The translations under genes were made by a program, and so were the position numbers. A stretch of DNA of 64,000 nt from Cloeon dipterum (Eukaryota > Arthropoda > Insecta > Ephemeroptera > Baetidae): positions 22,499,883 through 22,563,882 of the forward strand of contig NC_088789.1 of NCBI RefSeq assembly GCF_949628265.1. Reading direction: 5' to 3'. Below, in pieces: positions 1 to 64,000 of the stretch (position 1 is the first letter of the stretch; each line of letters starts with the position of its first letter). The notes below the pieces were generated by a model. That model was not told the DNA's origin. It made no database searches and saw only the letters and a program-made list of their open reading frames with translations.

Positions 1-221
1 CAACAATAATTGTTGAATAATGAGCCGTGACTCGGCAAGTGCAGCGCCGGGAGCGGGGGGCACGGAGAAAGTGCCCGGGGTCAGCGGGGCCCTTTGCCTG
101 TGGCTCGCACTTCGGACCCGCCGAGTGATAAGCCCTTGCCGATAAGCACGGCCTATCTCGCGTCCAGGGGCGTCGGGCCCGCGACGGGGGGCCTCGGAAC
201 CCCTTGTCCCAACAAACTCAC

Positions 222-282
222 CGTTCTTGGGCAGGCTGCGGATCACGTTGACGGCCGCGCGGAACTTCTCTTCGGTGCTCAT
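222..282 (-). CDS. Acyl-CoA-binding domain protein (ACBD4/5-like), first coding exon only
   Basis: The exon starts at the ATG complementary to 280-282 and ends in a GTGAGT donor complementary to 216-221. The 61 bases give 20 codons plus one base, reading MSTEEKFRAAVNVIRSLPKN and then a Gly split by the intron. The pattern F-x-A-A-V-x-V-I-x-S-L-P-K-N-G is the start of the acyl-CoA-binding domain in the ACBD4/ACBD5 group, which binds long-chain acyl-CoA. ACBD5 is a tail-anchored peroxisomal protein. The rest of the gene lies left of the window, so a tail anchor cannot be checked and ACBD4 versus ACBD5 is undecided. The family call rests on this short conserved stretch. Bases 1-221 are intron, unusually GC-rich between about 40 and 205. 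Confidence 0.75.
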
Positions 283-482
283 GGCCGCCGAATCAGAAAA
301 GCCGCCGATTCGTGTCGTCCGTCGGCCCAGCGGCTGCAGCAGCTGATCTTGTCGCTCGCTCGCCTGCCTGCCTGCAGATCTTTGCTACTGGCCCGGCCTG
401 TCGTTCAAAACAAATCACAAATCTGGCATCTGGCCCCTCTACAAGCAAAGCAAGAAACGGTTTTCTTAAGCAGAATCAAATA

Positions 483-623
483 AACTGGTTTCACCGCAAA
501 TTGTTCTGAAAAACTGTCAGTTAAACTGGGAGAACTTCAATTAAACCGGTTTTGTTTATTAGAAAACCGGATAACATCACCGGTTTTACTGGATTTACCG
601 TTAACTAAAACCGGTGCTACCGG
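483..623. promoter_or_regulatory. Cluster of Grainyhead/CP2-type motifs
   Basis: Within 140 bp there is AACTGGTT (483-490), a perfect palindromic AACCGGTT (544-551), AACCGGAT (565-572), ACCGGTTT (579-586), AACCGGTG (609-616) and a further ACCGG core (619-623). AACCGGTT is the known consensus of Grainyhead/LSF-CP2 factors. The block lies 200-340 bp upstream of the acyl-CoA-binding gene's ATG. That it acts as an enhancer or promoter is inference. Confidence 0.45.
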
Positions 624-776
624 CAGAATCGCACCTTTAATAAAGGCACCGCCCATCTCCCCCGTAACGACGCAGAGAGTAAGACTAATTCAGCCGCCAT
701 TGTTGGACTGTGAAGCTTAACTATCACTCACAGGACCAATCATGGCGTCTCTTCCAGTCCTGGCCCTTCTATAAGG

Positions 777-786
777 GTCACGTGAC
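777..786. promoter_or_regulatory. Palindromic GTCACGTGAC E-box (USF/MITF-TFEB type)
   Basis: GTCACGTGAC is a perfect 10-bp palindrome matching the USF and MITF/TFEB (CLEAR) site. A CCAAT box lies about 45 bp to its left (near 735) and TATAAGGG lies directly adjacent at 770-777. The combination suggests a promoter, either for the minus-strand acyl-CoA-binding gene with an upstream transcription start or for an unrecognised plus-strand transcript. Confidence 0.4.
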
Positions 787-1889
787 TGACTGAATTACGT
801 GGAAATCGCAGGCGGCGGGGAGAGATCGCACCAGGCTGCTATGCAACGCGGCATGCACTCTGCGAAAAATGTGCAACTGGGAATATATTTTTGCTGTGCA
901 ACGCTGCTGCTTTTTGCAGTCGAGCAGACACCTTCACTTTTGCAGAAAGAAAGCATGATGTGCAATCAATGACACTACGCGACTACTTACTTACACTGAG
1001 TCCTAAAAGAAAAGTTGATGCATGAAAATGCGTCACAAACCGAGACGACACTTCAATGTGCATTTTATCGATATATTTTTTAACCTCAATTTGGGCACTG
1101 TTTTGCTATCACTGATTCCAGTCACGCTTGAAGATTTGATTTAAACTTTTTTAATGCTTTAAGAGCACTTAAACGATTTTTTGGAGGTTTAAGGTAAGAA
1201 CAAAAAATGAGAAAAAAGAATGCCAGAAATTCCAAATCAACTTAAAGCGTTTATGTGATACGTATTTATATGATAATTGAATATATCGTCCATAAATTGC
1301 CTTAATTTTGTTTCAACTATCTGAAATTTATTTTGGGGATTTTTGTCTCATCTTTTAGTAACAGTTTTTAGGAATTTATTATCATGATAATTAGAATCCC
1401 ATTTTGCCATCCGAGAGTATGTTGAACTCATCTTGAAAAATTCAATCGGCACTAACAGTTATAGACGGACGGGCAACGACTTTACAAATTAATAGTCGGG
1501 AGTGTCAGACCATGACACGAGCAGCGTATGCAACGCGCTTTTCTCGCGTGTCGAGCGGATTGCATAACAAGTAGTGGCACAAGAAATGAAGCCCCGTGCT
1601 TCAAGCACAATCACACCGCACACGTTTTGTAAGTGCCTAAGCCCTAAGCTTTTATTAGATTCTCTCAATATAATCCTATGACATCAATTATATTTTTAAA
1701 CAGAGTAAATTCTTTCGATTTTAAAAGTGGATTCGTACTGCAAAATTATAAAAAAATATTTTTTTCCTTCTGTGATAATTGGGAAAGAGAAAAAAATTCC
1801 CTGTTTGCAAGCAAATCGGCTCCAAAATTTGCATGCTATTCAAATAGTGAGCACTGTTTCCTCATCGAAAATCAGGATTGATTTCGCCT

Positions 1890-2060
1890 GAAGGGAAATT
1901 AAACTCATAATTCCTACAATGTTGGACAGATTGCGACGAGAAGAATTGAAATAAAGCGAAAAAATCATTCAAACCGTACAATTTTTCGTTAAATTTGCAA
2001 ATTCTGAAATTTGACTTTAATTTTTGCACATTGTAGAGATCATAGAGATTATAGTTGTTC
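1890..2060 (-). repeat. Dispersed repeat family 'DR1', diverged partial copy
   Basis: The stretch GTTGGACAGATTGCGACGAG, followed by a diverged GAATTGAAATAAAGCGAAAAA, matches in reverse orientation the core of the better copies at 2170-2610 and 34495-34975. In those copies the core reads TCGAGATCT, a short gap, then CAACGGTGTAT or a near variant. Identity is clearly lower than among the main copies. The limits are approximate. Confidence 0.4.
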
Positions 2061-2169
2061 CAACCATAACAATGAGATGAAATGCTAATTTTCTCAAGAA
2101 TTCAAATTAAAGGCCCCTAGACAGTGGAATTGCTTTGCCGTGTTTTCTAAAAACAAATTAAAGTGGAAT

Positions 2170-2610
2170 GATACTGGGCAACAAATGAAAATTATTTAAA
2201 TTGTTGGATGCCTTAAACAATTGACCGGTAAACAATTTGTTCAACAATTTTCAATAATAAAAAATGACCTTCCTACAATAAAAATTCAAATTTTGCCAAT
2301 TTTCTCCAAAATTTACAGTGCTTGAACATATTTTCTTGGCATATTCCGATTCCTCTCGTCGAGATCTATCCAACGGTGTATGCCACTTATTAGGGATACT
2401 CTTGGTTTTGAAATTAAATCGGATTTCAAGTAAGGAGACAGCCATTACCATTTGAAAAGCATGGTAACTTTCCAGCCAATTTTCTCAAAAAATTACTGCG
2501 CTTCTTAGGTCAATTTAGGCTTTAACTGAATACTGAATCCTAAGGGATGAGTTTATGCATTGGCAACAAGCATTTTCCAGGCTTTTCCAGTATCATTCCT
2601 CTTTAAAACA
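2170..2610 (+). repeat. Dispersed repeat family 'DR1', long copy
   Basis: This copy shares a collinear series of blocks with 34495-34975: ACTGGGCAACAA near 2174; CTAAAATTTACAGYGCTTGA-like sequence near 2310; GATTCCTCTCRTCGAGATCT near 2350; GGATTTCAAGTAAGGAGACA near 2423; AAGCATGSTAACTT near 2457; TGAATCCTAAGGGATGAGTT near 2535; and CAACAAGCATTTTC near 2565. No coding capacity, terminal inverted repeats or poly(A) tail was seen. The class of the element is unknown. Confidence 0.6.
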
Positions 2611-5600
2611 ATTTAGTTTAAAAAATGATTATGTAATAGCGATTAATTTTGGCCCTGAGAGAATTTTTTAACAAGAAAGTCAAGCATGCAGTTTTAAAAT
2701 GAAACAAAATCTTCAACCAGATTAGTTTGACGGAGAATGAAAATTTATTAAGCGATGAAACTAAAAATAGAGTGCAAAAAATCGAATAATTGCCTGTAGT
2801 TCTGCTGGCGTTTTGGCTTTTTTATTCCGTCAATTAATTATTTTTAACTCCTCTTTTAGACGGAACCTTTTTCTTTTGGTAGAATGATAAAATTAGCAAT
2901 TCGGCTGGAGTCGTTGGCCTTTAATTAAATGCTTGGGCGCTCATTTATTTTCATTCCTTCTGACTAAACGAGAAAAGTGCAGCTAGACACCTTTTTTAAT
3001 GTGTATGTGCATTAGCTCTTTTGGCTGCGCACAGGAAATCACACTTCTCTTCCATGCTTATCGCACAATGAACCTGCATTAAATTTGCTTTCGCCGCAAC
3101 TCTTACGATTTTCGTTTTGTTTCTTTTTTCGTGGGAATAGCGCTCCATCTGCGCCGGCAACTTCCTCTCCTCTTACTTCTACAAAACCGCAAAATGCAAA
3201 TTTCAATTCAATTTCCTTGAAACAAATCACTTTGCTCTGCGCGTCTGAATCTTTTTACAATTAATTGTTTTTTTAACACTCCATAGAGCTCGAGACTAAG
3301 CCCGAAAAAAAGTTTAAAAGAAGTGGAAGTTTTCTCTTTTTGGTGCATGCAGTTACGAGTTTATGGATGTTTATGTCCTGTGATTGTGCACTTTAAAAAA
3401 AATTGTCAGAACGCCACAGTAAATCACGGCCAAAGGGTTTCGAATGAGTGATTTACACCTTTTATACGATGCTCCTCTTGGTTCAGGGATGATTTACGAG
3501 GTTATTTTGTGGTAATATAGCTTGTAAGCTTTTTGTGAGTGCTTGTCGTGAATTATCTTTTGTTGTCGCTGTCCCCCTCGACGTCCGCTGTGCTTTGAAA
3601 AGTAACAAGAGTGAATAATGCATCGACACGGGTCTCTAAAGAATTCCACGCGGTTTAACTTTGAACCTTGAGTCTCTCCTTTTCTACCTGGACCTTTTAA
3701 GAGTTTAAATGGCCCCCAATGGCACTGTATATACTGTAACAGCTTTGATTCAAATAAACTGAATTATTTATTATTTTAAAATGATGTTAAAATTCAAATT
3801 TTATTGAATAATGGATACAATAAAATATTTGATTTGGGAATTTTTTATCTTCTAATTTTCGTATTTTTTAAATTAATAAATTCCCTTTAACCCTGCGAGT
3901 TCAAAGCCCAATTCTACAAAGAAAAAGATACATCTCCGGTGTTTCCACTTTTGTGAGTTAGGCGTCGGGGATAGGCTCCGCTCCACTGTCACTAAGCCAT
4001 CCACTGCCAAATCTGTTCCTGCAGCCGCTTACCTTCCGCCCAACGCCCCTCGTGGTGGTTTCCCCAAAAATATGCAGCATCCCTTCCGTCATATCCCCTG
4101 AACTTAAATCTGCTCGGTCTTTTCTCGAATCATTTCAAATAAGCTAATTTACGCAGTGGGGATTTGGGAATTGAAGAAATACTGACCCTTATTTCACTCG
4201 TGACATCCTGGGAAGTAGATGGACCTCCGACCGAGAGAGAAAGGCAACCCCCATACTCTCACTCGCGTAAGATGTCCGCACAAAATGACACGACTGACTG
4301 TCCGCAAAGTTGCCCGGAAAACTCAGATTCCGAGACCTCGTGGTCACCCCTATTTATGCCTTAAGTCCTCCACGCCCCATTTTCATCATTTTGTCCCCAT
4401 ACAAATTATCTTCCCCCCACGGTACATGATTTCTGTCGTTGACCCGAGAATTCCAACGCTATGAGTTAATTCAAAGCATTCATCGCTCGGCAAAACTAAA
4501 CAAATGTCGGCATTATTCGAAAATTCATAATTTCACTGAACCTGTAAAACGCGCCACGCCGAGACTTTTTACTCGGCGCTGCCGCTCACAACACAGACCC
4601 CCTCATTGTATTAGCTTTTGCTCGACACATTATTTTTTCGTGGCTCACTGCCTTACATTTCATAAACATTTCCCTCCAATCTAATCTAATCGGGTGCTCA
4701 CGAATAATTCCCGCCAAAACTTTCCTCGCAATAGCAATAATGATCGTAAGTTATTTATTAATGTGAACATTTGGATTGCGACATTACTAATATTCATTGA
4801 TTGTATGGAATCATGAAATAGGGCTTTGGACTGAAGCCAAACCTAGAAGATGAACAAATACGTTTGCTTAAGCTTCGAGGAAAATGTCCAGGTTTTCAAT
4901 TTATCAAGGAAAATATAAAATATCTGATATGCCATCAACAGATCCTATTTAACATCTTATCAGCCAGGATTTGCAATTTTGTTCGTCCGTTTTTTCTGGA
5001 AATACCGGCAGTAAAAGGTAAAGTTTATTTCGAAAATATAGGAAATGTTTGGAACTGGCACCGAAATATTTTGGAGCATTCAACAAGTGCAAATTGAAAG
5101 AATGCTGCTATTGAAGATTAAAGTTCGTTTTAATATGGCTAGCAAAATTAAAATTTTTGGATATAAAAAGCTACAAGCTTAAAAATATCGAAAATTTACA
5201 AACACAAATTGAAGGGTTGGTAAAAATTTGCAAAGCAAATTATATGAATACAAATGTAAAAATCATAATATCTGATTTGATAACAAAATAGCATTATTTA
5301 TCTTTTTGTGGTTGGTGCAACAGAGAAAATATCAGTAAAAAAGTATCACTCGATTAAAAACTCTAAATCAGTTACTCATAACTATTTTATTAAGTTGTTT
5401 TAGCATCTTAGAAGAGTGCAGGAAATACCATTTGTATGTTTATTTATTACAGCAAAATGCTAAATTGTTTTCCAGATTTTGCTATCTTATAAAAAAAATT
5501 TGGAGCCCTGTTTTTAACCATAAAAAAAACTGCTGATTCTGCTGCAATTTCACGAAAGTGGTTTTCCCCAGAGATCTGTGGAAAAAGAAGCAATAATTGA

Positions 5601-6152
5601 CATTTTGCGTCTTTTGACCAAATCTTCTATATATGCAACCAAAATCTTTTTTGCAGAAATAATGGATGAGATGCGTCGTTTATTTTTTACTTTAGAATAT
5701 TAATTTTACACTCTCATATTGTGACAGGATCAAATTGATTTTCCCCGATGAATTACTGCTTTCTACGATAGGCAGCATTGAAAATGGATGTCCTCCGCTA
5801 ACAAGCAAATAAATTTAAATTTAGTTCCACTCTCCAACTCCTTTTGCACGGTGCGTGCGTGTACATACTTAAAAACAAATCAAACTGAATGTTTTGGCGC
5901 GTCGAGAAGGGATACGTGTCAGCAATTTGTGCCAGCACAAGCAGAAAGTTATTTCCTTTCGATTTTTGGCGCTCTTCCAGTTTCGCGTCGCGTGCCTAAT
6001 GAGTTATACTCGGCCACGTCGGTCCAATTGCAACTGTTTTTTTTCTTCTCTTCTCGTCGCGTGTGCGTCGAATCGCGGTCCCTCTTGTGAAAGTGTGCAG
6101 AGCATCTCGCTCTCGTCTCTCATCACTTATCCGCAGCCGAGAGACGACAAAT

Positions 6153-6167
6153 AACAATTGCATTGTT
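6153..6167. promoter_or_regulatory. Palindrome AACAAT-TGC-ATTGTT (SOX-dimer-like)
   Basis: Two head-to-head AACAAT half-sites are separated by three bases. They sit inside a longer imperfect palindrome (about 6145-6178, CGACAAA on the left and TTTTGTCG on the right). Paired inverted ACAAT motifs with 3-5 bp spacing are the known arrangement for SOX HMG-domain dimers. Function here is inferred only. Confidence 0.3.
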
Positions 6168-7836
6168 GTCTTTTGTCGCGCTTTCTACGCCAACACATCG
6201 CGGCTAATCCGCTAAAATAATTATCAAGCGCCGAGCAGGGCGACGAACGCAAAGAAATCAAGTGCGAAATGCGCGGTTTAAAGAATCGTGTTAAATGTCC
6301 AGGTGCGAGATGCTCTCGAAACAGCTTCGAACCTTTAGTTGCGTGCGTCATTCACTGTTTATGGGTGCGCATAACAGTTATGTAAATTTCTAGCCAGTGA
6401 CGAAGAAGAGTATTTCCCTTAACGTATAGAGACTAATTATCACTTTCATTTGGATCCGTCTGAAATTCTCTTTCAAAATGTGCATGCATATGTTTATATA
6501 AAAAGTGTTAAAATTCTCTATATAGTAAAATTGAAACCTTTTTGTTTTTCAACAAAAAAATATATGCAGCGGCAGGTTTTGGCGTTTTTTCGCCTCACTT
6601 ACGAGAATTAAGGTGTTGTGAACTTTAGACGGGGGTTCAAAGGAAAATACGGGTTTTTTACAGCTAAATGAAGTAAGTTATATTTATACGGGTTTGATGC
6701 AAAATTTTTTGATCATATTTTTTATTTTAACTAAAAATAAAATACTGTCGCAAATTTACATTTTCAAATATCGAAAGTCTCAGTTGGATATTTGCAATTT
6801 TTTTTAAGATTTTTCGTTTAACAAATATTTTGGGTCAAATTCTGATGAGTTCTTTTGCAAATTTTAAATTTTCAACACTGCATTCTTTTCAAAACGCTTC
6901 CCAAGGCTCTGCACCGGTTGAAAACTTATTTAATTGCTCTACGGGGGTCAAAAAATCAAACTTAAAAGTGTTTCTGAAATTCAAACTTGATACAAAAATT
7001 AACTGTTAATTCTAGAATGGAAAGAAATTCGGTTCGGAATTTAACATAATATAGAGTTTATATACGTTTCAATAGCTTATACAATTTTTAATTCTCTAAA
7101 TAGTTGTAATTTCACAATTTGCTAATTTTATGATAGCGTTTTATCTTAATTAACGTCGCATTACATCAGGTTTAAAAACAACCTGTTAAATATTGAATTC
7201 TTGTTGAAAAATTTGCTGACTACAAATACAAGCGATTTAAAAGGTAATACAGGCAGGTAATTTAGCAGACTTAAATGCTGTATTGTAGGTCACATAGACG
7301 ATTTTTATGTGTGGCTAGAAAGTCTAAAAAAACAGTCATCAATCACCAATTTTCAAACGCTATTCATTAAAACCAAAATCTTATTTTTGGGCTAAATATT
7401 ATTTAACATATCTTTCGAAAATTTATCATAACATTTATAATTTTTCTCATTTGATCAGCTTTCGTTCATCTTCCGAAAGTTCAATCAGCAACGGCGAATT
7501 TTAAAACCAATGTTTCTGCCCAATTTGAGACAGAATCAATCAGTCCGTGAACTGAGCGATTAAACTTTCAAAAATCAACCGCAGTGATTAAAATAGCAAT
7601 TTCCTGTCTGAAATTTCATTACTTATTTGTAGAGCTTGTGTGTCATCCCATTTTACCGCACTTATTGTCAACGAAAAAAAGCGTATGGATCGATTTTCGA
7701 GACCTGTCCGTCTAGAAATTGAAGACGGCGGTGAGAAATGCAAGAGGAAGAGTACGGTGGATTGGGCCGAGCGGAGCAGCCGGGCTGCGTCTCGGCACGG
7801 CAGTCAGGTGGCATTACGGCCGAGGAGAGGGGAAGC

Positions 7837-7864
7837 CTACCTACCTACCTGGCTGGCTGGCTGG
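7837..7864 (+). repeat. Tandem tetranucleotide tract (CTAC)n(CTGG)n
   Basis: Three CTAC-type units are followed by about four CTGG units. The tract is probably in the 5' UTR of the SEA-domain gene, 130 bp upstream of its ATG. It is a simple repeat with no assigned function. Confidence 0.6.
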
Positions 7865-7995
7865 CACATCTCTCGTTGCGGTTCGCTCGCTCAGTCAGTG
7901 CAAGAAGAACGAGAAAAGGGAGCAGCAGCCATGACACCGTGCGCCGACCGGAATATGTAGTTTCTTTTGGTGAAAAACTATCGCCAAATCCGAAA

Positions 7996-10900
7996 ATGCG
8001 GACCAAATTAGTGTGTGTAGTGAGTGTGCTTGTGCTCGGGGTGGCCATGTCGCACCAGCAGCCAGCCTCCAGTTCAGGTAAACCGCACCTTTTGATTTTT
8101 TCCCTGCCCTTTGACCCGGATCAGCAGGATTTATTTCAGCTGGCGCAACGGTTTTGTGAAAATTCAATGGAGATTTAATTTTTCTGAGCCCTCAATTCAC
8201 TCTCTGGAGAGGATGAGTTGAAAGTCGGCGGCGAGCAGGGAAAAGCTCGCCTGCTGCTCTTTCCAATCGCGCTCCGCTTTTCTCTTTTATGCCTGTCGTG
8301 CGCTCTAAACGTGTTTCATCCCTTTTTCTACCTGAAAACCCGGTTTCAGGCACCTCCTGCGGGCTGCATTTCATCCTCTCCTCGCTAGGCTGCACCCTTA
8401 TTTTTTATTCCGAATCCTGCCCTCAATTATTTCAGAATTTAAAAAGACCGCGGGCTGTTCTCTTTGTTACCAAGGGGATGAGGGCTAAATCTGTTTTTAT
8501 ATTTTTCCATTTTTCGAATCCGAATGCGCAGATTAATTGTGGAAGTCAATCGGTGCGCGAGACTCTAAATACGGCTCTCTTACAGTTATAACGGCACTTG
8601 CCAGCCAGATCCCCCCTCCTGCAGTGACGGACTGTTGTGCCGACATTTTTGTCCGCGTGCACCACCCTAGCCCCGAGTTAGCACCCTTTGCAGATTATAA
8701 CCCTCGTCAAATGTGAATTGTAAGGGATGAAACCGTGTCTCACAATCAGGTCACGTAAAGTCTTTTCTCTGAAAGCGCTCTCCTCACGGGCAATTTGTCA
8801 CGGAAAAAAATTACTAAATAGCCCTTTTTTTAATGTTTCCTTTTCCTCCGCATGCAATTTGGCTTTTGCAATGCTCAGAATTCTGTGTCTGCGTTTGTGC
8901 AAGTCGCTAACTGGGTTAGCAAGTGGAGATGCAGCACGAAATATTCGCCTCGGGCTTTATTGTTATTCGATAATTCACTACAACATTATATATGGGACAA
9001 AGCAAGCGAATGGCCCGCGGCACCGGCTCGATCTTTGGAATGTCAGCACAATTATATGGTTGAGGCGAATTGGCTTTTTTGTTTTTATTGCGGCCGTGAA
9101 TTGTTTTTGGGAAGTGTCGTTGAACCTTCCTAATTTAAAATTTGATAATAAAAAAATTGCACGGAGAAATGAAACTTTTCTAAAAGGGAAGTAGTGAAAT
9201 TAAAACTACTTGTTGAATCATGGAATTCAGTGATGTCAAGAGCAGGCGATCAATATCCTTTTTCGAATACGGTTTGACGCAATACAGGATATTCTATCAC
9301 TCATATGCTGGTGTCTGCTATGTGGTTGGTCGTTTGACGGAAAGGGGAACCCCCGCATATTCACTCTCAGGCGCAATAATGCACGGCTCACTTTCATATC
9401 CTTCTGGGAGAAAGTGGCTGGGTGCAGGATTCGAGTGAGTCACCCCATGGCGTCGGAGCAAAATGCAGTGTAAAATACTCGAATCATTAAACCTCATTTC
9501 TACAGCAATTTAAAACTCTCTAATTTATAATTTTTAAAATTCTGGAAACGCTTAGTATTAATTCAAAATATATCCCTCCAAATACTCATATTAAGGGTTG
9601 CAACGACTTTTGCTGTCTTATCATATTTTCCAGGTTTTTAAAATTTAAAAAAGACCACAGCTATTTGCTGAAACAATAGTGTTGCGAAATTTACGTGAAT
9701 TTGGTAGCGGAGATGGGTCACGCGCGCGGATCAAGCGCTGCAATAGCTCATATATAGGAAAAGAATATAACGGAGATTTGAATGCTCGGGTGCCGCTGAC
9801 AAATAACTGCGTGCCTGCGTGATTATCTCACACTACCCAGCAAGGCAAATATATATATATAATTTTAAAGAGAGTCGGAGGGATTTTAGCGCTGCGACAC
9901 GCACTTGTTCCAACGACGGAGTGACACAGTTAACACGGCGTGATCAATTTAACTGCGCTGACGGCTGGTGGTGGCTGGCTGGCTGGTCTACGCCGCGAGT
10001 ACAAAGAGACGCAGAGGCGATCGCTCCTCATTTCTCTGCTGATGCTCTCGCTCCTGCTGTGTGGATTATAACTTTGTAGCGTGGAACGCGTGATCGAGCG
10101 ACGAGCGCTGCTTGCTTGCACGCGGCTGCTGCCTGCTCTGTACGAATGTATCAATTTGCAGCGAAAAGCGGGTCACTTGCAGTACTTGAGCGCGATGAAT
10201 GAGCATTGTTGAAAGAGTGAGCGGCAGCGGCGAGCCATTTTATTAAATTATTTCGATTATTTCGCCGGCGTTTCCGCTCGTCGCGCCTCGTCATCTTCGG
10301 ACAAAAGCGAAACTTTCCCGAGTCTTATTTATAGCTGGGAATCCAAGATTGTCGAATTTTTTCTGCTCTTTTTGTTTACTTTTGGACATAAAAAAATAAC
10401 ACGAATCACGCGATTTTAACGCTTTTTTGACTAGATGAGCTACTTACAATTAGAATCGTCGCAAATCAAAACTGTTCTTTGAAATGAATATTTCTCAAGC
10501 TGTGTTTCTACCCAATTAGGAGTTGTGTATAATTACTTTATGCCATTTCTCCTTTCAATTCACGAAAACTGCGCATTAAATCAAAATTTTCTCGTCGTCT
10601 TATCGTTGCTGATTCTTGTATTCGGAAACATGATTTAGCCGCAAATATTTGACTTTAAAGATGGAAAAATTGTTATTTGTCATTATTTTTATATTATAGT
10701 TGAGCTTTGGTGTCAGTTGCTGCCTTCTAAAACAGTTTCTTACTTAGAAAATTCCCGATAGTGATTAATTTTCATAAAATATAATCAAATTTCATCTGGG
10801 AAACTCTTAAGCCTAACTTATGTTTCTTGAGATGCTATTGCATTGCTTAAAAGTGTTGTAAGCGTCACTAAAATGTAATATTTTCGGCAAAAATAAATAA

Positions 10901-13900
10901 TAGAAGTGTCTAATTTACTTCATTTGATAATTTTTGTTGAAAAATCTGTCAAAATTCCCAAATCTAATTATAGCTCGTCCCTTTTATGTTTTTCACAGGA
11001 AGCTGGTCGGCGTCATCGACGGTGAAGCTGTCCCTGGACCCACCGTTCGTGCTGCCATCCCCCAGCTCATCGTTTACCGCCCCGATGGCGGGTCTGAGCC
11101 TGTCCACGACCCAGCAGGCGAGCCACGTAGCGGCCACGCGGGTCATCCACGACAAGCCGTCCGAGGAGTCAGAGGAGCCCGGCCCGCTGGTGAGGGCGAC
11201 GAGGGCGGTGGTGCTGGAAGCTGAAGATGAGCCCATGCCGCACACGGATGCGGGGGAGATGCCGTTTATGGCGACGGCCGCACGGGCGGCCAGGTCGATC
11301 GAGGCGGCGGCCACGTCGAGGCAACTGGTTCATCAGTCGGGGGAAGGGCGGAGGGCTCCACGGGTTGGTGTGACCGCAGTGGGGCCCATGTCGACGAGCA
11401 ACAGTGCGCGCCGTAGCGAACCGCAAATCAGTGACATTCTCGGGGGCATCGTCAAGCTGTTCGGCGGCGGGCCCAACCCCATGCCGGCCGTCGTGGCCGG
11501 TATGCCCCCGCCCCGGCCTATGCGGCCGCAGGGCTCGCGTATCAACAACCGCGGTCCGCCGCGCATCACCGACGTCGTCCTGCTGCAGAGCAACGCGTCC
11601 AGTACGCCGGCTCCGCCGCCATTCCCCTTCGTGAGGCCCATCAGTGGCATGGAGCCCCCGCCACCCCCGCGGAGGCCTCTCATGCCGGGAAGGAGGCCCG
11701 TTTTTCCAGACGGACCGATCGAATTGACGCCTGAGAGAGCGCCTATCGAGAAGGAGCCGCCCACGACGACCACCGAGGCGGCTACCACCACGTCCACCAC
11801 GACAACCACCACGGAGGCCACGTCCGAGGCTCCCGAACCCTCCTCCGAAGCCCCTAAATCTACAACCGAGGCACCTAAACCCACCACAGAGGCCCCCAGG
11901 CCTACACCGGAGGTTACAAAGTCGTCTCCGGAGACGCCAGCGCCGATTACGGAAGCGCCAATCCTGGAGTCATCCATTGCCGAGGTGGTGGCGGCCCCAG
12001 TCACCCCGGGGGCGTCGACGCCCCTGCCGGTAACGCCAGGGTGGTACGCCCCGCGACCAGGTCTCGTGCTCGACGACCCTGAGTTCAAGCCTGGTGGCGT
12101 TGCGGCCGCAGGGCCGCCACCGCCCATCATCACGGCACCCGTGCGGCGTCCCCCCGCGGTTGGAGAGGTCTTCGACGTGACCGTGTCCGCCATCCAGGGT
12201 CCCGGCGGCCAAATTCAGGGCGGGCAGCACATCCTGACGCGTCCACAGGCCGCCGGCGCCAACTCACCTGACGACCAGGTGTCGATCGACGGCCGCAAGA
12301 CCTACATCAGCCTGCTGCCCACGCAAACCCTGGATGAGCCGGCGTCGTCGGCGGCGCCGCCGTCGCCGCAGCCACCTCCCATTGCTGCCCCGCTGCCGGC
12401 GGTCGGTCAGGCGGTGGCCGTGCCCAGCGGCGGCCCGCCTCCAAAGCCGGCTCGACCGACGGCGCCCAAGCGGCCGCCGGTGCGCATCGACACGTGCATC
12501 GTCGGCGACGCCAACACGTGCGACGCCGCGCAGAACGAGGCCTGCCGAACGGAGGCTGGGGTCAGCTCGTGCCACTGCAAACCTGGACACAGCAGACGGA
12601 AGCACCGCGAGCCCTGCCGAAGTGAGTCGCCCAGTACCCACCCGTCGACTGATTTTCTAATTTATTTTTCAAATTGCAGGAATCGTCTCGTTGGCCCTGA
12701 ACCTGAGGATCGACCGAGTATACGAAAAACGCATGGCCTGGAACAAGGCTCTCTCCGACTCTGACTCAGATGAATTCCAGGAGCTCTCCTGGGAGGCAGT
12801 TCGAGCTGTACGTATTTCTTCTCAGAATTATTATTAAATCAATAACCAGGTTTTATATTTTAAATTGAAAAGTTATTATCTCAAATACAAAATGTGAGAC
12901 TTTTTGAAAAGATCTAACTCTATCTCGGCTCTTTCAACTAGCGTAAGTGGAAACTTTTTGCTTTACAAAAGAGTCAGAGCCAAAAGCTCTCATCGCGAAG
13001 GAAAAATTTAATTAATCTCAGAAGTGTAATTGATCTCATAAAATATTTATTTAAACCAAATTTCACTAATATTAAAATCATTTATATTTTAGATCAATTT
13101 TGGCTATTTATTTCCTTCATCTGTATATTGCTAAAGCTAAAATTTTGACCACTATGATCGCGATTCATTTAATTAATTCTTTATTTTTTCTTCTTCTTAA
13201 AATTTTTTAACGTTTTAATTCAAATATTAGATCGATTCAGCAATGGGGATGACTCCATTCTCCGACGACTTCATGGGTGCCAAGGTGAACGCGTTCACAG
13301 CCGGACCACCGCTGGTGGCCAACATGACGTTGCAGTTGGCCGAGACGGCCGAGACCGTGCGTCCAGGCGTGCGGAACGACGTGCAGCGCCACCTGATCGG
13401 CGCCATCACGCGGCGCAACAACAACGTCGGCGATAGTGCCCTGTGGGTGGACAAGGCGTCTGGCGCCGTGTCCGGCGTGGCCGATGTGGACGAGTGTGCC
13501 AACGCGGAGCTGAACGACTGCCACGCCAAGGCCACGTGTGCCAACATCTTCGGCACGTACAGGTGCTCTTGCGAGGCCGGTCTGCGAGACCCGTGGGCCG
13601 GAAACATCCAGAGGAGCGGCAGACAGTGCGAGGCGTGTCCGGCCGACTTCTGCAGCAACCGCGGAGAATGTAGCTTCAGCTCGACTGGAGAGCGGATCTG
13701 TGCTTGCAGTGGAAATTTCTTTGGCAGCCAATGTGAGATGGACGGAGAGGTGGGACTTATTTAATTGAAAATTATTATAGTTCTATTACCTCATTTTTAT
13801 TTAATTTTTTACTAAAAAGCTCATAGTAAAATTGTAGACTTATATAGACTGCCGATTTTTTTTTTAGCTTTCAATGGTGCAATTTTAAGCCATTATTTGA

Positions 13901-15990
13901 ACCATACTGTACTACAAACACCTAATTCGGCTTAAAATCTGGTGCATAAGAGCAAATTTCTGGCTCGTTTGTGAAAATTGCGAAAATTGATCCGAATTCT
14001 AAAATTTTATTTGGTGCGCAGCTCCAAAATTTGTTTCTCCCATTTTTCAGTCAACGTTATATTTGTCTGGTACGGAATTTTCTTAGTAAATTTCGTAATT
14101 TAGATAAACAACTAAAAAATTAAACACCTTACAAAAATAAAGAAATCAAATTTCCGTTTAAAATAATTGCTTTTTAAATTCTTGAGACGTATGAACTGTG
14201 CTAAAATCACTAAAATTCCGTTTAAAATCATCTAAATTGGATAAGAAACTTCTTAAATCTTCTAGATTGCTAAAAAATGAAAAAATAATAAAAAACATGA
14301 ATTTACTCAAAAATGGACTGCGACTCTCTGTAATAAACTGAACCATTTATTAGAAATTAAAATAATAAATATGAACCAGGTCTTGGGCGTTGCGATCGGC
14401 GCCGCGGTAGCTGCAGTGCTCATCATCGGTTTGACGCTGTACGGCCTGTGCATGTGGAGCCGCAAATGGAACCGCGAGCAGCAGAAGATGGAAATGATGT
14501 CGACGCGCACCGGCCTCACCTCGCCCGTGTTCAGCTACATGGCGGCGGCCGCGGCGGCATCGTCGGCCGCCTCTGTCAAGAACGGCATGCCGCCCACGAC
14601 GCCGGCCGCCTACGTGTCCGTCGAGGACAGGCTCAGATGGGCCCACATCGCCGACGTCATGGCGCAGAACCACTACGCGGTAAATAAATACATATTTTTT
14701 TTAAATCTATTAGTCGGTAGCAGAAAGCGTAAATTTTTAGTACGCGCTGAAAATGCATGAAAATAGCTAGAAATATTTAGTATGACAACACAGGTGCACT
14801 ATACAGACATACAAATTATGGATGATATTTAGAAAATTTAAAAACATATTTTTTAAATGCATGATTTGCACTTTATTCCATGCACACACAATTATAGGAC
14901 AGTGTAGATATTAAAGACGGTGATGCTTCGCTACATACCACACACTATTTTGCATGAAACTTGATTCAAAATTTTGGAATCTGAATTAAACAATAATGTG
15001 GTAAAATATCGATTTTTAGACCGTTGGACAAAATGTGCCAATTTTGCCGGCGTGGAAGAAAAATTTCGTAGGAACCCAAGAGAAACGAAAACTCGTAAGG
15101 ATCCCAAAAAATATTTATCACAAACACAAATCCAGCAATTGATCGAAAAATAACGCGATAGGCAGAAAAATCGCGGTTCCTCCTTGAATACACGATAATT
15201 TTTCAATTTCCTTTTTCGTTCAAGCAAAATTTTCTAAATACAATTTTTATATTATGCAGCCTGAGCCGAACATGTGTCCAACACGGCCATCATCCGCCGT
15301 GTTTTATCCGAGTCTGCCGGTCTTGTACCAGCAGGCGCGGCCGCCGCCTCCTCCAGCCACTGGGCCACCGGACAGCAGCGACGAGGAGGACAATCAGGGC
15401 CTTTTGGGCCGCAACTTCCAAGTGCCGAGGCCCAGAAGTCGGGCAACCTCTATTGCGGTAAGAAAATTAAATTAAATTCGCCTTCAATTGGCACGTAGAT
15501 ATGTAACCGAAAATAAAATCGAATTAAAAAGCAATATATTTTTGCGCTTAGCAGGGATAAAAAAATCTTTAGAACAAAGCTTTAGCAGGCATTTCAATTT
15601 TAAGGTGTTAAATAGAAAAAAATTAATATCTAGACATAGATTTACAAATTTTTTTCAGTAAAGCCAGCTTCATGTTTTTAAAATTGTGCAAATAATAAAA
15701 TAATTTATCTTTTAAATTTGCCCAAAAATATTTAAATTATTTCAAGACTGGACTTTTTTAATTTCATCTATAAATCTATAATTATATTTCAACCTATTAC
15801 ACATTTTTATTATTTTTCCTTCAGCTAAATTTTAATCCTATAATATTTTTTATTGCAGAATCAGAGCGGCATCTACTACGACCTGGACTTTGAGACACGG
15901 CCGGCGCCAGTGCCCGCTCCAAGGTCGACGTTGCCGCGACCGCCGCCCATCCCGATGGCCACGTACGGCCAGTTCGCCTTTCGAGGCTGA
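7996..15990 (+). CDS. Mucin-like SEA/EGF-domain single-pass membrane protein
   Basis: Seven coding exons: 7996-8077, 10999-12621, 12680-12807, 13231-13749, 14380-14679, 15260-15457 and 15859-15990. All phases close, giving about 993 residues. The start was chosen because MRTKLVCVVSVLVLGVAMS is a clear signal peptide; the frame is open upstream without one. Next comes a Pro/Ala/Ser-rich ectodomain with a Thr/Glu/Pro mucin tract (about 280-355, repeated TTEAPKP-type units) and a small Cys cluster (about 525-565). A SEA-like region (about 570-690) follows, then EGF modules with the calcium-binding start DVDEC and six-Cys spacing. A hydrophobic helix begins VLGVAIGAAVAAVLIIG (785-810), followed by a Trp/Arg stop-transfer and a 180-residue proline-rich tail. 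No SEA GSVVV-type autocleavage site is obvious. This suggests a cell-surface or matrix protein of epithelia; I do not recognise the orthologue. Confidence 0.8.
8078..10998 (+). other. First intron (2.9 kb) of the SEA-domain gene
   Basis: Bounded by CAG|GTAAAC and TTTTTCACAG. It contains a GC-richer block around 9700-10330, including a CATATATAGG TATA-like sequence near 9750, which could be an internal promoter or enhancer. Open frames at 8727-9194 and 9819-10154 show no family resemblance and are probably chance. Confidence 0.5.
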
Positions 15991-16248
15991 ATCCAGGATT
16001 GTAAACACACACACAAAAAAACAAAGAAACACACTTAATTGCTCACAGACAGGACTGGACCATTGAATATGCATACTTTCGCTGCTTAAAAATGTTGATA
16101 TTTATGCGCTACTACATACAATGAATGATAATTATAAAAAGTGAGCCTTTGCATGACTGAAATCAAACGGGACAAATGAGTGTTCGCGACGTGAAAGTGG
16201 CGGCTGCGTGTTCAGCGTGTAGATGACTTTATTTATATATACAAACTT

Positions 16249-16254
16249 AATAAA
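16249..16254 (+). terminator. Poly(A) signal AATAAA of the SEA-domain gene
   Basis: This AATAAA lies 259 bp after the TGA at 15988-15990. It is the first good signal in a short 3' UTR. The next gene to the right is on the opposite strand and converges on this one. Confidence 0.5.
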
Positions 16255-17092
16255 TAATGCAGTTGTCAAACAATAGATCAAGATGCGTGTCTGATTGAAT
16301 CAACAACCTTATGGGTACAATGGAAAGTTCTGGCTTATTGCGATGTGCCATTAAACTAAAATTAAGATCCATTTTCTCTTCGATCTTTGATTGCTTTGAA
16401 AAATAAGTTGCTTGAATAGCCTGAGCTGAATGGAAAAAATACTTTCCAGAAATTAACGCCCTATTCTACATTTTTGAAGGTGTACAAAAATTAGCACAAT
16501 GAAATGAACGCTCATTGAAACTTGTAGGGAAACCCTTTTCCAATTTTATCTTAGCATTATGTGCTCTACATAAGACAAAAAACTTAATTAGCAAATAGTT
16601 AAAAAAAACTGGTTCAAACTTATGTTTGTTTATGTTAATCAATTCATCCTATTGGTCAATAATGGTGTTTCCAAGTTCCAGATAAAAATCATAAAAATAT
16701 TGTTTTTCAGGGTTTTTACACATGATTTTTATTTATTTTCGCACATTTACAGTGGCTAAATTTGAAAGATTTTTTAAGTCTTAATTTAAAAATTAACCAT
16801 AAATTACACTAGCAATGACCTAAACTTTTCATATATCACGGATATAATAACAGAATACAAAAAAATATCAAAACCAACTTGAAAGATTAATTTGTTCCTT
16901 GTGCTTTTCGTATATAACTTATTGACTACTATTTTAAATCCAAATTAATAACAAGAAAACTTCACAGTTCTCACCAAATTTTTTTTTTCATAAAATAACC
17001 ACCTGGAAAATTTTTTCAAACCCTGCTTAAAAATTGTGCACTTTCAATGTATATTTGTATTAAATAAAACGTTTCATATAAATTTAGCAAAA

Positions 17093-17098
17093 TTTATT
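17093..17098 (-). terminator. Poly(A) signal AATAAA of DDX49
   Basis: TTTATT on the plus strand is AATAAA on the minus strand, 79 bp beyond the helicase stop codon. Confidence 0.5.
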
Positions 17099-17176
17099 TC
17101 AATATATTAGATCATATCTTAGCACGTTTTTGAGTTTAGATTCATTTCGCGAAAATTTGCAAGCATATTCTTAGTG

Positions 17177-19083
17177 TCACGAGCTTGCTGCTTGCTCCCT
17201 CTGCTTTTTCCTTTCCGTCCTAGCTTTGATGGCGGCTTTGATCTTCTCCTTGCGCAGCTTCTTTTTGTACTTGTCCTTCTTCTGCAGCACCCTGTCCGGG
17301 TCCTTGCCTGCGAATACGATGTCCTTGCGCTTGTTCAGCTCCTTCTTCTCCATGAAGTCAGTCTCGTCCAGCTCAATCTCCGCCTGCCTCCTCGTCACAG
17401 TCACTTCTGTGAAGATTTTTGAAACTTCCTTTTCTGTAATCAGAAATATTCAAGTTAGAAATTCCTCGATTTTTTATATAACATTTCTGAGCTGACCGTC
17501 AACTGGGTATTCGGTGAGCTTGGTGTTGATCAATTCTTCAATGGCGTGCAACAAATTGATGTCGTTCGGTGTGACAAGGGTGACTGCACTTCCGCCTCGA
17601 CCCGCCCTGGCCGTCCTGCCTACCCGGTGCACATAGTCCTTTGGGATGTTGGGAACCGTGTGGTTGATCACCAGCTCAACCTCTGGAATGTCCAAACCTG
17701 CGGAAAACAAAATGGTTATATAGGCTTCGGAAATTTCATCCGTTGTCTATTTTTTATAATTTCTGTACCAATCAGGAATTAAAAAATTACTATTAACTGA
17801 CCAAGAAAAAACTAATATTACAAACAATTTAATTCTGCTCTTTGATTTTCAATTTTTTTTTTAATTTCTTTGAGATTATCAGAGTCTGGTGTTGTTTTTA
17901 CCTCTGCTTGCGACGTCTGTGGCTATGAGGATTTTCACATTGTTTGATTTGAACTTATTCAGGGCAACGAGGCGCAGCTTTTGGGAAATCATTCCGTGCA
18001 GACAAACATTTGTGAAGCCTACTTCGTTAAGGGTCATGCTCAGCAGCTGGCAGTTTCTGTAAAAAATTGTTACAATTAATAAAAAATAAAATTAAACAAA
18101 CCATTTATTTCTATTATTACTTCCGTAATTTTCGATGCTTACTTGCACGTTTTGGTGAAAACCATAATTGAGCCCCTCGGGTGATCCTCTTTGAATTTGC
18201 GAATGACCTGCACCAGGTAGCCATCCTTAACGGCCGTGGGACACAAAACGTAGTGCTGCTTGAGCGTCTCAACAGTGCTAACCTCGCTTTTTGTTTCGTG
18301 CAAAAACATCTGCAAATTAGTCCATGCGATAAATAAATTGAAAATTTCGTCCTGCATCAATTTCAAACCTCTTTCTTCGCAACCTTTCGCACTTTGTCCA
18401 GTGTGTCGGTCATGGTGGCGCTGAACAAAAGGTTTTGCCTTTGCTCAGGCAGAGCTTCAAAAATCCGCTTCAGCTGCTCGTCGAAGTCGCCGCTCAGGAT
18501 TCTGTCCGCCTCGTCGATGACCAGAAATTTTATCTTTTTTAAAGTAAAGGTTGCACAACTTCCAAGGTGGTCGTACAGTCTACAATTAAAAAGTCAATTT
18601 AAGAGTTCTGGAGTTTTATTAAATATTTAAACGGTGCTCACCTTCCTGGGGTGGAAATAACGACGTGCGGCCTTTTCGACAGTTCCATTCCCTGCCGCAT
18701 CATGTCCATGCCTCCCACGATGACGCACTGTCTCAACCCGATCGGTTTGCCCATGATTTGAAACTGGTCCGCAATCTAAAGGAAAAAATTGATTAACACC
18801 AGTGAAACGTGGTTTTAAATTAATTTACCTGGTAGGCTAATTCTCTGGTTGGCGTCAGAACGAGGGCGAAGATTCCGTAAGGGTCCTCGCTGAGGACCTG
18901 CAGCAGCGGCAGGGCGAAGGCCAGGGTCTTCCCGCTGCCCGTCTTCGCGCAGCCGATGCAGTCCTTGCCCGCCAACACCTGCGGGATGCACTCCTTCTGG
19001 ATTGGCGTCGCGTTTTCGATGCCGACCATCTGGCACTGTTTCACGATCCACGGCTTCAAGCCCAACGCTTCGAAAGAACCCAT
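17177..19083 (-). CDS. DDX49: ATP-dependent RNA helicase DDX49 (Dbp8 / fly Dbp45A family)
   Basis: Seven exons on the minus strand: 19083-18829, 18775-18642, 18579-18369, 18309-18143, 18056-17902, 17697-17497 and 17433-17177. Together they encode 459 residues, close to the roughly 480 of the human protein. All DEAD-box motifs are visible: AKTGSGKT (46-53), PTRELAYQ (78-85), VGGMD, TPGR (127-130), DEAD (152-155), SAT (183-185), [12 protein letters not shown] (near 300-312) and [11 protein letters not shown] (331-341). The DDX49 group is indicated by the opening [11 protein letters not shown], by [21 protein letters not shown]-type sequence and by the basic tail ending [10 protein letters not shown]. 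The family acts in the nucleolus in 40S ribosomal subunit assembly. An in-frame GTG lies three codons upstream; the ATG at 19083 is preferred. Confidence 0.93.
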
Positions 19084-19623
19084 CTCGGCCACAAATTAAT
19101 TTCAAATCTATTTATAAAACAGCATAACACGAACAATCTTTGCGTCCGTATCCACATGTAATGCGAACACATGTAAATAAAGGGGCGTTGCAGCTAGATG
19201 GCTAGTGCGCATGCCCGCTGAAGGTTTGAAAGAGCGCCAAATCCACGAGGCAGCTTTACTATTAGAGCAACGGATTCATCTATGTATGTACTTAAACGTT
19301 TTAAACTATTATTTTAAACAGCTCTGAACTGTAAAAATAGCCACAAAGAGGCAAATCAGACCAATTAAATTTTATGGTGTTTCACGGGCAAATGAGTCGT
19401 CCATTTAATGTAATAAGGAGGCAAATAATGCCTGTTTATTTGATCTTTTTAAACTAGTGTATATTTATCGTATTTATTTTCCACAAAATTAAATTCTGAA
19501 CATTAATATATTTTCATTTAACATTTGACTTAACAATAACGCAGCGGCTTATCATACAATTTCAGTTGAGCAACTTCTGAAAATTTCGAAAATTTCCGAA
19601 ATTTCTCTCTTTTGGATTTAATC
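19084..19623. other. Short intergenic region between arginase and DDX49
   Basis: Arginase (3' end) and DDX49 (5' end) lie in tandem on the minus strand, 540 bp apart. The region should hold the DDX49 promoter and the arginase 3' UTR. AATAAA on the minus strand occurs at 19473-19478 and again at 19435-19440. No coding sequence was seen. Confidence 0.6.
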
Positions 19624-21896
19624 CTATTTCTGATCGGCCTTCTGGTATCCAGGAATTTCCTGATTGAGAAGGGGTGGCATTCCGCGCCTCTTGTATCCAA
19701 ATCCTGCTCTGACGACCTGCTTTGCAGCGTCCACGGTGATTTTGACATCCTTCTCAGAGCCGATGAGAGGGTTGACCTCGACTAGATCCATGGCGCCCAG
19801 CGTTCCTGACGCAAACACGGTTTCCATGATGTGCACACCCTCGCGCAGACTCAGGCCACCCCTCTCTAAGAATAATAAAATAATGTATTTAGGGTGTGAT
19901 TATTTGAAATTGAGACACACCAGTGGTGCCGGTGCTCGGGGCCTCCAGTGGGTCCAAACTGTCGATGTCGAAGCTGACGTGTAGGGAGCGTTCTCCATTC
20001 GGGTTAATCGCCTCCAGGGCCCGTTGTGTCACCTCGTGCACCCCCAGCCGCTCCACGTCCTCCATGGCGAACGCGGTCACTCCAAACTTCTCCAGAATCA
20101 GCCTGAAATAGTAAATCAAAGCTTGATTAATTGAACTTGGGGCAAACAAAATTATTATATACCTCTCGTACTCATCAACTGACCGCAAGCCGATGTAAGC
20201 TATGTTTTTGATTGACAGCCTGAAATTAAATTTGATTTTGTATACAAAATTTAACTAAAAGACGATAAAAATATTTTGGAAGATTTTAAAGAACGTTCAA
20301 ATATTTAATTTGATTTGTTTGGATAAAATTGCCGTTGGAATTTTTGGAATCAGCTGTCAATTGCTGGACAAAGAGAGCGGCCAGTACATTGTGACGTCAT
20401 CATTAGGTGTTCAGGACACACCACTTCTGATGCCCTGATTCTTGTTCTTTGCCGGTTGGTGGGGATTTAAATTGGAATAAAAATGAAGGGAATCCAAACA
20501 AGCAGCCTTTTTAACAATGATTTTCTTTGCCATCCTGAGGATTGATGACGTCATAATTAACGCTGGCCTTTAAAGACCCCTGAAGCTTACTTATCAATTT
20601 ATTTAAATTGCGAAATGGCGAAAAAGGTTCGCCATCAGGGGGCCTTGTTTTTACCAACGTATAGTAGCCGATTAACAAAATTTCCTTGAGGCACTCTGAC
20701 TGCCAGAATGTTCTGCTTCAGAAGGAAAAATTAATGCTTTAATTAGGCGTTCTTTCTTCTTTCTAAAATTCAGTTTCTTACACATTTATTATATTAGTGA
20801 AATTTTAAACCACTCCTCAATTTAAATTTCACTCACATGGGCACTTGCCAGTCCATATTGGGCAGGTAGGGCCAGTAGTCGGCCAGTTCCTTGACCAAAA
20901 GGGCCACCGGCATGCCGTGCAGGTTGCCCGTGGGCGACGTCGCGCTCGTGTTGATGTCGGCGTGTGCGTCGATCCAGAGCACGGCGAGGTCACCCTTGGC
21001 CTGGTAGTGGCCGTCGATGGTGCCAACCCCCATCGAGTGGTCGCCGCCAAGCGACAGACATAGCCGCCCGTCCGACAGCACTTGTTTCACGCTGCTCGAA
21101 ACCTGTCCAGAATTAAAATTAAAAACGGAAAATTACAAATTAGGAGGGAATTGCACAATCTGCTGGTGGCGAAATAAATATTTAGAGTTTTACCTTTTCC
21201 ATGCAAGCCGCAAAATCATCATATTCGCGCATGTTGCTCAATTGCTTGCCCACTGGCACAACTTCGTACTTGACATCGCCGTAATCTTTGACGTCACATC
21301 CTTAAAAATATGCGTGGTTAACAAAATTGTTGCTTTTAAATTTGAATTTATTATTCTAGAAATTTCAAAAATTTGCGACTTAATAAAAAATACTTGTGAG
21401 AGGATACAATCCACAGGTAATAAAAACCTAGTGGAATCTTGTGTAAGGTGGATGATAGGAATGAAATTCGAGGAACTTGAGGCACCCGAGGAATTCCACT
21501 CACGCTCACAGTCATTTCTCTTTTAGATTGTGTCGCATTTTTTTAGATGAAATTTTACTGTATTTAAGCCTAGTAAAACTAATTAAAATAATTTAATTAT
21601 TTAAAATGCCAAGAGTCAATAGACAAATTTGAATTTCATTCTCTTACCAAAGCTCGAAAGGTCTTGAATCACTCCCGCTGCTCGCAAAACTTCAGGTCCG
21701 CGGCTGACGCCCGTGTTGCGCTGAAAGTGCCGGACAATAATTATAAAAACCAGTTATTTTGCAACGCGAATCGCCTTACCTGTCCCTTCTCAAAGGGCAC
21801 CCCTACGACTCCGACCCTGCATGCGGCCTGGTCGCTGAGCAGCCGAGCGAAAACACTTTTGGCAGGCTGCTGCAGAATTCGGCGGATTGCGTTCAT
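19624..21896 (-). CDS. Arg: Arginase, probably mitochondrial (arginase-2-like)
   Basis: Seven exons on the minus strand: 21896-21780, 21720-21648, 21300-21194, 21102-20837, 20219-20163, 20102-19921 and 19865-19624. They encode 347 residues. The product hydrolyses L-arginine to ornithine and urea using a two-manganese centre. All metal ligands are present at a constant offset of 20 from human ARG1: H121 (GGDHSMG), D144, H146 and D148 (DAHADIN), H161 (NLHGMP), and D252 and D254 (SFDIDSLDP). The first 22 residues ([20 protein letters not shown]) are Arg-rich, lack acidic residues and can form an amphipathic helix, as expected of a mitochondrial presequence. Intron 4 carries two palindromic CRE motifs. 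The gene is head-to-head with the phosphomutase gene. Confidence 0.95.
20392..20553. promoter_or_regulatory. Two palindromic CRE motifs in arginase intron 4
   Basis: TGACGTCA occurs at 20392-20399 and at 20546-20553, within the 617-bp intron between arginase exons 4 and 5. A third exact copy at 21289-21296 lies in coding exon 3, where it encodes part of C-D-V-K. TGACGTCA is the CREB/ATF consensus. Three perfect copies within 900 bp is more than expected by chance in AT-rich DNA. Use as an intronic enhancer is inference. Confidence 0.35.
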
Positions 21897-22695
21897 TTTT
21901 CTGTGTGGAGCACACGAGAAAGGTCGCAATGCCAACTGGTTTTTGCTTCTTTCTGACCGCTCTGCGAGAGATAAAATAAATAATGTTGCTTTTTCCTCCA
22001 GCCGGCGGCTACTGTGCGAGTGAAGAGTGACCGTGAGCGACGGACGTGAATGAAAAATATATATCAACGTTACGTGTAGTTTTCGACTGTCGGCTCAGAT
22101 GGCGTTTACAATTTCTGACGCGCTTTGTCAGACCGCATGATCGCCTGGATTTTTTTGCTATGCGTGTGCAATACGCAAAAATAATACAAGGAAAAATTTC
22201 AGGCAATTTTTACTTTTAAATTTTAAATTATCGAATCATGACTAAAGCTCTGCGCGCATTTTCATATTTTTTATATCAAAATTTTAATTTATATCTGTTA
22301 TTTAATTTAAAATCCACTGTACCATTCAAAATAAAATAAAATTTTATAAAATTAATAGCGTTTTTTTATTGTTCTATTTTTTTTAATTTATCCAGTGCCC
22401 ATTTGACAATTTTAGGCCTTTAAAATGTGTAAACTATTTTTTAAAATTAATGGATGCATTTTTAAAAAATTAAATAAAAACAAACTGAAGAATAAAAAGT
22501 TTCATTCTCGAAATATTTCATATTCATTTCACGAAAAAGATTTCTTAAGAGTAAAATTAAATCTGTAGACGAAATCAATTTGAGCTGTTGATCACAATGC
22601 TTGTGGGTGACGTTGATAAAACGACAGCTGACCCAAGGGTCACAAAAAGATAAAGGGTTGACTGCCAGACGACAGACTTCAGCCCCTGGAGCAAC
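21897..22695. promoter_or_regulatory. Divergent promoter region between arginase and PEP phosphomutase
   Basis: The two ATGs face away from each other and are 799 bp apart. The arginase-proximal part (21900-22150) is GC-richer. The middle (22200-22500) is strongly AT-rich. The phosphomutase-proximal part contains GTGACGTTG near 22608 and an everted TGACCC-GGGTCA repeat. No coding sequence lies between. Confidence 0.5.
22629..22642. promoter_or_regulatory. Everted nuclear-receptor-type repeat TGACCC-AA-GGGTCA
   Basis: Two perfect inverted half-sites (GGGTCA on each strand, pointing outward, 2-bp spacer) lie 54 bp upstream of the phosphomutase ATG. Half-sites of RGGTCA type bind nuclear receptors. 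The specific receptor and any function are unknown. Confidence 0.35.
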
Positions 22696-25600
22696 ATGTT
22701 TCTTAGTAGTATTCTCCGGAAACAATGTAAGTTATTAAATTTTTGGTTCAAGGTTTGTCCTTTATACTTGACCAGCAGAGCTTATAATTTATAAGATTTA
22801 TTTTTAGGGAAAATGCTAAAAATTGTGTCATCAATTAAAGAACACGCTAAACATGAGCCAAAAATTCATTTCAAAGTTCAAAGACGCTGGCTACACGAGT
22901 TAAAGTACTTGAGACGTGAGAGATTATTAATTTGTTTCTCATGATTAAATATTTACAAAGTGCAATCTTTAATATGAATTAAAATAAGCAAATATAAATT
23001 ATGGTTAAAATAAAAATTGGGTGGCTATTTATGAGTATAGTTTGAAAATATTAAGCAAATGCAGTTCTCATCTCTTTCTTTACCTTCGAAAAATCATACC
23101 ACAGGATTAACTACAAAGAATTTTGAATCGACATAGTCGTTGAAAAAATCTGACGTTCACTTTCTTATTTTATATAAGTCATGAAATTTCCAGCGAACGT
23201 ATTTTCCTATTTTCTTGTTTCAAAACAAATCCTAGCGCAGACTTTTACTCTTGCAAATAAATATTAAAATATCGTATTATCTGTAGAAAATTTGATTTGA
23301 TGTAAACATAGAAGAAGTCTGAATTTAAAAATTGCAAAATTTATCTTGTAAAAGTGAGCCATCCTATTTTTATTTATAATTAGTTTAAAAAAAGCAATTA
23401 ATTACTTTAATGAAATTATGCAGATTTTAATTTATATTAAATATGTTTCTTATTATATTTGGCCAGACAATGAATTTTATTTGTTTTATACTCTTATTGA
23501 CAGAGCAGAAGGCACTACCCAAGTAATTTGTTTTTAACGTAATTATTTTTTAAAATCATTTTTACAGTTTGGCAGCACGCCGGTCGTCGGGGGTTGGCGA
23601 GCGGGGGCGGGGGCGGGCAGCGGCGGACGTCGCGGCTCAGGGCGATGCTGCAGTCGCAGGATCTGTGCTTCCTGATGGAGGCGCACAATGGGCTGAGCGC
23701 ACGCATCGTGGAGGAGGCGGGCTTCGGCGGCGTGTGGGCCAGCGGCCTCAGCATCTCGGCACAGCTCGGCGTGCGGGACAGCAATGAGGCGTCGTGGACG
23801 CAGGTGCTCGACGTGGTCGAGTTCATGGCCGACGCCACCACGCTGCCCATTCTGCTGGACGCCGACACCGGCTACGGCAACTTCAACAACGCGCGCCGCC
23901 TTGTGCGAAAATTGGAGCAGCGCGGCGTCGCTGGCTGCTGCATCGAGGACAAGCTTTTTCCCAAGACGAACTCGCTGCTCGACGACCGCACCCAGCCCCT
24001 TGCTGACATTAAAGAGTTTGCCCTCAAAATTCAGGTCTAATATAAAATTAAATGGAAAACCTTGAATCAGAGCTTATTAGAATCACGTTCGGAAATTGTC
24101 ATTAATCTTTTTCTATACATCAGAAAAAACTATCACTTTCTATATTATTTTTTGAGGCATTATATATTGCTTGATCTTTCGGAGGGATAAACTTTTAATG
24201 AATTCTTTCAATTCAAGCATATTTTTAATTATGAAATAAGCTCACCAGGGAATTTGTTTTTAACTCGGTGAATTTCACGATTTATAGAGTTCCGAAGGAG
24301 AAAACCTCATTGGGAATCAACATGGGAAATCAATTTTAGAAGACAGTTTTCGCTCAATCAAGATTATTTTTCAGATTGTAGACTATTATGTGACGAGGAA
24401 AATCGATTGATCTACTATTTTTATTAATTGGTCTGAAAAATCAAGGATTACTCATTCTCAGTTTGAGATAAATATATAAGTGCGCACTAAATTTTATTTT
24501 CTAACAGCTATAGGTGGACAAAATCAATATTTTGTCAGTTGCCAAAAATACTTTACTTAACTCACACTCTATTTAATTTTCAATTTGTTCCGATAGTTTG
24601 TACAACATAAAATAATTGAAAATAAAATATAGAGAAGGATAAGAAAGTCTCATCAGGTTTTGGAGTTTTTTCCTCTAAAAATGGAATTTATATGTTAAAA
24701 AATTGTCTTTATTTATCTCTGGGAAAAAATAAAATGCGTTATTTTAATCGATTACATGCACAAAATTAACTCCTCAATCTTCAACAGTAATTATGTTTTT
24801 AAATAATTTATTTTTTAATACTTTAAAACTTGTAATAAATTGTTAAAAATGTCTAATTGAAAAACTTCGACCACTATAAAAATTCGCAGCCTACATCTAT
24901 AAGATGGGAGGATCCATAAAGTTTGGTTTGCGATTAATTTTCTAGTGATTAAAAAAATAATTACATGAAAAAACATAAAATGAGAGTGAGAGCCATACGC
25001 AATACTTTTTAATTTATAATCTAGCGGAAAAACTCCAAGTCAAATTTAAAAAAAAGCTTATTTTTTAAACTTTGATGGTTTAATTTCAACGAAATTCTAT
25101 AAAAAAAATCAGTTGGGCTTACTAAAAAAGCGACTGAAGTCAATTAAATTAATGAGAAAAAAATTATATTTCTTTTTAAAACTATGTTTTGATGTTCCAG
25201 GCTTGCAAGGAACACCAAACCGATCCAGATTTTTGCGTGGTGGCCCGCATGGAGGCGTTCATCGCAGGTTGGGGCTTGGAGGAAGCCCTGAAGAGGGCCG
25301 AGTATTCCGTGACTGCGGGCGCCGACGCAATTTTGGTGCATAGCAAGAAGAGCGATTCATCCGACATTGAAGCGTTCATGCGGCATTGGAACAACAAAGT
25401 ATATAAACCCCTCGACGTTCTACCATGGGTCAATTTTCACTCAAGTTTGTTTTCTAGGCGCCGGTGATAATTGTTCCGACCAAATACTACACCGTTCCGA
25501 CGGGAAAATTCAGGAAAATCGGAGTCTCCACAGTCATTTGGGCCAACCACAACATGCGAGCGTCTGCAAAGGCGATGCAGGAAACGAGCGCCAAGATTTT

Positions 25601-25800
25601 CAAGGAACAATCGCTCGCAAATGTTGAAATCGAGGTTTGTTCTCATTTATAGTGTGAGATTTAAAATCTAATTCATAAAACGCCAGGTGATTCCTGTGAA
25701 AGAAGTCTTCCGTTTGCAGCGGGAGCACGAGCTGAAGGAAGCAGAGGAAAGGTATTTGCCTTCCGAGAAGCCCGCCGACGAGCAAAACAAGAGCATTTGA
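22696..25800 (+). CDS. Phosphoenolpyruvate phosphomutase with mitochondrial-like presequence
   Basis: Five exons (22696-22726, 23568-24034, 25201-25398, 25458-25634, 25687-25800) encode 328 residues. PEP mutase (EC 5.4.2.9) converts phosphoenolpyruvate to phosphonopyruvate, forming the C-P bond that begins phosphonate biosynthesis. It belongs to the isocitrate lyase/PEP mutase superfamily. The signature [10 protein letters not shown] (137-146) is intact. Residues D81, D108, D110, E137, K143, N145 and R182 match the mussel enzyme's D58, D85, D87, E114, K120, N122 and R159 at a constant offset of 23. The K-x-N gating loop separates true mutases from lyases in the family. The extra N-terminus ([20 protein letters not shown], then Ala-Ser-Gly5) is Arg-rich and lacks acidic residues, as in a mitochondrial targeting peptide. 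Exon 1 encodes its first ten residues. Introns and splice sites show it is a host gene, not bacterial contamination. Confidence 0.92.
24035..25200 (+). other. Intron 2 (1.17 kb) of the phosphomutase gene
   Basis: AT-rich, bounded by CAG|GTCTAA and TGTTCCAG. I see no coding sequence or clear repeat in it. Confidence 0.6.
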
Positions 25801-25808
25801 AAAATTTG

Positions 25809-25814
25809 TTTATT
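25809..25814 (-). terminator. Poly(A) signal overlapping the syntaxin stop codon
   Basis: On the minus strand the gene ends CCT-TAA-TAA-ACA, so AATAAA is formed by the last two bases of the stop codon and the four that follow. Cleavage 10-30 bases later would fall inside the last codons of the plus-strand phosphomutase. A plus-strand AATAAA for the phosphomutase lies at 25923-25928, inside a syntaxin intron. Confidence 0.45.
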
Positions 25815-28286
25815 AAGGCACGAGGAACACCAAGATCAAAATAAGTGCGGTAATCACCAAGACAATCCCTATCACGCAGATGTACTTTTTCTGAAAAATC
25901 GAAAACAACGTTCAATTTACGTAATAAATCATTAACACGAATCGAAAACCTTTCTAAGCGATGACTTCTTTTTATTTGCCTCTAAGAGTTGTGTTTTCCC
26001 CTGCTCAACTACGCCCAGCGCACTTGCGACGTTCATTTCAATATTATCGACCATCTCTCCCTGAAATATAAATCAATCACATTAGAGTTGGAAATAAGGG
26101 ACGATCGGTCAATTATCTGTGCGACTGATTTACAGTTAAATGAGCTTCAATCACAAAATTCTAAGTTTTGGACCTCATTAAAATTGGTAAGCCCAAAACT
26201 GGCGTCTACAACACTTCTGAATCCGAAGCTAAAACACGTTTAAAACGAGTAAATATAATTAGATTTTTGGTAGATTCAAGAATTTTCCAAACAACCTGAT
26301 GTTTTTTAGGGTTTTTGTATTTTTTTATTTATTTAAAAGACGAAGATTAGATTTTAAAAAGATCAATTTAATTATAAAATTTATCAATTCGTCTGAAACA
26401 AAATCATTGGAAAAATAAAAAAAATAGCGTCTCAATTCCCAATTTCATCAATCACCCTTTTAAGGAGAGTTTTGAAACACATTATTACCAAAAATCGAGT
26501 TTGCTATTGTATTAGGTCGCTAGTGAGAAGGACAAACAGTTCAGATAAGTAGGTTATTTTTTTTAAAAAATTTTGTCTCGACATTTGACAATGAAATTGA
26601 AATAGATACGAATAATGCCTTGCCTGATTGTGGACGAGTAACGCAATGTCTGCAAACAAATCTCTGACTTCCTCTATACTCTTCTCCAAGGCGAGTAATT
26701 CGTCGTGCCTCATTTGAATATCGTCTAAATCTCGTTTTGCCATTAATGTCTGCGCACTGTACTGAAAACAAAATTTAGCACACACCATTTAAATACTTTC
26801 AACACTGTCGTATTAATAAAAAATTAAATTTTTAATGAAATTTATAAAATGGAATAACCAAAGCTTAAAATAAATTTCTTCCTACATTTCCCGTGAAAAT
26901 GGATGCTCCATTGTCGAGCAGTTGCTCCAGCTGAGCGTCAGTCATCGACTCTCCGCGCGATTCCATGGACGATCGCACGGTCGTCAGTTGCTTGTGCAGA
27001 ATCTGTTTCGCCTTTTCACGTTGTCTGTTCTGCTCGTTGTATAGAGATTCCAGGGTCCGTTTCAGCTGCATGCTCAGGGTGCTCTCGTGGATGGCCAAAA
27101 TCCGCGAGCTTGACGCCGTCCGCGGCTCCGGCATTTTCGACGGCAACCCTACAAAAATGGGAAAAATAATGTTTCATAGCGGCTTTTGAAATTAAATTAA
27201 AATTAGAAACCTTTGATTTGCCTGGAAATTGCCATCGCCTTGGTGCGAGCATTTTGTACAGTAATCGACGCCTCCCTCTTTGACACTAAAGTTAAAAAAA
27301 TTAAATTTGTTCAAAAGAGTCAATTTTGGGCTGAGAGCAACGGTCTATAGTGACGTAAAAAAAGCTTGAACTAAACAGATTTTAAATGGGTATAATTATT
27401 CTTAATCAACACAAAAAGACACAGATCTAATATGCGTGTAGTTATTTCTATGGTTATGTAATTGACTTCCTAAGTGAATGGCCATAATTAATATAATAAA
27501 AATATAGTTTACATCAATTTAGTTTTTTAAATAATATAATGAATTAGTAATGTAGCGAAAATGAAAAAAAACATAATATTAAAAACGGTTAATAATGATT
27601 ATTTAGTAAAACGAAATATCACTTTAACATAATATTCAACACATTATTTAAAATAAGCAAACACGATTTAAGACACAAAATAATTAAGGTACATAATTAT
27701 AGTTTTACTTGCAAAGAAATTTATGGAATAAAGAATGTAGACTATAAAAAATATAGCATTAAAATTTACAAGATGTGTAAAACAGAAAAATAAATCTCTT
27801 GATGGAATCAGACATTTTTGTAAATATTCAAATATGAAATAATGAAAAATTTCTGATTTCATCTATGATTAAATTATATTTTTGACATCTTTAAAATAAA
27901 TAAAATGGATTAAAAATTCCAAAGAAAAGTAGGTACTATTTCTTACTCTCAGACGGTGGCGATAGGGAATTCATTGTTTGGTGAATTAACGAGAGGTGCT
28001 GGACGTCTTTTTCAAATAGGCTTAAATTCTCTCTGATTGAGTTGACCTAAAATTAACGACTCCAATTTGTCTGAAAATTTTTTTACTTTCAATTTTACCT
28101 CCTCAAAGAAGTCTTTCATTGCCTGTGGTGACTGATCGATTTGGATCATAACGTCATCCTCCTTGCTCCTATTGTCCTGGCCCTTTTCATTCAAAAACAT
28201 TAACATGTTCGTCCCAAAAGAGATGGAAGTCGATTGTTTACCTCAGGAGCCATTTTTTCCTGCAGTTCCTTCAGTCTGTCCCTCAT
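25813..28286 (-). CDS. Syntaxin (Qa-SNARE), diverged tandem paralogue
   Basis: Eight exons on the minus strand: 28286-28242, 28182-28099 (acceptor may instead be 28176), 28046-27947, 27285-27211, 27148-26886, 26761-26624, 26060-25950 and 25890-25813. They encode about 297 residues. The start MRDRLKELQ is the usual syntaxin opening. The middle is the three-helix Habc region. The SNARE motif covers about 190-272 with the central-layer Gln in HNQGEMVDNIE. A C-terminal anchor (about 275-297, YICVIGIVLVITALILILVF) ends just before the stop, so the protein is tail-anchored and faces the cytosol. Syntaxins drive fusion at the plasma membrane or endosomes. The intron after the central Gln has a GC donor (CAG|GCAAGG). 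Exon lengths match the next gene. It is closest to syntaxin-1/4 types but diverged. Confidence 0.85.
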
Positions 28287-28392
28287 TTCCGATGTGCAGA
28301 AGTAAACTGCTGGTTCTGAGCAGACGGAGCGCCCACAGGACGTTTGTATTTTTATCTGGCCGTGAGTGAGCGAGCCTATTTATCAGGCAGCG

Positions 28393-28408
28393 TGACGTCA
28401 CTGAGTCA
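28393..28408. promoter_or_regulatory. Composite CRE/AP-1 element upstream of the first syntaxin
   Basis: A perfect TGACGTCA (28393-28400) is followed after one base by TGAGTCA (28402-28408), about 110 bp upstream of the syntaxin ATG (28286). These are the CREB/ATF and AP-1 consensus sites. Their promoter-proximal position supports a role in transcription of this gene, but that is inference. Confidence 0.45.
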
Positions 28409-30211
28409 TTAAACCGCCGTTGATAACACACTTGAAGCACACCACACCTATAGGGAAGGCACGAAGTATATACAACTCTAATGCACTGAAGATTGGCTCA
28501 AAATATTTTCAAATAGTTTACAGAAATTTAATTGTTATTACTTATTTTGATATTAAATTCCATATAGGCGAAGGAGGATTAAATTTCCTCCTCAGCAATG
28601 ATTGCATCAATTGACACACCAATCACACCTTTGATAATAAAGGGAGAGGTAAGAGATATTTTGAAAGTGGAAGTCGGCTACATAAATAACAAATCAAACC
28701 TTTTAACCAAAGGGAATGTCTTGCAACACTTTTGTATGTTCTAGAAAGATTAAAAGTATTTTACCGGATGTGCAAAATCACACCATTAGTTTAAGAAAAT
28801 GATTGTTCTCTGCTGCGTTTTACTGCACTCGCACAGCTCCCTGGATTACACTAAAATGGCTTATGTTCTAATAGCCTTCACTTTTACCTGGTCAATTCTG
28901 TTATGATACTTCTCACTTAATAAAATATGTTTAGTTCGTCCCACTCCAAAGAAAATTAAAATGATTAAATAAACCGCTTCCCTGTTTTTATTATCGAGCA
29001 GAACGCGCCCTTCCGGCGCGAACGTATTCAAAACCACAAAATATGTGCAGCAACAAACGCTCGAAGAAAACAAAATAATTCTGTGATATGTATTTGTTTG
29101 TTGCCTCTAAGGCCAGTATTAGACCAAAGAGTGTACAACAACATTGTAAACCTGTTGACCACGTCAAGTATGTTGTTTTCCTATTTTTGCCATTTGACAG
29201 CAACAAAATATGAACAAGACAATTTTATTTACCATCTTTAAATCCGTATTACGCAAACTATGTTTTCTTAAATTTGACCTTTTTAAGCCAAAAAGTATGT
29301 AAGACATTTTTTGTGCAAGCTATATAGCAACGATGAATAATTATTAATTTTTATGTTGTGAAAAAATAAAACCAACTAATCAAACTACAGTAAAAAATCG
29401 GATTTTGTCAAATTTATCGAAACTTTTTGTTTTTTCGCTTAAGTATGAAATCTTTTTTGATTTATGAGTTGTCATTTCTCTACTGACAATGAGTAAATAA
29501 AATACTGATTTTCAATAGGGATCGGAAGCACAGTGTTCGCTTGATTAGCATCTAGCATATATGCAAACTCTGATTTTCTCACAAATTTAAACGGCAATAA
29601 CCCAATACAATTTTAGCTCTCTCCCCCAATTTTTAAAGATTATTATAGATAAAGGCTGAGCTGATTTTTCAGAATTTTTCAAAGCAGATTGAGCTACTTA
29701 ATTATTAATCACAATACCAGGAACAAACGCTATCATTGATTTAAACTTCAAATTTCCTTGTCATTGCGTAGAGTTCGTGGAACAAAATATTACAAATTCT
29801 TCTTAATTTAAAAATGGATTATTTTTTGATTTTCCTGAAAAGCTGTTGCACAGTTAGGTTACATTGAAAAATCGTTCTAGCTACGCAATAAAGCAAGTTA
29901 AGATCCAATAAATATAATAAAATGCCCTGCTGATCCGTAATAAACCAAAATTTGAATCTAAAACATTTTAAAGTCAAGTTAAGTGAGAGTGGCAAGAAGG
30001 AAAATTAAAACTGTTTGATTAAGCACACTTACTCTTTTACTGTACATTTTCTTCATACAATACAGAAATAAAGACACCATTCACAGAAATAATTATTTAA
30101 AAAATAAATTCAGTTCATTGGAGAAGCAATCTTACAGGACTAGAGTAGGAACCATCATATTATGTTAAATAAAGTATAAAGTTGCACACGCGAAACAGTT
30201 TCACTTTCATA
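28409..30211. other. Intergenic region between the two syntaxin genes
   Basis: Mostly AT-rich. It should include the 3' end of the second syntaxin transcript. A fragment resembling the dispersed repeat lies near 29495-29610. No convincing coding exon was found; the small open frames at 28861-29206 show no family resemblance. Confidence 0.5.
29495..29610 (+). repeat. Repeat fragment shared with 36960-37050
   Basis: Both places contain CTGATTTTCAATAGGGA followed by a CTTGATTAGC or CTGATTAAC stretch, GCAAACTCT and CAYAAATTTAAACGG in the same order and spacing. A weaker match occurs near 48150-48185. The fragment appears to be a variant end of the dispersed family DR1. Confidence 0.45.
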
Positions 30212-33200
30212 TCATCTCCGCATTACGGTTTTGGGAGTCGATGTGCCCGTTACCGGTGGGGCGACAGGGACCTTTTCGGGCATCAGGGTGAAGACTAAAA
30301 TCAGGGCGACGATGATGGCGATCACAATCAGCACGATGATGATGATGATCTTTTTCTGAAAAGCCATAAAACGTGTTAATTAACTTTGTTGATTGAATTT
30401 CTTCTCATGTTGACAAATATTTTGATCGAAAGTAACATTAAAATAAATAGTTGTTATTCATTATATAAAACTACCCTTTGAAGAGATTAAAAATGATTAA
30501 AAAATGGAAATCTCGCACAGACAGACAAAAATTTAAGTTAAATTGGAACAATTTTGATACTTTTATCTAGAGATACCATCCAGAGCAGTGTGCACTGATC
30601 CATTGTAGGATGAATTGATTAATTTATGTAAAAATGGATTCTAGAATTGAGTTCCTATGCGGTGACTGGAAACGGAGAGATCGACAAAAAACGTCAACTT
30701 TTGTTCCAGTTTAACTTCCTTCAATATGCGGATTTTTTATAGAGATATTTCAAAATTTCGTTTTGAAAGGGCGGGAAAGTTGTTTGTCAAAATTGGTAGA
30801 ACATTTTCAACACTATCATGAAAATATCAAAAGTTTCCTGAATAAAACGATATTTCCAAAAAAATTGCGAACTTGTTCATTTCTTGTAATTTTGACCTGC
30901 TATTTTCATGTCTGCCTTCAAGATTTACAATGGCAACTCTTTGACAAAATTCCATCTGAAGACCCCCTGCCAAAAAGGGGTTCCATCTAATTTAGTTTAG
31001 GCCCTCTCTCTCTGTACACCTTAAAAATAGTGTATAGGATCTCGATATAAAATAAAAAATAGTGGAGAAATTAGTATCCAAAAGCCGAAGAATCAATTCA
31101 AATACCAAATTATTTTTCAAGGAGGGCCCATTCACCAACTACTGCATGAACACAAGCCACTGAACAAGAAATTCCACCATTTATTTCTAGTATAATTTAA
31201 TCAAAAACTGTCTCCAAAAATTACTTTTCTGGCTTTGCTCCTGTACACGACCGCCTTTTTGGTCTGCCTGGCTGCCTCGGAGACCGCCTCCCCCGCGTTC
31301 ATCACGTGTGTCTCGATTCGGTCTATCATATCACCCTGAAAAATAATCAGAAGGTGGCATTGAAGTGAGTAGGAAAGTCCTTCTTGTGGTTTACTGGGTC
31401 ACACAATTATTTATCACAAAAGATAACTTAAATAATGACCTGGGTTGCCACGAGCATCGCCATTTCGATAAATAGATCGCGCAGCTCGGTGATGTTTTTC
31501 TCGAGTTTGATAATCTCCTTGTGGCGAGCCTCGACATCCGCCAGCGCTTGCCGCGCTTCCTGAGTTTGCACCACGATCTGTGAATAATATATTTCACTCG
31601 TCAGACTACAATTTCACAAGCAATGGAAATTCGTCCACTTACGTCGCCTGTGAAGACTGCCACATTTCCGTTTTCAAGCATTTTCTCCAATTCATCGTCT
31701 GTTGTTTCTCTGTTGGCTGTTGAAGGACAAATGTATTTTTTAAAAGTGGTTGCAAAATCTTGTCAAGAAGTTAAATGAAATAGAATTTTAACTAGAATGA
31801 AATTATTTTAAAGTTGCAAAATATATTTTGGAATATTTTGAACTAAGCGAAAATCATTTTTTGGTTATTAAAAACGCTGATGACCTTTCCTCTCATAAAC
31901 TAATTTATAAATTGATCTAAATTTCAAACTAATATAGTGCCTTGATTCATTTTTTTATTTATTTCCAACAAATAAAAGGTTTGAAGCGATTCAAAATTTT
32001 AGAAAATAAATATTTTTAATCAATAAAAAATGTTCAAGTTTCTGGTGGTTTATATTTAACATTATTTACTTTTCCAAATGCTCAATTATTTTTAAATTTC
32101 TGATCTTAAAACTACAAGTTTAATGATTTTTTAATGATTTGCGACATGTGTAAAAGACAGCCTATTTTCTATTTTAATATTTTTTATTTTACCGATTTTC
32201 AACTGCCTCCGAATTCTTTCCTTGCAGTCCTCCCTGTACTTGAGCTGGGTTGTGTTGTAGGCGATGAGCGTGTCAGAAAAAATCCTAGACAGCGACTGGT
32301 ACTGCGTCTTCCTGATGCGAAGCGTGGCCGAGGGTCGGCCGTTCGCTTTCTCCTCTGCCCTTGCGACGCACTCCGCCAACTCTACACGCAACCAACACAC
32401 TCGGTTAGCTCAGCCCAAACGCACCTAATAATTTCAAAACCGACCTTTCAACGCCAGTCTGATTTGGTTCGAAGTCATCTTGATCGCCGCCATTCTGTCC
32501 TCCAACTCGGTCTTCGCCACTGCGGAAATTAACAAAAATTGTGTCACAACCCTCTGCTGATTGTATTTTGGCGTGTGTTTATTTATATACATACATTCGT
32601 CAGGCCTCGGTGACGAGATGATGCTGCTCTGAAGCCGGCGCATCTCCCTCGTGTGGTTTCCCGTTGTCTCGATCCATGACCGTATCATTTGTACCTTGAA
32701 TTTCAGTTTGAAGATTAACGAATGCAAGAAACAATGGAGCTATTACTGTACTTGTTTTAAAATTCAGCCATAAATTTCATACATCTTTAACAGCTGCTTA
32801 GTTGCCGTAAAGTTTTGGACAAATTGCATTGATTGAGAGATTAAATAAAAAAATTTATATGCCATTTTTTTGTCAAATTCAAATTAAAAATGTTTAATTT
32901 GCCTAATTTTATAATTTCGGAGTTTTTTTAAATGAGGTCTTTGCCAATTTAAGATGGACTTCAGAATAAACAAAGGTTTGCAGTTTTGACCGTCTGGATT
33001 TTCAGGGAATGTTTAAAAAAGATGGGAATTTCCGCTTATTTAAAGTATGGTTCAAGAGTGGTTGAGAACCAAATAATTCGTGCTTATATTTGATAGTGCT
33101 GTGACGGTTATAAAAGCTAAAAAATATCCAATTGGTTTAAATTTCTCAGCCCTATAAGTATAGTGATCATGAAATCAATTGTTGAAATTAAAAAAAAAAT

Positions 33201-36200
33201 CGCATTTTTCGACAAATTGAAGTTAAAATTACAATCAATTTATTTAGTCGGTGATTATCCATAACTACAACTAACTTTCTTCATCAAGTCGAATTTGAAT
33301 TTAATTATGCTTTTCATTCTTACTCTCAAGGGAAGTAGAGCCAAATATTAAAAAATGAATTATTTGGGATTTATAAATATGTTAGAATGAATTAATCAAT
33401 TAAACGAAGTAATGAAATAATTTAATAATTTAAAACAAAAAATTTATTAAATAAAATATTTTTATAAAATAATAAGCTCTGAAAATTTCCACTCTGAACA
33501 TTGCTGGATATCTATTTTAAGTCAGCAAAACATTATAGACTATTAAACAAAATAAATTAAAAAAAATATATTCATTCTATCATCACTTTTGAAGCTCAAA
33601 TGAAAGATTTTATTTTTTCTCTGTTAAAAAATAAATAACACATTGGCTCAGTTTCAAAACTACACAAACGCGTCAAAATTTAGCGTTAGTTTAACGCAGG
33701 TATGTGACAGCTAGTCAAAATTACAAGCGCGCGCGCGTCTTACAGTCGAGGGCGCCTCCAAGGTTTTGAGGAACACCGAGAGATTGCGACTGGCCGAGCG
33801 CGATTTATTTTATCGCTTTTGTGTTCTACTAATTGCGGCCAAGGTCTCACCTTGAGGAAGAAATTTTGCAGACTGTCTTCGTTCTCCTCGTCCTCATCGA
33901 TGTCGATGTGCTGCTCGTAGACGTAGCGGTCGATGACCTCTGGCAGCTCCCCCGCAGCCTCCAGTTCATCGCGGGTCTGTCGGTCAAAAAGGGCGACAGT
34001 ATATTATTATGACGAGAATGTGTGCAATTAGCTGCTCGGCGTGCAAGGAAATGCACTTAATCGCCCGTGTCTGGTATTACACACACCTCTCACAGCAAAT
34101 GCGCGGCGCTATATTTAGTTACGGGTTTTGAGTTACTTTCTCTCTTTCCAGCCGATTATATCGCCGCTTGAATTATTATTTGTGTGTCTTTACTACCACT
34201 AGAGCAAAATCGTGCTCTTTTCTCTCCTGAAAGTCTTGATTCTTGATACTGATATAGAAAAGAACAGGCTCTAGTGTTACGATTTTGAGCAAGAATAACA
34301 CTTCAGTTGGATTCACAGTGCTCCCGCCGGGCCCCGAAAACCGTAATTTTGTAATGTCGCAAACCACGTTTTTTCAACTTCAAAAAGTCATAGCTCGGCT
34401 CGTATGGGTCGTACGATCAAAGACCAATGTTGGTTGGACTCGTGGTGAAATTCTGCGTAAAATAGGCAACATCGCCACCCCCAACCCCTTGGATCGATGC
34501 TGGGCAACAATTGGAAATGATTTTAATTGTTGGATACAATTACGGGGTACTACCGATGCAATAAGTAGTTGATCGATATATAATTTGTTCTGCAATTTGC
34601 AATAATCAAATAAACAGAAAAGGACCTTATTTCTACAGTAATATTTCAACATTTTCAAATTTTCTCTAAAATTTACAGCGCTTGACCACATTTTCTTGGC
34701 AGATTTCGATTCCTCTCATCGAGATCTGTCAAACAGCGTATTATGCAACCTTTTATAGAAACTCTTTGTTGTGAAATAAACTAGGATTTCAAGTAAGGAG
34801 ACAGTTCTCACTATTTGAAAAGCATGCTAACTTCGTAAACACATTTCTAAAAAAAAAATACTTTGCAATTTTGGCTTCAACTCCTTCAACTGAATCCTAA
34901 GGGATGAGTTCATGCATTTACAACAAGGATTTTCTGGGGTTTTGCAATATCAATCCTCAGAAAAGTACTTTAATCGTACTACACAAGGCGTAGACCGACT
35001 TGATTTGTGATTTTCTTGGGGCATTCGACCTCAACCAACCAGTTGCAAAATTTATTATTTGTGCAATGAATGTTCTCTCCGCAAAACTGCATTGTGTGGC
35101 GCGATTTGCACAGCCAAAGGCCGCTCACTTCAATTGGAAAGTGGCACTATACGACGACTCCGTGCTTTATACGTGTTAATAAAGCGACTGCCTCTGTGAG
35201 AGAGACTGGATCGGCGCGAGATAAGATAAGATTAGGGCTGCAGTGCAGTGTGTAGTGAGCGACAAAGCACAAAACCTGCCAGTCTATTTAATTAGACGCT
35301 GTGTTAGTCAGATCAAATAATGCAAAATACACACGAAACGCGCGTGATACTTTCCCTGAATCCGTTTATCTGTCGCGACGCGACATGCTTGGAATATTAA
35401 CCTAAATCTTTTGTCAGCGCACGACATGTGAACAATAAAGACGCTCTTTGTTCTACTATTACCCGATTTGCAACGCTCAGTGAGAGAGCGTTACTCATCA
35501 TATTCTCATTGGATTGACGCACTAATATATAGATGGCACGAAGGCCGAATCTAATCACTACTTAAGTGATGATAAAAAGAAACAATTAAGCGTGAATCAC
35601 GTTCATATTTTGAAATTTCAGTTTTATTAAGACAATTCCAAGTATTTTCTTAATAATTATAAAAATTTACCTGCGTAGAAGCTTACAAAAGATTCAATAA
35701 TAATTGTTTTAGATGTGGAGGTGTGTGGCGTAAAATAATTATGCTCGTCCGCAAATTTTAGCCTTAAAGAGGATTGATACCGCAAAATCCCGGGAAATCC
35801 TTTTTGCTAATGATTAATCTTAATCACTAAGGATTCGCAGATAAACCAAACGCTGTCAATTTTAAAGAAACTCAGCAAAACTTTTATTTGAACTTTAGCA
35901 AGGCCCTCATTTAATTATTGCAAATTGTAGAGACTGCTTCATTAAGTAGTTACTAAACCCAACACTTCTAATAAATGTTAATATTTTGATGTTGTTGAAA
36001 GTAATAATATTTAGAAAAGGAGCGGGAAAAAATTTATTTTCTAGCATCGGGCTATGCGAATGGACTAAATACACTCAGGAAAAAGCGAATAAAAGCTTTT
36101 GGAAAGCACACGATTGCAAAACAATTCTATAAATTACATTGTCAGGTGAAATCATCGCAAGTGCAAGGCCGAAAATAATGAATTCCGTCCAATCAGGCCG

Positions 36201-39200
36201 AATTTCTCTCTGCAGGATCGGAATCAAGTTCAATAGCGTTTCATTAATAGTTAGGCGTCAAGGTGCACGCACCAGGAAAATAAATGGAAGTGAGTGAGCG
36301 TGTTTGTGTGCAGGTGAATTTATCCTTCCCGCATGGCCACCGCGAGAGGCAAGGCCGCCTAACGTGGAAATAACCCAACGCGTGTTCAGGTGTAAAAATA
36401 GATCAGACGCTTTTTGTGCAATCCGTATAATAATTAGTTTGTGTCCAATTTCCACAAGTGCTTCGATAGTGATGAGTGAAAATTCGATTTTTTTTCGTCT
36501 GGGTGAAAAACGGCTGGTCACGTCCAATGGACTTTTGCCAAAGATGTGGAGGAAGTGAATAAAGTGCTTCCAGCAAAACGCCGCCTTGAATTTTTTATGC
36601 CATTGTCCGGGTTATTGCTTTGCGAGACGAGTTGGGACCTTCGATAAAAGCATCCAATTTTCGAGCGTGTTTCTTTTACATCTAGCAAAACCAATAAAAA
36701 GTGCACTCTAATACATACGACTTATTAGTATCCACTTTGTCGGAAGATAAAAGACAACAACTGTAATTATGAGTTGTTTACTACAAAAAAAGGGGATACA
36801 ATTTTTAGATTGAATCTCTACAATTTGCGACTGAGTTTAAGAGTTCAATTTCAGATTTTCCCAAAGTTATCGAAAAATTAAATGGTTCGTAATTATTTTC
36901 AGTCATGATCTATCCAACAGTGTGTTAATTATGAAATAAATTTCCCTTCTGGCGAAAAAATCCTGATTTTCAATAGGGAGACAATGCTCGTCACCTGATT
37001 AACAAGCAAACTCTTTCTCATAAATTTAAACGGGAGCCTGAATATGCTCACTTTAAGGAAATTTAGTTTTAATAATTATTTTCCTGTTGCTGGTAGGAAT
37101 TGTTTAGTTGCTGAATTATTTACTGTGCAACAATTTTTTTAGTTTGTCAAGATCAAAATATTTACATTTCTATTTTAAGAACCTTAAACTCTTCAAAAGA
37201 AACATGTTTGTCTCTAAATTTCCTGCCTTTTCAGGATAAAATAAATAATTTTTTATCCAGAATTTGCGGTGTTGCTCGTGCAGTGAAAAAAAACGGCAAA
37301 ATATAGTATTATTGTTTTAATTTATGTATTTTTCAACACAATTTTCCAGAAAAAAAGATAAAAACACATAATCAAAGTTAAAAACTTAAAAGTAAAAGCT
37401 GTAAATAAAGAATTTGTGGAAAACTCGCAGGAAAAATTACTATAAATTAAAAGCCAAGAAATATTGAAATATTAAAAAGGAGATATTGGAAAATTAAACT
37501 GACTCTGAATTGTACGTCAACCAAAAAATGCCTCTGTCTTTGTGGCTGGTGCAAATTGGGGAAAACCATGAGTTTTAAAAGTGATCGCGTACCAGTTGAA
37601 ATTCTCTAAAATCGGCGATATAACTATTTGAAGCGTTTTTAAGCGTCTTTATAGATTATGCAAAAAATACCAAACTATAATTGATATAGTTGTTTACAAA
37701 AAAATTTCCAACTGTGGAAGAAGTGAGATTCCTTTTTTTAACTATTCCGAAAATGAAAATAAAAAAACTGGAGTGTTTTTGGTCAAACCCCTGCTTGAAT
37801 TGCCTCTAGATTTTATTGAAACAGCTTCTAATAACCCTATCTAGATCAATTCATATAAAATTAAAATTAAAAAACATTTAGCATATCACAGGAAGGAGAA
37901 TGCAATCAAAATTTTATCCAGCATTACTATCAGAGCACAAATATTTTCAAGCCGTGATTTCCGTCCAAACAATCGCGTAAAAATATGACATTGAGAATCA
38001 TTTGACAGAAATGTGGGCCACTTTTAAACACAGTCGTAAGTGGCCGTAATTTTGGCGCCTTTTGTCGCACTAATGGAAGAGAAAATTAGAGCCTCTGCTT
38101 CTGTGTTGAGGCGCGAGTGTGACGCAACGGCGCTTGCCGCTTGCCAGCCGTGAATATTTCCAGGTGAAACTCGCTCGCGGCAATAACAAGCGTGCGTACA
38201 CATTTTATGCAATGAGAAATGCATTGGCTTGTGACAGAAACAGTCGGAGCAAGGTGAGCACGCAGATTGGCCAACGCGAAAATGGACGCGGTGTGTTGGA
38301 AAAGAAGCTGCAACTCGTGCGTGAGATGAGAACGTCTCCCTCCGTGCATGCAGCTCCGAAAAAAACAGCGTGGAAAAGATGGATTGTTCACACACGCCGA
38401 GACAGGGTTTGCTGGAAATAATTGGTCAGGCTGATACAGCTCGTTTGGACTCTCTTGCTCGCATACAGAAAGGGTCCAGCTCGAGTTTAACGGATTTTTG
38501 CACACATGCCGTTCAATTTTTTACAAAAAATGGTACAAATTGAACCGGATTTCCAATATAGGATGCCTCCAGGTTTTAAAAGACGAAATAAAATTTGTTG
38601 TTAACACAATTAAACCCCTAAATATCAGGTAGAAACTCCATATTTATTAATTTATTTTATTTGGCTACGAAGTGTGCATGTTTCACTGTCTTTTTATTGA
38701 TAATCATTCTATTTATTACGTTAGAAGGGAAATTTAGCCCACAATCCGCACACCGTTGAATTCATCGCGACGAGAGAAATTGAAATAAATCGAAAAACAC
38801 GGACAAGGTGTTAAATTTTTCAGAATATTAGGAAAAATCTGGAATTTTATCATTTAATAATTGGTCCTGATTGGATTATTGGACATTTTAGAGATGAATT
38901 TTTGCTAACTTCTGCAAGCAATTAATCACGGACCATTTTTGTCTGAGCTATAAAAATGCAAAATGTTGTTCATAGCTGCCCTGAGGTAAAGACTCACTTT
39001 AAAACGGTTGTAACTTTGGTTCTGGTTTGGATGAATTAAATGTAAAATTGGTGCCTTCATCCATGACGTGCTCAACAACTTGAAGATCGTACGTAAATGT
39101 CTAGGAACTACAATGAAATTTAAAAATTTCACATCAAATATGTAAATCAATGGAAAATTTATTAACTTAGGAAATAAAATAAGAATAAGTGTCTCGCATC

Positions 39201-40447
39201 TAATGGAAAATAAAATAAATAAAATGGCAAAGGAGTTTTCCATTTTTTGGATATAAGAAAACTAGAGTAATTTCCTTGAAATCAACCTAGTTTTGACAAG
39301 ATTTTGAACATATTTTATGTTCAAACGATAAATCATGACGCATTTTAAATAATAAGAACCCGTATTGGAACTTAGCCTTCCCCTAAGGGTAGGTTTTCGG
39401 GCATTTTAATTAAACTTGTTAGAAACAAGACGTTCTCTGGTGTCGTCGCTCTTGTTTACGCCATCAAGAATAAAATCTTTACTAACATTGGCCATAACTT
39501 CCACTGGTTTGTTCGTATTACAATAATATCATAAATTACAATCACAAACAACAAACAATGGGTTGATTTATCAAGTTTTTAATATTAAAGCAACATCTTA
39601 AACCAACTGAATTGGCTATGATTTGCAACTCCAGGTCTTGATAAATCGAAATAGTATCAAAGTCAGTCATATGCACAAAAACATTCAGAAACCCATAACA
39701 GCAGACGGAAGATCAATTGCACGAATCAAATAATTTGAGTTTATTAAATAATAAAATATTATATGAAACCTAACAGATCGCTACGAGAAATACTGGAATA
39801 ACAGAAGCGTAAAAATGTATCTGTTTTCTGAATTTAGATTTATACATATTGGTAAGGAAAATCCCTTCCGTATATATTCCACAAATGAATCATTCAATAT
39901 GTCAATAATATGCAAAATGAAGTTCATCCTGGTCTTTAAATATCCTTTTGAGAATGATAAGTACATGGTGGTATTGGTAATCATATTGTGAATCATAAAA
40001 AAAATCGATAAATCCATGATTAATTAATTAATGGTGTTAAAATGTATTATAAAAACCACGTTTTTAACATCTTAAAATTTAAATACAAAATAGTAAAATC
40101 TCTATTTGATAAACACCTAAACGGATACTATGCTAGAATTTTAGTTTCATCATATAACATCTTGAAAATTACAACTAACTCAACTAACTATCTTAATTGG
40201 GTTCTCCCTCAGCAAATTAATATTTTTTTTTCTCTGTAAATACCGCCTGCCAAAAGGCAAGCATATAAGTCCGGAGATCATGCGAGATAAGATAGATAAA
40301 CAACCAACAAATCGTTAAGTTTTGACTCATCGCCATGCATCACACTAAAGAGTCGAAATTCTCAAATTCAAATTATTTTCTATTAACAAATTTTAAATAA
40401 TAAAAAATACATACCGCTTGTAAAGCCTTGAGTCTGTCGCGTACCAT
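30212..40447 (-). CDS. Syntaxin, plasma-membrane type (syntaxin-1/4 group, probably Syx4-like)
   Basis: Nine exons on the minus strand: 40447-40415, 33976-33851, 32694-32595, 32519-32445, 32381-32193, 31716-31643, 31577-31440, 31335-31225 and 30355-30212. They encode 329 residues. The start MVRDRLKALQA is typical of plasma-membrane syntaxins. Exon 2 is very acidic (HIDIDEDEENEDSLQNFF). The Hc region has the conserved LRIRKTQYQSLSRIF. The SNARE motif spans about 200-282 with the central Gln in VATQGDMIDRIE. A poly-Ile/Val anchor (about 285-308) is followed by a roughly 20-residue extracellular/luminal tail ending KTVMRR, which is unusual because syntaxins normally end at the membrane. The intron after exon 1 is 6.4 kb. 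The role should be vesicle fusion at the plasma membrane. Confidence 0.88.
34495..34975 (+). repeat. Dispersed repeat family 'DR1', long copy
   Basis: Aligns block for block with 2170-2610 and, in reverse, with 49545-49900. Shared blocks include CTGGGCAACAA (start), CTAAAATTTACAGCGCTTGA, TCATCGAGATCTGTCAAACA, GGATTTCAAGTAAGGAGACA, GAAAAGCATGCTAACTT and TGAATCCTAAGGGATGAGTT. It has no coding potential. Confidence 0.6.
35755..35840 (-). repeat. Dispersed repeat family 'DR1', short fragment
   Basis: AAAGAGGATTGATACCGCAA followed by a diverged block ending in CCTTTTTGCTAAT matches the distal end of the reverse copy at 49545-49620 (AAAGAGGATTGATGCTGCAA). Only this end is preserved. Confidence 0.4.
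36890..37050 (+). repeat. Dispersed repeat variant
   Basis: ATGATCTATCCAACAGTGTG followed by GAAATAAATT resembles the DR1 core. The right half (CTGATTTTCAATAGGGAGAC and onward) instead matches 29495-29610. This suggests a variant or chimeric member of the family. Confidence 0.4.
38735..38900 (-). repeat. Dispersed repeat family 'DR1', diverged partial copy
   Basis: GCGACGAGAGAAATTGAAAT followed by AAATCGAAAAA parallels 1925-1960, and more distantly the reverse complement of the core in the long copies. The limits are approximate. Confidence 0.4.
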
Positions 40448-43250
40448 GCTTGTGCCGATTGTTTTCTCTCGTCTTGAGTAGTTCCTGCAAGTGTATCAAC
40501 AAGGAGGCCGCGTGACACAAAACATAATTAATCGAAGCACGTTAGGTTAGGTTTGCTTTTGCACACACGGCGCGAATAGAAGTAAAGCAAAGACACGCGC
40601 GCGTCGCGAAGGAAAATCAGGCCGCCGGCGACGTGCTCACTCGCGCTCTGTTATCACTCGACAAACGCACCGACTGAGGTGACTTTTCAGCGCAGGGCTT
40701 TTTCCACCTCTTTTTCTCGCTGCCTCCCCACCTGTTGCGGTGCCGTACTCTCGCGCTGCTATACAGCCTTCCTGAATTGTGTGCTGAATTATTGTGACTC
40801 ACTCCACTCCACGGCTCATTTCGTTTTTCTATTTTATCTCGCGGACGGTGGCTTTTATCGCACGCCGCAGCCCTAATCTTGCGGTAAAGCAGAAAATTAC
40901 TTTTGTTAAAATAATAAAATAGGGTTTGATTTTTGCCTCCGAGACTGTGCTTCCTGCTTTAACTTTGATATTACTGAAAAATCAAGATTGGAATGGTTAA
41001 CTTACATGATTAATTTTTAAAAGTGAAAAATCTCGCATGTGCATGGCAGAAGTTGTATGAAATAAATAAGTTTCAAATTGTCTCTTATTTTCTGCGCTTA
41101 ATTGAGTATGGGTGGCTATAATGAAGGTTATATTCTGAATTGGTTGGAGTTTAAAAAATTTTCCCAATAAATCTATTTTATTAAAATCCATACATCTCAC
41201 GTTTCTGTATTGCAATGTTTTTTTAAATTTTTTTAATTTAATTGATTAAATTAAATGACATGAAGATAGTAATTGAATTACAAGGCGATTTAAATAATTA
41301 TTTTACCCCGTTGTTTTATATGTATTTGTTATTTATGAAAAAATTTATACCAATTGTCTCAATTCAATAGTAGCAAGTTGTTTCCACTCAACAATGAACA
41401 TTCGGTTCTTCGTGGTTTCCCTTCGATTTAATTTGATTGCAGTATTTATAGCGAAATTTATTTTATACTTCCTAAAATAGCATAGGTACATTACATAGCT
41501 CGTTTAATCACATTAAAGTTCACATCAGTGGACCTATTAAAAATAAACTGTGGATAACAGAAATAAATTCATTTATTTTGGTCTTTAGCATCAAACCATC
41601 ATTAGCGGCGCTTCTATAAAAATGCGTAATATTATTGTATTTATAGAAATATTATAAATAATAATAATAATTTTTGCAATGCAGTTGCATTTCCCGGAAA
41701 AAGTGGGATTTAGCTAACCCTGATTCATTACTCATATTAGATTAGCTATTTTTAATTAATTTTATTTTTAATTTGTGATTGCTGTTTGTTTTGTCCTCAA
41801 GTCGAGCAAAAAACGCAGCAAATAATCGCAATAACAAAATTTTTAGCATTGTGTAGGTGTTTTTGCAGTTTGCGTGATTATGCTGATTAGCTCAGGGCCC
41901 GTTCAGTAGGTGACATATTTTCGCGATATCGCGTCACATGCCATAAAATTGACGCTGCTCTCGTCGCATTTCAAAACCATAATAAAGCTTCGAGAGCATT
42001 CAGAAACGTGCCAATCTGCATGCCCGCACCAAAATTCCAACCTTTTAGAAAAAATCATTCGGATTATCAACAGAAAAATATTATATTTTCCAACGATGCA
42101 AAACAAAAATGTTTGTTAATCAGTTCCTGAATAGATTATAGGTGCACAATTTAAAAGAGCGTTTGCTGCATTGCAAATGTTTAAGTCTTGTTTGAAGCAC
42201 CAACAAGCACGCAGTCCTGGAGAAAAGGTGTTCGTCCTTTGGAGCAGAGTTCTGGAAAGGTGGGTAACAAGGTTTGTATGGAACTGGGATGAAATTATAA
42301 AACATTATTTTTATTTAAGTACGATGGATCGCGTGAATTTTGGTCTAAAATCTCATTTTGTTTAAAATTGCGTGCTTGTTCTGCAACCCGCAGGACCCTG
42401 ATGTCAAGCAGGTTGCATATCTTGGCGCCTTAAAAATGTTATTTCTTTTCAAATCTCTATTCATTCATCATTTAACTTGTATGGGATTGTTGGTTGAGGG
42501 AAATAAATTAAAAAGGGCCAAGCACCATCATTAATTGAATGAACGTTGTGCACTTAAATGTGAAGAGCAGAGAGCACGATTTATTTTATTTAAACTTAAA
42601 GGGAGCCTCAAGTTTTGATTTTTGTAATTTTAATTTAAACTGAAATCATTATACCTTCGTAAAATTTTAATGTATGAACTCTGGTGATTACTCTAATTAT
42701 TCCTCTTCAATGTTTTTATTAAAATAAATTGGAATCTAAATTGTAATAATTTAACTTTATTTGCACTTATTCTTGAGAGTTAAATGTGTAAATTATTATT
42801 TAATCTGTTCCAATAAATTTAATATTTAAAAATATTTGGCTTTACAGAAATAATTAGAATGAATGTAACATATAATTAAATTTTCTGCGAGTTTCGTGTG
42901 TCTATATGTAGTTATAGCATTTTGCGTGCAGATGTCTCTGGTGTAAAGTGAACTGGCATGAACACGTCTCTCTCTCTCTCTCGTGTAAACAAAAACAGAG
43001 CCAGAGCAGCAATCAAAGGGTTGGCCCAAACAGCTGGGGTTTGGCCGAGTCCCTTTAAGTAGGGGTACGCAAAAACGTCAGCAAGAAACTAAAGAGAATT
43101 GAGAGACACACACTAAAGAAATATTTAAAGTAGTGTTAAATGATTGATCTCATTGTCAGGTGAATTTTTTAAATTATTTGATCTGTTCTCTTTCTACAAT
43201 CTTTTTTCTATTATCTAAATTTATTATTATTTGCTCTTAATTTTTTACAG
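40448..43250. other. Intergenic region between the second syntaxin and the DUF3105 gene
   Basis: The left part (40450-40880) is GC-richer and should be the divergent promoter region of the second syntaxin. At 41922-41933 there is a perfect CGCGATATCGCG palindrome. CT repeats lie near 42968-42981. A short non-coding first exon of the next gene probably ends at 43159. No other coding exon was found. Confidence 0.5.
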
Positions 43251-43263
43251 GAAGGTAAAATGA
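43140..43263 (+). other. Predicted 5' UTR intron and upstream ORF of the DUF3105 gene
   Basis: A strong donor TCAG|GTGAAT at 43160 and an acceptor TTTTTTACAG ending at 43250 would remove 43160-43250. The spliced leader then contains a ten-codon ORF (ATG at 43140, reading MIDLIVRKVK) whose TGA (43261-43263) overlaps the main ATG (43260-43262) as ATGA. The splice sites are seen; the use of this intron and translation of the small ORF are inferred. Confidence 0.4.
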
Positions 43264-45284
43264 ATTGCCTATTTCTTGGCCTAGTGCTGATGACAGCGCT
43301 GCTGTCATGCTCGGAGGCGAAGAATCTGTTTCGACGGCAAGAACGCAAAGTTAACACTGGCTGGCTCGGATTTGAACCTGCTTTTGATGGGCTCAGAAGG
43401 ATCCATAAAAGGTGTCATTGGTTTTTGCTTCTATTATTTGATTTTTTATTTTTTATTTAAATTTTAATTTCGTTAGAGATGATAACCCTCCACCCACTGA
43501 AGAGCCATGGACTGGCAGATGGATGCCTGAAAGAACCACGTTTGTATTTTTTATTTGGAAATTTATTTATTTTGATTTTCTTGCGACTTACTCTTTATTG
43601 ATACTATATGGTTCTCATTGTTAATCTATTTTATCATTTCTTGCGCAAGAAATATTCTATTTTAATGAAATCCCCAACTTTTGATAGTTGGTGACCAAAT
43701 TCTACATTTTTGAATTAAAATTTTTGCACAAGTCGAGGTCATTTGAAAATATCTAACATCATATTTAACAATTTTATGGCTGCAAAAATTCCTTCCAGAA
43801 ACATTTGTGAAAAAAGGGAAATGCATTTTTGTTTTATAAACTTGCTTGTATTTTTAAGAGGTGAAGCAATTTTACTAAAACTAAAGGATGTAATATTTAG
43901 TACAGTTCTTTCTTAAGCATTCTGTACAGATAAATTCAAAAGCACAAAAAAATTTGAATCTAAATTCTGTGACGAGCTTATTTGTAGATAATTATGTTTT
44001 AATATTGACTATCATTGTTGCGTTTTTGCAGAGCTCGTCCAGCCACCACAGAGGAGGCGTGGACAGGTCGCTACATGCCAGAACGCGTAACTTTCAAGAC
44101 TCCAATTGAGGAGCCTAAGTCGAACGCCCAGTTTTCCTCCAATTACCACGAGACGGACCTTACTTACCTCCGACGAGTCTCGATGGGCAGCCACAACAAA
44201 GCGTGCGACGACGGCAAGGTATGAAAAATAAAATTAAAGTGGTCTCCTTGTTGAACACCCAATTTTTTCGATTTTTAGACTAACCTGACATTGGACTGGG
44301 ACGGCTCGTCAGTAGATTACACGTGCAAATATCCGAGATTCATCTTCGCGCCTGAAGACAATGTTCAAGCCGTACTTCAGCAAGAATACGTCCCTCCACA
44401 TTATGTGGTAAAGCAAATTAATATTCTTTTAAAAATTGTAGCCTAAAACCCACCCTTGACTTTCAGCCAGCGCACGTTTGCATGAACGATACTATCGAGT
44501 ACAACCAAGATGTCCCGACTTAGTGAGTTAGTTTCATTTTTTGAAGGATGTGTTTACTAATAATTATTTCTTGTTTTAGTGGAAACCACCGACCTGTGTG
44601 GCCAAAGTATGGCGAGTACACGTATTTGCCTAAGCAGCGATGGCTGCACAATATAGAGGTTAGTTGTCATGAATTAAAAAATGAAATCGATTGCATTAAG
44701 GAATTAATTTTAAATTATAAATTGAGATTTAGCTTTTAATAAACTGCTTACAAAGGGTTTTAGTATTTTACGATTTTTTCAAGGCTTCAAGGCAAAGCAC
44801 ACTATGCAACTTGAAACAGTATTATAACATTTGAAATGTGCTTGATAATCCGTGCTATAGGCGAAAAAATTTGAAGCCTATTTTTTTACTAAAACTTGCT
44901 TTTCTATTAAATTAATTGCTGATTTATTTTAATTATTTCCAGCATGGAGCGGTTGTGATGCTGTACCACCCTTGCGCAGACAAGAGAGAGGTTGACATGG
45001 CGCGTAAACTTTTGACTGGCTGCCTTTGGAAACACATCATCACCCCGTACACCAAATTGGCGCCGAATCAATCGATCACTCTGGTGGCTTGGGGCGCAAA
45101 AATTGGCATGCAAAAGGTGAAGCCGGACATTGTCAGAAATTTCATTAGGGAATTCGCGCTAAATGGGCCTGAAGGGTCGAATTCCAATGAAGGAGAGTTT
45201 GACCAAATGCTGGTAAATGCTGCCGAAATCGTGCCTGGCTCTGACATCGAAGATTCCAAAATTTGCCCTGATCAGTGGTACTAG
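43260..45284 (+). CDS. Secreted DUF3105-domain protein (TP53I13-like)
   Basis: Seven coding exons: 43260-43411, 43477-43539, 44032-44218, 44279-44407, 44467-44522, 44580-44658 and 44943-45284. They encode 335 residues with all phases closing. [20 protein letters not shown] is a signal peptide. The C-terminal half has the DUF3105 hallmarks [20 protein letters not shown], then HN-IE and [11 protein letters not shown], as in human TP53I13, whose molecular function is poorly known. Two successive exons encode near-identical motifs, [14 protein letters not shown] and [14 protein letters not shown]. No transmembrane helix was found after the signal peptide, so it is probably secreted, unlike the vertebrate protein, which is annotated as membrane-bound. 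The exon begins at an acceptor directly before the ATG, implying an upstream non-coding exon. Confidence 0.85.
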
Positions 45285-45466
45285 CAGTTTTTCTTGCCTC
45301 TGCATTTAATGACAGTGTATGTTTAAAGCCGAAATTTGCTTCGCCCTCTCTTGTCTTTGCGAGATAACTTGTGATGCTTGTCTAAGTTTTTGGTGAAAAC
45401 ATTTAATTTAATGTGTATATTATTTTTGACTGTGAACCATAATGTAATTAATTACTCTGGGATCAG

Positions 45467-45472
45467 AATAAA
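45467..45472 (+). terminator. Poly(A) signal AATAAA of the DUF3105 gene
   Basis: It lies 183 bp beyond the stop codon. A second AATAAA follows near 45483. Confidence 0.5.
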
Positions 45473-46519
45473 TGAGCATTATAATAAAGGTATAAAGGCT
45501 ATTACTTGATGCGAATCATGTAGAACCCAGGGAAAAATTTCAAATTCGACCGTTATAACAGATTTGATGAAAATAACCAGAAATTCAAAATCGACTGAAA
45601 TTAGTTTTTACTAAATTTGATTTGCATAGACAATATTTTATGAAAAGGAAAAATCGATCAGAGTGGGTCATTTTAGGCATTCTTGAGAAAAACTAGAGCA
45701 ATTCCACATTGCTTGACACAGATGGGGGAGCGATTTGATGGATATTAGTTAAGTGCGGATGTCAAAAATCCCCAAAGACAAGCATGCTGCATGCAAAAAT
45801 CAACTGTAACACTTACCCAAGTTATGATATCAACGTGAAACCTTGACTGCCTATCCTAAATTTTGATTCTGAAATACGTTCAAATTTGATAAAAAAATTT
45901 AGCTCAAAGATCAAGGTCACCTTTCGCGACCTACTTTCAAAATTTATATTTTTCAGGGTAAGAGCCACCTTTGATATTTTTAAGGTGTGGACTAAAATGT
46001 AGGCCAAGAAATTTTACACATATTAACGAAGTTTCGTACGTGCAATCGCAGCAGTTTCGCTGCAATTTTGGTTTGACGTTTAAATTCCGGAAGGAAGCTG
46101 CTCAACTATGCCTGAAATTGTTTCTCGGTCTTTCATGAATTCCATTTTTTCACGTTCAAAATAATTTGGCTCGTCGAGGGGACCTAGATTGGCTCATTTA
46201 AAGCCAGGGTCCACCTCCCCTGACGTGACCCTGAAGGTTAAAATTTTTAAATCGATCAATCCTGTCGTTTTATAGGTTTTTTGTTCTGCGGAACTCTATT
46301 TCTTTCAAAATATTTTAGTAAGAAAATGTTTTCTTGGGCTTTATTGTTAGTTTTGAATGGGTTACAAGTAAAGCAAAAAAACCGTATATAGTCAGAAAGC
46401 TAATGAAATTTCATTTTTTTTTAATTTTGTTAAACATCACCATTTTTTAATAAAAGTTTTTTATTTTTTTAAAAATTGAAATGACCAAAAAAGGAAAATA
46501 AATTGAACTGTTTTTTATA

Positions 46520-46790
46520 ATTATTCCCTAGCTACCAGAATGGAGCTACACATGACTTGGTAGTCAGCTCGGAAGATTTTCATCCGTGTTTTGGCATCTC
46601 GGGACGAATGTCTATAACATAGCGTTTTAATAAAAAGTCCTTGGTGCGGAGGCACGTGGCCCTTCAGTGGTCTAGATCCCTGTGCGGCCTGGTTATCCAT
46701 TCGCGGTGTTATTGGGACCCGAGTTTCAGCATTCGGGCTAGCACAGTGCGCGCCCTTCCCGGTCCTCGGACAGGGAGTAATATTATACAA
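46520..46790 (-). other. Isolated GC-rich segment with an 89-codon open frame, unidentified
   Basis: The base composition changes sharply against AT-rich flanks. The minus strand has an open frame from 46790 to 46521, but I recognise no domain in it. It may be a fragment of a mobile element, a processed copy of some transcript, or structured RNA. The short inverted repeat CCCGA...TCGGG near 46718-46738 can pair locally. Confidence 0.3.
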
Positions 46791-48439
46791 TAATTAATGA
46801 TACGTATTATTGGCAAGTTTCCCAGCCAAACGCAAAAATTATGGGAATTTTCCGAATAATCTAACTGGCACATCAATCGATTCGTCTCTAGAATTAGAGT
46901 CTACTTGAGATGATTGGATGAAAACTGGCTCAAAATTCGATTTTGAAATATTTTTCCATGTTAAATCCCATCAAAATATCGTTCGGAGCTCCATAATTCG
47001 CAAATTCGTCAAATAAAAATCCCCAGAGGTGATGCCCTTTTACTTTTTGGATAGAACACGATTTAAATGATTTCGCCGTTAAACTGAAAGGTCACACAAC
47101 ACAACCATCGTGTCCCTGTAAATTGTTTCGGCTGCATTTTGAGTGTGTTTAACCCCCAACAATGAAAATAAACACGATATATCCAAGCAGACAAGCAAGC
47201 TGGCTTTTTCTTTCAAAACACGGCTGCAAAAAAGGGTTTTAATCAATCGCGCGTTCTCCCATAAGGGAGCGAGCGGCGTGCATTCCAAGGGCCATTAGCG
47301 CGAGTACCGCGAGCTGAAATATAAACTCGAAAGCACATGGTGACACCGCGCAATGCTGCTTAATTTTTTTAAGCGCGAGAGCTGGCAGCTCGTGTGCCGC
47401 ACCTGCCTCGATTCATCAACGCCCAGCAGCCATGAGCCACCCCTCGCCACCCCCGCACACGCACGAACGCCGTGCACCATAGTGTCCGCGCGCGCGGATT
47501 CTTGGCGGCCCGATTATTATTATTATTTCAGCCTCTTTGATACTTTGTCGCGCGACGGCGCCCACTAGCCAGACGCTCTGTTTTGAACGCGTCTCTTGAG
47601 CTAATTTGTCTTGATTCCGCGCGTCGCTGCCTCTTTCAAGACGATTTGCATCGGGCCAGAAAACCGGGTTTAATGAATTTTCTGTTTGATTGGCTATTTT
47701 TACTTAGAAAATTAGGCAGGGAGAGATGCAAAGTAAGTTGAAGTGAAAAAGAAAGAGAGAAATGAGAAACAAAATGGCTTTGGTCTTGTATCTTTTTCAA
47801 ATTTCACTTATAGACGCGCATTCTTAGTTAAATCCGCGAAGAAAGAGCTATTTTTAATGCTGTTTGCTCACAAAATTTCCTTAATGTGTATTTTTACATT
47901 AAATTGAGCCTCTAAAAAGTGTGTGAATTTTTAACACTAACGAATCAATCTATTGTTTGGGGAATTCCATCACTTAATTGTGCATTAATTAAATCAGGAC
48001 CAAAAGTAAGAGTTAAATTGAAGATTTTGTATTTTAAAATTCATGAGATATAGGGGGATCTTGGAATACTGTTCGAGTTTAATTAAAATACTAAAACCAA
48101 TGAGGATGAAGGTTATTTTTATTTTCCTGTCAAGACTTTGTTGCTGATTTCCTGATTAATTTAAACGGTAACCCGAGAAAATTTATGCGCCTTCCCAATT
48201 TTAATTTAAAACAAATGCAATCATTTTCGGTAAAAATTTCAAAAATTTTAAATCCAGAATCATCTCAATAGCTAAAGCATGCAAAATAAGAGCTTTTTGT
48301 TAAATTTCTAATAAAATCTAATTGTTTAATTTAAATATAAATCTCTCCTCCAAAGTATTCATAGCCATTTAACCGCTTCATCACACGTCTAGAATCAAAT
48401 CAATTTTGATAGCGTTATAACAGGCTCTGATCGAGGAGA

Positions 48440-49060
48440 TTAGTTCCGAGTTGCTGTCGTGGGGTTAATGCGATTTTGGCCCCGATGCGAAATTTATGCT
48501 AAAATGCATCAGTCTGGCAGCACACGGGCACATTATCTGGCTGATTGGGGGGCGCAAGCGAGCATCCTGAGCCGGTCGGGGGATGATTATTCCGGCCGTC
48601 GGCTGCTGTTGCAACACACTCTCACACACACGCGCGCATTACTTTCTTGGTCAGGTGAGCCGAGGGCCCCGTGCTAATCTAACTAAGTAGACGTGCGCGC
48701 GGTGGCGACGAGTTCTTGATGGCGCGAGGCCGCAAAGTAGCAATGCGTTATCACTTATTCATAGATATCGACCCCCAGCTGGCAAGCGCGCGCGACTAGA
48801 ACGATCCGCCGCGACGACGAGAGCCTCACTCCTCCGCTCTGCATATACTCACTCACTCACTCACACGGCGAGTTAGTTTGTGTATTGACAAACACATTAT
48901 GGATCCATCAGAAAAAGGACAGCACTAAACTTGCCGATGATAAAGGGGCTGCTTCACTCAAAGCTGCCGCCGCGGCCGCGAGAAATTAAAATTATTTATG
49001 CGTGCGGTCGCGCGGTGAGACACACACGTGCACTTTTGCAAATAAGCAAACATACATCTC
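48440..49060 (+). promoter_or_regulatory. CpG-rich promoter-like block
   Basis: GC- and CpG-rich against AT-rich flanks, with a strong donor consensus TCAG|GTGAGC at 48655, a (CACT)n tract near 48850-48866 and GCGCGCG runs. It may be the first non-coding exon and promoter of a plus-strand transcript, possibly the zinc-finger gene 6.8 kb to the right. No coding sequence is evident. Confidence 0.25.
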
Positions 49061-49544
49061 TGTCGCATTAAGAGGGTAGTCTTTTGTACGTTTCAATAGG
49101 CATTTCCGAGCATTGAAATGCAATTTGTTTTATTTATGAATAGGCGTACGTGTTGAGTGTTCTTTGAAGAGAGTATTTACTTAACAATGAGCAGTATTAA
49201 AAACCACTGACAGGAAATATATTGCTAGTTTCTTTTTTCCTACCGAGAAAATCTATATCCCTGTTTTTTTTGCAATTATTTTTTAGTGTCGAAAATATAG
49301 CAATTTGCTTCTTGAAACTTGAAATGTAAAAAAATGTCAATTCCCTCTAAGAAAACTTATAGTGGATTGATAAACGGCAACATGTGAAATCTTTATTATA
49401 AAATTGTTGGCTAAAGTGATAAGATGATCAAATTGTTAGTTTTAAAAATTGTTCCGAAGCCAAAGAGGACCTTTGTTACAGCTAAAGTAGAGCATTTAAA
49501 GATCGAAAATTTGTGATAATTCCTGTTTAACTTTACAAAAAGAG

Positions 49545-49900
49545 GATTGATGCTGCAAATTCTTGGAAAGCCCTTGTTGCCAATACATTAAAAGAGGGTC
49601 TTAGAATTAAGTTGAAGCCAAAATTGAGCAAAGTAGCAAAGCAAATGTTTGAGAAAAGTGGCTGCAAAATTGGCATGCTTTTCAGGTGGTGAGGACTGTC
49701 TCCTTACTTGAAATCTTATTTTATTTCACAACAAAGATTTTCATTTTAAAAGCTTTCATACGCTGTTGGACAGATCTCGACAAGGGGAATCGAAATCTGC
49801 CAACTGTCACTTTAAAATAATATAAAATGATCAGAAAAAGATAAAAATTTCCAGACTGCGGTTTAAATTTTCGAGAAAATCGGTTCCAATGTTTCCATCC
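49545..49900 (-). repeat. Dispersed repeat family 'DR1', long reverse copy
   Basis: The reverse complement carries, in order, GGCAGATTTCGATTCC, TCGAGATCTGTCCAACAGCG, GTTGTGAAATAAAATAAGAT, TTCAAGTAAGGAGACAG, AAAAGCATGCCAATTTTG and GCAACAAGGGCTTTCC. This is the same order as in 34495-34975. Confidence 0.6.
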
Positions 49901-52900
49901 CAATCACGCGATCAGCATCGTTTCCTTATTAAAAATCATAAGGAAATAATTTTAAATTTTCCAAGATATTTGGTAAACTCTGAAATTTAACTCCTTCTCG
50001 GTCCTGATTATATTATTGTACTTTGTAAATATGGATTCCACAAACAACAAACTCACTTTGAAACGACACGAAGAAGAAGAAGAATAATAATTAATGAACA
50101 TAATTATATATGAATTATTGATTTAAAAAAAATATTTAAATTTTTTAACCTCTTCTTCTACTTTGCCAGAAAAGGGACAGACCAACAAAACTATAAATAA
50201 TCTTGGCATATAAAAAATCTCAGTGAACAATTAGGTAGAGCTAAAATGTATATAATTGAGTTGTATTGTTTTTCTGTAAATAAAAGTGCCACAATACATT
50301 TTACCAAACTGGATTTTCCTCTCGAAATAGTCGTGACTAACGGATCGGAATTCGGAATTAAAACTATTTTGAATTAAACGAAGAAACATGGGTGGAATAT
50401 TAAGGTCCTATTTCCAGAAGCATGTTCTTTTTATTAGGCCGGGGAGAGCGCTTTATTAAAGTAACTAAATCACCGCGCTTAACGTTCTTTTTGCGCGAAA
50501 CTAGCGAGCGAGCTAGCGATCAAACGGCCGAGATCGTAAAATTTGCCCAAGGTGAGGCGACTTATTTATTTTTCACGCTCGCTGTCGTTAAGCCGGCCGC
50601 CGGCGAAAATTTGTCTCTGCCGAGGAGCACACCCGGGAACCAAGGGGGCAGGAAACAACGCCGCCGCGTAATTGGCTCCAATCAAGAGAATACTAACGCA
50701 AGACTGCGAATTAAAGGCGCTGCCAAATTGCGTGCACGTGCGAGTGCGACAAAAGTATGCTTTGCACTTTGCAAATCTTAGAATGTGCTGCCCACGCGAA
50801 GGACCGTGTCTTTCTGGCCAGCACCTGCTCAGCGCTACTTTTGGTTTCACCCCCAATTTATGCTTCCTCTTCGTAATTTGAATTTGTTGTTGACACCATT
50901 GCATTCACCTGAAAGTGAAATGGAAAAAATACATTATTTTTATTATAGTCTTAAAATCTGCTTCCTATTACCTCCTCATAATTTTTCCAGTTTTCCTTTG
51001 GAACAATAATATAAGCTTTTTTGTCTTTTTTTCCGGTTCGAACTTCAAAATAATGAACATGAATCATAGGAATTAAAGAAAATTAAGCCCGTATAAAATT
51101 AATTGTGTTTGCCGTGATATTAATTTTCGTCAGATCAATTTTGCGTTTCTTATTTTTTACTAAACCTCGATCTGAAATTGATTTTAAAATGAGATAAAAT
51201 TTGTCCTCTGCTTTCATCACGTTTGACGAAAATACAACGTTTTTTGGTGGAACCATACAATTTTTAGAGAAAACAAATTTCTTTTTCAATTTCAATTCAG
51301 TTTTATTTTTTCCAAACATGCCATTATAATTATTCAAGAGAGTCATCAGTCAAGGAATTTGTTTTTAAATCACTCAAAGAAGCATTTAAAGTATTTCGAA
51401 TTTGTCCAAGCTTAAGCCCCTGAATTGCTGCTGAAGTATTTAAGAAGCAAAAAAACAACGATGCAATCTAAAGAAGGGATAATTTGATGTGACTCGGATC
51501 GTTATAGAATTTCATTGAGTAAAATAATTAAGCTCTTACCCAAGCTAGTCAAAATAGTTGTCATTTTATTAAAAAAAAAGGAATTTCCTAATATTCAAGA
51601 AAATTTTAAAAACAGATTTTGTTTATAGTTTCAAGAAGGTTTAAATAGCAATTTGGGGTGTAGGGTTAACCATTTAGCTGGTCAGGGAAGGTTGCTAAAT
51701 TTTGTTGAAAACCCAAACCTTTGACCTGGACATCTAATTTAAAGTTAGTTCGATTGGGCTCAGCAAGAGGAATTCAAAGCTCGCATTATTTTTGAAATTG
51801 CACTACAGGGACATGTCATAATAAGGTCTCAAAGCTCTCCAAAACTGTCCTGCAAAACCCGTAAAAATGCATAAGTTGTCGAAGTATTTTATGACGCAAT
51901 TTTTATAGTAAATATCGATTTAATTTTTAAATTTCATCGCGTTTGCTTGATCTCATGCAATTTATACACACCGATTTTGTCGCGTTTCGTCATCGCTTAA
52001 AAAATAAACAAAACTCGTGGACCTAACAATGCTGATAGAATTTTATGAGTAAATCCAACACATATGAAGTAATAATAATTAGAGCAGGAATTTACTGTTG
52101 TCACAGTTTAGTTCATATTAATGTGCGGTGTACGCACGAATTGACGCCTCTCAAAATAATATTTCACGCAGAGGGGTGGTTTGATATTCCGGCTGAAAAG
52201 TCGATTTTTAATGACGAGCGCGCATCCTTTGTCTTTTCTTCACAGTAGATCTGACGCATCGCTGCCTCTTGCGGGGCTCTTCACTCAGCCGCCTCATTTG
52301 AAGGAAATAAAAATCGTATCAGCCGCGTTGAGAGTGAGTGAGATGAGCAGAAGATAAAAAAAAAAGAAAAGCAGGGGACGAGTTCATTAACTGCTGCGAT
52401 GCCACACGACGCAAATGGAGGTGCATCTCATCTCGTCGCCGCAAACAGACTCACGGCGTCGCGACAAATATAGAATCGTGCATGCAAGAAGAGCAGCAAC
52501 CGCACCACGTACTTAACAGGGGTTGTGTAAATCCAGATGCGTGCCTCAAAATTTACGAAAGACTCGAATGGCATTGCATCTCGTCTGCATATCAAGATAT
52601 TTTTAGTTTCATTTCGTTCTTTGATGGGGGTGATAAAAATTTTGTCCAATTTCTTATTGGTGGGGGATATTTTTAGAAAAAATACAAAGCTGTAAATTTT
52701 AGGTTTAAGCAAGGGTTTTTTTAATTCAGTGGTTAGCATCAGTCCAAAACATCAAAACAAAATTTAAGAATGTTTAAAATTCCACAAGACTGCTTTGTAA
52801 TGGAGAAAGCAGAATTCCAAAAAAATCTTGCAAAAGACCGAAAATTTATATCTTATAAGGTTGAAACTACATAAGCACTTTTATGAACCAATGGAGAGGG

Positions 52901-55159
52901 GAAAGCGGCACACCAATATAATAGGATCTTACAAAGTATGGTGCTTTAAACAGAAATTTATGAATAGTCTTATTTTTGCTCTCGAGAGCACCTCAGAGCG
53001 TACGCTTTTTTACTCATGCACAATACTTGTCGCATTACTGGCAGGAAAGTGCCTCGCAACAGGAAAAAAATCTAGTTTGCTCTACATGAATTATGTATAC
53101 GAGAGCAAACTTAAAATATGGACGACATGTATGGTGACATGTTTTGTACCCTGTCCCCAACATTATGTATTGGCCATGTGAAAAAAATGAGGCCGAGAAG
53201 AGTACAAAAAGTCTCAGAAGAAGAGACAATAATGCTGAAAGATAAATCTTTTACATTAAAATGTTTCAATTGGACGAAGAAAAAAATATTTTTAGTAAAC
53301 TATAGAATAAATTTTTAGTTTTCTTCTACATGTATGAATGAGTCATCGGCCTTGTGCGAGATACAAATTTTTTAGTCCTCTGCAAATTGGAATTTTTAAA
53401 TTCAGTGCTAAAAATGTGTCAGCCTACAGAATTTCGAAACTGGAGAAATTTGTAAACATCTGGATTTTGCAATTATTTGACGCCCTGGCCCTGTTCATTT
53501 GCAGACTGTATATTTTTATTTTTCTTTCATCCTTAAACAAAGAAATAGTTTAATTTTAATTTCAAGAATTTAATATTCATATTCCAAGATGAAACAAAAT
53601 TTTAAACTAGATCCGATCTCTACTAAAAATTGTAGTGAATAATTTTGATCATCTCTATATCCTCGAAAAATTAGGTAAGAGCTAACAATGTTCCCAGGAT
53701 GCCTTTTTAAACTTGCTCCAGAGTTTGTATGCTAATCAATCGATGAGCATGCATGATGTCTTGTCAATCAGAATAAAATAAATAAATTCAGCAAACCACC
53801 TGTGGAGATGGAAATACAATTTCCCCTCAAGAAAATAATTTATTTATCTCCGGTCGATTTAATTCCTCCTCGACTTTGCGTCTGTCTGTGTTGCGCATAT
53901 AATATATATATATTTATATATTTGTACTTGTGTGGGGATGAAATGAATTAAGAAAGGGGCATTTCGCGGCAGCTGTCGAAGCTGTCGGCCTCCCTTGGGC
54001 TTGGCCGCGCGAAGAAAAAAGCACACGCGCGCGCGAACGCGAATATAAAAGTCCCCCATGCACACTTTTCGTCCCATGCCACGCATTCCAATTAAAATTA
54101 ACGCTCGCATACGGTAAAAAACTCCAGCAGCCATCGCGACGCCTCAAGAAGCATCGGCAGCTGAGCGCCACTCAAACTTTCCTCCCCGCGATCCCGAAAC
54201 AAAAGGGCCCGCAATTTAAATAGAAGTAAAAAATGCTATGAATTTTATTGTTTAAGGACAATGTTGTTTTAATAATCAGCATGTGTGAGTGTTAGCCGAG
54301 CCTGAGCGATATTGATTGAATAAAATTAAATGTGTATATTTATTCATTCATCCTTAATTGTTTTTTTAACGAGTTTTGGCGTCTCTGTAACAAAAAGTGC
54401 ACTATTTCATGCCAAAGTTGACTGATAAATAAACAACGAATCAAATGAATTCTTAATTTATTACAAAAATTTATAAAATAAATATATTTTAAAAATTAAA
54501 TTTAAATTAGTTTTATTAGCCGTGCAAGATAACATACGGCTTCTTATGTTAACGAGAGTATCCAATAAAATCTCATCATTACCAATCACACTCTTATACA
54601 TAGTGTAAAAATAACAACAATTTCATTTAATGTATGGCTAGAAGTGAGAGAATTCATTGCAAATTTGGAATTGACAGAGGAAAAAAACACAATAAAGTTC
54701 ACAATTTTCTAGTCTATGAATTGATAAAAAGCAATATGTAATACTGTAAAATCACAAGCGTATGTAATAGAAATTTCGTTCGTTTCGTAGCACTTAAATT
54801 GCTTTTTGGTGTTGTTCCTCATCCTCCCATTCCCATTCCCGTTTCCCGCCGCCAGCCAGCTTGGTGCCGGTGCTGCGGTGCTCGCTTTTTCGTTAGCATT
54901 AGCTAGCAAACACATTACATACACGGAAAACTAAATAGAGCGTTCGTTGCGGAACTGTGGAGGGGACGGGACAGCAGAACACCAAGCTGAAGTGAAAACT
55001 GAAAACTGAATTTCGGGAATTGGGACTACTAGGAAAGGATAGAGAAGAAGGTCACGAAAGACTGGCTTACCTGCATAGTGCAATACTGCTTAGTCGTCAA
55101 CTGTCAGCTGCTATCATTCATCCAAATTCAGCTCTGGTCTCCAGCCGCTTTCAATTGTG

Positions 55160-55400
55160 TAAAAAAATACATACATAGAGTAAGTTAATTTGGGTTTTCA
55201 ACTATTATGTAATTTGAATCATACTCATCGGTTTGCACTCATTGCACCCAATTGTGTATGTAGTAAATTATGTATGCGTATGTACATAGTCTATGTATGT
55301 ATGTATTAATGTACTACACTTATTGTAGAATTGTGTATGTACAATTATCATTTATGTATGATAGGTGCATAAAAAGTACAAATATTTGCTCATGAATGTG
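55160..55400. repeat. TATG/TACA-rich low-complexity tract
   Basis: Repeated TGTATG, TATGTATG and TGTACA units recur over about 240 bp immediately upstream of the zinc-finger coding exon. No function is evident. Confidence 0.5.
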
Positions 55401-55469
55401 GAAGGTTTTTATTTTGCTTGTTAGATCATGAACTAATGATTAAAAAGTTTGTGTATGCAGGCGCCAAGA

Positions 55470-57127
55470 ATGTCCTCCACCAAGTTAGAAGAGAGTGGTG
55501 AAGATCACGGCAGAAACGTGTGCTTCATTTGCCAGCAAACTCTGGTTCCGTGCAGTTCCCTTTCGCTGTCCAGAGTGGACCTGAACAAACTGTGCAACTG
55601 GTGGCGCAAGTATTTGACAACCCCCTTCAATCGCAAAGCCGCTAAAAACAGCAAATGCTGCAACATGTGTGTCGCCTCGGCCAGGTTTGATTTCTTCATT
55701 TATATTATTTATGAATGTAAATTAGTGATGATTTATATTTATTTTAAATTTGTAAAAAAGTCGCCAGATTTTTAATTTAAATGAGACAGCGAGAACATTT
55801 CGGTTCCTTTCCGATTTTTGTGCTTGGGTTAGAATGATAATGAAACTCAGGTTATATTGCGTGAATTAAATTTGTAATTTTTTTCTGAGGAGCCACCATG
55901 AGGACACCGATGCTGGGGATCCCAACCTAGCCTGGTGGTCTGTCGTCGATGAACCGCAGGACAAAGGTGAATTTAAAAAGTGTCTTCTCAAAGAGAGTTT
56001 CTGACATATGTATGCAAAATTTCAGTGGCTCCTATCGTGCAGCTGAATAGGCTTTCTGTTGATCAAGTTTGGCGAGCCATCAAAGGATTGCCCCAGGGCA
56101 GCCAGAAACCCAATCGCAATCAGAAAAGTGTTGTGTCGAAGGCCAAGCAGAAGACGTTTTATAGATGCAACTATTGCAGCTCCAAATTCTCCAAAATTGG
56201 ACTTAAGGCCATGCACGAAAATGTGATGCACGCCTCTTACTTGATACCGAAGCATCAGGTATTTTTTTTAAATTTAAATAAACATTTTTTCAATTTCAAT
56301 TTATCTCAACTAGGAACCAAGTTATGATAGTTAGAAAAACATGATTTTAAAACAAAGATCGCGAAAAATCCCAAATATTTATTATTTGTGAAGTCATGTT
56401 ACTATTTTTGTTGTGAAAGAAAATAATAATTCAACAAATCCAATCCATGCTTTAGGTTCAAAGGACAAGTGATGGCGCTGAGCATCAGTGTCCATTCTGC
56501 TGTTCAAAGTTTAAAAGCAGAAGTGCACTGAATGGACACGTGTGGGGCGTGCATTCGATGCAATACTTCAAGTGTCCGATGGGCTGCAAGGACGCTCTGC
56601 TGGGAAAAGATGATCTGAAGGCTCACCTGACTGACAAGCATGAGGACGCCGACAATCGCCTCTTCAAGCTCGTAACCTCCAAGGTTCCGTGTAGTTATTA
56701 CCAGTGCAACCAGATGTTTGCCAACGAGCACAAGATGGACCAGCACTTCAAGAAGACCCACCAGAAACAGGAGGGTGACTTCAGGTGCAGGGTTTGCGGA
56801 TACAGAGGCGTGAACCGCTACAAATTCCTCCTCCACATGAGAAAGTACCACCACAGCAGTGAGCCGGAGGAGCGCGTCCAGGATCCTCAAAGCAGTACAA
56901 GTGGTGTTGGAGACCAGGCGGAGGTGCAGTGCGGCCTGTGTGGATTGTGGAGGGTCGCAGCGGACATTCAAGAGCATAAGATGGAGGCCAAGTGCCAGCA
57001 CTGCAAGGGCATTTTCGCCTGCCGGGGCCTCAGGAACAGACACCTGTGGAACAAATGCAGTGCTGCTCCGAGCCACAAGCAGGAAGAAGGCTGGGAGGTC
57101 ATTGCAAAGGTCACCGTCCGCTTCTAG
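55470..57127 (+). CDS. C2H2-type zinc-finger protein
   Basis: Four exons (55470-55684, 55890-55966, 56026-56258, 56456-57127) encode 398 residues with closed phases. The N-terminus has a Cys-rich stretch (CFICQQTLVPC ... CCNMC ... HH) that may bind zinc. Then come canonical C2H2 fingers CNYCSSKFS...H-x4-H and CPFCCSKFK...H-x4-H. After these are atypical fingers with longer Cys spacing (CPMGC, CSYYQC), one regular finger (CRVCGYRG...HMRKYH), and two that end in Cys (CGLCG...C and CQHC...HLWNKC). It is probably a nucleic-acid-binding nuclear protein; I do not recognise an orthologue. The coding exon begins nine bases after an acceptor (ATGCAG at 55460), so an upstream exon exists and the true N-terminus could lie there. 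Confidence 0.8.
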
Positions 57128-57350
57128 ATGACTGTTGATTTGTTTGTATTAATTTTCTGTTCGACAAACACCAAGAATATAGCTTTAATCGCTTCTTTTG
57201 CCAATTTTATCAGGATAATTTGTAAAGTTTTCATGAAAACTTTCATAGCATGCGGAACAGGTGAACAGGCGCGCAGTTATCTCCTTGGTTTATTTTGTTT
57301 TGGGCATTTGAAAAATATTTGTAAATCAGTTTTTTGTTTATTCCTGATAA

Positions 57351-57356
57351 AATAAA
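57351..57356 (+). terminator. Poly(A) signal AATAAA of the zinc-finger gene
   Basis: It lies 224 bp after the stop codon, in a GATAAAATAAAATAA run. Confidence 0.5.
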
Positions 57357-57436
57357 ATAACGGTGAAATTCTAAACAATGAATATTTAGTCAGCGCTGTG
57401 CATCTTCCCTGAATTTAAAAACCATACTATTAATGG

Positions 57437-57640
57437 ATAGAGGTCTCAGCCGCGAGACTTATGGCGGCGGCTGGCAGGACTGGCTCAGACGAATTTATTT
57501 GCCTGGCGGCGGCTGACAATATTTTAAACGTGAAGTTTGGTAGTACTTAACGGCTCTAAGGGTCGGAAGACATTTTTTCTCCTGCATTTTTTAAATTTTG
57601 ACCCTTCTTCACCGGCAGCGCGGCTGGCTGAGACCTCTAT
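57437..57640. mobile_element. 204-bp MITE-like element with 15-bp terminal inverted repeats
   Basis: The left end ATAGAGGTCTCAGCC (57437-57451) is exactly inverted at the right end (57626-57640). The interior is GC-rich with GGCGGCGGCTG repeated twice and has no useful coding capacity. It sits in AT-rich DNA 310 bp after the zinc-finger stop codon. TAAT lies just outside both ends (57431-57434 and 57641-57644), which could be a target duplication, although two extra bases separate it on the left. This is the structure of a non-autonomous DNA transposon. The superfamily is unknown. Confidence 0.6.
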
Positions 57641-58429
57641 TAATTTTATAGTAAAAAAATCCTGCTTAAGAAAAAAATTAAACGGACAGAATTGCCATCA
57701 CTATATATATACTTGTATTATAATTAACCCACGGCAAAAGAGAAGACCAGCAATTAGTAGAAAGGCCACATTTTCATCATCTGGTCTTTTAGTCTGAATG
57801 GAAGCGCTGGCGTCACTCGTCGATGATGTTAAGGGCGCTCATTAAAAGCTGCAGAGGAGGCGCGAATTAGTTACGTGTTTGATAATAAGGGAGGATGTTG
57901 TGCTTGGTCTCGCAGCCAAATGCCACGGGGTATTGACACCTAGCCGTTCTTTGATCTTGCATTATTTCATCTTATGCAAACGTGCCTGTGTACACGTATC
58001 GCGCGAGCGACTCGTCGGACAATCGGCTTTGGTATTTTTGGAGAGAGCGTGCGGCGGCCACACACCGACGACCCACCCATCAGCAACTCACAAATCTCCC
58101 TTGGAATACTCTTTCCTGGCTTTTTGGAGAACATTGAACTCGTTCCGTCTGCTGTTTTGAGCCATTGGAATATTGCTTTGAACTATTTTACGTTCATTTG
58201 GGAAAATAAAACGCAGGAATAAAAATTTAATGTATACTTTCCAAAAATGAAATTTTTATATGGAATAGGCTATTACAGAATTTGATATTGGAAATAATTT
58301 CACATTTAGAGAGCTCCCTGGCATTTCTTTCAAATTTAAAGGGGATAGATGAAAAGGCTAGTGTTGAAAAAAACTTAGAATTGTTGGCTTTAATAGTTTT
58401 TTATTTATTTAAACTATCTGGCATTAAAT

Positions 58430-58760
58430 GTTGGAAAAAGATGGCTTGCTTCAGTTAAAATTTAGACCTTTTAACTCTTGACTATATTTTTGCCTGATTT
58501 CGACTCGTCTCTTCTAGCTCTAGCTAACAATAAATAAGTGTGTATGAAACTTTTTTATGGTAGCTCTTGTGAAATAAAATAAGATTTCCAGTATAGGAAG
58601 ACAGTCATCACCATTTGAAAATCATGCTTTTTCAGCCACGTTTTTATAATTACCATATTTACAGAGCTTAACTAGGACAATGTTCGCTTTAACTGAATCC
58701 TTATATGAATCCAAACAATGTCACCAAGGATTTTCAAATCCTTTACAATTTGATAAAATT
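58430..58760 (+). repeat. Dispersed repeat family 'DR1', diverged copy
   Basis: Blocks TTGTGAAATAAAATAAGATT, GACAGTCATCACCATTTGAA, AATCATGCTTTTTCAGCCA, CTTTAACTGAATCCTTA and ACCAAGGATTTTC follow the order of the long copies. The left part (near 58440-58560) aligns more weakly. Confidence 0.5.
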
Positions 58761-59039
58761 AGTATATCTTTTTAAAAATTTCCATTTTAATGTTGCTCAA
58801 ATTTTAATTTCAAATTATGACTTTTCATCAATATAAGCTGGTTTTACGAACATAAAAATAAATAAGGCGTTTTCTTTGATAAATTTAATTTTTATTAGTG
58901 AAGTCTCCATCAAAGCAATCCGATTTTCCTTTGAGCAGCATCCAGGTTCCACAGGTAGTTGGTTTCTCCTTGAATGAAGGATGTTCATTTTTTGCAGGAA
59001 AGAAAACACAGGTTTTGGCTTTAGTGATGTCTTTTATTT

Positions 59040-61030
59040 TATTAACTGAGTTTCTAATAAATATAATTATACAGTAATAAATAGTAGAACTTACGGGCTA
59101 GAGAAGTATTTTTAAATTTTCACTTAACTGCTATGCTCTTTACGTGAGTGTGATAATAGTTGTGTATTACATATATAATAATATATATGATTGATTATAA
59201 CAACTTGACCATATAGAAGTTGGGGCGCGAGCGCGAGAAATTGGCTCGGCCCCGGCGTCAGAAAGGTAATATATTTATTTCATCATAGAGATATAACAGC
59301 ATTTGTGTTGTGAGAGTTATGTCTGTCTATCATGTGTGTGTGTGTTTGTTTGTGTTCCAATAACATTCACTTCCATCTGCATTAATTTAATTAGTTTGTG
59401 GCGCGTAATCATATCAATTAAAAGTTGAACTGAACCAGTCTATATTATTTGCTTTAGCTGTGTGTGTTTGTTGCGATAATCACATCTTTCTCTGATCAAT
59501 CAATCCATCAGCAGTTATCCTTGAAAAAGAAAGACACGCGTTTTCCAATTATTCGCGCAAATCACCAAACAGATTACCATTTAACACTTTAATATTTGGT
59601 GTTGCAGCTGTGACGTAGGAAAAAAAAATCAGAATTATTAAAAGTACAATAACCAACTCAACTCGAGAGCGTGCAACGGCAAAACAAAAAATTTACAAAA
59701 ATAATAACAAGAGTGAGAAAGGTGAAAATGCTGAATTTGTGTCGTCAGTGGTGAAACAGCAACCAAAAAAGTGGTTTGTCAGAAGTGTGTGGGTGTCTGT
59801 ATTATTATTTTTTTTCTTCTCAAAAGCTTAATAAAATTATTACCTTACAAAATTGCTTTTTTTCGCTTAACGGCTAGACATGATATTCATCGCTTAAGAT
59901 TAAAAAGTTTATTTTTGCCTTACAGTCTAAGACGCGGTTTAAGACCATTGTTACATATCAGTTTTGTTTTCCTCGGCGTGGTAGTTTCCTCATTCAAATT
60001 TGCTTACAAGATCATTGAACATAGATCAACTCTTGATGCGTATTGTCAACACCAGGCTGAAGTACATCATAATATGTTTTGAGACTAAAAAAATTGTGTC
60101 AGGGCGTCTTACTCGCTAAGAACCTGGCTGTCCCACCTAATCAACCCAAGGTTGTAGAATATAAGTGTAGTGTGTCTTACGCGCTAAGTGATTGCTCTTA
60201 ACTGCTAGCTGATTTCGCGTCTCATTATTTCGTTAACGATATATGAAAATAGTAGAGTCGTGCAATTTTATACATATTTATTTCGAAATGTCGCAGAGGA
60301 TTTTTTTTTGTGTTTAATTTGTCTGGCGATTAGAAAATTGTTTGCACGTTTACAATTATTACTTATTATTTGGTCTTGCTATTCGAATCTTAAAATTACG
60401 GGTAATCATGTGTTTAGTTTCGCCGCGCTCTTTTTCCTCTTAAAACTTAATGTGTACACATTGACATCAGTAGAGATGAATTAACAATAGATATGCATTT
60501 GGTTGTTTTTCTGCGATTAGCTATTACTGCGAATTTCCCAACCTGACAAAACCGTTTTCAGTCGCTTGCTTTGATGAAAGCAGTGTCGGTCGGTTGAACA
60601 TTCGACGATAATTCCCCCGAACGAGTGCCTCTTTATTATTAATTTTTCCTTTTTGTAAAATCGAAACCAGCCCTTACTTCTGCACCGTGCTGGAATAGAA
60701 GAAACTCGCGGCCCGCCGTGCTTGTGTGAATGTATGTTTGGGAGAGAAAGAGAGCTAAAATACACCTTGAACCCTCGACGTCGACGAAGACGACGCGAGT
60801 CCAAAAGAAAGAGAAGCAGCAGCAGCTCTGCTACAAATAGAAACCGATTTTGTCCCCTTGCCAGACAACAAGAAACCAAATTACAATGCTACATTTGTCA
60901 CGCCAAAAGAGAAGAGCGGGCGAACGCGTCAGGTAATAACGAGCTGAGGCGAGAAAGAGGTTCCGAAAATTCAGTCGTTTCCCGCCTCCGACCGCCCCCG
61001 CCCGCCCACCCCCGCAACGGAATCGTCGTG

Positions 61031-61087
<57 letters not shown>

Positions 61088-62997
61088 GCTCGACCGGGAA
61101 AAGAGTGCAGAACTGCGCGCGCGGATTGAGCTGTTCTCGAGTAAAAAATCGGACGGACGATTGAACATTATGATATCTCGCGGTTGACACCCACATTCCA
61201 AAATATTGCGCAAAAATATTCCATGTGTCTGTGTTTGTTTAGTAGTGATCCCTTCTTCTTGCTGCGTGAGAGAGGCATTTGGTTCAAAGGCACTCCTTGT
61301 CTTGTCCACATACTTTTAAAATTTCTTACTCAGGCACCGGGTTTTTCTTTTTATCTTTTTATTTTGTGTGTCTCCGAATTCGGTCGATTCGGCTATTAGA
61401 AAGCGATTGCATTCTCCCACCCCCTGCCCCCGTCCCCCACGGTTTGAAGGTAGTTGTGTTGTAATTTGTGATGACTAGCTCGATCGCCGACCCGCACACG
61501 CGTCACGGGCCGGCGCGTCAGTCTTCACCGCGGTTTTCTGGGCCTGAACCGTGTTTTCCTTTTGTTTTAGGTTTTCTGTGAGTTGAAAATGGCAAATTCC
61601 CTCGAATGGCGCGAGAAAGAAGAAACACGCCCGCCGCTGCCGCGTCGAGCCACTCGACGCGCGCCGCAGACGCGTTTTTGCTTCGTACCGGATGACTAGC
61701 AGTTAGATTTTCCAACCTTTGTTCCTAGCTAATTAATATCCATCATTATTTACAGTTGACATCTGCGATTGATTGGGCTTCAGCAGGGAAGATATGCGTG
61801 TGAGTGTGTACGGTGTCGAAAGATATAGTTTTATTTTTCCATTATATTACGGCGGAGTTTTACGAGAAGCGGCTTTTCCAAGACTTATACATAACAGATG
61901 TAAATAAACCTTTGAGTAAGACCACGAATATTATACAAATGTGAGTTGTTCCAAATTTACGAGTGCGTAGAGAAAGAGTAGTCATTCTTTGTGAAATTAT
62001 GTCATTCTTCGGGTCGCCCATTGTCCAATCTACGTTTTTGAGATCTAAGGTTGTGTATGCGTTACATTATTAGGATAATTTCGTCACTTCCGAGTAGGCG
62101 GCTTCAAATAAAGACGGGTAATCATCAATCAATTAACTAATAACCATTTTCACGTGTTCCATTCGCTTCGGGTTAAGTAAAACGATCGATCTTTCCTCGC
62201 AATAATTAAGTCTTAGCAGCATCATGCGCGTGTGTAAAAATAATTACAACAAAATAGAGGCCATAGAGCAATAAGAATAATCATCATCAGCATCTCATCA
62301 ATACATTAATAAATTAGCCGTCAACAAAACGAAAGGGACAATAGTTATGCAGAGATCTCTCCTCAAATAATGAAGCGAATCTTTTCTTTGCGGCAATGAC
62401 ATAATGTTCCGATCAGAAAATCAACTCGACTCTTTCCCTATTACAGTAGTTACATGTCAACTTGTTACTTTGTTTGTCATCTAAACACGTGTGTGGTGTT
62501 CTCAGCGTGCGCTGTTGTGTAGAATAATTAAATTTATTCGTACATTTACATACTACGAAATTGGTCCGTGCGAACGGACGAAACTTATCATCAATCAATC
62601 AATATTTGCGCCGTGCTTTGCACAGCTCTTTGACATCTCAGCATATATACTTTAAGTTTTTACTAATTATTTCATTAATTAATATGTCGCAGGGATTTTA
62701 TACACAGCTAACTGGTCGTACTAATTTCCATTGCCCCTCGGCGCAGAGGAGTCGTTTGTTTTAAGCGCGAATTCTTTACACTTTTGCGTTTCATCTTTTT
62801 AAAAAAGGGTCAACAACGAAAATTTCATACTTTCAAAAAAATTTCTCTCAGCTTTTTCTCTCGCGATCATCGATCGAAATTATTGTTTGTGTGAGTGTAC
62901 GAGTGACGACGCGCGTGTCGCAATCTCGGTTGCGCGCGGCCGTCCGCATCCGAAATGATACAATAACAAAAATTCTTCAATACCATTAATTAACACC
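59040..62997 (-). other. Probable long 3' UTR of the RNA-binding protein gene, or unassigned non-coding DNA
   Basis: The region left of the stop codon complementary to 62998-63000 has no coding exon and is less AT-extreme than ordinary intergenic DNA here. Minus-strand AATAAA signals occur near 59034-59042, which would give a 3' UTR of about 4 kb. It contains a (TG/CA) repeat at 61035-61085. A GC-rich block at 60940-61030 and 61490-61680 could instead be a promoter. Assignment as UTR is inference. Confidence 0.3.
61035..61085. repeat. (TG)n microsatellite
   Basis: An uninterrupted run of about 25 TG units over 51 bp. Open frames crossing it on both strands are artefacts of the repeat. Confidence 0.95.
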
Positions 62998-63135
62998 TTA
63001 CTGTAGTCGAGCCTCTTGAAGTTGAGCTGTCTGAGCTTGATATGGACTGATTCCCGGGAAGGTTCCAGGCTGCAACGCCTGCGGCAGGGTCGCGTACGTG
63101 TAGGGGGTGACGTAGCTGGCCGCCGCTGCCGCACC
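62998..63135 (-). CDS. Probable last coding exon of an RBM24/RBM38-like RNA-binding protein
   Basis: On the minus strand an acceptor TTTTGGCAG ends at 63136. The exon opens in phase 1 with A-A-A-A-A-S-Y-V-T-P-Y-T-Y-A-T-L-P-Q and ends Y-Q-A-Q-T-A-Q-L-Q-E-A-R-L-Q before TAA (62998-63000). The Ala/Tyr/Pro/Gln composition and the ending Y-Q-x-Q...L-Q-x-x-R-x-Q resemble the C-terminus of RBM24/RBM38, which bind GU-rich mRNA through one RRM. The RRM exons would lie right of the window, so the call rests on a short low-complexity tail. The sequence at the stop (ACA|GTAAGG) also looks like a donor, so an alternative splice form is possible. Confidence 0.45.
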   Translation of the reverse strand, partial: GAAAAASYVTPYTYATLPQALQPGTFPGISPYQAQTAQLQEARLQ

Positions 63136-63137
63136 TG

Positions 63138-64000
63138 CCAAAAGTCACCACACGAAAGAGTCAGTTTTGCGGCCGGAAGCGACGATGATTTCACAGCTAC
63201 ATACACAAACATGCGAGTCTACAAACGCATATTGGGTTTCGCTTTTTGGCATGCACAGTTAATTAAAAAAAAAATGAATACGGTCAGAATATTTCAGTAA
63301 ATATTTAAAATTATAGACAGAAAGAGTTTTCGCGGAAGAACAACACAAAGAAGAGATAAAAAATATCCCAACGATATTTTTTTAATATTTCTTTCTTTAA
63401 AAGGATAAATTTTAATTGCTTTTAAAGCGAATTTTGAATATTTTTACTAAAAATAATTCAACTAAAGCCAACTTGTGAATTTTTCTTGTTCTGAAACTTA
63501 TTCTAAAGCGTTTCAGTTTGGCTTTAACATTTATTTTCAAAACATCGTTACACAGTTGGCCTTTTTTGTAACACACGGATAAAAATGCAGCTTTCGTTCG
63601 CCTAAAAAATTAAATTTTTGCAGAATATTCAGAATTGCATTGACAAGACCATTTTTTCCTCGTTTAAAATAAGTATTGTGTGGCTTCACAATGGAATTCA
63701 GATGGATAATTGACCGTTTTAAACGGTTTTAATTCTGTCTTTTTAGTTTGAAGTCCTAAAATTTCATGATTCGCGTCCATTAAGCGTCTAAAAGTCAATC
63801 GTTTGTTTTATTTTTTTTTTAAATTAGCCAAATCCAGATTCCCAATGCGGGACTTTTTTCTGGAAAGATCGTTACAAGAGTATAAAATTTCATCCCATTC
63901 TTTATTTTAGACAATGTTAAATAAATGACGGGCAAAATTCAAAGTGAGACTTTTAAAAAACTATTTAAATTTCTGACTTTGCTGGAAGACTTTAGGAAAA
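63138..64000 (-). other. Intron of the RBM24/38-like gene (to the window edge)
   Basis: AT-rich DNA with no coding exon recognised. A near-palindrome ACCGTTTTAAACGGT lies near 63714-63728. Confidence 0.4.

What the first reader, a model, noticed from the sequence alone, without database searches (positions are those of the whole stretch)
22696..25800. Complete, intron-bearing PEP phosphomutase in an insect-like genome: a possible animal phosphonate pathway
The sequence shows a spliced 328-residue protein with the PEP mutase signature [10 protein letters not shown] and all seven catalytic or metal-site residues at a constant offset from the mussel enzyme. PEP mutase makes phosphonopyruvate, the usual entry to 2-aminoethylphosphonate and phosphonolipids. 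The best-studied insects are not known for this pathway. That this species makes phosphonates is inference, because no decarboxylase or transaminase gene lies nearby.
Basis: partly seen in the sequence, partly recalled or inferred. Interest (0 to 1): 0.75.

Follow-up and report, generated by a model that had tools for sequence, protein, structure and literature searches.

The report
Mayfly PEP mutase gene, ordinary ancestry
The window holds an intact gene for the enzyme that starts making carbon-phosphorus compounds, in a mayfly; it is an old animal gene already in the databases, so this is a sound but mostly ordinary find.

Summary
Five exons with four GT-AG introns (22696-25800) encode a 328-residue PEP mutase. 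It passes the curated PEP-mutase model, fails those for phosphonopyruvate hydrolase and methylisocitrate lyase, and aligns ungapped to the solved mussel enzyme over 289 residues.

The genome is the mayfly Cloeon dipterum, for which the protein is already deposited. The tree puts it with mayflies, inside arthropods, in a eukaryote clade without bacteria: vertical descent.

The second pathway enzyme, phosphonopyruvate decarboxylase, is encoded about 6 Mb away on the same contig and passes its own model. Both proteins have basic N-termini suggesting mitochondrial import (inference). The third, 2-AEP transaminase, is undecided: that search did not complete in 22 tries. No phosphonatase was found.

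Insect 2-AEP is not new: reviews cite it on locust glycans, and velvet worms have it with all three enzymes expressed. Likely role: 2-AEP synthesis for glycans or sphingolipids. No holometabolan or hemipteran is named in the three capped homologue lists, which hints at a loss still to be tested.

The parts
22696..22726 (+). exon 1 of PEP mutase: start codon and first 10 codons plus one base, beginning of a basic N-terminal extension
   Evidence: in-frame ATG and GT donor; Neocloeon protein P0002 has a comparable N-terminus; absent from deposited model P0001
23568..24034 (+). exon 2: rest of the N-terminal extension and the first half of the barrel, with D81, D108, D110 and the gating loop [10 protein letters not shown]
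   Evidence: AG acceptor and GT donor; PF13714 exon match 115.7 bits
25201..25398 (+). exon 3 with R182 and H213
   Evidence: AG and GT borders; PF13714 exon match 49.4 bits
25458..25634 (+). exon 4, from residues [11 protein letters not shown] to ANVEIE
   Evidence: AG and GT borders; aligned to mussel enzyme
25687..25800 (+). exon 5 and stop codon TGA
   Evidence: AG border and in-frame stop

Best explanation
The gene is the apparently single-copy, vertically inherited PEP mutase of the mayfly Cloeon dipterum. Shown: an intact spliced reading frame with the active-site residues and mutase-type gating loop of the solved mussel enzyme, and a second gene for phosphonopyruvate decarboxylase in the same genome. 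Inferred: both proteins enter the mitochondrion, PEP mutase turns phosphoenolpyruvate into phosphonopyruvate, and the decarboxylase at once removes CO2 to give phosphonoacetaldehyde, which pulls the unfavourable first step forward (established knowledge of this enzyme pair). A transaminase, not yet located here, would then make 2-aminoethylphosphonate, which is attached to glycans (as in locust) or ceramide (as in molluscs).
For: Gene model. TIGR02320 395.8 bits against a cut-off of 319.55; hydrolase 228.7 against 374.4 and methylisocitrate lyase 144.8 against 354.4. Mussel mutase 485 bits, hydrolase 2dua 212 bits. Active-site letters kept. The only PF13714 matches in the genome are two exons of this gene (2 matches from 3 candidates scored). 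Decarboxylase gene at C4:16538835-16541113, TIGR03297 458.5 against 312.5, with its first exon also in the fetched stretch. Both trees place the proteins in eukaryote groups. In 65 of 80 bacterial loci the mutase has a decarboxylase-like match in the fetched flank, always on the same strand; of nine Bacillota loci looked at, six held DNA beyond the decarboxylase and all six start a transaminase frame there. Velvet worms: 2-AEP on glycans, all three enzymes expressed; locust glycans carry 2-AEP. N-termini: 77 of 87 mutases with a long extension and 96 of 102 decarboxylases of 430 residues or more have basic N-termini.
Against: The 2-AEP transaminase was neither found nor excluded, because the search did not complete in 22 tries. 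No transcript, enzyme assay or phosphonate measurement from a mayfly was seen. Mitochondrial import rests on charge counts without a control set and not on a trained predictor. The Ppd tree separates eukaryotes from the two Nitrospira rows only weakly (83/73). The PEP-mutase tree contains long viral-contig branches that the program flagged.
Confidence: 0.82

Rival explanations
1. The protein is a PEP-mutase-fold lyase or phosphonopyruvate hydrolase with another substrate.
For: The fold is shared; TIGR02321 and TIGR02317 match with low E-values.
Against: Scores lie far under those families' curated cut-offs, while the mutase cut-off is passed; the mutase loop EDKxFPKxNS is intact, and a Mytilus mutase is 73% identical over 88% of the query.
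Confidence: 0.03
2. The gene was gained recently from bacteria, or is contamination.
For: Bacterial mutases reach 68% identity in their best segment.
Against: Four introns with GT-AG borders; it sits on a 36.4-Mb contig beside exons that match DEAD-box helicase and arginase; the tree puts it with mayflies, then other arthropods, in a eukaryote clade supported 100/99.
Confidence: 0.02
3. The mutase and decarboxylase feed a phosphonate other than 2-AEP, for example a reduced hydroxyethylphosphonate, or the pathway stops at phosphonoacetaldehyde.
For: The transaminase has not been located; the two Nitrospira stretches read (13.5 and 14.5 kb) carry mutase and decarboxylase, and among their frames of 250 residues or more I recognised no transaminase by eye.
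Against: 2-AEP is the phosphonate reported from locust, velvet worm and molluscs; velvet worms express the transaminase.
Confidence: 0.13

Closest known systems
PEP mutase of mussel (PDB 1pym, 1m1b, 1s2t, 1s2v, 1s2w)
   Same: ungapped over 289 residues at 485 bits; every active-site position checked carries the same letter
   Different: the mayfly model adds residues 1-28 in front of the aligned part; the deposited Mytilus galloprovincialis protein is 68% identical in the 15-row alignment and 73% over the 88% aligned by BLASTP
Neocloeon triangulifer and Ephemera danica PEP mutases
   Same: 81% and 75% identity; a supported mayfly clade (100/97)
   Different: nothing of note; ordinary species divergence
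2-AEP pathway of velvet worms, and 2-AEP on a locust glycoprotein
   Same: same first two enzymes as in velvet worms; chemistry reported in those animals
   Different: product and third enzyme not shown in the mayfly
Phosphonopyruvate hydrolase (PDB 2dua, 2hjp, 2hrw)
   Same: same superfamily
   Different: window protein scores 228.7 bits against a hydrolase cut-off of 374.4

Membership tests
PEP mutase (TIGR02320) | score over the curated equivalog cut-off | tested here: met
   395.8 against 319.55 bits
PEP mutase (TIGR02320) | metal and substrate residues of the mussel enzyme (positions recalled) | tested here: met
   all listed positions carry the expected letter and are invariant in 15 rows
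PEP mutase (TIGR02320) | gating-loop motif EDKxFPKxNS | tested here: met
   residues 137-146
PEP mutase (TIGR02320) | interconverts PEP and phosphonopyruvate | not testable with these tools
   needs an assay
2-AEP biosynthesis pathway | phosphonopyruvate decarboxylase in the same genome | tested here: met
   four exon matches, none over the cut-off alone; spliced model TIGR03297 458.5 against 312.5 bits
2-AEP biosynthesis pathway | 2-AEP transaminase in the same genome | tested here: inconclusive
   genome search with TIGR02326 not answered in 22 tries; no significant hit in the window (best E 0.54) or in the 9.9-kb decarboxylase stretch (best E 7.4)
2-AEP biosynthesis pathway | 2-AEP present in tissue | not testable with these tools
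   needs 31P NMR or mass spectrometry
Phosphonopyruvate hydrolase (TIGR02321) | score over the curated cut-off | tested here: not met
   228.7 against 374.4 bits
Methylisocitrate lyase (TIGR02317) | score over the curated cut-off | tested here: not met
   144.8 against 354.4 bits
Phosphonate degradation by phosphonatase (TIGR01422) | phosphonoacetaldehyde hydrolase in the same genome | tested here: not met
   0 matches at E <= 0.001, 0 candidates in the first look; the search works exon by exon and could miss a gene cut into short exons

The most novel reading that the evidence does not exclude
Phosphonate synthesis is an ancestral mitochondrial pathway of animals that mayflies, dragonflies and the grasshopper-cockroach group still run, attaching 2-AEP to glycans and perhaps to ceramide in place of the ceramide phosphoethanolamine usual in insects, and it was lost once on the way to Hemiptera and Holometabola, which is why model insects lack it.
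Probability: 0.35. Interest if true: 0.45.

Novelty: already known. Interest (0 to 1): 0.22.

Why it matters
If mayflies make 2-AEP, insect membranes and glycoproteins hold a form of phosphorus missed by methods tuned to phosphate esters, and emerging aquatic insects would carry phosphonate from fresh water to land. The two genes also give a simple way to date when insects lost the pathway. None of this needs a new kind of enzyme.

Tried and rejected
Considered and rejected: lyase or hydrolase identity; recent bacterial origin and contamination; a second PEP-mutase-family gene in the genome (one search matched only the two longest exons of this gene); a degradation role through phosphonatase (no match).

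Led nowhere: looking for the transaminase in the window and beside the decarboxylase (best E 0.54), and beside the decarboxylase in two Nitrospira genomes, chosen because their decarboxylase is the bacterial one most like the animal one (frames of 250 residues or more judged by eye). Two paper searches for arthropod phosphonate enzymes gave 0 papers each; one search listed 3 papers, all on bacteria. One search (passages of PMC11491810) gave nothing used here. Not done: structure prediction, since a solved mussel relative makes it uninformative.

Rows dropped: the PEP-mutase tree used the window protein, 41 of 120 listed proteins, 28 of 80 genome loci and 5 of 7 viral-contig loci. One viral row (L092) had 11 stops read as X and two fusion proteins were cut to 330 residues; the program flagged six long end branches (four of them viral-contig rows) and warned that long branches meet. 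The label 'Creolimax-like' in that script is mine and unverified; P0072 is an unnamed eukprot protein. The Ppd tree used 36 of 120 proteins, 18 of the 65 genome loci with a hit, and one viral locus.

Full report
What is there. The window is C4:22499883-22563882 of a 190-Mb, 10-contig genome. Five exons on the + strand, 22696-25800, join to a 328-residue protein; all four introns are GT-AG. Exon 2 is 66% G+C while the two long introns are 26%. Upstream on the - strand lie frames that match arginase (78.9 bits) and DEAD-box helicase (73.6 bits); downstream on the - strand lies a syntaxin-like frame whose match, 23.9 bits, is under Pfam's cut-off of 26.7 (one frame of each scanned).

Which organism. 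The best protein match is a Cloeon dipterum protein, 99% identical over 89% of the query, called 'Hypothetical predicted protein' by NCBI and phosphoenolpyruvate mutase by UniRef; the next is Neocloeon triangulifer at 81%. The decarboxylase that I assembled from this genome is 100% identical to a deposited C. dipterum protein (P0121) from a contig of 36,396,660 bases, which is the length of contig C4 here. C. dipterum is a mayfly. A published assembly of the species is 180 Mb (PMC7250882, passages only); the word stem 'phosphon' does not occur in that paper's main text.

What the protein is. Pfam names PEP_mutase at 211.4 bits. NCBIfam's PEP mutase equivalog gives 395.8 bits against 319.55, while hydrolase and methylisocitrate-lyase models stay far below their cut-offs. 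The mussel enzyme aligns over residues 29-317 without a gap at 485 bits; the bacterial mutase 5unc scores 253 and the hydrolase 2dua 212. The active-site positions of the mussel enzyme, which I name from memory, fall on the expected letters and are invariant across a 15-row alignment of animals, protists and two fusion proteins. In the PDB the D58 equivalent is an A in entry 1s2u.

Where it comes from. In a 75-row tree the window protein groups with Cloeon, Neocloeon and Ephemera (100/97), then with other insects and a barnacle (97/80), inside a clade of animals and protists (100/99) that holds no bacterium. The springtail Orchesella falls outside the arthropod branch in an unresolved part of the tree, and the long branches that the program flagged lie outside this clade. 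Together with the introns this means ordinary vertical descent. Named arthropods in the first list include mayflies, damselflies, locusts, a katydid, a cricket, stick insects, cockroaches, a termite, a springtail and a barnacle. A second search from the cockroach protein named no holometabolan or hemipteran either; the lists are capped at 120 and many rows are unnamed, so this is a lead, not proof of loss.

The rest of the pathway. A phosphonopyruvate decarboxylase lies on the same contig, about 6 Mb away on the - strand (four exon matches, the best 146.5 bits). Six exons at C4:16538835-16541113 give 399 residues, which score 458.5 bits against a cut-off of 312.5; its first exon, about 0.9 kb upstream, was found by comparison with P0121. 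A 55-row tree puts it with animal and protist decarboxylases, with the two Nitrospira rows as nearest bacteria: eukaryotes plus Nitrospira stand apart from the other 17 bacterial and viral rows at 100/100, eukaryotes from Nitrospira at only 83/73. Of 80 bacterial mutase loci, 65 have a decarboxylase-like match on the same strand in the fetched flank, 58 of them aligned over 300 residues or more. Of nine Bacillota loci whose frames I listed, six held DNA beyond the decarboxylase, and all six fragments there match 2-AEP transaminase TIGR03301 at 247-303 bits, under its cut-off of 360.8 because the fetched DNA ends early. Phosphonoacetaldehyde hydrolase was not found in the mayfly genome, which argues against a degradative role. 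The transaminase search did not complete (22 tries), so the third step is open.

Compartment. Of 120 listed mutases, 87 have 40 or more residues before the conserved EAHNG or EAHSG, and 77 of these have a net charge of +3 or more in the extension; of 102 decarboxylases of 430 residues or more, 96 have net +2 or more in the first 30 residues (no control set was run). One protist homologue is named mitochondrial by its depositors. Mitochondrial synthesis is therefore likely but inferred.

What is known. Two reviews state that N-glycans of locust, or of a locust glycoprotein, carry 2-AEP; both cite Hard et al. 1993 on apolipophorin III (PMC6994554 and PMC6935376, passages only; the 1993 paper itself not seen). 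[quoted passage not shown] its authors expect phosphonates in other arthropods and name locusts as confirmed (PMC10540779, part 1 of 3 of the text plus passages). Ceramide 2-AEP is called the main sphingolipid of molluscs and cnidarians, whereas the arthropod lipid is ceramide phosphoethanolamine (PMC9174665, passages). I saw no paper on mayfly phosphonates in my listings. Only one search had mayfly as a term, it listed 15 of 1,011 papers, and the library holds open-licence papers only, so this is weak evidence of absence.

Verdict. The enzyme is a known animal gene, already deposited for this species, and by the reviews insect 2-AEP has been in print since 1993.

Noticed in passing
P0182, P0215, P0221, P0225 (tree): Deposited bdelloid rotifer decarboxylases group with the monogonont Brachionus (98/90) among animal sequences, although a 2012 paper counted phosphonopyruvate decarboxylase among foreign bdelloid transcripts (PMC3499245, passages). 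Vertical descent looks more likely for these proteins; the paper's own transcripts were not in the tree.
   Followed up: partly
L103:2310-5268 and L104:8167-11047: Nitrospira carries a mutase with a C-terminal extension like that of fusion proteins P0117 and P0118 (judged by eye), beside the bacterial decarboxylase most like the animal one (50-52% identity); no transaminase was recognised among frames of 250 residues or more in the stretches read.
   Followed up: partly
L088:2001-4010: A contig filed as viral (IMG/VR) encodes a mutase 56% identical to the mayfly one followed by a decarboxylase-like frame.
   Followed up: no
window 23568-24034: Exon 2 is 66% G+C, above the other exons (32-55%) and the two long introns (26%).
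   Followed up: no
window 26000-32900, - strand: Two stretches that look syntaxin-like by eye lie one after the other downstream of the mutase and may be a tandem pair; of three frames scanned only the first gave a Pfam match, and that is sub-threshold.
   Followed up: partly
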